Shown piece by piece: positions 1 to 64,000 of a DNA stretch of 64,000 nucleotides; position 1 is the stretch's first letter, and every line of letters starts with the position of its first letter. The translations under genes were made by a program, and so were the position numbers. A model generated the notes under the pieces. The model was given only the letters and a program-made list of their open reading frames with translations. It did not search any database and was not told the DNA's origin. Origin of the DNA: a bacterium (lineage in GTDB: Bacteria; Sumerlaeota; Sumerlaeia; SLMS01; JAHLLQ01); contig JAHLLQ010000004.1 of NCBI GenBank assembly GCA_020444065.1, positions 324,662-388,661 of the forward strand, in the 5' to 3' direction.

Positions 1-285
1 CCAGAGCGCGGCACTTGTCAGGAAGATCATTGGGTAGGCTATGCGGCGATCGGCCTTCCAGGCCATCACTGTCGCAATGCCGAGGAGAATTGCGGCGAGT
101 GTGAAGTTGACCGACTCCAGGACTTCGACCAGGCCATCCTCACGGAACGCATCGCGCAAATCGTCGCCCTCGTGCCTGATGAACCCGAGGATAACAAGAG
201 AGACCATCCCGAGCAGATAGGCGGCGTAAATAAAGTACTGGGATTTTGGAGTCGCTTTGATTTCTGGAGAAACGTTCGCCTTCAC
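1..285 (-). CDS. Membrane protein of unknown function (C-terminal part outside window)
   Basis: An open frame of 95 codons runs off the left edge, so only the N-terminal part is visible. It starts most plausibly at GTG 285; an ATG at 290 is followed at once by a stop in its own frame. The N-terminus is polar (residues 1-15), followed by a hydrophobic span at about 17-36, a charged stretch rich in Asp, Glu and Arg, a second span at about 60-76 and the start of a third at the edge. It lies 20 bases downstream of the thioesterase gene on the same strand and may share its transcript. I do not recognise a family. No good ribosome binding site is visible, so the start is uncertain. Confidence 0.55.
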   Translation of the reverse strand, partial: MKANVSPEIKATPKSQYFIYAAYLLGMVSLVILGFIRHEGDDLRDAFREDGLVEVLESVNFTLAAILLGIATVMAWKADRRIAYPMIFLTSAALW

Positions 286-305
286 TTCATTGCACCCGGC
301 GTCTA

Positions 306-770
306 TTAGTTCGCGTCGGATTCAGGCCCGATCGACCGATCTTTCCACTCCCGGGCCAGTTCATCCGGCAGGGGATTATCCGAACGACGCTTCTTGCGAA
401 TCAGCAGAGCATTCCCGCGGGCCAGAACCTTTTCGCCCTCGGGGGACTTGCGCGAGACAATGGCCTCACCATAGCCCGTTGTGCGCCCCCGATTCAGGAT
501 ACGCGCCTCCACCGTCAGTCTGCCGTCGCAGCATGAAGACAAGTAGGTGATTTGGAGCTGCGAGGTCAGGGCAATCTCCTGCGAGAGATCCAGCATCGCG
601 TTCATTGCCTCGCCAATCGCATCATCCACCAGCGCCGCAATCAGGCCGCCATGGACAACGCCCAGCATCTGCAGGAATTCCGGCTTGATATCCACTTGCT
701 GAACGCAATGGCCGGGCTCGTGCAGAACCGTGCGGGCATTGATGAAATTGAAGAAGTTCGTCTTCGCCAT
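306..770 (-). CDS. PaaI-type hotdog thioesterase
   Basis: A 154-residue single-domain protein of the usual PaaI/YbgC-like hotdog length. The hallmark VHGG stretch (residues 39-42) is followed by the long central helix of the hotdog (LIAALVDD AIGEA), and the rest alternates in beta strands as expected. Family members hydrolyse acyl-CoA thioesters, in PaaI of phenylacetate catabolism; the substrate here cannot be told. The start at 770 has a purine-rich GGAGAG site six or so bases upstream. It follows the radical SAM gene by about 50 bases on the same strand, so co-transcription is possible but says little about its job. Family assignment is firm, exact substrate unknown. Confidence 0.85.
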   Translation of the reverse strand: MAKTNFFNFINARTVLHEPGHCVQQVDIKPEFLQMLGVVHGGLIAALVDDAIGEAMNAMLDLSQEIALTSQLQITYLSSCCDGRLTVEARILNRGRTTGYGEAIVSRKSPEGEKVLARGNALLIRKKRRSDNPLPDELAREWKDRSIGPESDAN

Positions 771-820
771 GCGTCTCTCTCCAACGTCCTCGCAAGTTTC
801 GTTCGATTAAAGAAAGGCGG

Positions 821-2245
821 TTATCCTCGTACCACGATGTCCTTCAACTGAAACGCGCCGTATTTTACGAAATTCTTGAACTCGCGCATCGTCGAGACAC
901 CCATCAGTGTGCGCGCGACAAAACGCGGCCGCATGTAGAACCGGCGCAGTCCCCACGTACGAAGACGCGCCAGTTCCTCGATGGGGATCTTCGTCGTCGG
1001 CATGGCCGGCATTCCGTAGGCTTCCTTCGGAATCTCGCCGTCCGTCAGCAGGCCCTTCGAGACTGCTTCTTCGTAAAGCGCCGTCCCCGGGAACGGATAC
1101 GGATAGAAGATTTCCAGGAAGTCGGGATCCACTTCCTTGGCGAAATCGATGTCCTTCTGCAGCGTGTCGCGATCGTCGTCAGGCAGGCCGAACAGCAAGT
1201 ACATGGAGCGCTTGATGCCCGCTTCGCGCGTGATGCGCAGCGCTTCCCGCGCCTGATCGACTGTGGCCTTCTTGTTAATCTTCTCGAGGGCCTCATCGTC
1301 GCCTTTCTCAACGCCGAATGCGATGATCCAGCACCCCGCCTTCTTCATCCACTCCAGCACTTCCGGATTCACCGTATCCACGCGCGAGTTCGACGCCCAC
1401 GAGATGTCCAATCCCTCGTCAATGATCGACTGGCAGAGGCGAATCACCCACTTCTTGTTTTGCGTGAACAGGTCACTGCGGAACAGGAAATTCCGGATCC
1501 CAAACTTGTGAACGCACTCGCGAATCTCGGCCATCACGTTCTCGACCGAGCGATAGCGATTCTTCAGGCCGCTGACCTGGTTCGCCAGACAGTAGGTGCA
1601 GGAAAAGGGGCAACCACGATTGGTCACCAGGGTCGTTTGCATCTGCTCCACGTCGGGGCGGATGTAGAGCGCGTTGTTTCCCAGGTGCCGGGCGGGAAAG
1701 GGAATCTCGTCCAAGTTGTCCGGCAATCCGCGAGCGGGATTCCGCACGATGCGCTCGCCATCGCGCCAGGTTACCCCCGCGACGTCGGCCGTTTCCATTC
1801 CGCGGGCGAGATCCAGGCAGGTCATCTCATACTCGCCGCGCAGGGCCAGATCGAGATCGGGGAAGCGCTCCAGGGACTGCACATCCAGCGTATTGAAGTG
1901 CGCGCCCTTTGCGATCGTTGTGATCGAGGGATCGACCTTCTTTGCCAGCGTTGCCGCCTTCATGTCGTCGTCGAAGGACGGCGTCGTGATCGAGAGAATC
2001 AACGCGTTGGGCTTAAACTCGCGCAGGTCCGCCTCCAGGCGCTCCCAGCCCCATTCCTCGCCCGGATAATCCACCAGGCGACACTCGACGCCTTCCTGTT
2101 CGAAGCACGCCGCCGCGTACATCAGATCGATGGGCGGGCGCAACGCGACGGTGCGGAGTTTCTCGATAGGGGTTTGACAGCGGTCTTCGCGGATAAATCG
2201 TCCCGTTGGAGGAACGATAAACAATGCGCGTTCAGGCTTCTTCAT
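821..2245 (-). CDS. B12-binding domain radical SAM protein
   Basis: 474 residues. The N-terminal 150 residues look like a cobalamin-binding Rossmann domain (DLMYAAACFEQEG start, then the strand ALILSITTPSF), without the classic DxHxxG motif being obvious. The radical SAM core begins with GCPFSCTYC at about residues 211-219, a CX3CX2C cluster that would bind the [4Fe-4S] cluster and S-adenosylmethionine. A later segment (AFGVEKGDDEALEKINK) matches the conserved strand and helix of the Elp3/MiaB-like barrel. Members methylate unactivated carbons or build lipids, hopanoids, antibiotics and cofactors; the neighbours give no clue to the substrate. The ATG start at 2245 opens directly into the N-terminal strand ALFIVPPTG, but its ribosome binding site is weak. 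Confidence 0.88.
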   Translation of the reverse strand: MKKPERALFIVPPTGRFIREDRCQTPIEKLRTVALRPPIDLMYAAACFEQEGVECRLVDYPGEEWGWERLEADLREFKPNALILSITTPSFDDDMKAATLAKKVDPSITTIAKGAHFNTLDVQSLERFPDLDLALRGEYEMTCLDLARGMETADVAGVTWRDGERIVRNPARGLPDNLDEIPFPARHLGNNALYIRPDVEQMQTTLVTNRGCPFSCTYCLANQVSGLKNRYRSVENVMAEIRECVHKFGIRNFLFRSDLFTQNKKWVIRLCQSIIDEGLDISWASNSRVDTVNPEVLEWMKKAGCWIIAFGVEKGDDEALEKINKKATVDQAREALRITREAGIKRSMYLLFGLPDDDRDTLQKDIDFAKEVDPDFLEIFYPYPFPGTALYEEAVSKGLLTDGEIPKEAYGMPAMPTTKIPIEELARLRTWGLRRFYMRPRFVARTLMGVSTMREFKNFVKYGAFQLKDIVVRG

Positions 2246-2379
2246 TCAAGCGGCGGATCCCTGTAAGTTCGGGCGCAAACCGACCGACGCCCGCAAACAA
2301 CACCGCCGGACGCTATTGCCGTGCCCAACGGAGGTCAAGGACCTTGGTGCCCCGATTCATGGATGGTTTGCCGGAACAA

Positions 2380-2414
2380 CAGACAAAACAAGAAGCCCGG
2401 GACATTACCCGGGC
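2380..2414 (-). terminator. Intrinsic terminator after the zinc-ribbon gene
   Basis: A 7-bp GCCCGGG/CCCGGGC stem (2395-2401 with 2408-2414) has a six-base loop. Read on the minus strand it is followed by a T-rich run (TTCTTGTTTTGTCTG). It lies about 30 bases beyond the stop of the 2445-3188 gene. Confidence 0.75.
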
Positions 2415-2444
2415 CCTGTTTCAAATCGATTCAATGGCATCTGC

Positions 2445-3188
2445 CTACATGATATGGCCGCAACTGGGGCAGCGCCGATCGCCTTTCGTGTCCGTGCCAC
2501 AGATCGGACAGACGAGCGTATCGCCATCGGTAGCGCTGTAGGACCGTACCACGCGATAGACTCGCGTCTGGCCCTTCTGGTTCACCTCGATCTTGGGCTT
2601 CTCGGTGCTGGCGTGCTTGCCACCCAGCCCACCTTCGGGAATGGGGGTCAGGGCGCCGGGGGAGAAGAGCCGCTTCGTGCGCGGCTCGTCGTCTTCGCCC
2701 AGGTCCTCGAAGTCCTGCGCGGCCAACCGCTCCGTATCCGGCTCGGCATAACCGGCGTCCCGGTCTTCCTTCTGGGCCCGCTTCTCCTTTGGCGACTGCT
2801 CATGCCGGAGGCGCTGCAACTCCAGGGCACGCAACTGGTCGGTGGTCATATCCATCTCCTCCTCCTCCATCGGAGGGGGAGGGGCCTTCATGACCGGCTC
2901 AATCATCTCTGAAAGCAGCTTGCGTGTCGGCGATTCGCCGACATCTTCGATGAGTTCATCGTCATCGGCGCCCCGGCGCTCGCGAATGATCTCGAAGTGC
3001 TCAAGGACCGACTCCAGATCGCTGGAGCGTTCGCCCCCAAGGCAATATGCCTGGTCGATCAGATACAGCGCCAAATTGACGATATACTCGACGAATTCCG
3101 GCTCGTTCTTGTACAACGTCACGTTGCGCCGCAGAATTTCGATTACATCGTCTTTCGAGAAGGACTCTCGGGCGGATCGAATGGCCAT
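2445..3188 (-). CDS. Unknown protein with C-terminal zinc ribbon
   Basis: 247 residues from ATG 3188, chosen because AGGTGAG lies five bases upstream; an in-frame GTG nine bases earlier is less likely. The first 80 residues look helical, the middle is highly charged with Met/Glu/Pro-rich low complexity, and the last 20 residues carry CPICGT and CPSCGH, a four-cysteine zinc ribbon. Such ribbons usually mediate protein or nucleic acid contacts. It is monocistronic by appearance: a terminator follows and 190 bases separate it from coaD upstream. I do not recognise a named family for the N-terminal part. Confidence 0.75.
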   Translation of the reverse strand: MAIRSARESFSKDDVIEILRRNVTLYKNEPEFVEYIVNLALYLIDQAYCLGGERSSDLESVLEHFEIIRERRGADDDELIEDVGESPTRKLLSEMIEPVMKAPPPPMEEEEMDMTTDQLRALELQRLRHEQSPKEKRAQKEDRDAGYAEPDTERLAAQDFEDLGEDDEPRTKRLFSPGALTPIPEGGLGGKHASTEKPKIEVNQKGQTRVYRVVRSYSATDGDTLVCPICGTDTKGDRRCPSCGHIM

Positions 3189-3387
3189 GATTCTCACCTG
3201 CTCGCTTGCGTCGAAAATATCGACAGTTTCTTCTTCAATACGCTAGAGCCGTGCCATACATCTGTCAAGAGAACCACCGCTACACACGGGGCAAAAGTGG
3301 CCGAAATCGGCAATTAGGGTTTATTTCCCAGCATCGCGGATTCGCAATTCTGCACGCCCGGCCGACAAAATGGTGCACAAAAACAGG

Positions 3388-3891
3388 TCAGTGCCGCCGT
3401 TTTCTTTTCAAAGCCACTAGCACTGCTTCGGGAACGAACTCGGCGATATCTCCGCCGTGCCGCCAGATGTCTCGGATCATGCTCGAGGACAGGAAGATGT
3501 GGCGGGCCTCACTAGGCAGGAAAATCGTCTCGATCGCCGGCTCGACTCTCCGATTCATCAGCGCCAACTGAAGCTCAAACTCGAAGTCCGACACCGCGCG
3601 CAGGCCGCGGATAATGAACCGGGCGCCGATCTCCTTGGCGAATTGAACCGTCAAGCCCTCCATCTTGCGAGGTTTGACATTTGGCCATTGCTCGGTGCAC
3701 TCGTTCAGAATCGACAGCCGCTCCTCCAGGGAAAACAGCCAGTCCTTCTTTCGCGGATTTACGCCGACGCCGACATACAGCTCATCGAACAGCCCGTGGG
3801 CCCGCTCGATCAGGTCCATATGCCCCTTCGTCAGAAGATCGAACGACCCCGGGTACATTGCTACCCGGGGTCGCGGAGTGAGTTCAGTCAT
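3388..3891 (-). CDS. coaD: Pantetheine-phosphate adenylyltransferase
   Basis: 167 residues, the normal CoaD length. The enzyme transfers AMP from ATP to 4'-phosphopantetheine, the fourth step of coenzyme A synthesis, in the cytosol. The N-terminal YPGSFDLLTKGHMDLI contains the nucleotidyltransferase T/HxGH motif (TKGH), and the C-terminal LSSSMIRD corresponds to the ISSTxIR motif that binds ATP phosphates. ENTLxP-like positions and the FELQLALMNR segment are also typical. It lies 18 bases downstream of the DUF4190 gene on the same strand. The ORF opens with a short extension, MTELTPRPRVAM, before the conserved core; the ribosome binding site is weak. Confidence 0.96.
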   Translation of the reverse strand: MTELTPRPRVAMYPGSFDLLTKGHMDLIERAHGLFDELYVGVGVNPRKKDWLFSLEERLSILNECTEQWPNVKPRKMEGLTVQFAKEIGARFIIRGLRAVSDFEFELQLALMNRRVEPAIETIFLPSEARHIFLSSSMIRDIWRHGGDIAEFVPEAVLVALKRKRRH

Positions 3892-3909
3892 CTCAGTCTA
3901 ACTCTTCCG

Positions 3910-4623
3910 TTAGTAGCCGCCGCCACCCATGTTTGCAGCCACGCCCAGGACCACGAAGAGAATGAATCCGATGATTCCCAGGACGACCGACGCGGCGCCG
4001 CAGATCATGCCGGCCAAGGCCATTCCGTCTCCGCTTTCCATGCCGTTGCTCTCTGCGATCTGCTTGCGGGCCAGGAAGCCCGTGATCGCGCCAACCAGGC
4101 CAAAGACCAAGCCGCCGACGCCATAGCAGCACAGACCGATCACAGCGATAATGCCGGTGATCAGGCTGACGATCGCGAGAACGTTCGTCTTGCCAGGGGC
4201 GCCTCCAACCGGTGGAGCAGGAGCCATTCCTGGCGGCGGAGGGGCTGCGCCCCCACTCGGCGGGGGAGGAGCACCCGTCGGGCGCGGAGGCTTCGGAGGA
4301 GCCGCAGGACTCGGCGGCGGAGCGGCCGCCTGACCAGCACCCACAGGGGGCGGTGGCGAGGGAGGAGCGCCCATCGGAGCCGGCGGAGGAGGCGGCGACT
4401 CTGCCGGCGGTTCGGCCGGGGGAGGCGCCTGCTCATCGTGTTCCTTCTTGTAATCTTCTTCGGCTCTCTTGCGAAGCGATTCCGGGTCGAGCAGGACCGT
4501 GCGCTCTTCCGAGACGTCATCGATCGCCTGGCTGACCTTCTCATGCTTAATGGGCGACCCGCAGTTCAGACAGAACTTCGCATCGTCCTTATTCTCATAA
4601 CCGCAAACCGTACACTTGATCAT
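3910..4623 (-). CDS. Zinc-ribbon and DUF4190 membrane protein
   Basis: 237 residues from ATG 4623, which has GAGG about eight bases upstream; the in-frame TTG two codons earlier is a poorer choice. The N-terminus is a zinc ribbon (CTVCGYENKDDAKFCLNCG). A charged segment leads to about 70 residues of Pro/Ala/Gly-rich low complexity, and the C-terminal 95 residues hold a DUF4190-like pair of hydrophobic spans separated by GFLARKQIAES. The arrangement predicts a cytoplasmic zinc ribbon tethered by a flexible linker to the inner membrane. Function of this architecture is not known. It is upstream of coaD with an 18-base gap, so the two are probably co-transcribed. Confidence 0.8.
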   Translation of the reverse strand: MIKCTVCGYENKDDAKFCLNCGSPIKHEKVSQAIDDVSEERTVLLDPESLRKRAEEDYKKEHDEQAPPPAEPPAESPPPPPAPMGAPPSPPPPVGAGQAAAPPPSPAAPPKPPRPTGAPPPPSGGAAPPPPGMAPAPPVGGAPGKTNVLAIVSLITGIIAVIGLCCYGVGGLVFGLVGAITGFLARKQIAESNGMESGDGMALAGMICGAASVVLGIIGFILFVVLGVAANMGGGGY

Positions 4624-4778
4624 TCTCAATCCTCGAATGCGGAGAATTCTCCGGTAATCGGAATGCCAAAGGCATCAATCCCAGGGGGACAGGCATTCCC
4701 TTCCACTGACGCAGCCATTCAAGACTAAATCGTGGGGACCCTCTTCCCGGGCGTCAATGGCTTTGTCGGCACGCCAAC

Positions 4779-4805
4779 GCCATCCGCGTTGCAAATGCGG
4801 ATGGC
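4779..4805 (-). terminator. Possible terminator hairpin after the FGE-like gene
   Basis: A perfect 9-bp inverted repeat, GCCATCCGC with GCGGATGGC, has a nine-base loop and lies about 40 bases after the stop of the 4846-9408 gene. There is no T tract on the minus side, so it may be a processing or pausing structure instead. The rest of 4624-4845 holds no gene that I can see. Confidence 0.4.
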
Positions 4806-4845
4806 ATTGAGGCCGCTTCAGGTTTGGCAGATCGGCGGGCTGGTC

Positions 4846-7800
4846 TTACTGCTGCATTGGCACCGCCCCCGCCAGCGGTCGAGCGATTGGTCTCTCTGCC
4901 GCAGACCGCGACGTAACTTCGTTCAGACGGGCACACGTGTCGAATACCCGACCGAGGCTGTCACTCACACCTGCATCGCCCCCCCAGATGTCGAAGAATC
5001 CAACATTGTCGATAACAATCGATGCCCCCGGTCCGTTCGAGGCGTATTCGTATGCACCCATGAACCAGCCGTATGGGTACAAGTTGGCGAGTCCATTTTC
5101 AAAACCGACCTCTGAGAAGTCCGGAGGACTGAATCGGTTCTGAGGATCGACGTAGACATGGATCTCGCAATCCTCATCCGGTTGCATGATTTTCCGGACG
5201 ATAATGTGGTGCCATTGGCCATCGCCGGCCCAATTCGAACCGGCGGCGGGAACGACGATGCCTCCCGTGTATCCAGCTCCTCCGTAGCCATCATCTTCCA
5301 CTGGATCCAACCGAAGATCTCCCGTGGTTCCATGCAGATTCAGAGCGAAGTCCCCACGGTAGTACACTGAGTCATCCTGCATCGCCGAGGGCAGTGGAAC
5401 ATTTGTGCTGCTGTCTGCGTCTGCAACCCAGGATTCTACTTTCACTGCAAATGAGAACAGGCGGTCACTGCTGTTGGTCACATGGGAGACCACGGAGAGT
5501 TCTACTAAATAACCCGTGAGATCAGGGTCATATCCCACTGCAATCGTAGAGGAGTCGTAGTCGGCTGCCGTCGCTTCGAGGCCGATCCCATTGCCCTGAA
5601 ATCCAATGTCATAGATAGGATTGGCAGTCTCGCCAGCGGTGCCTCCAAGGTAGCCTGAGAAATCCTCGACGATATCTCGCGGCGTCGGCGTCGGGGATGG
5701 AGTTGGCGTTGGGGATGGAGAAGGCGTGGGAGACGGTGTTGGCGAAGGCGTGGGGGATGGCGTTGGCGCCGGGGTCGTCATTTCGTTCAGATGGGCATAC
5801 CTCTCGAATACCCGACCGAGGCTGTCGCTCAGTCCCGCATCACCCCACCAGACATCGAAGAATCCAACATTGTCGATAACAATCGATGCTCCAACTCCGA
5901 TCGACTCGTATTCGTATTCACCCATAAACCAGCCGTATGGGTACGTGTATGCAAGTCCATTTTCAAAGCCGACCTCTGAGAAGATCGGAGGACTGAACCG
6001 GTTCGGAGGATCGACGTAGACATAGATTTCGGAGTTCCTATACAACTCCATGGACTTCCGAACGATGATATGGTGCCACTGGCCGTCGCCCGCCCAGACT
6101 GAACCGGCGGCGGGAAGAACGACGCCTCCAGTGTACCCGGCTCCGCCATAGCCGATATCGGGAATCGGACTCAGTGTGAGGTCTCCTTGGGCTCCGCGCA
6201 GATTTAGGGCGAAGTCGCCACGGTAGTACACTGAGTCATCCTGCATCGCCGATGGCAGGGGAATATTGGTACTGCTGTTTGGATCAGTCACCCAGGAGTC
6301 TATCCTCACTGCAAACGCGAAGAGGTAGTCGCGACTGTCGGTGATGTAGCAGCAGTAGGATAATTCTCTCAAGTAACCAGAGAGGTTCGGATCATATGCC
6401 ACGGCAGTCGTAGAGGAATCGTAGTCTGCTGTCGTTGACTCGAATCCGATCCCATTGCCCTCGAATCCATTGTCATAGTAGAGATGGGCAGTCTCGCCCT
6501 CCGTGCCCCCCCAGTAGCCTGAAAAATCCTCAAGAATATCCCGCGGCGCTGGTGTCGGCGTCGGCGGCGGAGTTGGGGACCTGGAAGGCGACGGCGACGG
6601 CGTCGGCGACGGGATCGGAGTGGGTGAAGGGATCGGGGTCACCACGGCCCATGGAGCAGGATCCGCGGCGATTCGGAAGCCCCGTTGATTCCCGCTCGAG
6701 GCATCATAATATGCCATCCGAGAAGCAGATCGACAGCGAGCGGCCTCCGCAGCGTATGAGCCACCTCGAAGGACCTTCCCGACATAATAACCGTCCGTAT
6801 ATCGGGGGCTGCCGTCGGTCGGCGCGCCTTCGTAGTCGTCAATAAAATCATCCTCGCACCACTCATACACACTGCCGGACATATCGTACAGGCCGAAGTA
6901 ATTCGGCGCCCGGGAGCCCACTGGTCTCAGCGAGTTTGCATTTCCACAATACCACATGTTCTCGACTCGCGGCACAGTGATTTCGCATTCGTCGCCGACT
7001 GCCAGCGAATCGCCGAAGTAGAATCGGGATTGAGTGCCGGCGCGGCAGGCGTGCTCCCATTCGGCTTCGCTTGGCAGCCGGACCGTGATCGGCTCCTGTC
7101 CCGTGGATGCGATGTGCTGATTCAGCGCCGTGATAAACTCCTCGGTTTCATCAAGTGAAACGCATGTTGCCGGCAGATCGCCATCCCCTCCCCATGCGGG
7201 ACCTAACAGGGATTTCATCTGTAGGCGCGTCACTTCGGTTTCTCCGATGTAGTAGTTCTTCGCGAGATTGACCGTATGAAGCGGCGATTCGGAGCGCCAA
7301 CGGCCTCTTTCTGTTTCCGGTGATCCCATCTCGAATGAGCGGGCCGGGATCAGCTTCAGGTTCAATAGAACAGATCCGGGAAGCATGATGGTCAGCGTTT
7401 CAACCTCCGGATCGGTTTCGTCGATGGGTTCGATGGGGGTGGGTGTTGGCGCCGGAGTGGGCGTGGAAATCGGAGTCTCATCTGGTCCGGGGACAATCTC
7501 TCCCACCAGGCGAATGCCCAGGTTCGGTGCGTAGCCATCGATTGGGAAGGCCTGACGCGCGGCGGCCCGATTGGCCTTTGCCTTTGTCGCGAATGATCCT
7601 CCTCGAATGACCTTCAGTTCCCCTCCCTCTTCCCATGAGCTTCCATCATTCGGGGCTCCGTTGTAGTCCGTGTGATAGTCATCAGAAACCCATTCGAAGA
7701 CGTTTCCCGCCATGTCGTAGAGACCGAATGCGTTCGGTTCCTTCAGGCCGATCTCAATGCCTCCATCCGACGGAGCATTTCCACAGAACCACATGGATGC

Positions 7801-9408
7801 GTGACGCCCAAAGTCCAGATCGCATTCGTCATTTGGCTTTCTGGAGTCGCCGAAGTAGAATCGCGAATTCGTCCCCGCGCGGTAGGCGTATTCCCACTCC
7901 GCTTCGGTTGGAAGCCTTGGGATGACAGTATCCTGGCCTGTGACTTCCATGTAGCCTTTCAGGAGTTCGATGAAGTCCTGGACGTTCTCGTAGTCGACAT
8001 AGGATCGGGGCATCCGGTAGTCCGTTGCGTAAGGGATGCCCGCGACATTCAGGTACTGCTTCCAGGTCACCTCGTACTTGCTCATGTAGAAATCGCGCGG
8101 AATCGTCACCAAGTGCAGCGGACCCTCGGCTGGGCTGCGGCTGCGCTCGTCATCCTGCGACCCCATCCAGTACGAGCCGGCAGGAATCCGCACCATCTCC
8201 AGGGGCAGATTGCCCGGCAGCATCAGGACAATATCCCGAGACGGAACCGAGTAGATTTTGACGTCTTCAAGGAAGATGGAGCCGCCAATCTTGACGAATT
8301 CATGCTCGGGGTCGGCCAGGATATCGAAAGAACACGCCAATTGGGAGCCGACCCCCACGTTTGGCGGGAAGAAGACCCGGTAGGTCTTCGGCGCATCGAT
8401 CGTCGGCGTGTTCTGCGCCCAACCGGTCGAGGAAATAACGGTGGTTTGACACGCACGGAATCTCGATTCATTCAAGCGAAGCCGAAAGCCGGGCACCAGA
8501 TCTTTGTCTTCGATGTCCGTGCCTACCGTGAAATCGGCGAAGTACAATCGATTGGGTTCGATTGTGATGTTGTTTTCCTGCTGGAGAGTGGAGCCCCAGA
8601 ACCCGAACTGGAACCCCTGGCGATCGGCGACCTCCATGCTTGCCCGACCCAGCGTTGCATCGAATCCAAAGTGCGGGCTGGAGAAGTACTCGTGCATTGT
8701 GAAGGTGTGCCAACCATCTGTATCGCCAAGAAACTCGTAGGTTTGTTCGAGTCGCGGAGACGACAGATCTGATGGATTCATGACCTCCATCTGAAACCTC
8801 TCCAGGCGCACCCTGGCGTCGGGTGAGTCGTTCGGATCGAAGTTCAGGAGATCGAACTCCGCGCGGAAGATGGGGCTGTTTGTCGGGGGACTGAAATAGA
8901 GGGTGTACTCCCGAGGAAGTCTGCCGGGAGAGTACGCCGCATCGCCCATCGAGACGATTGAGTAAACCTCAGCCTGCTGGCTGTTCTCGGCCGTCGTACG
9001 CAACCGAATCTCCGGCACCAGCCGCGCGTCTTCCAGATCAGAGGTGATTCGGAAGGTTGCCTTCAGGACCGCCGTGCCATCCACGCGTCCCACGTCGATC
9101 TTGTAGGTATCGTCGCGATCGGCCTCCGCTTCGGGACTCACCAACTGAAACGCCGGCGATTCCCAGACACCAACCTGCCCGTCGTTTGAAGTTGTGATGA
9201 TATCCAGGGAGCCAGGAGCGCCGGGGACGTTATCGAATTCCGGTGAACTGAACGGCGGAACAGCGTACGGTTGCCAGCCTTCGCTGTCGCCCCAGAAATT
9301 GTATTCGGTTTCCTGAGCCAATGCCGATCTTGGGCAGAGGCTGAAACAGGTCAGAATGATCGGTAGAAATGCAGACCAACACGAAAGAGTCTTCAACGAA
9401 GTTCTCAC
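4846..9408 (-). CDS. Secreted protein with two FGE/SUMF1-like domains and duplicated C-terminal modules
   Basis: 1,520 residues, starting at GTG 9408 with GGGAGG six bases upstream. A signal peptide (to about residue 32, ending ALAQ) is followed by two related beta-rich modules (about 35-215 and 222-395, each opening with a GD.(D/E)GW motif). Two FGE-sulfatase-like domains follow at about 404-633 and 688-919, with typical RLPTEAEWEYA, FGLYDMAGNVFEW and RGGS motifs. A Pro-Thr-Ser linker leads to two near-identical LamG-like modules (about 954-1210 and 1243-1498). In SUMF1 two cysteines follow the GGSY motif. Here the first domain has neither and the second only the later one, so formylglycine formation is unlikely; a lectin-like binding or structural role is more plausible. 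Confidence 0.85.
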   Translation of the reverse strand: MRTSLKTLSCWSAFLPIILTCFSLCPRSALAQETEYNFWGDSEGWQPYAVPPFSSPEFDNVPGAPGSLDIITTSNDGQVGVWESPAFQLVSPEAEADRDDTYKIDVGRVDGTAVLKATFRITSDLEDARLVPEIRLRTTAENSQQAEVYSIVSMGDAAYSPGRLPREYTLYFSPPTNSPIFRAEFDLLNFDPNDSPDARVRLERFQMEVMNPSDLSSPRLEQTYEFLGDTDGWHTFTMHEYFSSPHFGFDATLGRASMEVADRQGFQFGFWGSTLQQENNITIEPNRLYFADFTVGTDIEDKDLVPGFRLRLNESRFRACQTTVISSTGWAQNTPTIDAPKTYRVFFPPNVGVGSQLACSFDILADPEHEFVKIGGSIFLEDVKIYSVPSRDIVLMLPGNLPLEMVRIPAGSYWMGSQDDERSRSPAEGPLHLVTIPRDFYMSKYEVTWKQYLNVAGIPYATDYRMPRSYVDYENVQDFIELLKGYMEVTGQDTVIPRLPTEAEWEYAYRAGTNSRFYFGDSRKPNDECDLDFGRHASMWFCGNAPSDGGIEIGLKEPNAFGLYDMAGNVFEWVSDDYHTDYNGAPNDGSSWEEGGELKVIRGGSFATKAKANRAAARQAFPIDGYAPNLGIRLVGEIVPGPDETPISTPTPAPTPTPIEPIDETDPEVETLTIMLPGSVLLNLKLIPARSFEMGSPETERGRWRSESPLHTVNLAKNYYIGETEVTRLQMKSLLGPAWGGDGDLPATCVSLDETEEFITALNQHIASTGQEPITVRLPSEAEWEHACRAGTQSRFYFGDSLAVGDECEITVPRVENMWYCGNANSLRPVGSRAPNYFGLYDMSGSVYEWCEDDFIDDYEGAPTDGSPRYTDGYYVGKVLRGGSYAAEAARCRSASRMAYYDASSGNQRGFRIAADPAPWAVVTPIPSPTPIPSPTPSPSPSRSPTPPPTPTPAPRDILEDFSGYWGGTEGETAHLYYDNGFEGNGIGFESTTADYDSSTTAVAYDPNLSGYLRELSYCCYITDSRDYLFAFAVRIDSWVTDPNSSTNIPLPSAMQDDSVYYRGDFALNLRGAQGDLTLSPIPDIGYGGAGYTGGVVLPAAGSVWAGDGQWHHIIVRKSMELYRNSEIYVYVDPPNRFSPPIFSEVGFENGLAYTYPYGWFMGEYEYESIGVGASIVIDNVGFFDVWWGDAGLSDSLGRVFERYAHLNEMTTPAPTPSPTPSPTPSPTPSPSPTPTPSPTPTPRDIVEDFSGYLGGTAGETANPIYDIGFQGNGIGLEATAADYDSSTIAVGYDPDLTGYLVELSVVSHVTNSSDRLFSFAVKVESWVADADSSTNVPLPSAMQDDSVYYRGDFALNLHGTTGDLRLDPVEDDGYGGAGYTGGIVVPAAGSNWAGDGQWHHIIVRKIMQPDEDCEIHVYVDPQNRFSPPDFSEVGFENGLANLYPYGWFMGAYEYASNGPGASIVIDNVGFFDIWGGDAGVSDSLGRVFDTCARLNEVTSRSAAERPIARPLAGAVPMQQ
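4911..6540 (-). repeat. Tandem duplication, 864-bp period, inside the FGE-like gene
   Basis: The segments 4911-5676 and 5775-6540 encode the same roughly 255-residue module and differ by an exact offset of 864 bases (288 codons). They share long identical DNA stretches, for example around 4991-5027 and 5855-5891. The spacer between copies encodes a PT/PS linker made of near-perfect short repeats, which probably drove the duplication by unequal recombination. Confidence 0.9.
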
Positions 9409-9699
9409 GGCGCACCTCCCAGGCTCCTCACTACACCCATTCTATTTACACAGGTTTACGTTGGGTGCAAGACAAACATGCGTCGAATCGTGCATTTCGT
9501 CCATATGGCGCCGCCTCCCCCGGAGCGCGCTTCCAACTCTTTTTCCATCAATATCCGGCGAAATATCTCCGGGTTCGACGTTGACAGCCTTCCGGGGGCT
9601 TAGGCAGCCTTCCGCCCCGCTCGCACTGGGAGGCGATCTCCCCCGGGCAGCGCCCCCTCGATTCCGAGCCACCGGGCTGAAAGAAAGGGACTTCTCTCC

Positions 9700-11061
9700 A
9701 TGGCCGATGTTCTCCCGTTCGCCGGCACCCGCTTTGCCACCAAGGAAGAAAACATCAACCTGGCGGACGTGATCTGTCCGCCCTTCGATGCGATCACCCC
9801 TCCCGTGCAGCGAGAGCTCCACGACCGGCACGCTTACAACATCGTGCGCCTGGTGCTGGGCCACGAGGCCGCCAGCGACGACGAGTCGAACAACCGCTAC
9901 ACGCGCTCGGCGGAGTGCTATCGCGAGTGGAAGGCGCGCCAGCTTCTCGTCGACGAGCAGCGCAAGTGCTTCTACGTGCATGAAGAGACCATGCACATCG
10001 AAGGGCGCAAAGATCCGGTCCGCCGGATTGGGTTTATCGCGCTGGTGAAGCTGCAGGACTTCCGCAGTGCCAAGATCCGCGCCCACGAGGAGACCTTCGA
10101 GAGCATCCGCAACGATCGCCTTCGCTTGCTGCGCACGCTCCAGGTCAATACGTGCCCGATCCATGTGCTCTATCGCGATCCCGAGCAGGACGTGAACAAC
10201 GTCCTCGAAGAGATTATGAAGAAGAAGGAGCCGATCGAGAGCTTCACGGATCACGCCGGCAACGAGCATCGCATCTGGATGATGCACAAGAAGGACCCCA
10301 TTCTTCGCATTCACGAAGCGATGAAGCCGAAGCGCCTCATCATCGCAGACGGCCACCATCGCTACGAAACTGCCCTGAAGTTCCGCGATGAGATGCGCGA
10401 CATGACCGGCCGCCGCGACGGCCGCCAGCCCTACGATTTCACGATGATGTATCTGCAGCGCGCCGAGGACGAGACTCTCTTCCCACAGCCGGTGCATCGC
10501 GTTCTGGCCCGCGAACTGGGCACCGATACCGAGATCGACGAGATTCTCGAGGACATCGAGGAGTACTTCACGACGAGCGAGTTCAAGCTCGATATGGAAG
10601 ACGTTGAGAAGTCGACCTCGACCATCAAGGACAAGATCAGCCCGACCAAGACGATCAAGACGCGCTTCGCCATGGTGCTTCCCAACGGCCGCGCCTGGCA
10701 GCTCTCGCTCCGCAAGGATGCCGACATCCACGAGATGATCGAAGAAGAGACGATGACCGAGGATATGAAGCGCACGGACGTCGTGATTCTTCATCGCTTC
10801 GTCATTTCGCGCGGTTGGATCGGCAATCCGGAGGTGGAACTGGACGAGGATGACGTCTTCTATCGCACGGACATCGGTGCGGCGCTCCGACTGCTCGCCC
10901 GGCGCAAGGGCTGTGTTGCGTTCTTCACGAACGCCGTCGGCAAGGATGAGATGCTGACGATTGCCGAGAACGGCGAGCTGCTTCCCCATCGTTCCACGGA
11001 CTTCGAGCCGAAGTTGCCTTGCGGCATGGTCGTGCGCGACTTGAACGTCGGATTCGGCTAA
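9700..11061 (+). CDS. DUF1015 family protein
   Basis: 453 residues, close to the usual DUF1015 length. The N-terminus (LPFAGTRF...VICPPFDAI) and the internal ADGHHRYETAL motif are the family hallmarks, and the middle has the conserved charged helices. Family members are cytosolic and of unproven function; in many bacteria they neighbour serine and phosphoserine metabolism genes, and a serC gene lies in this window at 25.7 kb but not adjacent. ATG 9700 has AAAGGGA about ten bases upstream. The 291-base gap before it separates it from the divergent 4846-9408 gene and must hold both promoters; I could not pick a convincing one. Confidence 0.88.
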   Translation: MADVLPFAGTRFATKEENINLADVICPPFDAITPPVQRELHDRHAYNIVRLVLGHEAASDDESNNRYTRSAECYREWKARQLLVDEQRKCFYVHEETMHIEGRKDPVRRIGFIALVKLQDFRSAKIRAHEETFESIRNDRLRLLRTLQVNTCPIHVLYRDPEQDVNNVLEEIMKKKEPIESFTDHAGNEHRIWMMHKKDPILRIHEAMKPKRLIIADGHHRYETALKFRDEMRDMTGRRDGRQPYDFTMMYLQRAEDETLFPQPVHRVLARELGTDTEIDEILEDIEEYFTTSEFKLDMEDVEKSTSTIKDKISPTKTIKTRFAMVLPNGRAWQLSLRKDADIHEMIEEETMTEDMKRTDVVILHRFVISRGWIGNPEVELDEDDVFYRTDIGAALRLLARRKGCVAFFTNAVGKDEMLTIAENGELLPHRSTDFEPKLPCGMVVRDLNVGFG

Positions 11062-11102
11062 GAGACTGACAGCCGGTTTCGCCCTCCAGACAGGGGCCTC
11101 GC

Positions 11103-12167
11103 ATGAAGGTCTTCGACGGGCACTGCGACACTCTCACGCGGATATTTGGACCTCGCGTGAACGAGCCGCATGACTTCTTCGCACGCAATGCCGCCGGTCA
11201 CATCGATTTGCCGCGTGCCCGCGAGGGCGGCTACTGCGGCGGAATCTTCGCCATCTTCATTTCTCACGGAGCATCCCCCCGGGATCGATACAGCCCCTTC
11301 GAAGGCGGCTATCGTGTCGATGACCTGGACCAGATCCCGCATGAGATCGCCCGCGCCGAGACGGATAATGTGCTGGAAGGCCTTTGGGGGCTTCTGAAAC
11401 AGGCGGGCGATCGCGTGCGCCTGATCCGCGACATCGCCGACTTCGACGAGGCCCTGGCCGCCGATCAACTCGCAATGGTTCTGCACTTCGAAGGGGCCGA
11501 AGCCCTCGATCTCGAACTTCGACTGCTCGATGATTATTATCGCATGGGACTGCGTTCGCTCGGGCTCGTGTGGAGTCGTCCGAATGACTTCGCGTATGGC
11601 GTCCCGTTCGGGTATCCTCTCTCACCGGAAATTGGTCCGGGCCTCTCGGCGGCTGGTCGGGCGCTTGTCCGGCGCTGCAATGAGCTTGGGATTGTCGTCG
11701 ATGCCGCCCACCTGAATGAACGCGGCTTCTGGGACCTCGCAGAGCTCTCCAACGCGCCGCTCGTCGTTTCGCACTCCGCGGCTCATGCGCTCTGCGCCTC
11801 AACTCGAAATCTGACGGATGAACAGATCGGCGCCGTCGCTGCCTCCAAGGGACTGATCGGGATTCCATACGCTTGCTCGATGCTCCGCAGCGACGGCGAT
11901 GTGACCGCCGATGCCCCGATTGCCGAGATTGTTCGTCACGTCGCGTATGTGGCCGAACGAGCCGGAGTCGACCATGTCGCCCTCGGGTCGGACTTCGATG
12001 GGACGCAGATTCCCGAGGAGTTAGGCGACGTCGCCGGGCTCCCCCGACTGGTCGAAGCCCTCCGCGGTGCGGGATTCACCGAGGATGAGCTCCAACGCGT
12101 CTGCCACCTCAATTGGCGCCGGATTTTCGCCTCCACCTGGCAGCCTCCCGATCCCGCCCGGGCTTGA
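11103..12167 (+). CDS. Membrane dipeptidase, peptidase M19 family
   Basis: 354 residues, normal for M19 renal-dipeptidase-like zinc enzymes that split dipeptides (and often D-amino acid dipeptides). Metal ligands can be placed on the family pattern: HCD near the N-terminus (DGHCDTL), the bridging Glu in HFEGAEAL, His in VVSHSAAHAL, and the late Asp in ALGSDFDG. No signal peptide is evident, so it is probably cytosolic. It starts 41 bases after the DUF1015 gene on the same strand and precedes pncB, so the three may be one transcript. Confidence 0.92.
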   Translation: MKVFDGHCDTLTRIFGPRVNEPHDFFARNAAGHIDLPRAREGGYCGGIFAIFISHGASPRDRYSPFEGGYRVDDLDQIPHEIARAETDNVLEGLWGLLKQAGDRVRLIRDIADFDEALAADQLAMVLHFEGAEALDLELRLLDDYYRMGLRSLGLVWSRPNDFAYGVPFGYPLSPEIGPGLSAAGRALVRRCNELGIVVDAAHLNERGFWDLAELSNAPLVVSHSAAHALCASTRNLTDEQIGAVAASKGLIGIPYACSMLRSDGDVTADAPIAEIVRHVAYVAERAGVDHVALGSDFDGTQIPEELGDVAGLPRLVEALRGAGFTEDELQRVCHLNWRRIFASTWQPPDPARA

Positions 12168-12260
12168 TCCTCTTGCGCACCGGCGGTACTTCCCGCCATG
12201 GTGAAAGTGGGATTGGTGGTTCTCGCAGCCGCTTCAGTTTCAATCACGGAGGCAATCCGC

Positions 12261-13811
12261 ATGAAGCCCGACCAGCAGAGGCTTGCTGAAGGCATTCTCT
12301 TCACAGATCAGTATCAACTGACCATGGCGCAGCTCTTCTTTCGGATGGGCATGCACGACACAAACGTCCAGTTCGATCACTTCTATCGCAAGAACCCCGA
12401 TTACGGCGAGCACCAGGCGGGATTTTGCATCAATGCAGGGCTGGATTGGTTGCTGAATTGGATGCGGACGGCCCGGTTCCGCGATGAAGATATCGAGTGT
12501 CTGCGTGCGCAGAAGGGGCGCACCGGCGAGCGCGTCTTCCAGGACGACTTCCTCGATTGGCTGCGCAAGGAGGGCAACTTCGAGGGGCTCTCGATGATGG
12601 CGATTCCCGAGGGGCGCGTCGTCCATCCGAACGTTCCCCTGACGGTCGTCTGTGGCCCGCTTGCGAAAGTGCAGATTCTGGAGTCTGCGCTCCTTAACAT
12701 GCTCAATTACCAGACGCTGATCGCGACAAAGGCTGCCCGGATTCGCGCGGCCGGACGGGGCCAGACGTTGCTCGAGTTTGGCATGCGGCGTGGCCACGAT
12801 CGTGGCGTAAACGCAGGCATTCGCGCTGCATTGATCGGCGGAGCAGACTTTACTTCAGCGACTGGAGTTTCGTGCGCGTTGGGGCTTCCCCCAAAAGGCA
12901 CGCACGCCCACAGCATGGTGCAGGCTTTCATGGCCGTCGGCGAAGGTGAATTGGCTGCTTTCCGCGCCTACGCGGACGTCTATCCGGACGATTGCCTGCT
13001 GCTGGTGGACACGATCGATACGCTACGCAGCGGCATTCCAAACGCCATCACGGTCTTTCAGGAACTGCGCAAGAAAGGGCACGAGCCCTTTGGCGTGCGA
13101 CTCGATTCCGGCGACCTCGCGCACCTCGCGGTGCAATCGGCCAAGATGCTGGACCAGGCGCGCTTCCCGGATGTGAAGATCGTGCTCTCCAATTTGCTGG
13201 ACGAGATGGCGCTGGTTCAGATCCTGAATCAGATTGAGGAGGAAGCCCCTGGCCAGGGCATGAGCGCCGATCGCATCATCCGGCGGCTCGTGTATGGTGT
13301 GGGAACGCGGATGATCACATCCCGCGGCGATGCGGCCCTGGACGGTGTGTTCAAACTGGTCGCGATTGAACGCGACGGCGAGTGGACGCCGGCAATCAAG
13401 TTGTCAGAGACGCCTGCCAAGACGTTGAACCCAGGCTACAAGAAGATCTGGCGCCTGTACGACAAGCGCGACAAGGCAACGGCCGACCTCCTCGCGTTCC
13501 ACGATGAAGATCCGAACGTGATGGAGCCTCTCGTTCTGCGGCATCCCGTGGAATACGACACCAAGCGCGTGATCCCGAAGGCGGAACTGGACGAGATCGA
13601 GCCTCTGCACGTCGAAGTGCTGCGCGAGGGGCGTCGCGTTTATCAAACCCCGCCACTCGGCGATATTCGCGAGCGCCGCGACGCGGACCTGGAACGCCTG
13701 GACCTTGGCGTGAAGCGATTCATCAATCCGTATACGTATCACGTCTCCCTTTCGGAGAAACTGATGGCCGAGAAGCAGCGTCTCATTCGCCAGTTCCGTA
13801 TGTCAGGCTGA
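12261..13811 (+). CDS. pncB: Nicotinate phosphoribosyltransferase
   Basis: 516 residues from ATG 12261. I prefer this start to an in-frame ATG at 12198 because GGAGG sits eight bases upstream and the family core begins right away ([11 protein letters not shown]). The enzyme makes nicotinate mononucleotide from nicotinate and PRPP with ATP hydrolysis, in NAD salvage. Visible family motifs are [30 protein letters not shown] and [11 protein letters not shown], the last two lining the PRPP site. It ends with an Arg/Lys-rich helix as usual. A PRPP synthetase gene lies at 42.6 kb but is not linked. Assignment is firm. Confidence 0.95.
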
Positions 13812-13876
13812 CTCGGGTTGTTGCCGAAGCGGAACCGAAGTCTGATACTTCACAGAGTTGAATCATGGGGAACGCT

Positions 13877-16800
13877 ATGCGCCTGATCCTGACTGGTTTG
13901 TTCAGCGTATTCTTCCTGACGGCATGCCTTGCTCAGCCGCTTGAGTGGGAACCGACCGCGAATCCACACGGCGACATCCTCGGCGAATCGGGGCAGGAGA
14001 CGCGCTTTGTGCGCGATGCCGATTTGCTTTGGTTCGGGCGCGCCGGCGACTTCGCCAATCCAGGTTTCCAATCGATCGCCGCCGGCGAGCCTGTCGGATG
14101 GAACAAGCGAATTGCGCCTATCCTATTGGAAGAGGAAGGCAATCGCTACGTGCGCGTGAATGCTTCGTCATTCTACGAGCAGCGCTTCACGCAGCCCGCA
14201 GCGGACCAGCATGTGACATTCTCATACCTTGCGCGTGGAGAGACCGGTTTCGAACGCGCTGGACTGCAATCGGTCCAGTGGGACGGGACAAACGGCCAGG
14301 CCTACACAACTCGCGCGTCAGTCGGCACCAAGTTCACGCGCGTTTTCGCACCGATTCCGATCCTGCCTGGCTACACGGAACTCGAGTTGCGCGTTCGCGG
14401 AGCGAGCGATCGCGAATGGATCGACGCCGATGATGCACTTCTGCTCGACGAAGGTCTTGAGAACGGCGGCTTCGAAGTCGACACCGAGCATTGGGTGCTC
14501 GAAGGCGACGCTGCACTGACGACCGATTCGCTTGTGGGGTCGCAGGCCTTGAAATTGGGCGTCGGAGGTCGCGCTGCTCAATTCGCCGCAGCGATGTTCG
14601 ATGGGCAGGAGTATTTCCTTGCCGGAATCGTACGGGCCCAAGATGAAGCGACAACCCTCTCAACTCGGGAAGAATGGCTCGCGGCCGATGGTTCACCGCA
14701 GGGCAGCCCTTCATCGTACACGGTCGCCGTTGCGACATCTGCCGGCCGCTTTCTCGTGTCCCTTGGGAATCGCGAGAATGTTGCGGCATCAACCGTCGCT
14801 TTTGAGAACGCTGGGCCGGGCAATTTGTTGATCGATGACCTCAGCCGCGGCTCCACGACGGTCTTTCCGCCAGCGTATTTCCCGCACGTAGATTCGGCGA
14901 ATCCGATGCTGAAGCTGATCGCTGTCTGGCCTCGCCAGATCGACAGTGGGACCGTTGAAATCCGAAATGGTTCGGACGCATTGGTCGACTCCGTCCCTCT
15001 TTTGCTAGACCGGGGAGTCGGAACGGCAGAGTGGAGTGGCGACGGACAAGCGGCAGGGGAGTACACAGCGCGCTTTAAGCTAGCCAATGCGTCTGGCACA
15101 AACGTGATCATCGATCGCCCCTTCACGTTGCACGATGATCTCGCCGTTGCGGACAACGACGCCTTCACAACGGACGTCGTCGGGCGCGGGGTTTGGCTGT
15201 GGATGTTGAATGAGCAAAACCTGACCGCCGATCGTGCCTCGGACATCATTGCTGCGGCCCAGGCGGACGGCTTCAATCTCGGCGTGATTTGGGCGTGGGA
15301 GGACCAATGGCCGGCAATTGTCGAAGCCTGTGCCCGCCGCGAGTTCCCCTTCCTGCCAGCCAATCTCGATGTGAATAACGCGCTGAAGGAATTGCCACGC
15401 GCGACCGGCTTCAATCGCGCAGACTACATCGATCTCGTAAACCAGAAACTTGGTGTGGCGCTCGAAAGCCCGTGGGCGTTCGGGTACTATCAGATCGACG
15501 AGCCTTTCACAGACCTGGACACGCAACGTGCCGCCGCGGCGCATGACATTGCGGGTGCAATACCCGCGTGGAAGCGCCCCTTCATGATCATCTGGCATGC
15601 GGCGGCCAGTGCCGACAAATGGGACACAATCAAGCCGATCATCCACATGACGGACATCTATCCATGGTCGGTCGACATGTACAACATGGATCAAGGGCTC
15701 GCCACGTACTCGGCTCATGTGAATGAGCAAGTCGCTCTCGCACGCGAACGCAATCGCGAGTACTGGGCCTGGCCCCAGGTCTTCTCGACACCGGAGTATT
15801 GGAGGTCGCCGACTCCAGAGGCGACGCGTGCGCTGATCGGAATAACGATGGCCCACGGCGGCACCGGCTACGTGCTCTTCGCCTACTACCAGATTGGCGG
15901 CGTGGAAGGACTGCGAACACGCGAGTTGAACCCCTTGCCCGAAGCGGACATCTGGCGCGAAGAGAATGCGCGCATCGAAGCGGCGACCGACGAACTGCTC
16001 TCCCTTAGCAATCATACCGAGATTCTCACGGGGAACAGCAACGTCCTGGCAACGGTGGCGGATCATCCGGATGGCGGCTCGGTTCTCTTTCTCGTCTCGA
16101 TGGTGACGCGTGGGGACCTGGCCGCGACATTGCACTTCACCGATTCACAAACGGAACTCACCGAGATTACTGGCAGAGACAATCTGATCGTTGACGGACG
16201 GGAAGCGAATTTCATTCTCCATCCCGGCGACTGGTTTGCATGGCGAATGCCGACCGGATCCGTCGATGGATTCCTGTCAAGCATCTCCACTCCAGCGATG
16301 ACATTCGATCCGACGAAGGTCTTCGACAACACCTACGCGAACTCTCCTGTCTACGACATTGCGATCAACCCGGTGGGAAATCGCATCGCGATCGCGGCGG
16401 GATGGACGACGCTGCTCGTCGACGAGCTTGGCCAGTTTGTTTCCCAGCCCGGTCTTCAGAACACACAGCGTGTCGAATTCCAAGACAACAATCTGCTGTT
16501 GATGGCGGATGGAGCGCGCGGCCTTGGTGTCTACAATCTCACCTTCTCATCGTTTGTGCCTGGATTCGAACGTTACACTGGTGCAGGCTACGATATTGTG
16601 CCCGCCGGCCAGAATACCTACTGGATGACAATGTCGGAATGGGGCTTGCGGCGTTTGACGCGCGACTCATCGAGCGGCGAGTTCACTTCCGGGCCGATCA
16701 TCTCCACCGGCGATCAGGCGCAAAGCATCATCGGCTCGTTCACCGATGAGCGACTCACTTTTCTGAACGTGGACCAAGGCATCTATAACGCTACGTCCGA

Positions 16801-17218
16801 CGGCACAGTGACGCAGGACATTGCGGGCCAGCGTTTCTGGCGCAGCGACCTTTCTCCCTCCGGCAATCACCTGGCCGTGGCGCGGAACAGGCGCGGTTTC
16901 TCAATCTACACGCTCGATGCAGACGGGGCCGTTTTGGACTCGCGCGATGAGCATTTCGGCTTCGATCATGCTGAGGACGTTGCCTGGCTGAACGATCATC
17001 TTCTGGCTGTCGCAGATTCGGACGGCGACATTGGATTCTTCTTCGTTGAGGACAACCTCGACATCACCCTGCGGCACATGTGGTTACTCGATCCCATGCG
17101 GCCATCGATGATTGCTGCAATCGAGGCGCACGGAACCGACCTGGCCATTGGCTATCGCAATGGACGCGTTGTTGTCCTGGACCTGTCGATGTTGAGAACG
17201 GGATGGTACTTGCGCTGA
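13877..17218 (+). CDS. Lipoprotein with glycosidase-like barrel and propeller-like C-terminus
   Basis: 1,113 residues from ATG 13877, chosen because GGGGA lies five bases upstream and the signal peptide then opens with MRLILTGL; an ATG at 13865 adds four residues. The signal ends in the lipobox LTAC, so Cys is probably lipidated. Residues to about 430 are beta-rich, carbohydrate-binding-like. About 435-720 resemble a TIM-barrel glycosidase: RGVWLWMLNEQ, VIWAWEDQW, GYYQIDEPF, MIIWHAAAS and DIYPWS, with Glu in QIDEPF a candidate acid. The last 300 residues look like repeated beta blades. No CAZy family is certain. It ends directly against the convergent kinase gene with no terminator visible. 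Confidence 0.75.
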   Translation: MRLILTGLFSVFFLTACLAQPLEWEPTANPHGDILGESGQETRFVRDADLLWFGRAGDFANPGFQSIAAGEPVGWNKRIAPILLEEEGNRYVRVNASSFYEQRFTQPAADQHVTFSYLARGETGFERAGLQSVQWDGTNGQAYTTRASVGTKFTRVFAPIPILPGYTELELRVRGASDREWIDADDALLLDEGLENGGFEVDTEHWVLEGDAALTTDSLVGSQALKLGVGGRAAQFAAAMFDGQEYFLAGIVRAQDEATTLSTREEWLAADGSPQGSPSSYTVAVATSAGRFLVSLGNRENVAASTVAFENAGPGNLLIDDLSRGSTTVFPPAYFPHVDSANPMLKLIAVWPRQIDSGTVEIRNGSDALVDSVPLLLDRGVGTAEWSGDGQAAGEYTARFKLANASGTNVIIDRPFTLHDDLAVADNDAFTTDVVGRGVWLWMLNEQNLTADRASDIIAAAQADGFNLGVIWAWEDQWPAIVEACARREFPFLPANLDVNNALKELPRATGFNRADYIDLVNQKLGVALESPWAFGYYQIDEPFTDLDTQRAAAAHDIAGAIPAWKRPFMIIWHAAASADKWDTIKPIIHMTDIYPWSVDMYNMDQGLATYSAHVNEQVALARERNREYWAWPQVFSTPEYWRSPTPEATRALIGITMAHGGTGYVLFAYYQIGGVEGLRTRELNPLPEADIWREENARIEAATDELLSLSNHTEILTGNSNVLATVADHPDGGSVLFLVSMVTRGDLAATLHFTDSQTELTEITGRDNLIVDGREANFILHPGDWFAWRMPTGSVDGFLSSISTPAMTFDPTKVFDNTYANSPVYDIAINPVGNRIAIAAGWTTLLVDELGQFVSQPGLQNTQRVEFQDNNLLLMADGARGLGVYNLTFSSFVPGFERYTGAGYDIVPAGQNTYWMTMSEWGLRRLTRDSSSGEFTSGPIISTGDQAQSIIGSFTDERLTFLNVDQGIYNATSDGTVTQDIAGQRFWRSDLSPSGNHLAVARNRRGFSIYTLDADGAVLDSRDEHFGFDHAEDVAWLNDHLLAVADSDGDIGFFFVEDNLDITLRHMWLLDPMRPSMIAAIEAHGTDLAIGYRNGRVVVLDLSMLRTGWYLR

Positions 17219-18340
17219 TCAGTGGATCGGCCACGGCGTCGGCGTGAACAGATCGGCACGTTGCGGCTTGATCTTGCCCGGCCAGGGCAGGATCAATTGA
17301 AATGTCGTGCATTCCCCCTCGACGCTCTGGCATTCTGCCCAACCGCCGTGCGCCTTTGCGACGTGTTGAACCACGTACAGGCCGAGACCGGAGCCTTCGA
17401 TGCCCTTTGCGGCTGACGCGCGCGAGTAGCGATCGAACACGTTCGGGATCTCATCAGCCGGAATCCCCGGCCCCGAGTTCTGGACCTCCAGGATCACGCA
17501 CTCGCCGGCCTTCTCGTTCTGCGTTCGCCTCAGGCTCAGTGTCGCCCACCCATCGTTCGGCGTGTACTTCGCGGCGTTGTTCAGAAGATTGGAGATCGCA
17601 CGAAAGATCAACGGCTCATCCCCATAGAACAGGCCGTCCAGAGGTGCGACCTCGGCCTGCAACTCAATCCGTCGCCGACGGAATTCCGCAGACAGTAACT
17701 TCACTGCTTCGTTCGCTGCATCTTCCAGTCGCATCGGCTGCGCGTGGATTTCCAGGCGTCCGCTTTCCGATCGGGCGTGTGTCAGGTAGTTCTCAAGCAG
17801 GCCGAGAATCTTCTGGCTGTTGAGGATGATCTTCTCGCTGTACTCGGGTACGTTCTCGCTGACCTTGCCCGTCTTGCGATCGACCAGGAATCGCGCGTAT
17901 CCGATGATGCTGCTCAACGGCACTTTGATATCGTGCGTGATCATACGCATCATGTCTTCACGCAGCCGTTCCGTCTCGATCTGCGCAAAGACCTTCTCGA
18001 TCGATGCGATCAGGAAATCCAGTTCGAATGGCTTTGTAATGTAGTCGGCAACGCGCTGGTGAATAGCCTCGATGGCGGATTCGGTCGAAGCGTGCCCAGT
18101 GATGACGATCAGAGCGCTGTCGGGGCTTTTCTTTCCAACGTAGTCCATGACCGTGAAGCCATCGACTTCCGGCATGCGCAGGTCCGTGATGATCAGATCG
18201 TACTCGCCCTTGCGAATGCGATCCAGCCCCTCGCGTCCGCCCACGGCGCAATCCACCTGGTAGCCTTCCTGACGCAGAAGTTCCGCCAGGCTCTCGGCCA
18301 ATCGTTCTTCGTCATCGATGACTAGTATTCGGCGATCCAT
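17219..18340 (-). CDS. Receiver domain-histidine kinase fusion
   Basis: 373 residues with the order REC, HisKA, HATPase_c and no membrane segment. In the receiver domain the acidic pocket is Asp9/Asp10, the phosphoacceptor Asp53 (ITDLRMPE) and the Lys103 of ITKPF. The kinase part has MITHDIKVPLSS with His136 as the phosphorylated residue, an N box (ISNLLNNAAKY) and glycine-rich boxes (GPGIPADEIP, GSGLGLYVV). REC-HK proteins are usually phosphorylated by another kinase and then phosphorylate a further target. The neighbouring PilZ-like gene, 88 bases upstream on the same strand, could be in the same unit. No output regulator is beside it. Confidence 0.93.
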   Translation of the reverse strand: MDRRILVIDDEERLAESLAELLRQEGYQVDCAVGGREGLDRIRKGEYDLIITDLRMPEVDGFTVMDYVGKKSPDSALIVITGHASTESAIEAIHQRVADYITKPFELDFLIASIEKVFAQIETERLREDMMRMITHDIKVPLSSIIGYARFLVDRKTGKVSENVPEYSEKIILNSQKILGLLENYLTHARSESGRLEIHAQPMRLEDAANEAVKLLSAEFRRRRIELQAEVAPLDGLFYGDEPLIFRAISNLLNNAAKYTPNDGWATLSLRRTQNEKAGECVILEVQNSGPGIPADEIPNVFDRYSRASAAKGIEGSGLGLYVVQHVAKAHGGWAECQSVEGECTTFQLILPWPGKIKPQRADLFTPTPWPIH

Positions 18341-18428
18341 CGGCGAAAGAGCCCCTTGAGAGTGTTCGGCCGCGCGCGGTCCGATTCACCTGCTGCCAGA
18401 GTATTCTTCGTCCCGAATCCCAATTACT

Positions 18429-18818
18429 TCACTTGGTCTGGTTTGCCTTGATCTCATCCAGGGTTCGGATCAGCAGCCGAAGTGCGATGCGATCCATCTC
18501 CTCCGGCGCACGAAGGTTGAATCCAAGATCCGAACTGTGCGGCGTGGTGGCCGTGGCTGGAACGTACTTCGCCCAGAAGATATCCGCCTTCAAGCTGAGC
18601 GGCTTCGGCAGGAACGACGCTCCAAGCGTGATCTTCGCCAGGTAGCGTGTCTTCAACAGACTCTCGCATTCGTCCTTGTCGAGCTCGTGCGTGCGCAGTC
18701 GAATGGCCTTCTCGGAAATCTCCTGCAGCTCCGCATTCACGAACTTCGGCGTGAAGGTCTCTTCCGGGTTGATGATGTTCAGCATCACTTCAGTCGTGAT
18801 GTCATGACGGCTGGCCAT
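18429..18818 (-). CDS. Unknown protein, possibly PilZ-like
   Basis: 129 residues from ATG 18818, with AGGAG eight bases upstream; an upstream ATG at 18860 would add 14 unusual residues. The pattern of an RxxxR-poor beta barrel with the segment VNAELQEISEKAIRLRTHELD and a late hydrophobic strand resembles PilZ domains in outline, but the RxxxR and D/NxSxxG c-di-GMP motifs are not clear. It has no signal peptide or membrane span. It lies upstream of the receiver-kinase gene on the same strand. The PilZ assignment is only a guess. Confidence 0.55.
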   Translation of the reverse strand: MASRHDITTEVMLNIINPEETFTPKFVNAELQEISEKAIRLRTHELDKDECESLLKTRYLAKITLGASFLPKPLSLKADIFWAKYVPATATTPHSSDLGFNLRAPEEMDRIALRLLIRTLDEIKANQTK

Positions 18819-19085
18819 CCGGCGTGCTCCTGTTGTCGGCATACGATCCCTCGGTCCCAAAGTAAAGCGCCCCTCCGGCAGGATGTAACCGGAATGACGA
18901 TGCAGTCCGATTCCAGCGCTCTCCTGGCTCTGTTGTCAACGGGTTCGGGCGAAGCGATGGGTTTGACGGAGGTGAAAATAAATGAAGCGTTTCCATTCCT
19001 GGGGGAATTTCAGCGGGATTCGCGGGGGGGCAAAACAGCCGCTCCAGCCCCTGTCATAAAGATTGCAAAAACCTGCATTTCGCGC

Positions 19086-19114
19086 TTGACGCGACAGGGG
19101 GTCCTGAGCAGAGT
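19086..19114 (+). promoter_or_regulatory. Possible promoter of the tRNA-Val/tRNA-Asp pair
   Basis: TTGACG (19086-19091) matches a sigma-70 -35 box, with 17 bases to CAGAGT (19109-19114), a poor -10 box. The tRNA-Val gene begins 33 bases later. The 19 to 19.1 kb region otherwise holds no gene that I can see. Confidence 0.3.
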
Positions 19115-19147
19115 GCGGACCTGCTTGGGGCTGATGCCTCTGGCGGC

Positions 19148-19224
19148 GGGCGGGTAGCTCAGCTGGTTAGAGCACCAGCCTTACAAGCTGGGGGTCACAG
19201 GTTCGATTCCTGTTCCGCCCACCA
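19148..19224 (+). tRNA. tRNA-Val (anticodon TAC)
   Basis: A full cloverleaf can be drawn: 7-bp acceptor GGGCGGG with TCCGCCC (one G-T pair), D stem GCTC/GAGC, 5-bp anticodon stem CCAGC/GCTGG with loop CTTACAA, T stem ACAGG/CCTGT with loop TTCGATT. The CCA end is encoded (19222-19224). Confidence 0.97.
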
Positions 19225-19250
19225 CAGCCCAAGGCAGTTCACAGATTTGC

Positions 19251-19328
<78 letters not shown>

Positions 19329-19339
19329 CCCACTTCTAA

Positions 19340-19372
19340 CCGGCCCTCATTCCGAGGGCCGGTTGCTTTTTT
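19340..19372 (+). terminator. Intrinsic terminator after the tRNA pair
   Basis: A 9-bp stem CCGGCCCTC/GAGGGCCGG with a five-base loop (ATTCC) is followed by TTGCTTTTTT. It begins 11 bases after the tRNA-Asp CCA, so it ends the tRNA transcript and isolates hisG. Confidence 0.93.
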
Positions 19373-19486
19373 CTGCCAAACTCACGATTTACAAAGACAT
19401 AAACGCCCTTTTCCCTTGATCGAGGGGGGGCTCCGCTCGCACTCACAAAGGCCGCACCGGCACGACTAACCTCAGAGGAGATCATC

Positions 19487-20416
19487 ATGACCGCATCAAA
19501 AGCTCGCCAATCCAAGTCCGCGAAGTCCAAAGGCGAAGCCCAGGGTCATGTGCTCCGCCTCGGTTTGCCGAAGGGCAGTCTGCAATCTGCGACCCTCGAG
19601 CTCTTTCGCAAGGCCGGCTTCAACTTCAACGTGGGCGACCGCAACTATCGCGCATCCTGCGACGATTCCGAAGTCGAGGCGCTGCTGATCCGCGCGCAGG
19701 AGATGGCTCGCTACGTTGACGACGGGGTGTTCGATTGCGGCCTCACTGGGCTCGATTGGGTGAAGGAAAACCGAGCCAAGGTCCACCGTGTGTGCGACCT
19801 CGTGTACTCGAAAGTCTCGCGTCGCCCGGTCCGCTGGGTGCTCGCCGTTCACAATGATTCGAAGATCAAGAGCGTGAAAGACCTGCAAGGAAAGCGCATC
19901 GCCACGGAGGCCGTGAATCTGACGAAGGATTATCTGCGCCGCAACGGCGTGAAGGCCAACGTCGAGTTCAGTTGGGGCGCGACCGAGATCAAGGTCCCGG
20001 AACTGGTCGATGCCATCGTTGAAGTCACCGAGACGGGCTCTTCGCTGCGTGCAAACAACCTGCGAATCGTTGAGACCGTTCAGGAATCGTGGACGGTCTT
20101 TGTGGCCAATCGCGAATCGTGGAAGAACCCCTGGAAGCGCGAGAAGATCGAGGCCATCGCCCTTCTCCTCCAGGCCGCCATCGCTGCCGAAGGCCGCGTT
20201 GGTCTGAAGATGAACGTCCCGGGCAAGAAGCTCGACACCATCATCGAACGCCTTCCCGCGATCACCAGCCCGACTGTCAGCCCGCTGATGAACTCCGATT
20301 GGGTCGCCGTTGAAACCGTGATGGAAGAAAGCCTCGTTCGCGACCTGATCCCCGCGCTCAAGAAACTCGGCGCGACCGGTATCATCGAGTATCCACTCAA
20401 CAAGATCGTGGATTGA
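19487..20416 (+). CDS. hisG: ATP phosphoribosyltransferase, long form
   Basis: 309 residues. HisG joins ATP and PRPP in the first step of histidine synthesis. The core begins [11 protein letters not shown], and [19 protein letters not shown]-like strand and the PRPP-loop region [14 protein letters not shown] are typical. The length and the C-terminal segment ([18 protein letters not shown]) indicate the long form with its own regulatory domain, which does not need HisZ and is normally feedback-inhibited by histidine. A Lys/Ser-rich extension of about 20 residues precedes the core. AGAGGAGAT lies just upstream of ATG 19487. No other his gene is in the window. Confidence 0.95.
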
Positions 20417-20527
20417 TCTGGGGCGGTTGCCTCAAAAAGCACACAAGATGGACAGTTGAAGTGACTTGAGCATCCTTGCTCAAGCCCACGGAATGCGGCC
20501 GAACCGCGTGGGTTCGCCTCGTTGAAA

Positions 20528-22582
20528 TCAAGTGGCGGGCGATTCACCCAGGCACTGTGACAGTTCCATGCGCTCCAGGTCCGCGCGGAACTCCTCGACT
20601 CCGCTCTTGCCAGAAGCTCGTTGCACATAGGCCTGCAGCGCGGCTGCTCGTTCCGCAGCGCCCACGTGACAATGCCATGCGGCAAGCGCCGTTGCCAGCA
20701 GCAGCGGTGGATCTGCGGCTTCGTTTCGCAGATAGGGCATGAGGACCGTTCGCGCCCGTTCCCAATCGCCCAGTCGCATCGATGCCATCGCCGCGCGCCA
20801 GGCGGCTTGATGGTACGAGGGCTGACGCTTCACTGCCTCCAGGAAGAGTGGCAGCGCCTTTGCCGGATCGTCGCGTTCGTAGTACTCGATGACTCCAAGG
20901 TTGTACGGCGCCACAGGATCGGCGGGCATCACGGCCATCGACTTTTCAAACTCATCGGCCGCCTCGTCGAATCGCCCCAGCGCATACAAAGCCTGTCCGC
21001 GCAATTGCGGAACAGCGGGGTAGCCCGGTCTCTCCACTTCGGCCTCATCGGCGTATTCGAGTGCGCGCTGCGCATCGCCGGCGCGGAAGGCCGCGTTACT
21101 CATGCGCGTGAAGTCGGCGTAACGGAAGCTCTCGCTGCGAACGCCCCACCAGTCGCCCCACGACATCCCGATACCAACCAGCAGCAATCCCACATACGCG
21201 ACGGCCAGCAGCCGATGTCGGTGATCGCGAACGAGCGTCGCGCTCTTCACCAGTCCGACGGCAGCAAGAATCACCGCCGGGAAGACAAGAGGCATGCGCA
21301 GGCGACCGCTGACATAGTACAACGCGATCGCTCCCCCCAGCAGTCCGCCATACAGCCAACACAGCGCCATTAATCGGCGGCGCCCCCGCGCGAGCAAAGC
21401 CAGCGTCGCGATTGATGCCAGCGCAAACGGCCATAGCACACCGAAATCGAACGGCATCCAACGCAGGATAACCGAGGCATTGCGATGGATCTCGTAGGAC
21501 TCGAAGTTGAAGATCTCACGTTCCGATGGCAGGAAGAGCGCCTTGCGCAACATCAGCCCGAGCCACGCGCCGGGGGCATCGAGGACATCCTCCTTCGCCT
21601 TGTTCATCCAGAACGAATCGATGGCCGAGAAGAAGTGCTCCTCCGGTGGTTCGATTTCGCCGCGCTGGATGGCTTGCTGGAAGCCGCGGAGAGCAAGCTC
21701 ACGCGTCGGATTACCTGTCTCCGCCATCGAGAAATCCGATTGCGCCAGGAACTTGCCCGACGCGCCCTGGCGGTTTGCTTCGTAGAAGTTGTAACCGCCT
21801 TGCCAAGGCAAGATCATCCACTCTCCACCCACGCTCGCGTTGCGCGCGCCGACGGCCAACATCGCAATCAAAGGCAGCGATACGAAGATCGCGGCGCTGA
21901 TCAAGCGACGCCGCAATGCGCGTGAATTCCAATGGCGAGGGAGCAAACCGACGCCGACAATCCAGAGCGCAATGAACGGGAGCACCGGCGTGATGGTTGG
22001 TCGCGTCAGCCACGCGAGCATCGCGAAGACGCTGGCCACGAGAACCCACTTTCGCGCCGCCCCCGGCGCCGAACCCGTCGCCATTGCGATCAGCGCCCAG
22101 ATCAATCCGGACTGCAGAAAGACGACGAGGAAATCGAGAATCAGTCGATCTTCCAGGCGGATCAGTGGACCGTAGAATGTCAGCAGAGCCGCTGCGGCGA
22201 CGGATGCGATGCGGGTCTCGCGCCCCGGCGGCAGCATGCGCCGCACGCTGTCCCACGCCATCCCCACCAGGCACGCGCCCAGCACATGCTGGATCAATCG
22301 CACGACGAAGAACCAGGCGTTCCCCGTGACGGCCATGACAGCGGCCAGGAAGACCGGATAGAGCGGTGCCTTGAAAAGTGGCTCGTGGCCGAAGCCTGCG
22401 CCACTCAGCAAGTCGCGCGCGGTGCGAGCGAGTTCCGCTTCGTCCAGCAATTGCTGGCTGAACAGCACGGACGTTGCGCTTTGTTCGAAGAGGTAGATCA
22501 GACGCACCAGCACAGCCATCAGCAACCAGAAGGCAGGATGTTCCCAGAAAGCGGGAATCCGCGTGCGTTCCTGATGTTCCAT
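20528..22582 (-). CDS. GT-C type membrane glycosyltransferase with C-terminal TPRs
   Basis: 684 residues. About ten hydrophobic spans fill residues 12-490. The first periplasmic loop has DEAELARTARDLLSG and GHEPLFKAPLYP, the arrangement of the PMT/ArnT (GT39/GT83) fold in which an acidic residue acts in transfer from a polyprenyl-phosphate sugar. Residues from about 495 carry four or so TPR-like repeats (RALEYADEAEVERPGYP, ALGRFDEAADEFEKSM, DPAKALPLFLEAVK), presumably periplasmic or cytosolic depending on the last span. It follows a HAD phosphatase gene by 27 bases. Acceptor and donor cannot be inferred. Confidence 0.82.
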   Translation of the reverse strand: MEHQERTRIPAFWEHPAFWLLMAVLVRLIYLFEQSATSVLFSQQLLDEAELARTARDLLSGAGFGHEPLFKAPLYPVFLAAVMAVTGNAWFFVVRLIQHVLGACLVGMAWDSVRRMLPPGRETRIASVAAAALLTFYGPLIRLEDRLILDFLVVFLQSGLIWALIAMATGSAPGAARKWVLVASVFAMLAWLTRPTITPVLPFIALWIVGVGLLPRHWNSRALRRRLISAAIFVSLPLIAMLAVGARNASVGGEWMILPWQGGYNFYEANRQGASGKFLAQSDFSMAETGNPTRELALRGFQQAIQRGEIEPPEEHFFSAIDSFWMNKAKEDVLDAPGAWLGLMLRKALFLPSEREIFNFESYEIHRNASVILRWMPFDFGVLWPFALASIATLALLARGRRRLMALCWLYGGLLGGAIALYYVSGRLRMPLVFPAVILAAVGLVKSATLVRDHRHRLLAVAYVGLLLVGIGMSWGDWWGVRSESFRYADFTRMSNAAFRAGDAQRALEYADEAEVERPGYPAVPQLRGQALYALGRFDEAADEFEKSMAVMPADPVAPYNLGVIEYYERDDPAKALPLFLEAVKRQPSYHQAAWRAAMASMRLGDWERARTVLMPYLRNEAADPPLLLATALAAWHCHVGAAERAAALQAYVQRASGKSGVEEFRADLERMELSQCLGESPAT

Positions 22583-22609
22583 GCGGGCAGGGGGCTCTTT
22601 CCCCGCGGG

Positions 22610-23332
22610 CTAGATCGCGAAATCCAGCACCAGCGAGAGGGCACTGAAGTCTCGAACTTCGATTGTCTCCGGTTCCTCGAGCAGAATCGGCTCCATCTCG
22701 AATTCCCAGGTGCCGTGATACGGAACGAAGATCGTTCGCATGCCGGCGCGCTTCGCGTTGTTGATGTCGCTGGCGGGGGAGTTGCCAATCATGACGACAT
22801 CTTCAGGGGCCAGGTCGTACTTCTCCAGAACGGCCGTGTACTCCTCCGGCTTCTTCGTTGGTACCACCTCCACGCCGTGCAACAGAGGCAGAATACCCGA
22901 CCGATGAACCTTCGACATCTGATCGTGATAGTCTCCCTTGGTTACGACGATCGTCGGATAGTGCTTTACCAGCGAAGGCAGCGTTTCCGCCACGCCGGGA
23001 AGAAACACGATCGGATGCCGACGCAGGAAATGCGTCCACTGCAGAGCCTGCTGCTTTATTCCAGGATGCAGGTGCGACATCTCGGGGCGTGCCGCGGCAA
23101 TCTGGCGGACGGCCAGAATCAGCGAGTGCTCGTAGCAGTCGTACCCGAAGCCATACATCGGGATGTGACGCAACTCCAGCTCTCGCATGATTTCGACGAT
23201 CGCCGTATCGGTGAATCCGAATCGCCGGCCGACGCCGCACAGCCACTCCAGCGAGCGCACAAAGAAGCTGTTGTTCTCCCAAAGCGTATCGTCCGCGTCT
23301 AGCAACACAGCCTTGATGTTCTGCAGTTTCAT
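22610..23332 (-). CDS. HAD-family hydrolase
   Basis: 240 residues. Motif I is LLDADDTLWENN with DADDT giving nucleophile and acid aspartates, motif II falls at VVTKGD, and motif IV at IGNSPASDINNAKRAG. The cap between motif I and II is alpha-helical, as in type C1 HADs. It probably dephosphorylates a small phosphometabolite in the cytosol. It is 86 bases downstream of the radical SAM gene and 27 upstream of the GT-C/TPR gene, all on the minus strand. Confidence 0.9.
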   Translation of the reverse strand: MKLQNIKAVLLDADDTLWENNSFFVRSLEWLCGVGRRFGFTDTAIVEIMRELELRHIPMYGFGYDCYEHSLILAVRQIAAARPEMSHLHPGIKQQALQWTHFLRRHPIVFLPGVAETLPSLVKHYPTIVVTKGDYHDQMSKVHRSGILPLLHGVEVVPTKKPEEYTAVLEKYDLAPEDVVMIGNSPASDINNAKRAGMRTIFVPYHGTWEFEMEPILLEEPETIEVRDFSALSLVLDFAI

Positions 23333-23418
23333 TGGTCGTTCAATCTTTCAGTTTCTTCGAAGTCTCAGGCCCGCGAGCCAAAACCGACTAACTAGCCAAA
23401 GTCGGGGCGGCTCGTCCA

Positions 23419-24693
23419 TCAAGAACGTCCGATGGAGCGTCCCTTTTCGATAGCAGTGCGGGAGATCCGGTTGACTGCGCGTGCGACAGCCGTCGCAGGA
23501 CGTTTGCGCAGGGCCTCCAGCCGTTCATGAGCCTGTTGGTAGAACCCCGGATCGGCCAGCTTGTTCGACAGGATACAATCGTCGTGTCCCCAGCAGCGCT
23601 CGACTGTGCACTGGAACCGTCTTCCTTGGCCCGGCGTGCGTGCCTGCATCAACATGACCGTGCGCATTTCCTCGCGGTGGCGGCGATACATCTCTCCCTG
23701 CCAGATTTCCGGAACCGTCGATTCGTTGACATTGCCGAACGAAGGGACGCGTTCGTCCGGCAGCAGGAAGCAGCACGGATGCACGTCGCCGGTGCCCTGC
23801 ACCAGCATGCTGTACCACCCGATGTAGCAGTATTCGATCGTCCCCGGCTTCTCGTAGTACACCGTGGGGTCGGGTTTTCCTGCGCCATGCAGTGGACCGA
23901 CAATGCTGTTCGCCCAGTCCTGCATTCCCACGAAGCTCAGATCCATCTCCAGCCAGAGCTTGCCGCGGCTGCGTTCTCCGACCTCTTCCAGGGCATCGCG
24001 CAACTGCGCCTTCTCTTCATCGGTTCTGATGATCTCGTTATCCGGAATCAAGCCGCACGCGCGGAAGACTACTGTGTCCACGGGCAGTTCGATCGCTAAC
24101 TCGATCATCTCCGGAATGTCCGCCATAGTCGAACGGTGCAGCATGAACTGCACATGCAGCAGCGTCTCGTCGCGCTTTCCGAGTCGCCGCAACTCCGCGT
24201 CGTACGTCCGGATGTTCTTCACAATGTCGTCGAACTTGCGCGGATCGATTCGCATGAACTCGCCATAGCGCTTCGCGTTCGAGTAGTTCAGGCTGAAGAA
24301 GACGTTCGTCGCTTTCGTCTTCAGCATCCCTTCGAGGACCTTATCGCGGCATCGAATGCCGTTGGTCGTCACGTTGTCCAACACAACATCCGCTTCTGCC
24401 AATCGATCGAGCAATTGCGGCAACTGCGGATAGATCAGCGGTTCGCCACCGCCGGCCAGGCGCACACTGCGCAGGCCGCCGGCAATCCATTCGTCAACGC
24501 GCGGCTCCAGCACATCCCACTTCAAGATCGCGCCGTTCCGAATCTCCACACTGTTGCAGAAGAAACAGTCCGCGTTGCACACGTCGATCGGATCCAACTC
24601 GACGTGATAGGGACCTCCGAGCGCCTCGCCGGCCTCAATTCCGGCAAGGATTGTCTCCACATCCTCCGGCCTCAGGTTTTCCCAGCCGTGCAT
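23419..24693 (-). CDS. Radical SAM protein with SPASM-like C-terminus
   Basis: 424 residues. CNADCFFC (Cys39, Cys43, Cys46) is the CX3CX2C cluster motif, followed by the glycine-rich LAGGGEPL that contacts SAM. In the C-terminal third, cysteines at YCYIGW, HPCCFLL and the late CTVERCWGHDDC resemble a SPASM/twitch auxiliary cluster domain. Such proteins often modify peptides, or act in sugar and cofactor pathways. It starts 3 bases after the yicC stop, so the two genes are co-transcribed. No short precursor peptide ORF is obvious beside it. Substrate unknown. Confidence 0.88.
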   Translation of the reverse strand: MHGWENLRPEDVETILAGIEAGEALGGPYHVELDPIDVCNADCFFCNSVEIRNGAILKWDVLEPRVDEWIAGGLRSVRLAGGGEPLIYPQLPQLLDRLAEADVVLDNVTTNGIRCRDKVLEGMLKTKATNVFFSLNYSNAKRYGEFMRIDPRKFDDIVKNIRTYDAELRRLGKRDETLLHVQFMLHRSTMADIPEMIELAIELPVDTVVFRACGLIPDNEIIRTDEEKAQLRDALEEVGERSRGKLWLEMDLSFVGMQDWANSIVGPLHGAGKPDPTVYYEKPGTIEYCYIGWYSMLVQGTGDVHPCCFLLPDERVPSFGNVNESTVPEIWQGEMYRRHREEMRTVMLMQARTPGQGRRFQCTVERCWGHDDCILSNKLADPGFYQQAHERLEALRKRPATAVARAVNRISRTAIEKGRSIGRS

Positions 24694-24696
24694 GTG

Positions 24697-25572
24697 TCAC
24701 TCCACGTTTGCTAGTTGCTCGCGGCAAGACTCCACTTGCTGCTTCAGATCAAGAACTGCGCGGGCGATCTCCAGGTCGCGGCACTTCGAACCGATCGTGT
24801 TGATCTCGCGCAGAATCTCCTGTGCCAGGAATTCCAACGAACGCCCGACACTCTCCTCATCCTTGTCCACCAGTGCCTTCAGTTGCTCCAGATGCGCTGC
24901 CAGCCGATCGCACTCTTCCGTAATGTCCGCCTTATCGGCGAAGAAGACCACTTCCTGCTCCAGACGCCCCGGATCCACGGTGCCGCCTTGTGAGTTCATC
25001 AACTCCTCGATACGCTGCAGCAGTTTCTCGCGGTACTTCTGCACAACCTCTGCGCGGGCCGTGGTGATTTCCTGCGTGCGCTCTGACATTAGACGATGGT
25101 GTTCGCGCAGGACTTCGCGCAGCGATTCGCCTTCGCGGCTGCGCTCCTGGATCAGGCCGTCAATCGCTTCGTCCAGCACTTCCAAGACCGACTTGTCGGC
25201 TTCTTCTGGAATCGACGATTCCGATGCAGTCAGCACGACGCCGGGCACAGAGAGAAGACTCTCCGGACGAATCTCCACCCCGCCTTCGACCGCTTCCTGA
25301 ACGTCCGCCATCAGTCGTTTCAGCAAGACCTTGTTGATTCGCGCCGCTGGAACCAACTCCTCCGACGGATCGAAACGCAGCGTCACGTCCACCTTGCCGC
25401 GCTGCAGTCGATTGCGAAGCGCCGTGCGGATTGCCGTTTCCAGATGCGAGAACGTCGCGCCAATGCGCAGATTCGTATCCAGAAAGCGGCTGTTGACGGA
25501 TCGCATCTCGATCGTCATTCGTCCGAACGGCGTTTCCCGCGTTGCGGAGCCAAAACCTGTCATGCTTTTCAT
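24697..25572 (-). CDS. yicC: YicC/YloC family endoribonuclease
   Basis: 291 residues from ATG 25572 (GGAGG about ten bases upstream; the ATG at 25581 is too close to it). The N-terminus MKSMTGFGSA, then MRSVNSRFLD, and the C-terminal stretch VFFADKADITEECDRLAAH and GRSLEFLAQEILREINTIGSK are the family signatures, including acidic and His-lacking metal-binding helices. YicC proteins are metal-dependent endoribonucleases involved in RNA turnover and stationary-phase survival. It heads a transcript with the radical SAM gene. In many bacteria it sits before gmk; here it does not. Confidence 0.95.
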   Translation of the reverse strand: MKSMTGFGSATRETPFGRMTIEMRSVNSRFLDTNLRIGATFSHLETAIRTALRNRLQRGKVDVTLRFDPSEELVPAARINKVLLKRLMADVQEAVEGGVEIRPESLLSVPGVVLTASESSIPEEADKSVLEVLDEAIDGLIQERSREGESLREVLREHHRLMSERTQEITTARAEVVQKYREKLLQRIEELMNSQGGTVDPGRLEQEVVFFADKADITEECDRLAAHLEQLKALVDKDEESVGRSLEFLAQEILREINTIGSKCRDLEIARAVLDLKQQVESCREQLANVE

Positions 25573-25654
25573 CGAGCGCATGCCTCCAGGGCCAAAGTGG
25601 AAACAGGGTCAACGAACCGGCGGCGGAGTGCAAGCCCTGTGGGAAAGGACTTGC

Positions 25655-25693
25655 TGTAAATGAAAGCGGTCCCGAGGAACTCCCCGGGACCGC
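25655..25693 (-). terminator. Intrinsic terminator of serC
   Basis: A 9-bp stem GCGGTCCCG/CGGGACCGC (25666-25674 with 25685-25693) is followed on the minus strand by TTTCATTTACAG. It lies 30 bases after the serC stop. Confidence 0.8.
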
Positions 25694-25724
25694 AACAATG
25701 TGTGTTGAGTGATATTAGAGGCTG

Positions 25725-26810
25725 TCAGCCGTTCTTCTTCTCGAAGTCCTTCAGGAACTCGACAAGGCCCTGAACGCCTTCGATCGGCATGGCGTTGTAG
25801 ATGCTGGCGCGCAGGCCGCCGACGGAGCGGTGCCCCTTCAGCGTCTTGAAGCCGGCGGCATCCGCCTCGGCGATCATCTGCTTCTCGAGGTCTTCGCTCG
25901 GCAGGCGCCACACGACGTTCATCAGCGAGCGGCTGTCCTTCTGCACCGGCGTCTTGAAGAAGTCGCTGCCATCCAGGCAATCGTACAGAATTCCGGCCTT
26001 CTTCTTGTTGTGTTCGAAGATCGCCGACAGGCCGCCGTTGTTCTTCAGCCACTTGAAGACGAGGCCCATGATGTAGATGCCGAAGGTCGACGGCGTGTTG
26101 TACATGCTGCCCTTGTCGATGTGCGTGCGGTACTGCAACATCGTGGGGATGTCCTTCGGGCCGGTCTCGGCCAGGTCCTTGCGGATGATGACGAGTGTAA
26201 CGCCCGATGGGCCCAAGTTTTTCTGCGCGCCGGCGTAGATCATGCCGTACTTCGACATGTCCAGAGGGCGGCACATCATGTCCGAGCTGGCATCGCAGAT
26301 CAGCGGCGCAGAGGATCCCTCCGGCTCGCTCTTCCACTGCGTGCCGGCGATCGTGTTGTTCGACGTGAAGTGCGTGTACTTCGCGCCGTCCGCGTAGTTC
26401 GCTTCCTTCGGAATGTGGGTGTAATTGTCTTCCTTGCTGCTGGCGGCGATGTGGGCGGTACCGTACAGCTTGGCTTCCTTGATGGCCTTGGCAGACCAGC
26501 TTCCGGTATCGATGTAGTTCGCCGTGCCCCCTCCCAGGAAGTTCATCGGAGCCATGAAGAACTGGCTGCTTGCTCCCCCCTGGAGGAAGAGAACGGCAAA
26601 ATCGTCGCTCAGATTCAGCAAGTCACGGCAGTCCGCCTCGGCCTGCTCGATGACAGCCATGAACGGCTTGCCGCGGTGGGAATGCTCCATGATGCCGATT
26701 CCCGTATCGCCGAGCGAAAGAAGGTTCTCGCGGGCTTCCTCCAGGACCTCGACGGGCAGAACGGCGGGACCGGCGCTGAAGTTGACGGCCCGTTTGATAG
26801 CGGTTTCCAT
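25725..26810 (-). CDS. serC: Phosphoserine aminotransferase
   Basis: 361 residues from ATG 26810, which has AGGAGAGG six bases upstream; a frame extension to 26858 is not needed. The enzyme transaminates 3-phosphohydroxypyruvate with glutamate in serine synthesis and also serves pyridoxine synthesis. NFSAGPAVLPVEVL, GIMEHSHRGKPF and YAGAQKNLGPSG are SerC signatures; the Lys in AQKNLG (about residue 196) carries PLP, and the HRSVGGLRASIYNAM end binds phosphate. Single gene with its own terminator. Confidence 0.97.
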   Translation of the reverse strand: METAIKRAVNFSAGPAVLPVEVLEEARENLLSLGDTGIGIMEHSHRGKPFMAVIEQAEADCRDLLNLSDDFAVLFLQGGASSQFFMAPMNFLGGGTANYIDTGSWSAKAIKEAKLYGTAHIAASSKEDNYTHIPKEANYADGAKYTHFTSNNTIAGTQWKSEPEGSSAPLICDASSDMMCRPLDMSKYGMIYAGAQKNLGPSGVTLVIIRKDLAETGPKDIPTMLQYRTHIDKGSMYNTPSTFGIYIMGLVFKWLKNNGGLSAIFEHNKKKAGILYDCLDGSDFFKTPVQKDSRSLMNVVWRLPSEDLEKQMIAEADAAGFKTLKGHRSVGGLRASIYNAMPIEGVQGLVEFLKDFEKKNG

Positions 26811-27405
26811 AAGTGACCTCTCCTGCTGAAATGTGTTCGGGAGAAAAGGACGCGACATCGCGACGAGCGTGTCTCTCTTCCAAAAACCCGGTAAACAGCC
26901 TGAATATGTGGCCGGTTGTCAAGTCCCATCGGGTCCCCTCCGGCCCCTTTCCCTCCGATTCCCGGCCTCTTTGCCAGCACACCCGGCCGAAGGCAACCTG
27001 CATCGGTCCTGATGTCAGAGAAGTATCGCGAATTCGGAATCCAAGTCAGATTCGAACGGTTCGCCTCAGAAACTGGCATAGTTCCATTTGGACCGTAGAG
27101 CATTGCTCCTGCGAGGTTTGTCCGGCCTTTTACAGCTTTTACAACCCTTATTTATTCCAAGAATTTCAACCAAATGTGTTGGATCGATTAAATCAGGTAA
27201 AATGATTGATAAAATACACGGAGTTTATGGACCGACGCCCCTTGCAGTGCTGAGAGTTAATTGAGAGTAGTGCTTGCGAAAACGGTTTGGGCGGGCTGAA
27301 TCGAAGCGGGGCGCAAAACGAAATCGGGGTTGCAAAAGGGAATTGTAACAGGCCGCCGAGAGCAGATGCCCAAACCGCGACACCACACCTCAAGAGGTTC
27401 CCACC
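26811..27405. promoter_or_regulatory. Divergent intergenic region with an AT-rich island
   Basis: About 595 bases without a supportable gene separate divergent serC and the amylase gene. The interval 27120-27235 is far richer in A and T than its surroundings and holds TTTACA and several TTGAT/TAAAAT elements compatible with sigma-70 promoters for the amylase gene; I cannot fix one. The serC-proximal half holds its ribosome binding site and nothing else I can name. Confidence 0.45.
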
Positions 27406-30390
27406 GTGATTTACACAAGATTCAGAGGACTGAAGGCCATTACGGTCGCACTCTTCCTCCTCGCGGCACTTCCCGGAATGCTGTTGGCAGCCGGAAGCGT
27501 CTCGATCTCCCCGGACCCGGCCCAGGCCGGATCCAACGTCACCGTGACCTACAATCCCTCGGGCGGACCGCTGACCAGCGCGAGTTCGGTGACTATTCAC
27601 CGCGGCATCAACGGTTGGCAGAACGTTGAAGACGTCGCGATGTCGCAGAGCGGCAGCAACTGGGTGATCACCTACTCGGTCCCCAGCAACGCCACTCAGC
27701 TCGACATGGTGTTCCACGAAGGCGGAACGTGGGATAACAACAACGGCAGCGACTGGCACTTCACCGTCCAGGCCCAGCCGACACCCACGCCGATCCCGAA
27801 CCAGGTCGCGATTTCTCCGGACCCGGCTCCGGCAGGCGGCAGCGTCACAGTTCTTTACGATCCCGCCAGCGGCCCGCTGGCTGGTCACTCCAGCGTCAAC
27901 ATCCACCACGGATACGACGGATGGAGCGGCGTTTCCGACGTCGCCATGAGCCAGAACGTCGACGGTTTCTGGGAAGTTACATACACCGTCAACGCCTCGG
28001 CCACGTCGTCCATCGACATGGTCTTTTATGACGGCGGCACCTGGGACAACAATGGCGGCAACGACTGGCACTTCTCGGTCTCCACCGGACCGACGCCGAC
28101 CCCGACCGCGACTCCCACGCCGACCGATTCGCCGACTCCGTCGCCCACACCGACGGCTTCTCCGACCCCCAGCCCCACGCCGACCCCGACGGACACCCCG
28201 ACGCCCACGCCGACGGCAACTCCGTACTGGTCCGGCAACGGCTGGATGGGCCGCATGAAGGTCTACGACCCCAACGTCTGGGGCGGCGGCCGCGACGCCA
28301 ACTACGGCGTGGCGAAGTACTACATCGACGAGGACGCGAATGAGTCCGTTCCTCTCACCGTCACGGTCGACGTCTGGACCGATGGCGTTCCCCACGAGAA
28401 CATCGAAGTCGAAGTCTTCACGAACCTGAACCGTCGTGACTACGCCAAGACCTACGAGCCGCTCGAAGACATCAACCAGGCGAACAGCTACTACGTCACG
28501 GTCCCGATGTCCTTCGTCGAGCAGGTCGGCAATGACTACGTCTACATGGCGACCATGAATGTCGACACCTGCGGCGTTTACCGCGTGACGACCCGCTGGC
28601 GCGCCCAGGGCTACGACTGGCAGTGGCACAACCAGTACCTGCCCGGCGACGGCACCACGATCCACCAGCGCGACTGCAACATCGTCGTCTCGCCCGAGAA
28701 GGTCCTGGACCTGAGCATTTACGAAGTGAACTCTCTGAACGTTGAAGCGACCTCCTCCGATTCCGGCGGACGCAGCACCTTCGAAGACTTCACCGATCAC
28801 GACACCGACGGCTACGACCCGTTCAACCTGAACTATGTGAAGAACACCCTCGGCTTCAACACCATCTGGATGATGCCGATCCACCCGATCACGACGCAGC
28901 GCTGGTACCCCAGTGGCGACTTCCTGGCCCAGAACGGCAGCGTGGGCAGCAACATCAGCCCAGGCAGCCCCTACGCGACCCGGAACTACTGGGAAGTGAA
29001 CGAGATGCTGAGCGACGAATGGACCTGGGCCGACTCTCTTAGCGAGTTCCAGTACGTCGTCAACCAGGCCGAGAACATGGGCCTTAACATCTTCATCGAC
29101 GTCGCGATGAACCACGCCGGCTGGGACGTCATGTACGGCCAGGGCGCCGTCGACCTCGGCTACTGCACCTCCGGCCAGGAATTCGACGAGATTCGCTCGA
29201 ATCGCTCGAGCTGGGTCACCAAGCGCTCCGACTGGTATGCCGGCAACTACGGCTACCGTCAGCCCGCCACCAGCTACAACGATTGCGCGACCTGGGCGCC
29301 CGGCGACCAGCAGAACCGCCACCAGTGGTTCGACGCCGGGGTCGACTGGTACTTTGGCGACTACAACCACCTGGGCTTCGGCTATCCCTACAGCGACGGC
29401 ATTGGCTGGTTCGAAGATGAGCGCGACGAATTCTGGACCTGGACCGACACCAACACGTCGCAGTCCACCAAGGACGAAGTCGCCCGCGTTTGGAACTACT
29501 TCGCCTACTACGTGCCTTACTGGCTGAACCAGACTGGCAACAAGCTGGACGGTATCCGCGCCGACTTCGCGCAGGGCCTGCCCGCCCCGGCATGGGAGTA
29601 CATCATCAACAAGACCCGTCAGTCCAAGTGGGACTTCGTCTTCCTGGCTGAGGTTCTCGATGAGCCCCACACCCGCTACCGCACCAGCCGCCACTTCGAC
29701 CTCATGACCACCGTCGACCACTACCTGTACCGCAAGGGCGACCTGACCATGACGCAGTTGGTTGGCAGCCTGGACAGCGAATCCAGCGCCTACGGCTACA
29801 ACGTGGCCGTGATGCACAACGGCAGCAGCCACGACGAGAGCCCCGGTGGCGCCGGCGCCTGGATGATGGCCGCTCGCTATGCCGTCGCGTCCTCGCTGTA
29901 CGGCGTGCCGATGGCCTACATGGGCCAGCCCCTGGGCGTGCCTGACAAGATCGCCTTCGACGTCTGGTCGGACATGAAGTACTACTGGGACAACAACAAC
30001 GACTCCACCCGTAACGCGCTGTACAAGAAGATCAACGACGCCCGCGCCAACCACGCGGCCCTGCGCTCCACGAACCGTTACTTCCTCGGCACGCAGAGCA
30101 CCGGCGGCTTCAACGATCAGATCTACGCCGCGGCTCGTTGGGAAGGCAGCGACGTCATGCTGGTCTTCATCAACCTGCGCGAGTGGAACGTTGGCAGCGA
30201 GAGCTACAACATCCCGTCCGTGTTGCCGCTTGGCGACTCGACGATGTACCAGGCCTACAACCTGACCGGCGATCCGAACACCCCGCTTTGGGGCTCGGCC
30301 CGCAGCGGCGCCGACATCAAGGCGAACGGCATGACCGTCGGCTTCAACTACGGCAACGAAATCCAGTACATCGAGCTTCGCGCGCAATAA
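27406..30390 (+). CDS. Secreted GH13 alpha-amylase family enzyme with two starch-binding modules
   Basis: 994 residues from GTG 27406 (AGAGG seven bases upstream), with a signal peptide ending near residue 29. Two CBM25/CBM53-like modules (about 30-125 and 132-230) share the pattern VTVxYxPxxGPL, HxGxxGW and a TWDNN...DWHF end. A Pro-Thr-Ser linker fills about 230-273. The catalytic barrel carries [11 protein letters not shown] (region I, near 566), GIRADFAQG (region II with nucleophile Asp, near 716) and FLAEVLDEP (region III with acid Glu, near 746). It should cut alpha-glucans outside the cell. Likely monocistronic, with a terminator after it. Confidence 0.92.
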
Positions 30391-30432
30391 GGACGGTTTC
30401 CGAGCGGAAACTCCACTTACCACCTGACTGGC

Positions 30433-30473
30433 CCGCCCGCCCCTTCCCACCCCGGAGGGGCGGGCGGTTATTT
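30433..30473 (+). terminator. Intrinsic terminator of the GH13 gene
   Basis: A 12-13-bp GC-rich stem (30433-30445 with 30455-30467, pairing CCGCCCGCCCC with GGGGCGGGCGG) is followed by TTATTT. It starts 43 bases after the stop. Confidence 0.8.
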
Positions 30474-30642
30474 GGGGGATGGCCTCCGATGTCACCCCCA
30501 GGCGTTGACACTCTTCCCCATTCGCGCCAGTCTTTCTGCATTGCATCGGCCCATCTCGCGCGCCGTCCGGTTTCCGGCGGGGGAGAGCCTTGCGGCTTCC
30601 CGGCGCGCCACACCGACACCCGATGGGCAATCACGGAGACAT

Positions 30643-32445
30643 ATGACCCCGACAAACGGTTTTCGCATCTCAGCCTGGATGAGCATCTTCCTGCTGGCTG
30701 CACTTGCATTCTCTACCGGCGCCCAGGCGCAGGTCTTCGACGGCAGTTCCGCCCCTTTCGCGGGATCGCTGAACGTGCCGCGCGACTTTGACCTCGCAGA
30801 TATCGATGGCGATGGACAGGAAGACGTCATTGGTGCGTACTTCGGCTCGTTCACGGTCGCCTGGTTCAAGAGCGACAACGCGACGACGCCCACGCTGACT
30901 CCGCACACGATCACCGACTCGCTGTTCGGCCCGGTCTGGGTCAGCGCGGGTGACCTCGACGGCGACAATGACACTGACGTCGCCGCCGCGGCCTTCGATG
31001 GCGGGCGCCTCGTCTGGTACGAGAATTCGAACGGTGGAATGACCTGGACGGAGCACGTCCTGCTAACCGGCCTGGACGGTCCTAAGTTCATCTACTGCTA
31101 CAACATGGATGGCGATGACGACCTCGACCTGATCGCAACGATTCGAAACACCAACGAGGTCATCTGGTTCGAGAATCGCCTTTCGACAAACGGAACCTTT
31201 GTGCAGGACGATGTGACTTCGTCGCTTCTGGCACCGCAATCGGCCTGGCCGGCGGATCTGAGCGGCGATGGCCGCCCGGATCTTGTCGTTCCCGGATTCG
31301 GTAGCAATGCGGTGGCATGGTTCGAAGCACCTGCAACGGATGGCGGAACGTGGACTCGCCATGACGTCGATCTGGCCGCCGGCGGAGTGCGAGATCTGCG
31401 CGTGGTCGACATCGACGGAGATCATGACGACGATATCCTGGCCGCTCTGATCAGCGATCAGGAAATCCTCTGGTACGAAAACAACGGTTCGGCCGGCGGA
31501 TGGGCTCCACACACAATTATCCCAAGCTACGATGGCGCTGCGTCTGTCTCTGCGGCAGACGTGGATGGCGATGGCGACTTGGATGTGGCTTCGACGGCAG
31601 CCTTTGTGGACCTGGTTACGTGGCACGAGAACACCAACGGCGACGCATCCACATGGGCGCATCACACATTGTCGGACGCGTGGGACTTCCCGCTCTTCGT
31701 GAAGTTTGGGGACGTGGATGCCGATGGCGATCCGGATCTGCTGTCAGCTTCGAACGACGATAGCGTTTCCGCGTTATACGTGAATCGTTCGCCGCTTGTC
31801 GCATTCGATTCCATTGACCCGCAACAGCCGATCGCCGGCGACAACATCGACCCGCACGCGTACACCGACACCCGCAACATCGTGCTCGGCCTGGGCTCCG
31901 CGACTGGCAACCACCTCGATCTCCTTTACGCCTCTGCCGATGACTTCGCAACGTCGCTGAGCGCACCCTACTACGGTCAGCCGAATACTCCACTCGTACT
32001 GCCCGACGCGGACGGACCCCACGTGGTTTCTGTGCGACTTTCGAATCTGGGATGGGTTGGTCCCGCGACAACGGACACCATCACGCTCGATCGCGTTCCA
32101 CCGGCGACTCAGGTCACCGGTCCATTCTCGCCGGTGACACAGACCTCGCCAGTGATCACGTTCACCTACAACGCCAGCGACGAAACCACCAGCGTCCATG
32201 CGGTGCAGTTGTACTACCGCCGTGCTGACCAGACGCCGTTGGGCGCATTCCAGCCCTACGGGACGCCGCAGTCGAACACGGGAACGATCGACTTCGATGC
32301 GAGCTCCGTCGTCGACGGCGACGATGGGCTTTACCACTTCCAGACGATCGGGACAGATCCGGTCGGTAACACCGAAGCGCTGAACGCCAACGGCGATATC
32401 ACGATCGAGTTCCGTTGGGTGCGCGGAGGTTGGATGGCCTATTGA
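30643..32445 (+). CDS. Secreted FG-GAP/VCBS repeat protein
   Basis: 600 residues from ATG 30643 (GGAG four bases upstream), which starts a signal peptide ending AQA at about residue 32. Seven calcium-binding-like D-x-D-G-D repeats are visible between about residues 45 and 370 (DIDGDGQEDVI, DLDGDNDTDVA, NMDGDDDLDLI, DLSGDGRPDLV, DIDGDHDDDIL, DVDGDGDLDVA, DVDADGDPDLL), forming an FG-GAP type beta propeller. The C-terminal 200 residues look like immunoglobulin-like or bacterial-Ig beta domains. It is probably an extracellular binding or adhesion protein. It ends 4 bases from the convergent pilT stop. Confidence 0.85.
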   Translation: MTPTNGFRISAWMSIFLLAALAFSTGAQAQVFDGSSAPFAGSLNVPRDFDLADIDGDGQEDVIGAYFGSFTVAWFKSDNATTPTLTPHTITDSLFGPVWVSAGDLDGDNDTDVAAAAFDGGRLVWYENSNGGMTWTEHVLLTGLDGPKFIYCYNMDGDDDLDLIATIRNTNEVIWFENRLSTNGTFVQDDVTSSLLAPQSAWPADLSGDGRPDLVVPGFGSNAVAWFEAPATDGGTWTRHDVDLAAGGVRDLRVVDIDGDHDDDILAALISDQEILWYENNGSAGGWAPHTIIPSYDGAASVSAADVDGDGDLDVASTAAFVDLVTWHENTNGDASTWAHHTLSDAWDFPLFVKFGDVDADGDPDLLSASNDDSVSALYVNRSPLVAFDSIDPQQPIAGDNIDPHAYTDTRNIVLGLGSATGNHLDLLYASADDFATSLSAPYYGQPNTPLVLPDADGPHVVSVRLSNLGWVGPATTDTITLDRVPPATQVTGPFSPVTQTSPVITFTYNASDETTSVHAVQLYYRRADQTPLGAFQPYGTPQSNTGTIDFDASSVVDGDDGLYHFQTIGTDPVGNTEALNANGDITIEFRWVRGGWMAY

Positions 32446-32449
32446 TCGA

Positions 32450-33520
32450 TTACGGCAGTTCCGCGCGCATGTAGCGGCGGAAGCGATCCTTGTCGAGCGC
32501 CTTCATGTAAGCTTCCTGCGGGCTGACAATGCCTTCGCGCAGGTAGTCCTCGATGGCGTCGTCCATGAGTTGCATGCCGACCTGGCGGCTGGACATGATG
32601 ATCTGGTTGATCTGGTTCGTTTTGCCTTCGCGGATGTAGTTTGAAACGGCCCGTGTTTGCAGCAGAATCTCGTTCGCGGCGCGTCGGCCGGAACCATCGT
32701 TTGTCCGCAGCAGCAACTGCGCGCACACGGCCCGCAACGACACCGCGAGCATCGAACGAATCTGAGTTTGCTGATCCGCCGGGAAGACATCGATGATGCG
32801 ATCGATCGTCTTGATCGCGCTATTCGTGTGCAGCGTTCCGAAAACCAGCGTTCCCGTTTCAGCAGCCGTCACAGCAAGGCTGATCGTTTCCAGATCGCGC
32901 ATCTCGCCGACCAGAATAACGTCCAGGTCCTGGCGGGTTGCGCTGCGCAACGCGTCCGCGAACGAATGCGCGTGAATACCGACTTCGCGTTGCACGATCG
33001 TGGATTTCTTTGGCGCGTGAACGAACTCGATCGGCTCCTCGATCGTTACGATGTGGCGAGCGTAGTTTGCATTGATCGAATCGATAATGGCGGCCAGCGT
33101 CGTCGACTTGCCGCTACCCGTCGGTCCCGTTACCAGAACCAGCCCGGAATTGAAGTGTCCGAACGACTCGAGCACCGACGGAACGCGCAACTGCTGAAGG
33201 GTGAGAATGCGCGACGGGATTGTGCGGAATACAGCGCCGACGCCGTTGAAGTTGCGGTGATAGTTTGCACGGAAACGCGCTTTCGAGCCGTGGCCGTAGG
33301 CAAAATCCAGGTCGCCCGTGTCGATAAACTCCTGCCAGAAATTCGGGAGGCAAAGTTCCTTCATCATCGCCGTCAGTGTTGGACCGTCGATGGGGCCGGC
33401 GTTTGGAACCGGCATGATCTTGCCGTGCAGCCGGATCTTCGGAACGTGATTCTCCGCCAGGTGCAAGTCGGATGCGCCTGCGTTCAGCATCGAATCAAAG
33501 AGTCTGTCCAGTTGCGCCAT
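32450..33520 (-). CDS. pilT: Type IV pilus retraction ATPase, PilT family
   Basis: 356 residues, the usual PilT length. Walker A is GPTGSGKST near residue 135, the Asp box and Walker B region reads ILVGEMRDLET, and the His box is FGTLHTNSA. The C-terminal AIRNLIRE-like sequence typical of PilT appears as VSNYIREGKTNQI. PilT hexamers retract type IV pili with ATP. The gene follows a second PilT-like gene by 9 bases and is probably co-transcribed with it. No pilin, PilC or PilQ gene is in the window. Confidence 0.93.
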   Translation of the reverse strand: MAQLDRLFDSMLNAGASDLHLAENHVPKIRLHGKIMPVPNAGPIDGPTLTAMMKELCLPNFWQEFIDTGDLDFAYGHGSKARFRANYHRNFNGVGAVFRTIPSRILTLQQLRVPSVLESFGHFNSGLVLVTGPTGSGKSTTLAAIIDSINANYARHIVTIEEPIEFVHAPKKSTIVQREVGIHAHSFADALRSATRQDLDVILVGEMRDLETISLAVTAAETGTLVFGTLHTNSAIKTIDRIIDVFPADQQTQIRSMLAVSLRAVCAQLLLRTNDGSGRRAANEILLQTRAVSNYIREGKTNQINQIIMSSRQVGMQLMDDAIEDYLREGIVSPQEAYMKALDKDRFRRYMRAELP

Positions 33521-33529
33521 CGTGCGTCC

Positions 33530-34933
33530 TTACGTCTGGTTCCTGTACTGTTCGAAGGCTGCCTTGTTATCCGAGCGCCGGTACGCTTCGAAGCCCGTGA
33601 TGTATCCGCGCTTCAACAACTCCATCAACGAATCGTCCATCGTCTGCATGCCGAGTCGCCTGCCGGATTGCATGACGCTCAACAATTGGTGGAACTTCAA
33701 GTCTCGGATCAACGCCGACACGGCCGACGTGACCAGCAGAATCTCCATCGCCAACACAAGGCCCTGCGCATCGCGACGAGGGATCAACTGCTGGCTGACA
33801 ACGCCGCGAAGGGATTCGCTGACCATCACGGCGATCTGCGCCTGCTGGTTCGACGGGAAGACATCCAGAATGCGGCTGACCGTGCGTGGAGCACTTCCAG
33901 TATGCAGCGTTCCGAATACGAGGTGCCCGGTTTCTGCGGCCGTGATCGCGATGGAGATCGTTTCCAGATCGCGCATCTCACCGACCAGCAGAATGTCCGG
34001 ATCTTCGCGCAGCGACGCCCGCAATGCAGAGCCGAACGACTCCGAGTGCGATCCCACCTGGCGCTGCGTCACATGGCAGTTCTTTGAAGAATGTACGAAC
34101 TCGATCGGATCTTCGATGGTGATAATGTGCTCATCGCGATTCTGATTCACCAGGTCCAGCATCGCCGCGATCGATGTGGTCTTTCCGGAACTCGCCGGTC
34201 CGGTCACAAGCACCAGGCCCTGCGGGTACTCCGTCAACATCTTCAGCGGCGGTGGCAGGCCCAACTCTTCAAACGTCGGGATCTTGTGAGGGATGATGCG
34301 ATAGGCTCCGTCCCAACCGAGGCGCTGATTGTACACATTGCAGCGATGTCGGCCCACGCGCGGAATATCCAGCGCGTAGTCCAGCGACAAATCCTTCTCT
34401 GCCTTTTGGCGTTGCTCTTCGCTCAACAGCGAGAAGTTCAGCTCCTTCGACTTCTCCGGCGTCAGCGGATCCATCTCCATGTAGCGAATCTGGCCGTTCA
34501 ATCGAACGAATGGCGGTCGCCCCGCGGAGAGATGCAGATCGGAGCAGCCCCAATGTCGCGCCAGCCGAAGCATTTCCTTCAGTGTCTGGGGCTGCGAGTG
34601 CGAGCGGGCTTCTGCCGGCGAGACTTCCTGAACCGTTTGTGCGGGCGGAACGTGGCGAGCCGGCGTCGCGCCGCCGGGATTCGTCTGGGGCCTGGGAGGT
34701 GCCTGTTGTTGAGCCCGGGGCTGGGACTGAATCGGCTTTGTCGGGTGCTCGTCGATCGGTTCGGTTTTGAGCTGTTCCAACTGGTCAGGCGTCAGGAAGT
34801 GACGCTTCACCATCAGATCCTCGGCGTTCTGGCCGGGGAAGCTCTCGAGCTCCTCCAGGATGTGCTGATGCTGTTTGCGGGTGATGAGGCGGTTTTCGAG
34901 AGCCGCTTCGAGGATTTCGCGATCCGTTGCCAC
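33530..34933 (-). CDS. PilT/PilU-like ATPase with N-terminal extension
   Basis: 467 residues. The C-terminal 350 residues are PilT-like: Walker A GPASSGKTT (near residue 246), LLVGEMRDLET and FGTLHTGSA. The first 110 residues hold a short helical domain (LITRKQHQHILEELE, FLTPDQLEQL), resembling half of an MshEN/T2SSE-N module, then a Pro/Gln-rich linker. PilU is known as an accessory retraction ATPase that works with PilT; this protein may play that part, but the extension is not usual for PilU. It lies between the zinc-finger/TPR gene (64 bases upstream) and pilT (9 bases downstream). Confidence 0.87.
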   Translation of the reverse strand: MATDREILEAALENRLITRKQHQHILEELESFPGQNAEDLMVKRHFLTPDQLEQLKTEPIDEHPTKPIQSQPRAQQQAPPRPQTNPGGATPARHVPPAQTVQEVSPAEARSHSQPQTLKEMLRLARHWGCSDLHLSAGRPPFVRLNGQIRYMEMDPLTPEKSKELNFSLLSEEQRQKAEKDLSLDYALDIPRVGRHRCNVYNQRLGWDGAYRIIPHKIPTFEELGLPPPLKMLTEYPQGLVLVTGPASSGKTTSIAAMLDLVNQNRDEHIITIEDPIEFVHSSKNCHVTQRQVGSHSESFGSALRASLREDPDILLVGEMRDLETISIAITAAETGHLVFGTLHTGSAPRTVSRILDVFPSNQQAQIAVMVSESLRGVVSQQLIPRRDAQGLVLAMEILLVTSAVSALIRDLKFHQLLSVMQSGRRLGMQTMDDSLMELLKRGYITGFEAYRRSDNKAAFEQYRNQT

Positions 34934-34997
34934 AACAGAATCCCCTGTGTGCGGAGTGCCGCCCCCTCGTCTCCAGATCGGAACTAACGGTTCTTAA

Positions 34998-36389
34998 TCA
35001 GGCGGTGCTTTCGGCCCGGCGGTGTTGATCGACGGCGACGCAGAAGGCCTTGTAGAAGTCCTTAATCGTCCGCATCTCCCAATCGGAGAGCAGTCCGTCT
35101 TCGTAGGTCTTACGGACCTCTGTGAACATGCCGATCAGTTGCTGGCGCATCTTTTCCAACTGCTCCGGCGTCAGGTCCTTCATGTCGTTCAGGCAAAGCA
35201 GAACTCGACGATCTTCCGGCGAAATCTCCGACGTGTCGTACGGGTTGACGGGCTCGGCCTGTACCGGTTCCTGGCGTCCGCCCTGCTTGGGAACTGCTTC
35301 GCGACTGACGGCACCGGAAACGGCCTCTTCTTCGTCGACGCCCATGGCCAGTTTCTCGTCCACTCCGCGCAGCCAATCGATGAACTGCTCTTCCTCGGAG
35401 CCGCCGGAGCCTTCTTGTTCCTCCGGCTCCCGAGCGGCAATCTCCGCGGCTTTTTCTTCAATCTGCTCGCTCAGTTCCTTCAGACGCGGATTCGCCGGAG
35501 CGAGTTCAATGGCCTGCGCGAGAGCGCCCTCGGCGCGGTTGATCTCTTCCGTGTCCAGGAACATCTTAATGGCTTTTTCGTAAGCCTGCATTGCCGGGAC
35601 ACGCTTGCCCGCCTTCTCGTGCAGCAGCGCCAGCAGGTAGTGGCACATGCCATTATCGGGCGCCAGTTCCAGCATCGAGTTGATCGATTCCTGGGCACCG
35701 CGCACCTGGTTGTATTGCATGTAGAAATCGACCACCCACTTCAACTGTTCGGCCGCCGCATCGGGGCGTCCCATGCGGGCGAACAGATAGGCCAACTCCT
35801 TGCGCGCTTTCACGGCGCCGGGTTGCAGGATGATCAGGATGTTGTAAATCGAGAGCGTCTTGTCCAACTCGCCGCGAACGGCGTAGGACTCGGCCGCCTG
35901 CAGGTACTCGCGATAGGCGTCGTCCTTGCGCCCCAACTCCAGCAGCAGAGCCGCGAGCTTCGAGCGCGTAATCTCGTTGCGGGGATCCAGCGAGACCGCC
36001 TGCTCCAGGTAGGGGAGGGCGTCGTGGTGCATGCCCTTGTTGATGAACATTTCGCCGCGGAACAGCAGGTCGCTCGACTTATCTTCCTCGCCGAACAGAT
36101 TTCTGGTCACTTCGTCGAGGCCGCAGTCGTAATACAGCGCGACGAGTTCGATCAGAAGACCGCCCTCGTAAGCCTCGCACTGCGAGTACTGACACTTGAA
36201 TGTCTTCTCGGTCGTGTCGACGATCAGGGACTTGCGAACCAGGTCTTTGTGGATCGGGCAATGGACGCGAACGATCGCGCCTTCCTGGTAAATCGAGGAC
36301 TCCGTAAACCCCATGCGCTTGAGCACAAGGTAAGGATCCAACGAAGCGTTGAAGCCGTAGTCCGATTCTCTCAGTTCAAAACGCGACAT
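34998..36389 (-). CDS. CHC2-like zinc finger fused to TPR repeats
   Basis: 463 residues from ATG 36389; the frame extends to 36443, but the upstream residues look non-coding. Residues 38-85 resemble the CHC2 zinc ribbon of DnaG primase: CPIH (Cys44, His47), a strand SLIVDTTEKTFKC (Cys66), and Cys71 followed by GGLLIELVALY. The second pair is CX4C, not the DnaG CX2C. TPR-like repeats follow from about 105 to 320, then an acidic disordered segment and a C-terminal helical region (LLCLNDMKDLTPEQLEKMRQ). No primase catalytic domain is present. It is upstream of the two PilT-type genes on the same strand. Function unknown. Confidence 0.78.
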   Translation of the reverse strand: MSRFELRESDYGFNASLDPYLVLKRMGFTESSIYQEGAIVRVHCPIHKDLVRKSLIVDTTEKTFKCQYSQCEAYEGGLLIELVALYYDCGLDEVTRNLFGEEDKSSDLLFRGEMFINKGMHHDALPYLEQAVSLDPRNEITRSKLAALLLELGRKDDAYREYLQAAESYAVRGELDKTLSIYNILIILQPGAVKARKELAYLFARMGRPDAAAEQLKWVVDFYMQYNQVRGAQESINSMLELAPDNGMCHYLLALLHEKAGKRVPAMQAYEKAIKMFLDTEEINRAEGALAQAIELAPANPRLKELSEQIEEKAAEIAAREPEEQEGSGGSEEEQFIDWLRGVDEKLAMGVDEEEAVSGAVSREAVPKQGGRQEPVQAEPVNPYDTSEISPEDRRVLLCLNDMKDLTPEQLEKMRQQLIGMFTEVRKTYEDGLLSDWEMRTIKDFYKAFCVAVDQHRRAESTA

Positions 36390-36559
36390 ATACACACCGT
36401 TGCCCTGCTGAAGGGCGCGTCCGGCCCCCCAGGAGTGAGGCAACCCCCATAGATACCAAAAGAGTAGAAAGCCCCCGAAAGTGCGGCAAGCCTTTTTGCC
36501 CGGGGGAGCGCATTCCGATGGGGGCTGAGACGCTCAGTGTGGCCGGGTTGCACAACGCC

Positions 36560-36769
36560 TCAAGCGCTCGCAGAGTACCCGGCAGCGGTGATCGCATCCG
36601 CGATCTGGGCCGTTGTGACCGCTCCATCTTCGAATTCGACAGTTGCGGAGTCCTGTTCGTGGCTCGCCGACACCGCCGTCACGCCATCGAGAGCCAGAGC
36701 GGCCTTCTCGACGCGGGCGGCGCACTTTCCACAGGACATCCCTTCGACCTTCAGTGTCGCTTTTGACAT
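36560..36769 (-). CDS. Heavy-metal-associated (HMA) domain protein
   Basis: A 69-residue single HMA domain, the size of the copper chaperone CopZ. The metal-binding motif GMSCGKC (Cys13, Cys16) sits in the first loop and the ferredoxin-like pattern of strands and helices follows, ending in AITAAGYSA. It binds soft metals such as Cu(I) in the cytosol. GAGGAG is about nine bases upstream of ATG 36769. It is 67 bases downstream of the multihaem cytochrome on the same strand; no copper ATPase is nearby. Confidence 0.93.
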   Translation of the reverse strand: MSKATLKVEGMSCGKCAARVEKAALALDGVTAVSASHEQDSATVEFEDGAVTTAQIADAITAAGYSASA

Positions 36770-36836
36770 CTGGACAATCTCCTCGTTGCGGTTTCCAATA
36801 GGCCTCGCGAGGAACGGACCAGAGCAACTCCTGTGA

Positions 36837-38141
36837 TCAGAGGCCTCGACCGACCTGGTGGATCACGTCGGCCACATCGAACGCAGAATCTTCCGTGACT
36901 TCCGCTGCAGGGAACTGCACCGGCGTCAGCAGCGACTCCTTGTCCAGCATTCGAACCATCAGGTAGCTCGTGATCACGCCGTGGGGTCCCGGCGCCATCG
37001 GTTGCTCGGTGTGACACACCAGGCAGTCCTTGATGTACGTCGCAGTGCCCTGGACACGCATGGACTGGACCCAGTCGCGGCTCTGGGTCGTCGGCATCAG
37101 GGCGTGGGGGCTGTTGTGGCATGCGGCGCAGTAGACCCCGCCGTGGCCCGTGCTCTGGCGATAGAGGGTTCCGGCTTCTTCGCCATGATCTTCATGGCAG
37201 GTTTGACAGCGAGGCTCTTCCAGCCACGGTTGACGTCCATTATTCAGCGCCGTGCGCATCTCCGTCAGGGTTCCATGGCAATCCGTGCAGCCAATGCCGG
37301 CGATCGACATCGCGCCACGCTGGCACTGCGTATTCTGGCCCGGATGGCAATCATAGCAGTTCATGTTGCCCTCTTCCTTGGCGTGGAGGCCATGTACGGC
37401 GCGCGACAGGTTCTTGATGCCGATACCGGGCGTTCCGAGGGCATTCGAGGCGTGGCAACTGGCGCACAGGACAGGCTGGCTGCCCATCAGGTTTGTGCCT
37501 TCCTCTTCGTCGTGCTCTTCCAGAATGTTCCGAGCCGTCTGCGCCTCCGTGCTGCCGCCGTGGCACTTGTTACAGCGCATCTCGGTCGACACGGGTGCCA
37601 CGAAAGTTGTCTTGTCGACCAATGTCCCATCGGGCTCGGTCGTCACGGAGACTTCCGCCCATTGGTAAGGCTGCTCATTGGCAAGATCGGCATCGCTCCA
37701 GGGCGTCAGCGGAATGCCCGCGGCTTCGAACGCCGTCCCGTTCCAATCCAGTTCGCCGGTCAGTCCTTTGCCCGTCAGACCCACATCGGTGGCTGGCGTG
37801 GTTCCAAACAGGGCCTGCGCGTAATTCCAGAAATTCACCTTATTCGAACTCGTCGTGTTCTCCGGAAAGCGATACGTCAGCGTCACACCACTCTCGACGA
37901 GTGTGGGGATCGGGCCGCGCTCGATCACCTGGACCCAGATATTGTTGTAGGGGGGCAGGACAGTCATTACGCTGAAGTCCGAATTCATGCAGTGCATCCC
38001 GAGGTCGTTCCAACCGAGAGCGACATGCGTTCCGAGCTGTTCACGATCGACATCCGGAACGATCATATCCGGTTCTGCGAGTGTCGGGACAACCACGGCC
38101 ACTGCGAACGCAGCGGCGATCCAGAGCTTGAATCTGTTCAT
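36837..38141 (-). CDS. Exported seven-haem c-type cytochrome
   Basis: 434 residues from ATG 38141, chosen because GGAGAAG is about eight bases upstream and a signal peptide (MNRFKLWIAAAFAVAVVV, ending LAEP) begins there. Seven CXXCH haem c motifs are visible: CNKCH, CASCH, CYDCH, CTDCH, CQTCH, CAACH and CLVCH. The first 170 residues lack haem motifs and look beta-rich. The spacing of the motifs fits a periplasmic electron carrier or oxidoreductase of the octahaem/pentahaem general type, but I cannot name one. A TTGACT box at 38229-38234 on the minus strand might be its -35. Confidence 0.88.
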   Translation of the reverse strand: MNRFKLWIAAAFAVAVVVPTLAEPDMIVPDVDREQLGTHVALGWNDLGMHCMNSDFSVMTVLPPYNNIWVQVIERGPIPTLVESGVTLTYRFPENTTSSNKVNFWNYAQALFGTTPATDVGLTGKGLTGELDWNGTAFEAAGIPLTPWSDADLANEQPYQWAEVSVTTEPDGTLVDKTTFVAPVSTEMRCNKCHGGSTEAQTARNILEEHDEEEGTNLMGSQPVLCASCHASNALGTPGIGIKNLSRAVHGLHAKEEGNMNCYDCHPGQNTQCQRGAMSIAGIGCTDCHGTLTEMRTALNNGRQPWLEEPRCQTCHEDHGEEAGTLYRQSTGHGGVYCAACHNSPHALMPTTQSRDWVQSMRVQGTATYIKDCLVCHTEQPMAPGPHGVITSYLMVRMLDKESLLTPVQFPAAEVTEDSAFDVADVIHQVGRGL

Positions 38142-38401
38142 TTTTGGCTTCTCCAATTCCCATTTCGGAATATTTGAACCATCAATTCCTTTATCCCAAT
38201 ACTGTATGGTTGCTTGTTCGGTTGCAGAAGTCAAGCAGACAACTATTCATATCTTCACAGTCGCACCTGAAGTTCTTCATTTCGGTTCCCGAGGATGATT
38301 GACGACACGATGACCGGGCGTTAGGCTGCCAGTCAGAATTGGACCGGTTCGATTCCGTCGGCGATCGAATCGGCGAGATTGCCAGCCGACACGGTGCTGA
38401 C

Positions 38402-40378
38402 ATGGCCAAAGAGACAAAGAAGCCGCGCGCTCACAAGGGGCGCAAGAAAGCCGCGAAGGCCACGGCGAAGGCCAAGGCGCCCGTGCCCGAGCGCCCCTGT
38501 CCGATCGAGACGGAGGCGCGACTGCGCGCGATCGTCGACACGGCTGTGGATGCGATTATCACGATCGACGAGTTTGGAATCGTCGATGCGTTCAATCCCG
38601 CCGCGGAAAAGATGTTCGGTTTCAAAGCCAAGGAAGTCCTCGGCGAGCACCTGACCTTGCTGATGCCCGAACCCTTCTCGAAACACCACGACGAGTACGT
38701 GCATCGCTACATGGAGACCGGCGAGAATCACGTGATCGGTCGGCGCGTTGAAGTCGTTGGCCGGCGCAAGAACGGCACCGTCTTCCCGATGGAGCTTTCT
38801 GTCAGCGAGATGTTGGTGAATGGGCGGCGGATGTTCACTGGAATCGGCCGCGACGTCACCGAGAAACGCGAAGCATCCGAGCGCATTCGCCAGACCAGCC
38901 GATTCCTCGAATCGATCCTCGATTCGCTTTCGAATCACATCGCGATTCTCGACAGTGAAGGCATCATCATCCACGTCAACGACGCCTGGCGGCGGTACAC
39001 TCGAGAAAACAACCTCGGGATCCCCGAGGACGGGATCGGCGTGAACTACCTGAAGGTCTGCCTCGAGAGCATGGGCGAGGAAGGACGCCGCGCAGCGGAT
39101 GGAATTCGCGCGATCATGCGTGGGGATACTCCCGATTTCTCGATGGAGTACCTCTGCCCGAAGGCCAAGTCCGAGCAATGGTTCAAGATGCAGGTCACCT
39201 GTTTCCGCGGCCACGACGGCCAGCGCGTCGTTGTCTCTCACGAGAACATCACGGCTCGAAAAGCAGCCGAACGCGACTTGCAGGAGGAGCGCAACTTTGT
39301 TTCCACCGTGCTGGACACGGCTGGCGCCCTGCTGGTTGTCACAGACATCCGCGGTCGGATCGTGCGCTTCAATCGCGCTTGCGAAGCACTAACGGGTTAC
39401 AGCTCGGAGGAGGTCCTTGGTCGAACGATTTGGGATTTCCTGGTCGACGAAGACGACGTTCGCGAAGTGCGCCGCGTCTTCAGTCAACTCCGCCGGACGG
39501 TGTTTACGAATGAAGCGGAGAACCACTGGATGTGTCGCGACGGGACGAAGCGCCTCATCGCATGGCGCAACGCATGTCTGCTGAATGAAGAAGGAAAGCG
39601 CGCGTTCATCGTCAGTTCCGGCATCGACATTTCGGAGCGCGAACGAATCGCCCGCGAGCTGCGCGAGATTCAGAAACTGGAGGCGGTCGGTCGCGTTGTC
39701 GGCGGGCTGGCCCATGACTTCAACACGATCGTCGGCGTCATCACCGGGCACTGCGAGTACCTGCTCTATCGCCAGTTGCACGAGGACGATCCTTTGCGCG
39801 GCGACATCGACGAAATCCTTCGCGCCGGCCAGCGCGCAACGGACTTGATCCAGCAAGTGCTTGCCTTCAGCCGACGTCAGTCATCACGTCCGAAGCGCAT
39901 GGCTCTTAACGAGGTCGTCAGCGATATCGAGCAGATGCTGCGAAGACTCGTCGGCCGCGAGCACGAATTGACCATCAAGACGCAGAGAAAACTCGGCGAA
40001 ATCCGTGGCGACCGCGGCCAGATGGAGCAGGTGATTTTGAACCTCGTCGTCAATGCGCGCGACGCACTGGAACGCTCCGGCTCAATCGCCATCGAGGTCG
40101 AAAACGAGGAACTGAGCGAGAATTACGCGCGTCAGCGCATCGGCATCAAGCCGGGGCAATTCGTACACTTGGCCGTTCGCGATACCGGCCATGGAATCGA
40201 CACTGAAACCATGCCGCGCATCTTCGAGCCGTTCTTCACGACGAAAGAGCCGGGCAAGGGGACCGGACTCGGGCTTTCGACTGTTTATGGAATTGTCCGT
40301 CAGCATGGCGGAACCATCGAAGTCGACAGCACGCCGGGCGAAGGAACCGCCTTCCACATCTACCTGCCGTGCGTCTGA
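38402..40378 (+). CDS. PAS-domain sensor histidine kinase
   Basis: 658 residues from ATG 38402; a TTG 63 bases upstream is possible. A Lys/Ala-rich tail of about 30 residues is followed by three PAS domains (about 40-150, 175-290 and 305-410). The first carries FNPAAEKMFGF and NGTVFPMELSV, and the third ALTGYSSEEVLG. The kinase core follows, with phosphoacceptor His in LAHDFN (about residue 437), N box NLVVNARDAL and boxes DTGHGIDTETMPRIFEPFFTTK and GTGLGLSTV. There is no membrane span, so it senses a cytosolic cue. There is no receiver domain at the end and no response regulator next to it. Confidence 0.92.
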   Translation: MAKETKKPRAHKGRKKAAKATAKAKAPVPERPCPIETEARLRAIVDTAVDAIITIDEFGIVDAFNPAAEKMFGFKAKEVLGEHLTLLMPEPFSKHHDEYVHRYMETGENHVIGRRVEVVGRRKNGTVFPMELSVSEMLVNGRRMFTGIGRDVTEKREASERIRQTSRFLESILDSLSNHIAILDSEGIIIHVNDAWRRYTRENNLGIPEDGIGVNYLKVCLESMGEEGRRAADGIRAIMRGDTPDFSMEYLCPKAKSEQWFKMQVTCFRGHDGQRVVVSHENITARKAAERDLQEERNFVSTVLDTAGALLVVTDIRGRIVRFNRACEALTGYSSEEVLGRTIWDFLVDEDDVREVRRVFSQLRRTVFTNEAENHWMCRDGTKRLIAWRNACLLNEEGKRAFIVSSGIDISERERIARELREIQKLEAVGRVVGGLAHDFNTIVGVITGHCEYLLYRQLHEDDPLRGDIDEILRAGQRATDLIQQVLAFSRRQSSRPKRMALNEVVSDIEQMLRRLVGREHELTIKTQRKLGEIRGDRGQMEQVILNLVVNARDALERSGSIAIEVENEELSENYARQRIGIKPGQFVHLAVRDTGHGIDTETMPRIFEPFFTTKEPGKGTGLGLSTVYGIVRQHGGTIEVDSTPGEGTAFHIYLPCV

Positions 40379-40382
40379 CCGA

Positions 40383-41138
40383 TCAGCCCATTACCTGGGC
40401 TTCTTCCTGCGGGATCATCTTTCTGCGAAGTCGATCGTACACCCAAGACACTCCTGTGCCCACGAACGGCAGCAGGAATGCCCAGATGCCCGCTCCGATG
40501 GCGGCGCCACTCATCTCGTCGCGCTGGATATACCAGATTGGGCTCAGCGCCAGCGCCGCCATGATGTGAATCGGCGTCAGGACGAACAGGCTGGAGATGT
40601 GAGCGATCCCGCTCTTGTTCGTCCACGGGATCCAGAGGAAGAACAGGTAGAACAGCTTCACTTCGTCGGTGAGAAACTGGTGATAGCAGACACCGATCAT
40701 GAACAGTGCTGCACCATGTCCCAGCCAGAAGATGGGAACATCCCCCATAAAGGGCAACGAGCAGCAGATTGCCGATATCAGCGCCCCGCCGAGGTAGAAC
40801 AAGACGAAGCCCTCACGGCCGAGTCGATCCTCCAGGGCAGGGCCGAAGATAAGCCAGAACAGCATGATCAGCGACACGGATGTCGGGTAGGAGGACGAAA
40901 TCTGGAGAGGCGGTGGGAGCTGTGTGACCGGCGTGAACAGGCTCTGGAGAATCGCCGACCAGAATTCGACATTCCAGGCCTCCGGCGGCAACATCTGGGT
41001 GATCAGCACAGAGAGCTGCGCCGGGTAGATCGTCGCGGCGATCAATCGGTACAGAATCAGTGCCAGCAACACGTACGAAAACAGCCCTCGCTTCGAGAGC
41101 CGCAGGTTCATGCCGCACGGGAAGAGAAAGAATAGCAT
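40383..41138 (-). CDS. Rhomboid-like membrane protein lacking catalytic serine
   Basis: 251 residues from ATG 41138; ATG 41111 (242 residues) is equally possible as neither has a clear ribosome binding site, and the frame upstream overlaps the divergent glmU-like gene. Six or more hydrophobic spans are spaced as in rhomboid/derlin-like proteins, with FGPALEDRLGREGFVLFYLGGAL matching the rhomboid loop before span 4 in outline. Where an active rhomboid has GxSG, this has GHGA, so it is probably not a protease but a derlin-like or pseudo-rhomboid. The assignment rests on overall layout. Confidence 0.6.
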   Translation of the reverse strand: MLFFLFPCGMNLRLSKRGLFSYVLLALILYRLIAATIYPAQLSVLITQMLPPEAWNVEFWSAILQSLFTPVTQLPPPLQISSSYPTSVSLIMLFWLIFGPALEDRLGREGFVLFYLGGALISAICCSLPFMGDVPIFWLGHGAALFMIGVCYHQFLTDEVKLFYLFFLWIPWTNKSGIAHISSLFVLTPIHIMAALALSPIWYIQRDEMSGAAIGAGIWAFLLPFVGTGVSWVYDRLRRKMIPQEEAQVMG

Positions 41139-41347
41139 AACATCTGAGTTGACCCTCGGCAGTAGCCCGGCGGCAAGCGGATTGACGCGGGTCTGCAGCC
41201 CCGCGAGATCGCTTCCCGCGAGCGACGATTCCACTGCCCCATCCGATGACGGTAAATGCCGGCCGATTCGGGGGATTTTCCTTTCCTCCCCCCCGAACCG
41301 AGGTTTACGTTCCCCGGACTTGTACCAAGAGAACGGAAGGTCTTCCC

Positions 41348-42559
41348 ATGGCAAAAAAGAGCAAGCGCAAGTTGATCGCGGTCATTCTGGCCGCCGGTCA
41401 GGGAACCCGCATGAAGTCCCAGCGGCCCAAAGTCCTGCATTCGATCTGCGGCACCCCGATGATCGATCACGTGCTGGACTCTCTTCAGCCGCTGAAGCCG
41501 GACGAGGTCTACGTGATCACGGGCCATCTGCACGACGAGGTGAAGGCCCATGTTGGCTCCCGAGCCGAGTGCATCCTGCAGAAGGATCGCCTGGGCACTG
41601 CGCATGCCGTCAAGATGGCCCGCCGCAAGTTCGCCAACAAGGATGCCGATGTCCTCATCATGTGCGGCGACGCGCCCCTCATCAAGACTGAGACGGTCGA
41701 GGCGCTTCTGCACCGCCGTCGCAGCCACCACACCGCTTGCGTTGTCCTGACGACCACATTGCCGGATCCGACCGGTTACGGGCGAATTGTCCGCAATCGC
41801 GACAACACCGTTCGCAAGATCGTCGAGCACAAGGACACCAACACCTACGAAGAGAAGATCGACGAGATCAACACCGGCACGTATTGCTTCGACGCCCAGG
41901 ACCTGGCGTGGGCAATCAACCGCGTGAGCAATAAGAACGCTCAGAAGGAATACTACCTGACGGATGTGGTGGAGATCTTCCAGGTGGCAGGCAAAGAAGT
42001 CGAAGCCGTCGTCTGCGAGGACCCGACGGAAGTTGTCGGCGTGAACAGCCGCCGCGACATGGCCCAGGCCGAGCGATTCTTGCGCGCCCGCATCAACAAC
42101 CGCATCATGGACGAAGGCGTCACCATCGTCGATCCTCAGAATACGTACATCGACAACACGGTGAAGATCGGCCGGGACACGAAGATCCTGCCGTTCACGA
42201 TCATCGAGGGCGCGACCCAGATCGGCGAAGGCTGTCGGATTGGCCCGAACTGCTCGTTGCACGACGCCCGGCTCAACGATGGTGTTGTTGTGCGGAACTC
42301 GATCGTCGAGGACGCCACCGTCGGGAAGAACGTCCAGATCGGTCCCTACGCCCATATTCGCCCCGGGACCAAGCTCCCCGCCGGTGCCCGGATCGGCACG
42401 TTCGAGGAAATCAGCCAACAGGACCTCGACGAGGATTACGAGATGCTCGACCTGCACTCGGACTTCCTCCTCGGTGCTCCCAAGGCAGAGGGACGGAAGG
42501 CACCAGCCAAAAAGGCCCCAGCCAAGAAGGCCCGCAAGAGCGGCGCGAAGAAGAAGTAA
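41348..42559 (+). CDS. GlmU-like UDP-GlcNAc pyrophosphorylase with truncated hexapeptide domain
   Basis: 403 residues from ATG 41348 (GGAAGG seven bases upstream). The uridylyltransferase domain is complete: LAAGQGTRMKS, the GLGTAHAV-type QKDRLGTAHAV, GDAPL and EINTGTYCFD. The left-handed beta-helix starts near residue 260 (VTIVDPQNTYID) but stops after RPGTKLPAGARIGTFEE near residue 355. Bacterial GlmU continues for about 100 residues with the acetyltransferase His, Lys, Tyr and Asn residues, all of which are missing here. An Asp/Glu segment and a Lys/Ala tail (APAKKAPAKKARKSGAKKK) replace them. It probably makes UDP-GlcNAc from GlcNAc-1-phosphate only. It leads the operon with prs and rplY. 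Confidence 0.88.
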   Translation: MAKKSKRKLIAVILAAGQGTRMKSQRPKVLHSICGTPMIDHVLDSLQPLKPDEVYVITGHLHDEVKAHVGSRAECILQKDRLGTAHAVKMARRKFANKDADVLIMCGDAPLIKTETVEALLHRRRSHHTACVVLTTTLPDPTGYGRIVRNRDNTVRKIVEHKDTNTYEEKIDEINTGTYCFDAQDLAWAINRVSNKNAQKEYYLTDVVEIFQVAGKEVEAVVCEDPTEVVGVNSRRDMAQAERFLRARINNRIMDEGVTIVDPQNTYIDNTVKIGRDTKILPFTIIEGATQIGEGCRIGPNCSLHDARLNDGVVVRNSIVEDATVGKNVQIGPYAHIRPGTKLPAGARIGTFEEISQQDLDEDYEMLDLHSDFLLGAPKAEGRKAPAKKAPAKKARKSGAKKK

Positions 42560-42598
42560 TCACCCTCGACCAATTCGGACATGAGGAACCTGCCCATC

Positions 42599-43564
<966 letters not shown>

Positions 43565-43612
43565 ACGGCTGAAGGCTCAACCCGGGTTGTGACACACGCG
43601 GAGGTTATAAGA

Positions 43613-44311
43613 ATGGCTCAAACGGCAGTTGCAATGAAGCTCGACGCGAAGGTTCGCGAGGAGCGCGGTAAAGAGAAGGCCAAGAAGCTGCGCTTCGCCG
43701 GGATGCTTCCCGGTGTCGTCTACGGCAGCGGCAAGGATGCCGTCTCTATCGTCCTGGATGCCCACGAGTTCCAACTCGTCCGGCAAGCCGCCCACGGCGA
43801 CTCGGTCCTAATCGACCTGAACGTCGACAACGGCGACCACGACAAGGTCTTCATCAAGGCGCTTCAGCGCGATCCCGTCACCAGCAAGATCGAACACGTC
43901 GATCTGCTCCGCGTGGATATGAACAAGGAAATCACGCTCAAGGTTTCCGTTCGCCAGATTGGCGACACGCCGCTTGGCGTTCGAGAAGGCGGCCTTCTCG
44001 AGCAGGTTCGTTACAAGGTTGAAGTTCGCTGCTTGCCCGGCAACGTTCCGGCTCACATCGAAGTCGACCTGACTGAGCTTGGCGCCGGCGCAACCTTCCA
44101 TATCTCCGACCTGCCCGTTCTTGAGGGCGTCGAGTACCTGGAAGAGCCTGACACGACGATCTTCTCGATCGTTTCGAAGGCCAAGCTGGAAGCTGCTGCA
44201 TTCGCCGCCGAAGAGGCTGCGGCCGCTGCCGGTGGTGAAGAAGGCGAAGCCGAAGCCGCCGAAGGCGAAGCCGAAGAGGGCGAAGCCGCCGAAGGCGAAG
44301 CGAAGGAATAA
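43613..44311 (+). CDS. rplY: 50S ribosomal protein L25/Ctc
   Basis: 232 residues from ATG 43613 (GGAGG eight bases upstream). The N-terminal domain (MKLDAKVREERGKEKAKKLR, LPGVVYG) binds 5S rRNA; the second TL5/CTC domain (EITLKVSVRQIGDTPLGVREGG) follows. The last 35 residues are a repetitive Glu/Ala/Gly acidic tail, common in long CTC proteins. Its place after prs is the usual one for this gene. Transcription ends at the strong hairpin that follows. Confidence 0.96.
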   Translation: MAQTAVAMKLDAKVREERGKEKAKKLRFAGMLPGVVYGSGKDAVSIVLDAHEFQLVRQAAHGDSVLIDLNVDNGDHDKVFIKALQRDPVTSKIEHVDLLRVDMNKEITLKVSVRQIGDTPLGVREGGLLEQVRYKVEVRCLPGNVPAHIEVDLTELGAGATFHISDLPVLEGVEYLEEPDTTIFSIVSKAKLEAAAFAAEEAAAAAGGEEGEAEAAEGEAEEGEAAEGEAKE

Positions 44312-44340
44312 TCCTTCCGATTTCAGTGTTGCAGAACTCT

Positions 44341-44378
44341 GCCGGCCGGGGTCTCCCGGCCGGCGATTTTTGCTTTTT
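44341..44378 (+). terminator. Intrinsic terminator of the glmU-like/prs/rplY operon
   Basis: A perfect 10-bp stem GCCGGCCGGG/CCCGGCCGGC with a four-base loop is followed by GATTTTTGCTTTTT. It lies 29 bases after the rplY stop. Confidence 0.95.
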
Positions 44379-44398
44379 ACGGCAAGCCAAGTCCCCGC

Positions 44399-46060
44399 TC
44401 AGGTCGCATCGAGATGCGCCGAGTCCCAACTCAGAGCCGCGATCCATGGGCGATCTGGATCGGTCTCAGACGGGTCTTTGGGGACGTACAGGAAGTAGCG
44501 CCCGACGTGGGACTTCTCCACGTAGCTTGCCTTGATTGCCGCGCGCATGTTTGGCGTGAAGCGCCAGAAGAACTGGTCATCGTCCATCAGGTCCTGGCTT
44601 GTGACGATCAGATCGAATTTCCCCTCAATCAGATCCTTCACAAAGCCCGACTCGTCCCATTTCTTCTCTTTCGCCAACTGGCTCATGATGAAGGGCTGGA
44701 AGAGCACTTTCTGGCCCGCAAGGATGTTGAAGACCGGCTCCTCGCACAGCACCGGCCCCGTCGCGTCGAGGACCTGGCTGTAGACGACCTCGGCGACCGC
44801 ACGGTCCTGCTGCGTAGGTCCGCCGGCGAGCAGATCGCGCTTCTGGACGCCATCGGCGACCGGGTATGCAAACAGATCGAGCGCATGAAACCAGAACAGA
44901 GCGATGGTGAGGCCGCTCATGAGCGTCAGCGTCTGGTGGGGGTGCTCGCGATCGCCCACGCGGCGCACCAGCAACCCCAGGTTCACGCCCACGAACAGCG
45001 CAATCGCCGCATTGAACTCCAGCAGGTAATTCGCCGCGGCGCCTTCCTTGCCGATGCTGATCACAGACAAAGTCGCAAAGATCAGGTACGCGGTGAATGT
45101 GATTCCCTCCGGAGGCGTGTCGTCCTGGGCCTCCTCTTCGCCGCTCTCCTCGTCTCGTTCGATCCAACGCTGGTGACGCCAGACAGCCGGTACGACCATC
45201 AGCAGCAGCGCCGTGGCGACGATCTTGAACTTGCCCCAGAACCAGATGTGGTGAATCCAGCGCTGCAGTTGCTCCGGATCGAACACGTTCATGTTGTAGA
45301 GCACAGTGTGGCGGAGGAACTCCCCGCCGGTCATCAACTGAAGGGCCAGCGTCGTGATGCCGACGGCCGCCAGCATTGCGATGCAGAAGATGCCTGCACG
45401 CGTTGTCTCGCGCCGCCACAGCATTCCGACGAGCACTGCAGCTGGAGCGACGATCTGGGTTTGCTTTGTGAAGAACGCGAGCGTGAACAGCGCCACGCCC
45501 GCCCACAATCCGGCCCAGCGCCGCGACGAGGTAATCGCGATCAACCCCGCCAGGCCGAAAGCGATCGCTGGCAGATCGACTCGAGCATAGGCGATCCAGT
45601 CGTTCAGATCCCAGGTGGCCAGGAAGAGACCGGCCCCAAGCAGCGACGGCACCACGAGCCCCGTCTCTCGCAGAATGCCGTAGAGGAGCAGTGCGACGAT
45701 CACGAGAGTGGCCAAGGTCGCCAGCAGGCGCCCAGGGGCGATGCTGCGCGGGGCAAACGGCACCAGCCCGGCCCACATGGCGGGATAGACAGGAGGGTAG
45801 TTGCCAACGGTATAGGGGTATCCGGAAATATCGGGATAGATCGTCCGGCCCTTAGCCAATTGGATGGCCTGCTCGAACAGAAAGCCTTCTTCCGGGTCGA
45901 TCTGGTACGGATACGCAATGGCCTCGACTGACCGCTTGAACGGATGCAGCCCGATGAAGAGCAGCAGGATCACCGGCGGAATCAGCGCGATGGCCAGCCA
46001 TAGATGCCCGCTCGTGCGGCGAGGGGGCGCCTGCTCCGCAATCGGCTCCTGATCGCTCAT
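44399..46060 (-). CDS. GT-C family membrane glycosyltransferase
   Basis: 553 residues from ATG 46060, whose ATGA overlaps the stop of the GT9 gene, so translation is coupled. A first span near residues 18-36 is followed by a periplasmic loop with DPEEGFLFEQA and KGRTIYPDISGYPY, then about nine further hydrophobic spans to residue 440 and a soluble C-terminal region ending in a predicted alpha/beta fold. This is the layout of PMT/ArnT-like (GT39) enzymes. A polyprenyl-linked sugar donor is expected, and the GT9 partner hints at cell-surface glycan assembly. Function is not otherwise determined. Confidence 0.83.
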   Translation of the reverse strand: MSDQEPIAEQAPPRRTSGHLWLAIALIPPVILLLFIGLHPFKRSVEAIAYPYQIDPEEGFLFEQAIQLAKGRTIYPDISGYPYTVGNYPPVYPAMWAGLVPFAPRSIAPGRLLATLATLVIVALLLYGILRETGLVVPSLLGAGLFLATWDLNDWIAYARVDLPAIAFGLAGLIAITSSRRWAGLWAGVALFTLAFFTKQTQIVAPAAVLVGMLWRRETTRAGIFCIAMLAAVGITTLALQLMTGGEFLRHTVLYNMNVFDPEQLQRWIHHIWFWGKFKIVATALLLMVVPAVWRHQRWIERDEESGEEEAQDDTPPEGITFTAYLIFATLSVISIGKEGAAANYLLEFNAAIALFVGVNLGLLVRRVGDREHPHQTLTLMSGLTIALFWFHALDLFAYPVADGVQKRDLLAGGPTQQDRAVAEVVYSQVLDATGPVLCEEPVFNILAGQKVLFQPFIMSQLAKEKKWDESGFVKDLIEGKFDLIVTSQDLMDDDQFFWRFTPNMRAAIKASYVEKSHVGRYFLYVPKDPSETDPDRPWIAALSWDSAHLDAT

Positions 46061-47202
46061 GCGTTCTCCAGCACGCGCAGAATCGCCGCTTCGACATCGG
46101 CCGCGTCCATGGACTGCATGCACGATGGCCGCACGTTGCAGCGCTTCAGATAGCATGGGGAGCACTGGAAATCTGTCACGATCATTTCACCGCGGCCGAA
46201 CAGGTCCACCTCCTGGTGGCAGGTTGGGCCGAAGAAGGCGACCAGTTGTTTCTTCAGAGCAATGCCTACGTGCATCGCCAGACTGTCGGCGCTCAGCAAG
46301 GCAGCGCATTCGTCCACCAGCGCGAAGAAGACCTCAAGCGAGTTGAAATTCCCCGAATCAAAGACACGCGCCCCGGCCAGGTCGCCCGCGCGGTGCATCA
46401 GGTCGCGATGCAGTTCCTGCTCCCGTGGGCCGCCCAGCAGGATCATGCAAAGCTCCGGTTGCGCGGACAGTCGCTGGATCAGTTCGGCGTAGCCCTCCTG
46501 CGTCCACGCCTTTGTCTCGAAGACAGGCCCGCAGCCTGTGTTAAGGCCGATTAATCGTGCCCCCTTGGGGACTCCCCCGCGCTCCAGAATGCACTCTGCA
46601 GCTTCCCTGGCGGCAGGGGAGACCTCCAGGCCGTATTCGTCGCCCTGGTACTCCATCTCCGCCATGCCGTACAGGATCTTGGGGTGTGTCAGCTCGTTCT
46701 GCCGATACTTCAAATCGTCCGAGAGCCCGAGGCGCAGCGCATAGGTCGCGCCGTCGTTCCAGACAGTCGCCTGGTTGCCCGCCGTCGGCGCATAGCCGAG
46801 CTTGCGTGTCGCTTCGATCTTGCGCGACAGGGCAACGGCTTCTGCATCCTTATCAAGGCAGAGCAGCAGGTCGAAACACCTGCCCTCCAGAGCCAGGACT
46901 CCGCCCGGCGTCAGCGCGCGCACCTCGTCCACCAGTGGATCGCGGACGATCGGCTCGGTGCCGGGGGCTGTCAGCCATGTGATCCAGGATTGCGGGTGGA
47001 GGCGCTTCAGGCCCGGGAGGAGACACTTCGTTCGCAACGCGTCGCCCATCGCGCCGAGCTTGATAATCAGGATCTCCGTTCCCCGCGGCTGGTACTCTGC
47101 GCAATCAGGGCAGCCATCGGACTTCCCACAGGGCTTGTAACCCGAATAGAATCGGCAGTCTTCCTTGATCTGTTGCGGATCGATGTTGGCGAAGGACGTC
47201 AC
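46057..47202 (-). CDS. Glycosyltransferase family 9 (heptosyltransferase-like)
   Basis: 381 residues. The N-terminal Rossmann start (TEILIIKLGAMGDALRTKCLLPGLKR) and the C-terminal FFALVDECAALLSADSLAMHVGIALKKQLVAFFGPT segment are the hallmarks of GT9 enzymes that add heptose or related sugars to lipopolysaccharide core or other glycans. Two Cys-rich patches are present, CRFYSGYKPCGKSDGCPDC at residues 16-34 and CSPCYLKRCNVRPSC near the end; the latter occurs in many GT9 members, the former does not to my knowledge. It overlaps the next gene by four bases. A terminator separates it from the unknown block upstream. Confidence 0.88.
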   Translation of the reverse strand: MTSFANIDPQQIKEDCRFYSGYKPCGKSDGCPDCAEYQPRGTEILIIKLGAMGDALRTKCLLPGLKRLHPQSWITWLTAPGTEPIVRDPLVDEVRALTPGGVLALEGRCFDLLLCLDKDAEAVALSRKIEATRKLGYAPTAGNQATVWNDGATYALRLGLSDDLKYRQNELTHPKILYGMAEMEYQGDEYGLEVSPAAREAAECILERGGVPKGARLIGLNTGCGPVFETKAWTQEGYAELIQRLSAQPELCMILLGGPREQELHRDLMHRAGDLAGARVFDSGNFNSLEVFFALVDECAALLSADSLAMHVGIALKKQLVAFFGPTCHQEVDLFGRGEMIVTDFQCSPCYLKRCNVRPSCMQSMDAADVEAAILRVLENA

Positions 47203-47302
47203 GCGGGCCTCTTGACGGGAGGTTCAAATTCCAGCACTACGTTTCGCCGGGGGACGCTCGGCACGCAAGGGCGAACAGGAGTCCTGGCTCGGCGCGGACA
47301 AA

Positions 47303-47333
47303 AGGAAACCGCCCGGATCGTACCGGGCGGTTT
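47303..47333 (-). terminator. Intrinsic terminator between the unknown block and GT9
   Basis: A hairpin AAACCGCCCGG/CCGGGCGGTTT with a six-base loop, followed on the minus strand by CCTTTT, lies just after the stop of the 47356-47790 gene. Confidence 0.85.
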
Positions 47334-47355
47334 GAGAACTTGTTGTGACCGGTCG

Positions 47356-47790
47356 TCAGCCTTCGGGCGATTGCCCGCCCTGCTGCTCGGCCTGGACTTC
47401 CGCCAGGCGCTTTGGCGGCAGCTCGCTCAACAGCTTGCCGAGAGCCTTGTTCATACCGATGAACAGCGTGTGCCATTCGATCTGAATCTTGCTGAATGTG
47501 GCTTCCGGCTGGGCCTTCATGTGGCTCAGGCTCACCGTCTCCGTCAGAACATTCAGGATCTTTGGAGCATCCTTGAAGTAGTCGATGGAGAGCTCCTGGA
47601 ACTTGAAGTGATTCAGTGCCAGGATGCTGACCAGGTTGCCGAACTCGTGTTCTTCTTCCTGGGTGATATTCTTCTCGATCAGATCGTCGGAGAAGTACGT
47701 GAAGAACTGCTGCCACAGGGCTGCATACTCGCGCACGACGGCGATCCGATTTTCGATCGAGAGATGTTGAACGGCCTTTTTTTTCGCCAT
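47356..47790 (-). CDS. Unknown helical protein, paralogue of the 51354-51857 product
   Basis: 144 residues, predicted all-helical, soluble, with no signal peptide. It resembles the 51354-51857 product over its whole length: both have IE..(I/L)A.V near the N-terminus, a W..F..Y pattern, T.E(E/D)E..F, a VS..H motif in the middle and WH..F near residue 109. Overall identity is low, so the paralogy is old. It is the last gene of the block, 11 bases after the 42-residue membrane protein gene, and is followed by a terminator. I do not recognise a family. Confidence 0.8.
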   Translation of the reverse strand: MAKKKAVQHLSIENRIAVVREYAALWQQFFTYFSDDLIEKNITQEEEHEFGNLVSILALNHFKFQELSIDYFKDAPKILNVLTETVSLSHMKAQPEATFSKIQIEWHTLFIGMNKALGKLLSELPPKRLAEVQAEQQGGQSPEG

Positions 47791-47801
47791 GGTTGCTTAG
47801 G

Positions 47802-47930
47802 TCAGTTCTTTTTCTGGAAGATGTTCAGCGCCCAGAAGACGTAGAGCAGAAGCAACACGATTCCGGCGATCGCGAGAAGTTCCACGCGATAGACGTAGTT
47901 CAAATTCTCCAAGAAACTGAGTTTGAGCAT
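47802..47930 (-). CDS. 42-residue single-span membrane protein
   Basis: A short gene with AGGAG seven bases before ATG 47930. The product has a soluble start (MLKLSFLENLNYVYRVE), one hydrophobic span of about 18 residues (LLAIAGIVLLLLYVFWAL) and a Lys-rich end (IFQKKN). The gene lies 11 bases before the 47356-47790 gene and 27 bases after the big lipoprotein gene, filling the gap between them almost exactly, which supports it being real. Positive charge at the end suggests the C-terminus stays in the cytosol. No family is recognised. Confidence 0.75.
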   Translation of the reverse strand: MLKLSFLENLNYVYRVELLAIAGIVLLLLYVFWALNIFQKKN

Positions 47931-47957
47931 CCCGGTTCTCCTGCTTTGCTACCTTAG

Positions 47958-50900
47958 TTACTGAATGTCGCTCAACGTCACGCCGGACTGAACAAGACGG
48001 AAGCGAACTTCATCGCTGAAGAACTGGCGCTTCAGTTCGGCAATAATCTGGTTCGAGCTGTTGATCCGTGCATAGGCCTGATCGATCAAGCGTGCGCCCT
48101 CATCGTTCGACGCTTCGTTCAAGATGACCAGCTTCTCGAAGTGAATCGCGGCGATACGACCTTCGTTGAGGGCCGTGATCACTTCCTTGTGTGCCGCTTC
48201 CATGTCTGCGGGATACTCCATCTGAAGAACGATCGAGTAAAGCTGCTCAACGGCGGCGCGGAAATCGGACGGCGTATAGGAGCCGGCGATGGCCACCACG
48301 TTGCCGCGAGAGAAGCTGCCGAAGGCCAGAGCCTTCATCTCGTTCGGTCCCAGCGACAGCACGTTGCTGAACTGGTGCTGGGCGCGGCCGTAGGCTTCGA
48401 AGATTCCGAGAATTGAATCGCTGTAATGTTCCTGGTTGTAGCGCGACTCGATCTCGTCGATCTGCTTGATCGCGCTTTCGAGCGAACTGTGCGCCGACTT
48501 GTAGAGGCCCTTGTTGAAGTCCAACTGAGCGTACTTCAGATTGCCACGGGCATCTGAAATCAGATCCGCCGCGTAATCCGCCGCGCCTTCCTGAACCAGG
48601 AAGTTCAGGCGAGCCGTCTGCTGCTCGGCAACCTTGTCGACCAGGTCGTCTGTGTGATCCAGGGTCTGGCGCAGCTTGCCTTCCAGCTTCGCCATTTCCG
48701 CCATCACGTAGTCGTAACGATCAACGCTGAATTCATTCTCCAGGGCCGCAAGACGGCGGCGAACTTCGACCGAATCCTGAACCTGGAAGTAGTTGATGCC
48801 CTGCTGTTGGCCTTCCATCAGGTTCTCGCGCATCCGCGAAACGGCTTCGCGGAAGTTGCTGCGTTTGGCGGACTTGGCGACGGCGGTCGCCGTAGTCTCG
48901 GCCGAATCGGCCAGACGGGCCGAATCCGTGTAGTAGCCCTGATCGATCTTGTCGCGAGAGATGCGAACGTTGGCGCTGGCGCGGGCCAGAGTCTGGTTGT
49001 CGTACTCCCAACCACCCACGGCCTTCGCGTCGGCGATCGCCGCCTCGGCATCGTTGATCTTCTTGTAGAGGGCCTGCTCGGCGCGTTCTGCCGAGGACAG
49101 AGCCTGCGATTCAGCTTTCTCGTAGTCGCCGTTGTCGTACAGACCGCGGGCCGAATCGATCAGCTTCTTCGAGTTCTCCATGTCGCGACCGGCGTAAAGC
49201 GCTGCGCCGGCCTTCTGGGCGCGTTCGATGCGCTCGCGGGCCGCGGCCAGAGCGTCTTCGGCGGCCATGCGGTTCGCCTTTACCTCGGCCTGGCGGGCCA
49301 TCTCGATCGCCTGGTTGGCAGTCTCGACGGCCAGCTTCAAGCGGCCGTTCTGAAGCTCCACTTCGGCGTTCTGGATCAGCTCGTTGACCTGCACCAGAAG
49401 TTCCGCGGCATACTTGCGGGTCTTGTCAGACATTGCACGCTCGGCGGCTTCGCGGGCACCGCGGATGTCTTCCACGGCACGGCCGGAGATGCGCTGAGCC
49501 ATTAGTTCGATATTCGCACGGGCGGCGGCGGCCAGTTCGGTCGCCGGCAGGTAATCGCCCTTGTTGATCGCGTCCTTGACGCGGGCGAGGTCGCGGTTGC
49601 TGCGCTGCAACTCCTCGCTGGCGTATTCGCGGGCGCCGTCGCGCTCGTAACGGCTGATCATGTTCGACAGCTCGATCACGGCATTGTTGGCAACCAGGTG
49701 ATAAACCTCACCCAGGATGCGGTCGGCCACGCGGGACTGCTCTTCGGCCAGCAGGATCGCGCCACGGTACTTCTGCTCGCGCTGCCGGTTGTCCGCCACG
49801 ATCAGATTCTCGCGGGCGGCTTCCAGTTCCTGGCCAAGCTGCACGCGACGGGCTTCCTTGCCCGACTCGAACGGAATCATGTCCTCGGGAACCTCGGCCA
49901 TCGGCTCGAAGATTTCCTGGACCTGGGTATAGACGCTCTCGGTCGTATCCAGACGATTACCCGCCAGACGGATGGCTTCCGTCGCGAGGTCTTCGAACTG
50001 GCGATTGATCTTGTCGGCTTCTTCCGCAGCGCGGTTGGCGATTTCCTTGATTTGGTCGAACGCTGCTTCGGCTTCGGTCTGCGAAGCGCTCTCGGCGCCG
50101 GAGCGGATCTGCTGTGCTTCGTTCAGGAAGTCCTCGAGAACTTCGACGCGGCCGGGGAGGTACTCACGGGCGCCGCCCTCAACGAGGGCCTTGATTTCGC
50201 GCTGGATCGTCTCAATGCGGGAGTCAGCGGCTTTGCGCTTCGTCGTCAGCACCAGGTTCTGAGCCATCGGCTTCAGTTCCTTGGCCTGCAGTTTGACCTT
50301 GTTGTAACGGTTTTCGTTGAAGTCGCCGATCATCACTTCGTGCAGATTCACGACGGTGTTGTACTGCTCGGGAACGAATTCGCGGGCACCTTCGCTCAGC
50401 GCCGAGGCCAGGAGGTTTTCGATCTCATCGATCATTTCCTCGCTCTGCTCGCGCAGCACCTGCTCGATGCCGCGTTCCGCCTCACGTGCCGCCTCGATGA
50501 ACTGGTTAGCGGCCAACACGTAGTCGCGATCCTCGCCCATCGTCTTTTCGGCGCGGGCGATCACGTCCTGCACGTTGATGACTGTCTCGGGAGCGTAAGT
50601 ACCGCCGCCGACGGACTTCAACTCGAGCAGTTTCTGCTCGGCCTGAATCCGCTGGCGTTCCGCTTCTGTCTTCAGTTCGGACAGCAGCGTTGCCACCTCG
50701 CCCTTGATCTCGCGGGCCAACTGAATGGTCTGCGTGAAATCGTTATTGGCGCGGGCCTCTTCCGCCTCGGAGCGCAAATCGAGGATGCGCTGATAACGGT
50801 CGGGATCAATGCGGTTGCCGGAGTTGATATCCGCGACGCGGATCTCCTCCTCGGCTTCCGTCCACAGTGCGCGGGCCTCCGCCGACCGGACGTCGATCAA

Positions 50901-51176
50901 CGTCTGGTCCGCTGTGGTCTGTGCCTGCTTGGCCAGAACGAATGCCTGGCCCGTCTGCTCGGCAGCCAACTGACTGTTGGCCTGATTGATCAGACTGCGG
51001 ATTTCCTCGACCTTCTCGGGGTTATGTTCCGCCCCCCGCAGGTTCTCGATTTCCGCGAGCATTTCCTGGGTCTTCTTGATCGCTACGTTGGTGCGAGTTC
51101 CTTTACATGCCGTCACTGTCAGCGCCAGTGCCAACAGCAGGATCGCTAACCGAACAATTCGTGTCTGGTGCCGCAT
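47958..51176 (-). CDS. Large lipoprotein of DUF4398-like helical repeats
   Basis: 1,072 residues. A signal peptide ends in VTAC, a lipobox with the Cys at about residue 24, so a lipid anchor is likely. The rest is almost wholly alpha-helical and is built of about twelve repeats of roughly 50 residues following the scheme GA..Y....L..A...L..A......G.Y..A..LA..A...A, spaced by longer coiled-coil helices. This is the pattern of DUF4398, known from envelope proteins of several didermal groups, but here it forms an unusually long solenoid. It could span or brace the periplasm. It precedes the 42-residue membrane protein gene by 27 bases. Function unknown. Confidence 0.85.
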   Translation of the reverse strand: MRHQTRIVRLAILLLALALTVTACKGTRTNVAIKKTQEMLAEIENLRGAEHNPEKVEEIRSLINQANSQLAAEQTGQAFVLAKQAQTTADQTLIDVRSAEARALWTEAEEEIRVADINSGNRIDPDRYQRILDLRSEAEEARANNDFTQTIQLAREIKGEVATLLSELKTEAERQRIQAEQKLLELKSVGGGTYAPETVINVQDVIARAEKTMGEDRDYVLAANQFIEAAREAERGIEQVLREQSEEMIDEIENLLASALSEGAREFVPEQYNTVVNLHEVMIGDFNENRYNKVKLQAKELKPMAQNLVLTTKRKAADSRIETIQREIKALVEGGAREYLPGRVEVLEDFLNEAQQIRSGAESASQTEAEAAFDQIKEIANRAAEEADKINRQFEDLATEAIRLAGNRLDTTESVYTQVQEIFEPMAEVPEDMIPFESGKEARRVQLGQELEAARENLIVADNRQREQKYRGAILLAEEQSRVADRILGEVYHLVANNAVIELSNMISRYERDGAREYASEELQRSNRDLARVKDAINKGDYLPATELAAAARANIELMAQRISGRAVEDIRGAREAAERAMSDKTRKYAAELLVQVNELIQNAEVELQNGRLKLAVETANQAIEMARQAEVKANRMAAEDALAAARERIERAQKAGAALYAGRDMENSKKLIDSARGLYDNGDYEKAESQALSSAERAEQALYKKINDAEAAIADAKAVGGWEYDNQTLARASANVRISRDKIDQGYYTDSARLADSAETTATAVAKSAKRSNFREAVSRMRENLMEGQQQGINYFQVQDSVEVRRRLAALENEFSVDRYDYVMAEMAKLEGKLRQTLDHTDDLVDKVAEQQTARLNFLVQEGAADYAADLISDARGNLKYAQLDFNKGLYKSAHSSLESAIKQIDEIESRYNQEHYSDSILGIFEAYGRAQHQFSNVLSLGPNEMKALAFGSFSRGNVVAIAGSYTPSDFRAAVEQLYSIVLQMEYPADMEAAHKEVITALNEGRIAAIHFEKLVILNEASNDEGARLIDQAYARINSSNQIIAELKRQFFSDEVRFRLVQSGVTLSDIQ

Positions 51177-51353
51177 CCGACTTCAGCCTCCGGATCGCTA
51201 GAGAATTCCCGCTTTTTATCCACTTCCTTGCTTCGGTTGCCCATTCCAACGAACAACAACAGGCGGCGCAATGAAGAAGTGCCCCCATGGCGGCGAAGTT
51301 TTCCCCGCGAGAAGGCTTTCACCACGCTGATAAGCACTTGTCAAAGTGCCTCC

Positions 51354-51857
51354 CTACAGCCCCAGCAGGGCATAGGCGATTCCACCCACGACGGCGACAA
51401 CGACCACCACGATGGCGATGACCTTACCTTTGCTGCCTCCGCCCCCCTTTTTCTTCTTCCCGGCCGCACGCTGCGAGCGCGGGATGTAGCCTTCCGACAT
51501 GAACTTCAGCGCGCCGACGGTCCGGCTGAGGCGGACGAACACCCCGTGCCAGTCCTTGTACAGGGCACGCTTATCAGCCGCCGGCAAGGCACGAAGGTGC
51601 CCCACCGAGACGCATTTGTTCAGAAGGTCCCGGATGGCGGATCCGCCATAATCCAGTTCCTTCATTTCCTTGAGGCGCTCGCCAACGCTGCGGACGTTCC
51701 GAGCGACGGCGCTCTTGACCTCGAGGAAATTCGACTCGTCTTCCGGCGTAACATCTTCTTCGCCAAAGGACTTGTTCAGATACTTCTTGAAGCTCAACCA
51801 CTGCTCCAGAGTGTTCTGGACCATGGCGAGGTTCTCTTCGATGGCTTGCTTTTTCAT
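51354..51857 (-). CDS. C-terminally anchored membrane protein, paralogue of the 47356-47790 product
   Basis: 167 residues from ATG 51857, the first in-frame ATG of convincing context though without a good ribosome binding site. Residues 1-120 form helices similar to the 144-residue protein at 47356-47790 (shared IE..LA.V, W..F..Y, T.EDE..F, VSVGH, WH..F). A basic stretch, RAAGKKKKGGGGSKGK, then leads into a 20-residue hydrophobic span (VIAIVVVVVAVVGG and onward) at the very end, a tail-anchor layout. It is 177 bases upstream of the lipoprotein gene on the same strand. No known family recognised. Confidence 0.78.
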   Translation of the reverse strand: MKKQAIEENLAMVQNTLEQWLSFKKYLNKSFGEEDVTPEDESNFLEVKSAVARNVRSVGERLKEMKELDYGGSAIRDLLNKCVSVGHLRALPAADKRALYKDWHGVFVRLSRTVGALKFMSEGYIPRSQRAAGKKKKGGGGSKGKVIAIVVVVVAVVGGIAYALLGL

Positions 51858-51885
51858 AGGGGCAACAGTCGGTAATAGGCAGAAT

Positions 51886-51917
51886 CTCCCGCCCGTTGTG
51901 AAAGAAACGGGCGGGAG
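51886..51917 (-). terminator. Intrinsic terminator after the Gly-rich secreted protein gene
   Basis: A perfect 12-bp stem CTCCCGCCCGTT/AACGGGCGGGAG with an eight-base loop, followed on the minus strand by ATTCTGCC and weak T runs, lies 16 bases after the stop of the 51933-52958 gene. Confidence 0.8.
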
Positions 51918-51932
51918 GCACAAGCGAAAGGT

Positions 51933-52958
51933 TTACTGGCCCATACCGCCGAAGTAGGAACTGGAAGCTCCCGCGTTGCTCTGGATCTCATCGGCACCGA
52001 AGCGGGCTGCCACGGCACCACGCACGCCGCCGCCCTGCTCATCGGTCGTGCCTTCTTCCTCGCCGGCTCTTTGCGAGCCCGGGGGAACGAAATTGGCCGG
52101 AATCGGCAGCAGGGGAGTCCGCGGAGGAGGCGGCATGAAAGTCTGATAGAACTCCCAGTCTCCCTCCTGGTCCGGATTGACGCGGAAGTCGCGCAGGAAG
52201 CGGCTCGACCAGACGCCCAACTTGTCGTCGCGATCGGCTTCGAGATCGATCATCTTGGGGACTTCGGAGAGCGGTTCCGTTGTCGCGGCGATTACGTTGA
52301 AGAACTCGTTCGGGGGGAGATTCTCCGCCACTTGGAGCGCGCGGATGTAGCGCGTCTGAACCAGGTGGGCTTCCGGGCTCATGACGTTGTTGACCAGCGT
52401 CACCTTTGTGAAAATCTGGTCGTCGGCCCGGGCATCCATGCCGCGAACGCCATCGTCATAGTAAGAATCCTTGTACATCGGATTCACCTTGGTTTTGCGG
52501 GCATCCTGCAGCATCTCGCCGGTCACATGGCAGATCACGCGCTCGCCGGCGATCACCTGGATTCCGACGGCACTGGCTACGCCCGAGAATGACTGACCGG
52601 TATTGGGGTCGATGATCGCTCCGCCGCTGGCGCCGCTGAACTCACCGGTGTCGCTGAACGTCACGGTGCCCTCGTCGCCGCCGAATCCACCGCCACCACC
52701 GCCGAACGGATCGGCCGAGTCAAAGCCGCCGCCACCGCCTTGCTGGTTCACGCCGGCAACACCTTGGGCGCGCTGGAGCGCGAGTTGGCCCGCACCGCCG
52801 CCGCCAACGGATCCTGAGTTCAGCGTGTCCATGGCTTCCGGGCTGGCGAAGCCCGACGCGAAGCCGCCCTGGGCAGACACGACAGCGGGAACCGCCGCCA
52901 AGGCCAACGCGGCAACCGCCGCAACGCCCAGAATCTTCAAGTTGGATCGCTTCGCCAT
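51933..52958 (-). CDS. Unknown secreted Gly-rich protein
   Basis: 341 residues from ATG 52958 (AGGAG about nine bases upstream). An N-terminal signal peptide (MAKRSNLKILGVAAVAALAL, ending VSAQ) is followed by about 90 residues very rich in Gly, Ser and Asp with runs GGGGGFD and GGGGGGFGGD. Residues from about 130 form a compact region (VIAGERVICHVTGEMLQDAR, TKVTLVNNVMSPEAH), and the C-terminus is again low complexity with a PPPP run. A surface or envelope protein is likely. It lies downstream of leuD by about 110 bases on the same strand. No family recognised. Confidence 0.75.
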   Translation of the reverse strand: MAKRSNLKILGVAAVAALALAAVPAVVSAQGGFASGFASPEAMDTLNSGSVGGGGAGQLALQRAQGVAGVNQQGGGGGFDSADPFGGGGGGFGGDEGTVTFSDTGEFSGASGGAIIDPNTGQSFSGVASAVGIQVIAGERVICHVTGEMLQDARKTKVNPMYKDSYYDDGVRGMDARADDQIFTKVTLVNNVMSPEAHLVQTRYIRALQVAENLPPNEFFNVIAATTEPLSEVPKMIDLEADRDDKLGVWSSRFLRDFRVNPDQEGDWEFYQTFMPPPPRTPLLPIPANFVPPGSQRAGEEEGTTDEQGGGVRGAVAARFGADEIQSNAGASSSYFGGMGQ

Positions 52959-53067
52959 GATCGCTGCTCCTCTCGGGTGGAAGGCTCGAAGCCTTCTCAG
53001 TTCAATCAATGATTCTTCCTGCCGCCGTGGGTGTCTGTCAATTCCATTCACCCCTGTTCAGCTCGGC

Positions 53068-53631
53068 TCAGTCCTTGAGCATTCCTGCGCCGCGGGCGTA
53101 CTCGAAGACGTCCCCGGCCTCGATGATCGGCAGCACGTCTCCCAGTGGCTCCAGGCCGTAAGACTCGCCGGTCGTGTGGTTGATCAGTTTGGCTGCTTCC
53201 ATGTCGATCTCGACGTCGTCGCCCGTCCGAACCTTCTCGACCAGGCGTTCCGTGGATTCGAACGGGACCACATAGCCGCCGTTGACCGAATTCCGGAAGA
53301 AAATCCGCGCGTAAAACTCCGCCACGACGGCTTTCACGCCAGCCTCGGCGAGAGACAGCGGCGCATGCTCGCGCGAGCTGCCGCAACCGAAGTTCTTTCC
53401 GCCGATCACGATGTCAAACTCGCTGCTGTACTCTCCGTCCTTGACGAACGGGACATTGCCCTGGGGCAGTCCGGCCTGGGCCGGCGGCACGCCGCAAAGG
53501 CTATACTTGCCGAACATCTTCCGTTCTTCAGGATCCGAGGGGTTGTAAGCCAGGTGCTCGGCCGGGATAATCTGATCTGTATCGATGTCGTCGCCGAGCA
53601 CGAACGCTCGGCCGCGGATGGTCTTTTCCAT
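53068..53631 (-). CDS. leuD: 3-isopropylmalate dehydratase small subunit
   Basis: 187 residues. The LeuD swivel domain pattern begins GRAFVLGDDIDTDQIIPAEHL and includes GGKNFGCGSSREHAPLSLAEAGVKAV with the substrate-recognition loop, and FRNSVNGG near residue 110. With LeuC it interconverts 2- and 3-isopropylmalate in leucine synthesis. Its ATG overlaps the stop of the unknown gene upstream as TAATG, so translation is coupled, with GAGGAC just before. The long, archaeal-like LeuD type fits the HacA-like LeuC here. Confidence 0.95.
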   Translation of the reverse strand: MEKTIRGRAFVLGDDIDTDQIIPAEHLAYNPSDPEERKMFGKYSLCGVPPAQAGLPQGNVPFVKDGEYSSEFDIVIGGKNFGCGSSREHAPLSLAEAGVKAVVAEFYARIFFRNSVNGGYVVPFESTERLVEKVRTGDDVEIDMEAAKLINHTTGESYGLEPLGDVLPIIEAGDVFEYARGAGMLKD

Positions 53632-54902
53632 TAGTCCTCACTCATGATTGTGAAGTCGGGTTCCACCATTCGGACTTTCGATTCCACCGCGTCCGCCTGG
53701 GTAACAAGCTGCTCGGCCATGCGGTTCAGCCGGCGAGCCATCTCCTTCACCGCCTCGTCGTCGGATCGGCTGGCCAGGAGGGTCAGCTCGATACCTGCAT
53801 CGTTGAATTGGCGCATTGCCTCGGATGCCGCTGTAACCAAGGCCGCGCCTTCGTCCGTCCGAACGGCGCGAACGCTCTTCTGATTCAGCAATTCCGTCAG
53901 GTCTCGAATACTCGACTGCGTCGTGTAGGCGCTCTTGTGAATCTGGTCGAGAAGCTCCAGTCCCTTGCGGCGATCGGGCGACGTCGGAGGTACGCTGTAC
54001 GCATCCTCGGCCTTGATGATTGCGTCTTCGGGGATCTTGATTCGCAGGGAGTTGACCGCGCCGGCTGCGCTGTAGCCGGAGCTGGAACCGGTGCTGGGGC
54101 GCGTGCCTTGCACGAGCGAGGTCCCCTCAACCCAAACGGACAGCAGGCCAGTCGGCTTCAAGGGATCTTGCGCTTCCACCAGGTGCTCCTTGGTGCCGAG
54201 CTCTTTGACGATCTCCTGGCGTTTGGCACCAATCGTTTCGGCCAGGGCCGATTCACGACGCGTTCCGCTGACGCGGATGATGCGCAGGTTCTTCAGGCGG
54301 CGCGTATAATCGGCGCGCGGGAAGACGTAATCGATCCCCACAACCTCTTCGATGGCCCACTCATCGATCCGGAAGACTTCGGCAACGTCGAAATCCGTCG
54401 ACTTCAGAACGACGTAGGCCGTCTGCCAGTGGTATCCGGATTGATTCTGGACACTCATCTCGATCTTGACGGTGTCTTCGGTCGGGAACGTGCGGCGATC
54501 GACGCGGAAGGGATAAAGCTCCGGTGCCGGCGGTTCCTCAGTGATCGGATCGAGAGCCGGGCCGACGTATTCTGCGCGATCGATCGGCTTCTCGGGCTCG
54601 GTGTTCGTTTCCTGGATTTCGCTGCGCGTGGGTGGCCTTCGCGCCGGTGGACGGCGTTCGGGCGCCTTTGGCGTGGCCTCGGCGACCTCTTTGGTCGTGG
54701 GACGACGTGTGGGTGTTTGCGGCTGGGTCGTGCGCCGTGCCGGCAGCTTGGCCTGTTGCTCCGCCATGGCGCGGAAATCGACCGTCTGCGTTTTGCCCGA
54801 GAAGACGTCGCGGACTTTCTGCGGCTCCAAGGCCACATAGCCGAAGGCGATGCCGACGGCGATAAGATTGATTAGCAAGACTGACCAGAGTGCATTTTTC
54901 AC
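53631..54902 (-). CDS. Unknown membrane-anchored protein between leuC and leuD
   Basis: 423 residues from GTG 54902, preferred to ATG 54950 because GGGATGGGG lies upstream and a membrane anchor (WSVLLINLIAVGIAFGYVAL) then starts at residue 5. A Pro/Thr/Arg-rich disordered part follows to about residue 120, then a beta-rich domain (about 130-300) resembling a receptor-like or Ig-like fold (VKIEMSVQNQSGYHWQTAYVVL), and helices from 330 (ELLDQIHKSAYTTQSSIRDLTELLNQK) with coiled-coil character. Its stop overlaps the leuD start. It is neither a leucine enzyme nor a family I recognise. Confidence 0.78.
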   Translation of the reverse strand: MKNALWSVLLINLIAVGIAFGYVALEPQKVRDVFSGKTQTVDFRAMAEQQAKLPARRTTQPQTPTRRPTTKEVAEATPKAPERRPPARRPPTRSEIQETNTEPEKPIDRAEYVGPALDPITEEPPAPELYPFRVDRRTFPTEDTVKIEMSVQNQSGYHWQTAYVVLKSTDFDVAEVFRIDEWAIEEVVGIDYVFPRADYTRRLKNLRIIRVSGTRRESALAETIGAKRQEIVKELGTKEHLVEAQDPLKPTGLLSVWVEGTSLVQGTRPSTGSSSGYSAAGAVNSLRIKIPEDAIIKAEDAYSVPPTSPDRRKGLELLDQIHKSAYTTQSSIRDLTELLNQKSVRAVRTDEGAALVTAASEAMRQFNDAGIELTLLASRSDDEAVKEMARRLNRMAEQLVTQADAVESKVRMVEPDFTIMSED

Positions 54903-54998
54903 GGAATTGACCCCATCCCTGTGGGTGACGGTATCGTGAGTCCTCCGCATGAGTGGGACAATTCAAGGGCGCCAGATGTTCCCGGCGCCTCCCGAGGC

Positions 54999-56369
54999 TC
55001 AGACTACGGCGCTCAAAGCCTCACGCGGATCGGCGATTTCACCCTTCAGGGCGCTGGCTGCAACCGTCAACGGAGAAGCCAGGAACACCGCCGCTTGCTT
55101 GTGTCCCATCCGGCCCGGGAAGTTCCGGTTGGTCGACGAGATACATACCTCACCGGCCTCGTTCAGGCGGCCAAATGTGTCGGCTGGACCGCCAAGACAG
55201 GCTGAACATGAAGCAGGCCCGACCTGCGCCCCGGCGTCGAGGAAAATCTGGCGCAGCGACTTGCCATTGTACTGAAGAATGTCGAGTTGCGCGTCGACCT
55301 CGGTTGTTGCCGGAACGATGAACGTCGGCACGCGACATTCCTGTCCGTTGAGGATCTTCGCGGCCTGGACAAAGTCCGTCACCTTGCCGCCCGTGCAACT
55401 GCCGATGTAGGCGCGCGTAACCTTTGTGCCGGCCACTTCGGAGACTGTCGCCTTGTTGTCCGGGCTGTGCGGTTTCGCCACCATCGGCTCCAGTTCGGAC
55501 AGCTTATAAGTCTTCTCGAAGAAGTACTTCGCATCCGGATCGTTGCGGACCGGTTCGTAATCGGACTTCGTGCCCGACTGCTTGATCCGCGCGTCGATAT
55601 ACTCGCGTGTGATTTCGTCGGGCTCGATAACGCCGTTCTTGCCACCGGCCTCGATGACCATGTTGCACAGGGTCATGCGCTCCTCGATCGACAGGCCATA
55701 GACGCCTTCGCCGGCGAATTCCATCGCGCGATAGGTGGCCCCATCCACTCCAATATCGCCGATGATGGCCAGGATCATGTCCTTTGCCATCATCCAGGGC
55801 GGCAATTCGCCCTCGAAGTTGAAACGCATCGTCGGCGGGACCTTCAGCCAGGTTTTGCCCGTTCCGAGGACAAACGCCGCGTCGGTGTTTCCGATGCCGG
55901 TTGCGAATTCGCCGAAAGCACCAGCCGTGCAGGTGTGACTGTCGGTTCCGAGCAGAATCTCGCCCGGGCGCGTGTGGCCCTCTTCCGGCAGCGCGATGTG
56001 GCAAACGCCCTTGTAGGACGTCTTGTCCGGATCGGCATAGGGGCTGGGCATGCCCTCTTCCTTCACGAAGTCCGGGTCGTAGTAGTACTTGATGCCCTGT
56101 TCGCGCACGAAATCGCGCAGAATGCCGATGTTGCGGTGGGCCTGCTTGTTGGCAGTGAAAATGTAATGATCGGGAATGATCACGACGCCATCTGGGTTCC
56201 AGACGCGGGCGTCCTTGCCGAAGCGTTCCTTGAAAATCCCGATCGTCCCCGGGCCGCACACGTCGTGGGTCATCAGGACATCCACATCGACCCAGATGTT
56301 CTCGCCGGGCTGCACCACGTCCTTGCCGGACTTGCGAGCCAGGATTTTCTCCGTCAACGTCATTCCCAT
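54999..56369 (-). CDS. leuC: 3-isopropylmalate dehydratase large subunit
   Basis: 456 residues, the aconitase-type large subunit, of the shorter HacA/LeuC2 form. Visible motifs are MTHDVCGPG, HYIFTANKQAH, ADGHTCT-like DSHTCTAGAFGEFATGIG, and the [4Fe-4S] cysteines in GSCTGG (near residue 325) and SCSACLGG (near 388). It hydrates and dehydrates isopropylmalate with LeuD. It is first in the run leuC, unknown gene, leuD, with about 96 bases to the next start. ATG 56369 or 56363 may be the start. No leuA or leuB is in the window. Confidence 0.95.
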   Translation of the reverse strand: MGMTLTEKILARKSGKDVVQPGENIWVDVDVLMTHDVCGPGTIGIFKERFGKDARVWNPDGVVIIPDHYIFTANKQAHRNIGILRDFVREQGIKYYYDPDFVKEEGMPSPYADPDKTSYKGVCHIALPEEGHTRPGEILLGTDSHTCTAGAFGEFATGIGNTDAAFVLGTGKTWLKVPPTMRFNFEGELPPWMMAKDMILAIIGDIGVDGATYRAMEFAGEGVYGLSIEERMTLCNMVIEAGGKNGVIEPDEITREYIDARIKQSGTKSDYEPVRNDPDAKYFFEKTYKLSELEPMVAKPHSPDNKATVSEVAGTKVTRAYIGSCTGGKVTDFVQAAKILNGQECRVPTFIVPATTEVDAQLDILQYNGKSLRQIFLDAGAQVGPASCSACLGGPADTFGRLNEAGEVCISSTNRNFPGRMGHKQAAVFLASPLTVAASALKGEIADPREALSAVV

Positions 56370-56500
56370 CGCGCTGTTTCCTTTGCGTTCTGATTGGCTT
56401 CGAGAGCCACTGGCAGCCTATCAAAGGGCCGCGCCTGCGCCACCCCGGAAGACCAGTTATGACGCATGCAAGACTCCGGCCGATTCGGGATTCTCTTCTC

Positions 56501-56920
56501 TCAATCTCGTCTGCGATCCTGCCGTGCAATCGCCCGCAAGGCCACCGCCATTCCCACCACGACCAGCGCTCCGCCAGCATCGGCGATCCAATCGGCCACA
56601 TCGGAACTCCGCCCGGGGACGCTTCGCTGCTGGATTTCATCGATAAGACCCGCGAAAGCAGGCAGCACGAAACAGAACAGCGCCGGCATCTTCACGACGG
56701 CCGCCTGCAACGGGTTCTTGGGCACTACCGTCCGCCACAGCAACGCTGCCATACCGCCGTACATCGTGAAGTGAACAACCTTGTCAAAGCAGGGAAGCTT
56801 CATCCAACTGCCGCTCGGCAGATGGCTCGACGGGCGCGTGTTAACCCAGAAGATCGCGATCACCCACAGCAGGGTCAGGATCGCAAAGCCGACATGGGGG
56901 CGGGAAGTGGAGTCCTTCAT
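56501..56920 (-). CDS. VanZ family membrane protein
   Basis: 139 residues with about four hydrophobic spans. The family pattern is clear: FDKVVHFTMYGGMAALL after the first loop, then LIDEIQQRSVPGRSSDVADWIADAGG near the end, with the conserved DExxQ and D..DW.AD positions. VanZ confers teicoplanin resistance in enterococci; in most bacteria the role is unknown but may concern envelope stress or cell wall. It lies 7 bases after the S9 peptidase stop on the same strand, so the two are co-transcribed. Confidence 0.9.
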   Translation of the reverse strand: MKDSTSRPHVGFAILTLLWVIAIFWVNTRPSSHLPSGSWMKLPCFDKVVHFTMYGGMAALLWRTVVPKNPLQAAVVKMPALFCFVLPAFAGLIDEIQQRSVPGRSSDVADWIADAGGALVVVGMAVALRAIARQDRRRD

Positions 56921-56927
56921 CGCCGAA

Positions 56928-58937
56928 TCAGGAACCGCTCTCCGGAACTTCGGGAGTCGGAATAGCAGTCGGTTCTCCGTCGCCGTTGTTCAGCAGGAAG
57001 CGCTGGATGAAACTCATCTGCGCGGCCTGAGACTCCATGCGATTGGACTTTTTCGCGATCCCGTGTCCTTCGTCCATCGCCAGCAGGTACCAGACTTCCT
57101 GGCCGTTTGCGCGCACCTGATCGACGATCTGCTCGGCCTCTGTGTACGGCACCCGCGGGTCGTTGTAACCCTGGACGATGAAGAGCGGCTTCTGGATCTT
57201 GTGTGCCAGCGTTGTGGGAGAGATGCTGAGAAGGAACTCGCGCATTTCCGGAACGCGTTCGTCGCCGTATTCAACACGACGCAGATCCCGGCGGTATTCG
57301 CTGGTCGATTCCAGGAACGTCACGAAGTTCGATATGCCCACCGTCGAAACGCCGCCCGCCAGACGATCGGAATAATGCGCCATCGACGCCAGCACCATGT
57401 AGCCGCCGTACGAACCGCCGGTGACCATGACGCGATCCTCGTCGAAGTCCGGCTGCATCGCGATCCAGTCCAGCAGTGCACCGATGTCCTTCACGCTGTC
57501 TTCGCGCTTCTCCTGATTATCGAGCGTCACGTACGTCTTTCCGTAGCCTGTGGAACCGCGTACGTTTGGGACGACAACAGCCACGCCAAGTTCGGTCACC
57601 ATGTACTGGATATCGCTGCTGAATCCGGGGCGCGCCTGGCTTTCCGGACCGCCGTGAATTGAGATCACAACTGGCCATGGCCCTTGCGTTTTTGGCCTGT
57701 AAACAAAGGCCGGAATGCGACGCGGGGTGCCTTCCGAAACTTCATCGAATGTCGGATAGTGAATCAGCTCTGCCTCGACAAAGATGTCGCTCGGCAGACC
57801 GCCGACTTCCGATTCCGTCCAGCGCGTCAGCTTCTGCTCCTGCAAGTCCCAAACGTACACATCCGCGGGCGAATTCGACGCCATCAAAGTCACTGCGAGG
57901 TACTTGCTGTCCGGGCTGAAGTCGTACATGAATCCCAGCCCACCCGGCAGCGGCACCTCCGTGCGCTGCATCGTCTTTGCATTCAGTACATACAGCTTGC
58001 TGAAGCCGTCTTCGTTCGTACTCATTGCCAGGAAGCGGCGATCGCGACTCGGCTTCAGCCCCACGATGTCCCAATCGATATCGTCGACGAGGATCTTGGT
58101 CAGATCATATTTTAAATCGTAGTAGTAGAGTCGCTTGAATTCCGACTCGAAGTCCGCCGTATAAAACACGCCCGAACCATCGTAGTTGAAGCATGCCGAA
58201 CCATACGCGACCGGCTGATCCAGATCCGCATTCAACTGGTGCAGCTCGCCCGAGTTCAAATCGTGAACATACAACTGCGATTCATTCGCGGACAAGTAGC
58301 GCCCGATTAGCAGCTTCGAATCGTCCAATGACCAATCGTCTGGTCCCCAGTAGCCTTCCGCTTCGAGGACCGACGTCGTGTTGCCGTCGCGATCGAGAAC
58401 CTGGATGTCCCAGTCCTTGCCGTTGCGCTGGGTCGTTGAGCACGCGATGAGTTCCTTGTTATTCGCCCACATCGGGCTGCGGTAGATCGCTTTGCCATCG
58501 GTCAGTCGGCGGCACTTGCCGGTCGAAAGATCGTGCAGAAATAACTGGTCGCGTTCGTTCCCGTCCTCATCCATCGCGAAAAGGATTTCACTCGGATTCA
58601 CCGGGTTGAACGACCCGTCGCCGACGCGCTCCTCGTAGAACGTCACCTGGCGGCGCATTCCCATCGGCTCTTCGACGATGTGAAGCTGCGAAGTCTCGCC
58701 GAAGCGCGTTCCGATCAGCAGGCCGCTCGAATCCGGCAACCAGTCTGCGAACCACGCAGAGCGAATGTTCTGAAATTGGTTCAACCTCTCGCGGGCGCTC
58801 ACGCTCACCGGCGGGACGTTATCAAATACCAAGGCACCTTCCTGGCGCCGTTCGGGCTGGGAAAGACTCGTCATGGGTAGGAAAGAAAGACCAGCAATCA
58901 GGATTTTGAGTGCGAATCGTCTCATCATTGCGCTCAT
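56928..58937 (-). CDS. S9 family prolyl oligopeptidase-like serine peptidase
   Basis: 669 residues. A signal-like N-terminus (RRFALKILIAGLSFLPMTSL) precedes a seven-bladed beta-propeller region to about residue 400, with repeated WxxD- and SPDSKYLA-type blades. The alpha/beta hydrolase domain follows with the nucleophile Ser in GGSYGGYM (about residue 512), Asp in YNDPRVPY (about 592) and His in DEGHGIAKK (about 626). It should cleave short peptides in the periplasm. Exact start (58937 or 58928) is uncertain. It shares a transcript with VanZ. Confidence 0.93.
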   Translation of the reverse strand: MSAMMRRFALKILIAGLSFLPMTSLSQPERRQEGALVFDNVPPVSVSARERLNQFQNIRSAWFADWLPDSSGLLIGTRFGETSQLHIVEEPMGMRRQVTFYEERVGDGSFNPVNPSEILFAMDEDGNERDQLFLHDLSTGKCRRLTDGKAIYRSPMWANNKELIACSTTQRNGKDWDIQVLDRDGNTTSVLEAEGYWGPDDWSLDDSKLLIGRYLSANESQLYVHDLNSGELHQLNADLDQPVAYGSACFNYDGSGVFYTADFESEFKRLYYYDLKYDLTKILVDDIDWDIVGLKPSRDRRFLAMSTNEDGFSKLYVLNAKTMQRTEVPLPGGLGFMYDFSPDSKYLAVTLMASNSPADVYVWDLQEQKLTRWTESEVGGLPSDIFVEAELIHYPTFDEVSEGTPRRIPAFVYRPKTQGPWPVVISIHGGPESQARPGFSSDIQYMVTELGVAVVVPNVRGSTGYGKTYVTLDNQEKREDSVKDIGALLDWIAMQPDFDEDRVMVTGGSYGGYMVLASMAHYSDRLAGGVSTVGISNFVTFLESTSEYRRDLRRVEYGDERVPEMREFLLSISPTTLAHKIQKPLFIVQGYNDPRVPYTEAEQIVDQVRANGQEVWYLLAMDEGHGIAKKSNRMESQAAQMSFIQRFLLNNGDGEPTAIPTPEVPESGS

Positions 58938-59167
58938 TTTGGCACCCGCGCAAGGCGGTGAGGTCTTCTATGAGGCCCCCGAGGGGATGACAAGCGCTAA
59001 AGCGCGGGCGGGGGAACTTCAATCTTTGCTCCTGGCAATGTGAAGATTCTTTCCAACCAAACAGCCGGTTAGATCACTGATATCCAAGACCACGATTCCA
59101 TCCGACGAGGAAACGACCGTTGAACCACTTGTCGAAGACCACGAGATCCCGGCGCGCGGGCGGCCCA

Positions 59168-59809
59168 ATGCGGATACTCCTGATCATTTCGGGCGCCCTC
59201 GCTTTGGCTCTTGCCGCCGCCGGCGGGGTGATCTGGGAGTTGGGCTCACAGGGGAAACTGAGGGGCCACCATGACCAGGTTGTCCGCGAAGACTCCGAAA
59301 TCCATCTCATCGAGGAAAATACCCTCACATTAAGGAGATTCGGCATCTCCTTCGCCCGCCCCAACGAGGATTGGGAGTTTCAGGTTGGAAATGCTTCCGG
59401 AACCGACAGGTTCGGGTTCATTGCGGTCGGCGGACTCGTCGGCGGGGGAGTGCCGGGATCAACGTCCAGCGCGATCATCCTTTCTGTCTTCTGCAATCCG
59501 CACTTCGATCGCCCGCTTTTGGAAGCCATCGAGGACCGATTGGAATTTCGCGGCCAAAGCCTCGATGAGGCGCAGAGCCTCCGCCACGGGACGCTGGATG
59601 GAAAGCCTTGCGTGGAGGTGATCATCGCCCCCAAGGACGATCTGAACTGCGAGCAGCGAGCGTACTTCGCCTGGCAAAGCGACCGCGGCGTTTGCCTCGC
59701 CATCCTCCACGACAACTTAAAGGACGGCCAGTTCCCCGAGGATGTCTGGAAGCTCTTCCTGGAGACTCTGAAGTCGGACGGAGGCGAGGGGCGACTGGTG
59801 TGGGAGTAG
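59168..59809 (+). CDS. Unknown anchored or exported protein
   Basis: 213 residues from ATG 59168; an in-frame TTG 48 bases upstream is less likely. Residues 1-22 are hydrophobic (MRILLIISGALALALAAAGGV), with no lipobox Cys, so it is a signal anchor or signal peptide. The rest is a compact alpha/beta region (GISFARPNEDWEFQV, FGFIAVGGLVGGGV, VCLAILHDNLKDGQF) resembling a PsbP/DUF-type single-domain fold. It runs against the minus-strand gene 59824-60276 with 14 bases between stops. No family recognised. Confidence 0.7.
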   Translation: MRILLIISGALALALAAAGGVIWELGSQGKLRGHHDQVVREDSEIHLIEENTLTLRRFGISFARPNEDWEFQVGNASGTDRFGFIAVGGLVGGGVPGSTSSAIILSVFCNPHFDRPLLEAIEDRLEFRGQSLDEAQSLRHGTLDGKPCVEVIIAPKDDLNCEQRAYFAWQSDRGVCLAILHDNLKDGQFPEDVWKLFLETLKSDGGEGRLVWE

Positions 59810-59823
59810 CGCAGCCCGATTTG

Positions 59824-60276
59824 TCAGGATGGAAGCTTGAATGTATCGATGCGAACGTCTTCATCCTCAGGTCCACCGAAGCGCAGCATGATAATCGCCC
59901 CCCTCATCAAATCCGATGCTTCCAGTTCGGGGCGAATCGTCTCGAAAAGGCGCCGCGCATCCGATCCGTAGAAGAACAGGTAGCCGTCGCTGCCATCCAA
60001 GGCGATTTCGTCTCCATCCAACTCACCGATGCCTTCACCGGCATCGGAAATCGCAGCTTCCAGCCGGTCCTCCAGTTCAAACAGGCGGCTCAGATCGGGA
60101 ACTGGATAGTCGAAGAATTGTACACGGACCAACTGCTCATCTGGAGCGGGAACGGCATCGCTGGAAGAACCAGAGCCCTGACGACCTAAGAGCCATATTC
60201 CCATCGGGACTGCCAGTGCGAGCAGTACGGCAGGGATCAGAAGCCAGGAACGAATTGTAGCAAGCGAGAGAATCAT
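59824..60276 (-). CDS. Unknown membrane-anchored protein
   Basis: 150 residues from ATG 60276 (an ATG at 60294 in frame adds six). One span near residues 10-27 (WLLIPAVLLALAVPMGIWLL) is followed by a Gly/Ser linker and a roughly 110-residue acidic domain with FFDYPVPDLSRLFELEDRL and DGYLFFYGSDARRLFETI. The soluble part is likely outside the cytoplasm. It is about 125 bases from the ThiS-like gene stop. No known family is recognised. Confidence 0.65.
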   Translation of the reverse strand: MILSLATIRSWLLIPAVLLALAVPMGIWLLGRQGSGSSSDAVPAPDEQLVRVQFFDYPVPDLSRLFELEDRLEAAISDAGEGIGELDGDEIALDGSDGYLFFYGSDARRLFETIRPELEASDLMRGAIIMLRFGGPEDEDVRIDTFKLPS

Positions 60277-60400
60277 AAATGGACACTGAAACACGTGGAC
60301 GGGTTTCAGAGACCCTCGGGCACATGGATCACCCGGGCAACCGAAACCGGATGCGTACCACCCGCTGACCCCGACGAAGTGGCCCTTGTCCGGTCAGGCC

Positions 60401-60661
60401 TCAACCCCCGCTCAGCGCTGCCAGGATGTGGATTTCGCCGTCTGGTTGCACCTTCGTGCGCACGGACTTCACCGTCTCGCCGTCCACGAAGATGTTCAGA
60501 TGCGGGCGGATGCGGTCCTGCTCGTCGATGATGCGAAAGCGAATCCCGGGGAACTGGCGATCCAGGTCTTTCAAGGCGGCGTCCAGCGTTTCGCCCTCCA
60601 CGTCGAGGGTGGACCGATTGCCCGTCAGATGGTGCAGGTGCGGCGAGACATACAGTTTCAC
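60401..60661 (-). CDS. ThiS/MoaD-like ubiquitin-fold protein
   Basis: 86 residues starting at GTG 60661, whose GTGA overlaps the stop of the BNR-repeat gene (60658-60660), so the two are translationally coupled. The fold pattern fits MoaD/ThiS: a strand VKLYVSPHLHHLTG, a helix ALKDLDRQFPGI, strands RFRIIDEQDRIRPHLNIFVDG, and the end AALSGG with the C-terminal Gly-Gly used for adenylation and thiocarboxylate or conjugate formation. The pairing with a BNR-repeat protein is one I believe recurs in other bacteria, but I cannot check it here. Sulfur carrier is the likely role. Confidence 0.82.
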   Translation of the reverse strand: MKLYVSPHLHHLTGNRSTLDVEGETLDAALKDLDRQFPGIRFRIIDEQDRIRPHLNIFVDGETVKSVRTKVQPDGEIHILAALSGG

Positions 60662-61797
60662 GGAGCGACCTCGATGCTGAGAATCCGCGGCATGTAGCTG
60701 GCCAGGCAGCGCCACGAGGCACCCTCGTTTGTGCTTCCCCAGACCTCGCCCTGCGTGGTGCCGAAGTAAATACCCACCGGGTTGCCGCCATCGGCCTTCA
60801 TCGCCTGGCGCAGGACGGTGAACCAGGCGTTCTTCGCCGGGAGGCCCTTGGCTTGTCGTTGCCATGTTTTCCCGGCGTTCGTTGTCCGGAACACGGCCGG
60901 CTTGCCATCGGGGCTGGTGCGTGGCCAGACGTCCATGGCGTCCATCGGGAAGACCCACGCCACGTCCTTCTTTCGCGGGTGCGCCACGATCGGGAATCCG
61001 ACATCGCCGATGGCTTCTGGCATATTGCGCCCCACGCGGCGCCACTTGGACTCCGGCAAGTCCATCACGTAGATTCCGCAGTGATTCTGCTGGTAGAAGC
61101 GATCCGGATCGGCGGCCGATTGCACCGTGCAATGCGGATCGTAGCCATGGTCGCGTTCTTCCTTGGATGGTGGGAAGAAGTCGTTTTCCTGGCCGCTGTT
61201 GACTGGTTTCCAGGACTTCCCGCGATCGCGCGATTCGTAGAAGCCCGCGCAGGACATCGACACATAAAGGTGCCGACGATTGCGCGGATCGACGATGACC
61301 GAGTGCGTGATTTCCCCGACCGGCGATGGCATTCCCCACTTCGGCGCGATCACCGCCGGATCGAAGCCTTTGATCTGCTTCCAGATCTCCCCGTTGTCCT
61401 CGCTGCGGAACAGGCCGAACGGCACCGTACCGGCGTACCAGGTTCCGGGCTCGTCGGTGTGCCCCGGCGCCAGAAAGAAGACCCGCTGGACCGACTTACC
61501 CGATTTCTTCGAGAATGCGGGCGGTTTCGCCGCCGGTTGCCAGGATTTCCCCCCATCCAGAGAACGCTGCACCGTCGGGCCAAGGTGCCCCGTCTGCCCA
61601 GCCAGCATCCATGTTCGCCGATTGCGAGGATCGACCAGCAGGTGATTGACCTCATGGCCGAAGAACTGTGGCTTCTGCATGCGCCACTGCTTTCGGGCGG
61701 CGTCGCTCTTCAGGATGAACGCACCCTTCATCGTGCCGATCAGAAGAGTCACGGGTTTCTTCGCGGCCGAACGGCCGCCGCTGCGTGCTGGGGTCAT
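60658..61797 (-). CDS. BNR-repeat (sialidase/YVTN-like) propeller protein
   Basis: 379 residues from ATG 61797 (AGGAG seven bases upstream). Five Asp-box-like BNR motifs are seen: SLDGGKSW, EDNGEIWK, SRDRGKSWK, TTNAGKTW and TNEGASWR, giving a six-bladed propeller like the exo-alpha-sialidase/glycosidase families. The N-terminal strand has a LLIGTMKGAF pattern. No signal peptide is evident, which argues against a secreted sialidase, and no Arg triad is evident by eye. The last codon overlaps the next gene, a ThiS/MoaD-like protein. Confidence 0.85.
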   Translation of the reverse strand: MTPARSGGRSAAKKPVTLLIGTMKGAFILKSDAARKQWRMQKPQFFGHEVNHLLVDPRNRRTWMLAGQTGHLGPTVQRSLDGGKSWQPAAKPPAFSKKSGKSVQRVFFLAPGHTDEPGTWYAGTVPFGLFRSEDNGEIWKQIKGFDPAVIAPKWGMPSPVGEITHSVIVDPRNRRHLYVSMSCAGFYESRDRGKSWKPVNSGQENDFFPPSKEERDHGYDPHCTVQSAADPDRFYQQNHCGIYVMDLPESKWRRVGRNMPEAIGDVGFPIVAHPRKKDVAWVFPMDAMDVWPRTSPDGKPAVFRTTNAGKTWQRQAKGLPAKNAWFTVLRQAMKADGGNPVGIYFGTTQGEVWGSTNEGASWRCLASYMPRILSIEVAP

Positions 61798-61911
61798 GGG
61801 AGAACTCCTGGGAAGTCTGATGATGAGATTCCGGATAGCCGGGGTCCACTTGGAAGGCAAGCAGAGAATGTCGATAATCGAATGTCGGTTTCGCTTGAAT
61901 TTCGCTTTCTC

Positions 61912-61941
61912 TTGACGCCGCGAGGCTGCATTCGCTTTATT
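61912..61941 (+). promoter_or_regulatory. Likely sigma-70 promoter of recN
   Basis: TTGACG (61912-61917) and TTTATT (61936-61941) with an 18-base spacer lie 33 bases before ATG 61974. No LexA-like palindrome of the CTGT-N8-ACAG or GAAC-N4-GTTC type was seen. Confidence 0.45.
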
Positions 61942-61973
61942 TTCGCCAATGCTGCGAAAGGCGGAATCGTCTG

Positions 61974-63641
61974 ATGCTCACATTTCTTCGGATCGAAAAC
62001 CTGGCTCTGATCGAGCGCGTCGAGATCGAGTTCGGCCCGGGGTTGAATGCCATGACGGGCGAAACGGGGGCGGGCAAGTCGGTGGTTCTGGAATCGATTG
62101 GCCTGCTGCTGGGCGACAGAGCCCAGCCGGCGCTGGTGCGCGACGGATGCGATCGCGGCAGCGTCGAGGCTCTTGTCGATCTGCGGCGAAGCCGACCCGT
62201 TTCAGACTGGCTGGCGGAGCACTGTCTCGTGGATGAGGAGATGGGCGAGTTGCTGATCCGGCGCGAGATTCTGGCCTCCGGCCGGAGCCGCGCCTTCGTC
62301 AACGGGCGACTAGTAACCGTCGCTCAACTGGCGGAACTGGGCGCCCTGTTGGTCGACATCCACGGCCAGAACGATCACCAGTCCTTGATGGACCCAAAGC
62401 GTCAGTGTGATCTGCTTGACGATCACGGAGAATGCACGGACCTTCGCGTCGATTTCGAGGCGGCCTGGGACGAACTGGCGACCGCCCGGCTGGAGTTGCA
62501 GAAACTGGAGGCCGACGATCTTTCCTGGCGCCAGAGGCTTGATTTCCTGCAGTTTCAAATTGCTGAAATTGAAGAACTTGGGATTGGAGAGGGCGAGGTC
62601 GGAGGGCTGGAGGCAGAGCGCGGTCGCCTGGCCTTTGTCGATGCCTTGACCGAGGATGCAGCAGGGGCACTGGGACTCCTGGTTGAGGGAGACGAGCGCC
62701 CGGCACTGGATGGTGCAGGTCAAGCATTGAGGCTTGTCGAACGAATGCTGAGCCGAGACCCTGGATTGGGAGATTTGCATGCGCTCCTCGAAGGAGCCGT
62801 GGCGCAGCTTTCCGATGCCACGAGCCAGCTTGAGAGCTACGCCTCGCGCCTCGAAGGAGACCCGGAGCGTCTAGCCTTCGTGGAGGAACGACTCGATGCG
62901 ATCCAGCGCCTCACTCGCAAGCACGGAGTCGATGCAGAGGGGCTCTTGGGCCTGCTGGAGAATCTGCTGCAGGAGGCTGACTCATTAACGGATCGTGACT
63001 CCCGCCGGGATGAACTGGCGGCGACAGTGGCCAGGCTTGAAATGGCCCTGAAGGCGAAGGCCAACACCCTCACCAAAGCGCGCAAGGCCGCCGCGGCGAA
63101 GTTCGCCCGGGCCGTGGAGAAGACCCTGCGCCCCTTGGCGATGGCGGATGCTCGGTTCGAGGTGGGTCTCGTGGAGCGTCGTGAGCTCTGCCGCCATGGC
63201 GCCGAGGACGTGGAGTTCCGTCTCTCCGCGAACAAGGGCGAGAAGCCCGCGTCCCTTCGGCGCGTGGCATCCGGCGGCGAATTGTCGAGGACGATGTTGG
63301 CTCTCCGAACCGTTGCCGCCCGCGCCGAGTCTGTTCCCATCCTGCTATTCGACGAGATCGACGCCGGCATCAGCGGCCAGGCGACCGTGAAAGTGGCCGA
63401 CGCTTTGGAGAAACTCGGCGGCCGGCACCAGGTCTTGTGCATCACGCACCAGGCCGGAATCGCATCGCGCGCATCGCAGCATCTGGAGGTGACAAAATCC
63501 ACCCGGCGGGGTCGGACGATCATTCACGTCCGCAACCTCTCTCCGGACGAGCGCCGCCGCGAGCTGGCCCGGCTGCTTGACGGCGGGAAGAGCGGTAAGA
63601 GTCTTGAACTGGCGGAGGAACTTCTTCTGCGAAGCGCTTAG
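61974..63641 (+). CDS. recN: DNA repair protein RecN
   Basis: 555 residues, the usual RecN length. It is an SMC-like ATPase that acts early at double-strand breaks. Walker A is GETGAGKS (about residues 30-37), the long coiled coil runs through the middle, the signature motif is near [10 protein letters not shown], and Walker B is [13 protein letters not shown]. The C-terminus is the short helical region after [13 protein letters not shown]. It has its own likely promoter and lies divergent from the BNR-repeat gene; tRNA-Pro follows 80 bases downstream. Confidence 0.95.
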
Positions 63642-63721
63642 CCGCCGATTGGCCACAAAATCCTTCCCCTTTTGCGGTTGACTCGCCCCCGGGCAGGTGA
63701 ACAGCATACGCGCGCTTCGGT

Positions 63722-63798
63722 CGGGGCGTAGCGCAGCCTGGTAGCGCACTCGTCTGGGGGGCGAGTGGTCGCTGGTTCAAATCCAGTCGCCCCGACCA
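63722..63798 (+). tRNA. tRNA-Pro (anticodon GGG)
   Basis: Acceptor CGGGGCG pairs with CGCCCCG (63722-63728 with 63788-63794), D stem GCGC/GCGC, anticodon stem CTCGT/GCGAG with loop CTGGGGG, T stem CTGG, discriminator A and encoded CCA. A TTGACT (63678-63683) upstream could be part of a promoter, but a -10 box is not clear. Confidence 0.96.
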
Positions 63799-63829
63799 CT
63801 AAATTGCTGAAATAACTGGAGTTAGATAT

Positions 63830-63860
63830 TCAATTCTTGGAGAATTTGGGAAAGAATTGA
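63830..63860. repeat. Short AT-rich inverted repeat after tRNA-Pro
   Basis: TCAATTCTT (63830-63838) and AAGAATTGA (63852-63860) form a 9-bp stem around 13 bases; a nested AATTCT/AGAATT pair overlaps it. The 63799-63880 interval is clearly AT-richer than its surroundings and holds no gene that I can support. Confidence 0.55.
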
Positions 63861-63887
63861 GTCTATTACAGTTGCCGAATTCCCAAA

Positions 63888-63916
63888 AGACCCCTTCGGA
63901 ATGGCCGAAGGGGTCT
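63888..63916 (-). terminator. Hairpin, probably a minus-strand terminator
   Basis: A perfect 12-bp stem AGACCCCTTCGG/CCGAAGGGGTCT has a five-base loop. On the minus strand it reads into TTTTGGG, so it most likely ends a minus-strand gene whose coding end lies at or beyond the right edge; a frame ending in GAT-TGA stops at 63989. No gene can be supported in 63799-64000. Confidence 0.6.
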
Positions 63917-64000
63917 CTTGCATGGAGACAACGAGTTGTCTGACGGCATGCTGCGGGCACGGATTCCCAGCGATTAGCCCACAAAGTTTCAATCTTCGTC

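Follow-up and report, generated by a model that had tools for sequence, protein, structure and literature searches.

The closest described counterparts of the gene unit analyzed here are the PilMNOPQ alignment complex of type IV pili, the Tol-Pal system and other outer-membrane tethers, the small single-span accessory subunits of the KdpF, CydX and AcrZ type, and lipoproteins with DUF4398 repeats (PF14346). PilMNOPQ distributes cytoplasmic, inner-membrane and lipoprotein parts across the envelope, and its PilP component has a β-domain; tethers of the Tol-Pal kind combine a membrane protein with an outer-membrane lipoprotein. DUF4398 matches in the other phyla sampled are mostly within open reading frames of 100–600 amino acids and extend over one or few repeats, and our literature search on DUF4398 and on the five-gene unit returned passing mentions only.

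The unit lies in a 64,000-nucleotide stretch of DNA (the window) from a Sumerlaeota genome bin of 5.2 Mb that is 97% complete. It encodes a secreted protein (U372), a tail-anchored helical protein (WH1), a long repeat lipoprotein (LIPO), a very small membrane protein (micro-TM) and a soluble paralogue of WH1 (WH2), where WH is a label derived from a conserved Trp-His and implies no winged helix. The likeness to PilMNOPQ is one of working plan only, i.e., cytoplasmic, inner-membrane and lipoprotein parts across the envelope, with a WH paralogue encoded beside pilB-pilC; however, none of the five proteins matches a PilM, PilN, PilO, PilP or PilQ family in Pfam or NCBIfam, and LIPO is helical, in contrast to the β-domain of PilP. 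Likewise, the membrane protein and lipoprotein recall Tol-Pal, but no TolQ, TolR, TolA, TolB, Pal or OmpA-like domain was found in the five proteins with the same databases. Micro-TM resembles the KdpF, CydX and AcrZ type in its size range (about 30–50 amino acids), single helix and position beside presumed partners, and differs in having no sequence family match and a conserved pattern of its own. The LIPO repeats score higher than the curated DUF4398 cut-off; however, with 11 helical repeats of about 71 residues in a protein of 1072 amino acids, and with its place in a fixed five-gene unit, LIPO is unlike the DUF4398 reading frames of the other phyla sampled.

Organization of the gene unit

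A preliminary description of the window listed four adjacent minus-strand genes, and all four open reading frames are found at the coordinates below. The fifth gene directly upstream, U372, was missed, and the extent of the unit was thereby underestimated. The features are as follows, in the direction of transcription.

51933–52958, minus strand: U372, secreted protein of about 341 amino acids, first gene of the unit
51886–51917, minus strand: hairpin with a 12-bp stem, G+C-rich, without a T-run, in the gap between U372 and WH1
51354–51857, minus strand: WH1, 167 amino acids, helical WH domain and C-terminal tail anchor (about 51366–51422)
47958–51176, minus strand: LIPO, 1072-residue lipoprotein with Cys24, DUF4398-like repeats and a unique C-terminal region
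47802–47930, minus strand: micro-TM, single-span protein of 42 amino acids
47356–47790, minus strand: WH2, 144-residue soluble paralogue of WH1
47306–47333, minus strand: intrinsic terminator closing the unit, dG −23.3, z −3.78

The strong terminator described after the block looks genuine (47333–47306, z −3.78). A second terminator had been proposed ahead of the block, but the structure at that point is the strong 12-bp hairpin 51917–51886, which lacks a T-run and was not called by the terminator scan; since the upstream gene U372 is also a conserved member, this hairpin lies inside the unit. In the window it has a dG of −26.1 and a z of −3.99, and strong hairpins are present in the U372–WH1 gap of three relatives (L035, z −2.1; L038, z −5.0; L039, z −2.4), while the gaps of L043 and L046 have no strong hairpin and that of L073 is not significant (z 0.13). 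The hairpin is possibly an attenuator or an RNA-processing site.

The unit's neighbours in the window are leuCD and glycosyltransferase genes, and there is no pilus gene within the unit itself. A conserved 439-residue single-span protein of no known family (53631–54950) is encoded between leuC and leuD in the window and in L039 and L040, and adjoins U372 in related families; it was observed at 10 loci.

Conservation of the unit in three phyla

All 29 Sumerlaeota loci keep the order WH1–LIPO–micro-TM–WH2; the micro-TM gene between LIPO and WH2 was identified by sequence match in 26 of these and by reading the gap in the other three (L049, L050 and L057). U372 is directly upstream of WH1 in all 28 Sumerlaeota loci with sequence at that position, and is present in 39 of 40 genomes of the phylum; LIPO is found in 38 of the 40, and in 20/20 of the better ones. 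Beyond the five genes the flanks change, with any one neighbour common to at most ten loci.

A profile search with WH2 among a sample of 386 genomes revealed relatives outside Sumerlaeota as well. Two genomes of a second phylum, here phylum B (G182 and G319), carry a pair of WH genes separated by about 4 kb; a LIPO homologue lies in the interval, U372 precedes the pair, and the LIPO–WH2 gaps encode single-span peptides of 32–33 residues with the micro-TM pattern. Of the 14 genomes of this phylum, 13 have LIPO, and micro-TM is present at each of the 12 loci where sequence is available. Both genomes of a third phylum, phylum C (G167 and G304), have WH1–LIPO–micro-TM–WH2, with U372 elsewhere in one (L101 versus L109) and ahead of the unit in the other. 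Full-length LIPO was found only in Sumerlaeota and phyla B and C among the 386 genomes sampled, and only once per genome. The expectation that the genes would stay neighbours in related genomes is borne out across the phylum and in two further phyla. Judged from these sequences, the five-gene unit is older than the phylum Sumerlaeota.

Two irregular cases were observed. At L106 (G386, 8509–13725) the frames of the unit are broken and LIPO, WH1 and U372 are in fragments, which reflects either sequencing error or decay. In G167, an additional U372 gene is found outside the unit, next to a large gene with a start that resembles FtsK on inspection by eye.

Micro-TM occupies the same position in 29/29 Sumerlaeota, 12/12 phylum B and 2/2 phylum C loci, and is 32–51 amino acids long everywhere. 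Its conserved pattern consists of a Glu at the helix start (39 of 41 sequences), an aromatic-rich second half (Tyr or Phe in 41 of 41) and a C-terminal end of the L.LFKK type, the C-terminus being more basic than the N-terminus in 38 of 41.

Paralogy and topology of the WH proteins

The outer two genes had been described as paralogues with common motifs, and this is in agreement with a BLASTP comparison of WH1 and WH2 (28% identity, E 9e-16) and with the profile-profile comparison of the two families (E 2.8e-18, 99% probability, 115 columns); the motifs are kept in 24–25 relatives each, and no variation was seen at W, WH and G in the alignments of WH2 (24 sequences) and WH1 (25 sequences). The concern that the two helical proteins might prove unrelated finds no support, given paralogy at E 2.8e-18. 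In a phylogenetic tree, WH1 and WH2 form separate clades within each of three phyla. A common origin of the pair before the split of the three phyla was not adopted, because the tree resolves the clades within phyla only.

The WH domain is predicted to be an all-helical bundle (AF2 model of WH2, pLDDT 91.5). A Foldseek search of this fold against the PDB gave a best E of 0.2 and none at or below 0.001, a sequence-profile search against solved structures returned nothing meaningful, and 21 diverse members had no consistent match among curated families. Similarity to SNARE-like or QseG-like helical bundles was considered and set aside, as these were the top weak fold matches only, the best at a Foldseek E of 0.2.

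In the window, WH1 and WH2 both lack a signal peptide as well as any N-terminal span. The WH1 tail anchor is present in 25 of 29 homologues, and all 25 anchored proteins have Lys or Arg on its N-terminal side. According to the positive-inside rule, positive charges mark the cytoplasmic side of the membrane, and the WH1 domain is therefore assigned to the cytoplasm. At L046 (7415–8164), WH2 is fused to a C-terminal TM2 membrane domain (Pfam, 2.2e-12), while WH1 at this locus lacks the tail anchor; the membrane anchor seems to have moved between the paralogues. In phylum B neither WH paralogue is anchored, and micro-TM is therefore the sole inner-membrane span there. WH1 and WH2 both look cytoplasmic by these criteria, and our data do not lend support to the earlier suggestion that the paralogues face opposite sides of the membrane, which was rejected in view of the tail-anchor charges (25/25), the missing signal peptides and the TM2 fusion.

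A third WH paralogue beside pilus and DNA-uptake genes

The preliminary description recognized the pair in the window; what it missed was the wider distribution of the family and a third paralogue located by pilus genes. This third protein, widespread in Sumerlaeota, consists of a WH domain, one span and a periplasmic tail. Among 22 Sumerlaeota loci, 14 have pilC immediately upstream of this gene and 15 have dprA immediately downstream; one or both are present in 20. Most Sumerlaeota, and phylum C as well, show the order pilB-pilC-[WH-TM]-dprA-topA. Pfam assigns these neighbours to T2SSF, DprA, topoisomerase I and T2SSE. The WH gene itself, observed between pilC and dprA at L110–L129, L054, L061 and L087, has no Pfam family, and a search of the pilC/dprA literature found no description of such a gene in titles or abstracts. 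Two other genomes carry a WH gene after pilT. In other phyla, a stand-alone WH-TM gene adjoins a gene for an HU-type DNA-binding protein at six loci (L077, L079, L081, L084, L085 and L086), and the context of stand-alone WH genes is therefore not only that of pili.

Separately, the gene immediately preceding U372 is comEA in four Sumerlaeota families, one of them the deepest lineage, L057 (NCBIfam TIGR00426, above cut-off). Most families lack comEA beside the unit, as does phylum B, where inspection by eye found a proC-like gene upstream of the unit. Type IV pili are reported for all Sumerlaeota metagenome-assembled genomes of one study (PMC8092238). The contexts of the third paralogue and of comEA point, indirectly, to the type IV pilus or DNA-uptake machinery.

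The lipoprotein and the secreted protein

LIPO alone among the five proteins matches a Pfam or NCBIfam family, and none of the five contains an enzyme domain recognized by these databases. Four stretches of its repeats match DUF4398 (E 4.2e-10; 40.4 bits against a gathering threshold of 27.9), and the homologue in phylum C matches at 3.1e-14. The lipobox cysteine (Cys24) is invariant in 28 of 28 LIPO proteins, and the +2 residue was never Asp among 38 lipoboxes read. In E. coli, Asp at this position bears on whether a lipoprotein is destined for the outer or the inner membrane, and by that rule its absence fits sorting of LIPO to the outer membrane. The host genome encodes an Omp85/BamA protein (E 1.6e-40), and an outer membrane is therefore expected; LptD was not found in this genome, which suggests that the outer membrane may be unusual. 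LIPO is probably anchored there.

U372 has a signal peptide, a Gly/Pro-rich linker and a core of 180 amino acids with the motif YYDDG..G...A.D..Y. The core is predicted as a mixed α/β domain (AF2, pLDDT 91.4), the fold of which has no match in the PDB (best E 1.5). Weak matches to U372 in other phyla were not accepted as homologues, as they cover only about 20–60 residues around DDG...D...DG.Y, taken as a generic motif. Three homologues have zinc-ribbon-like cysteines after the signal peptide (L102, 9043–10047; L103, 2823–3815; L057, 5723–6613).

Discussion

Conservation makes it very probable that the five genes form one trans-envelope unit. The preliminary description had proposed an envelope machine; co-inheritance of the genes as one unit, with their order kept in three phyla, upholds this part of the proposal, but not the topology with paralogues on opposite sides. 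Our preferred reading, to which we assign a probability of roughly 0.38, is that the products make up one trans-envelope complex, an accessory scaffold for type IV pili or the DNA-uptake apparatus. WH1 and WH2 would reside at the cytoplasmic face, WH1 usually tail-anchored in the inner membrane, and micro-TM would cross this membrane so that its basic LFKK-type tail is in the cytoplasm, linking the WH pair to the periplasm. LIPO, probably anchored in the outer membrane, would provide an elongated helical scaffold within the periplasm, to which the secreted U372 would bind, and the complex as a whole would serve the pilus or uptake apparatus in an accessory role.

A general tether or spacer between the inner and outer membranes, unrelated to pili, is a somewhat unlikely alternative in which LIPO sets the width of the periplasm or holds the envelope, with anchorage through micro-TM and the WH pair. 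The long helical repeats of LIPO and the lack of recognized enzyme domains throughout the unit would suit such a device, and near-universal presence in Sumerlaeota (38/40 genomes; 20/20 of the better ones) is what a core envelope part would show; however, a tether leaves both the third WH paralogue with pilB-pilC-dprA and the ancestral-looking comEA neighbour unexplained. That the unit is instead a sensing or signalling relay, in which U372 or LIPO senses a periplasmic state that is conveyed by micro-TM to the cytoplasmic WH pair, is improbable: the cytoplasmic helical bundles and the single-span coupler are in keeping with a relay, as are the acidic DDG...D motif of U372 and the zinc-ribbon-like cysteines of some relatives, but the unit encodes no kinase, regulator or DNA-binding domain, and none is a consistent neighbour of it.

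We give similarly low credence to the view that there is no single machine, and that five envelope genes remain neighbours owing to common regulation or to inertia of the genome. The individual families have diverged, the hairpin between U372 and WH1 could split transcription, and one phylum-C genome has U372 elsewhere; yet the order is kept in three phyla while the surroundings are shuffled, and a gene of only 32–51 codons' worth of protein is never lost from its place.

Returning to the complex with an accessory role in pili or DNA uptake, the broader proposition that the unit of the three phyla is an undescribed machine, coupled to these processes via the third WH paralogue, is rather tentative. 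It is new in the sense that this set of parts occurs in none of the known systems tested, and that four of the five proteins fall outside the curated families searched; if the pilus link is true, the unit is better described as a new module, accessory to a machine already known. If the five proteins do belong to a single complex, then Sumerlaeota and at least two further phyla possess a core envelope machine that has gone unnamed. The micro-protein, kept in place across three phyla, offers a ready experimental handle, and the WH paralogue between pilC and dprA makes the link to pili and DNA uptake directly testable.
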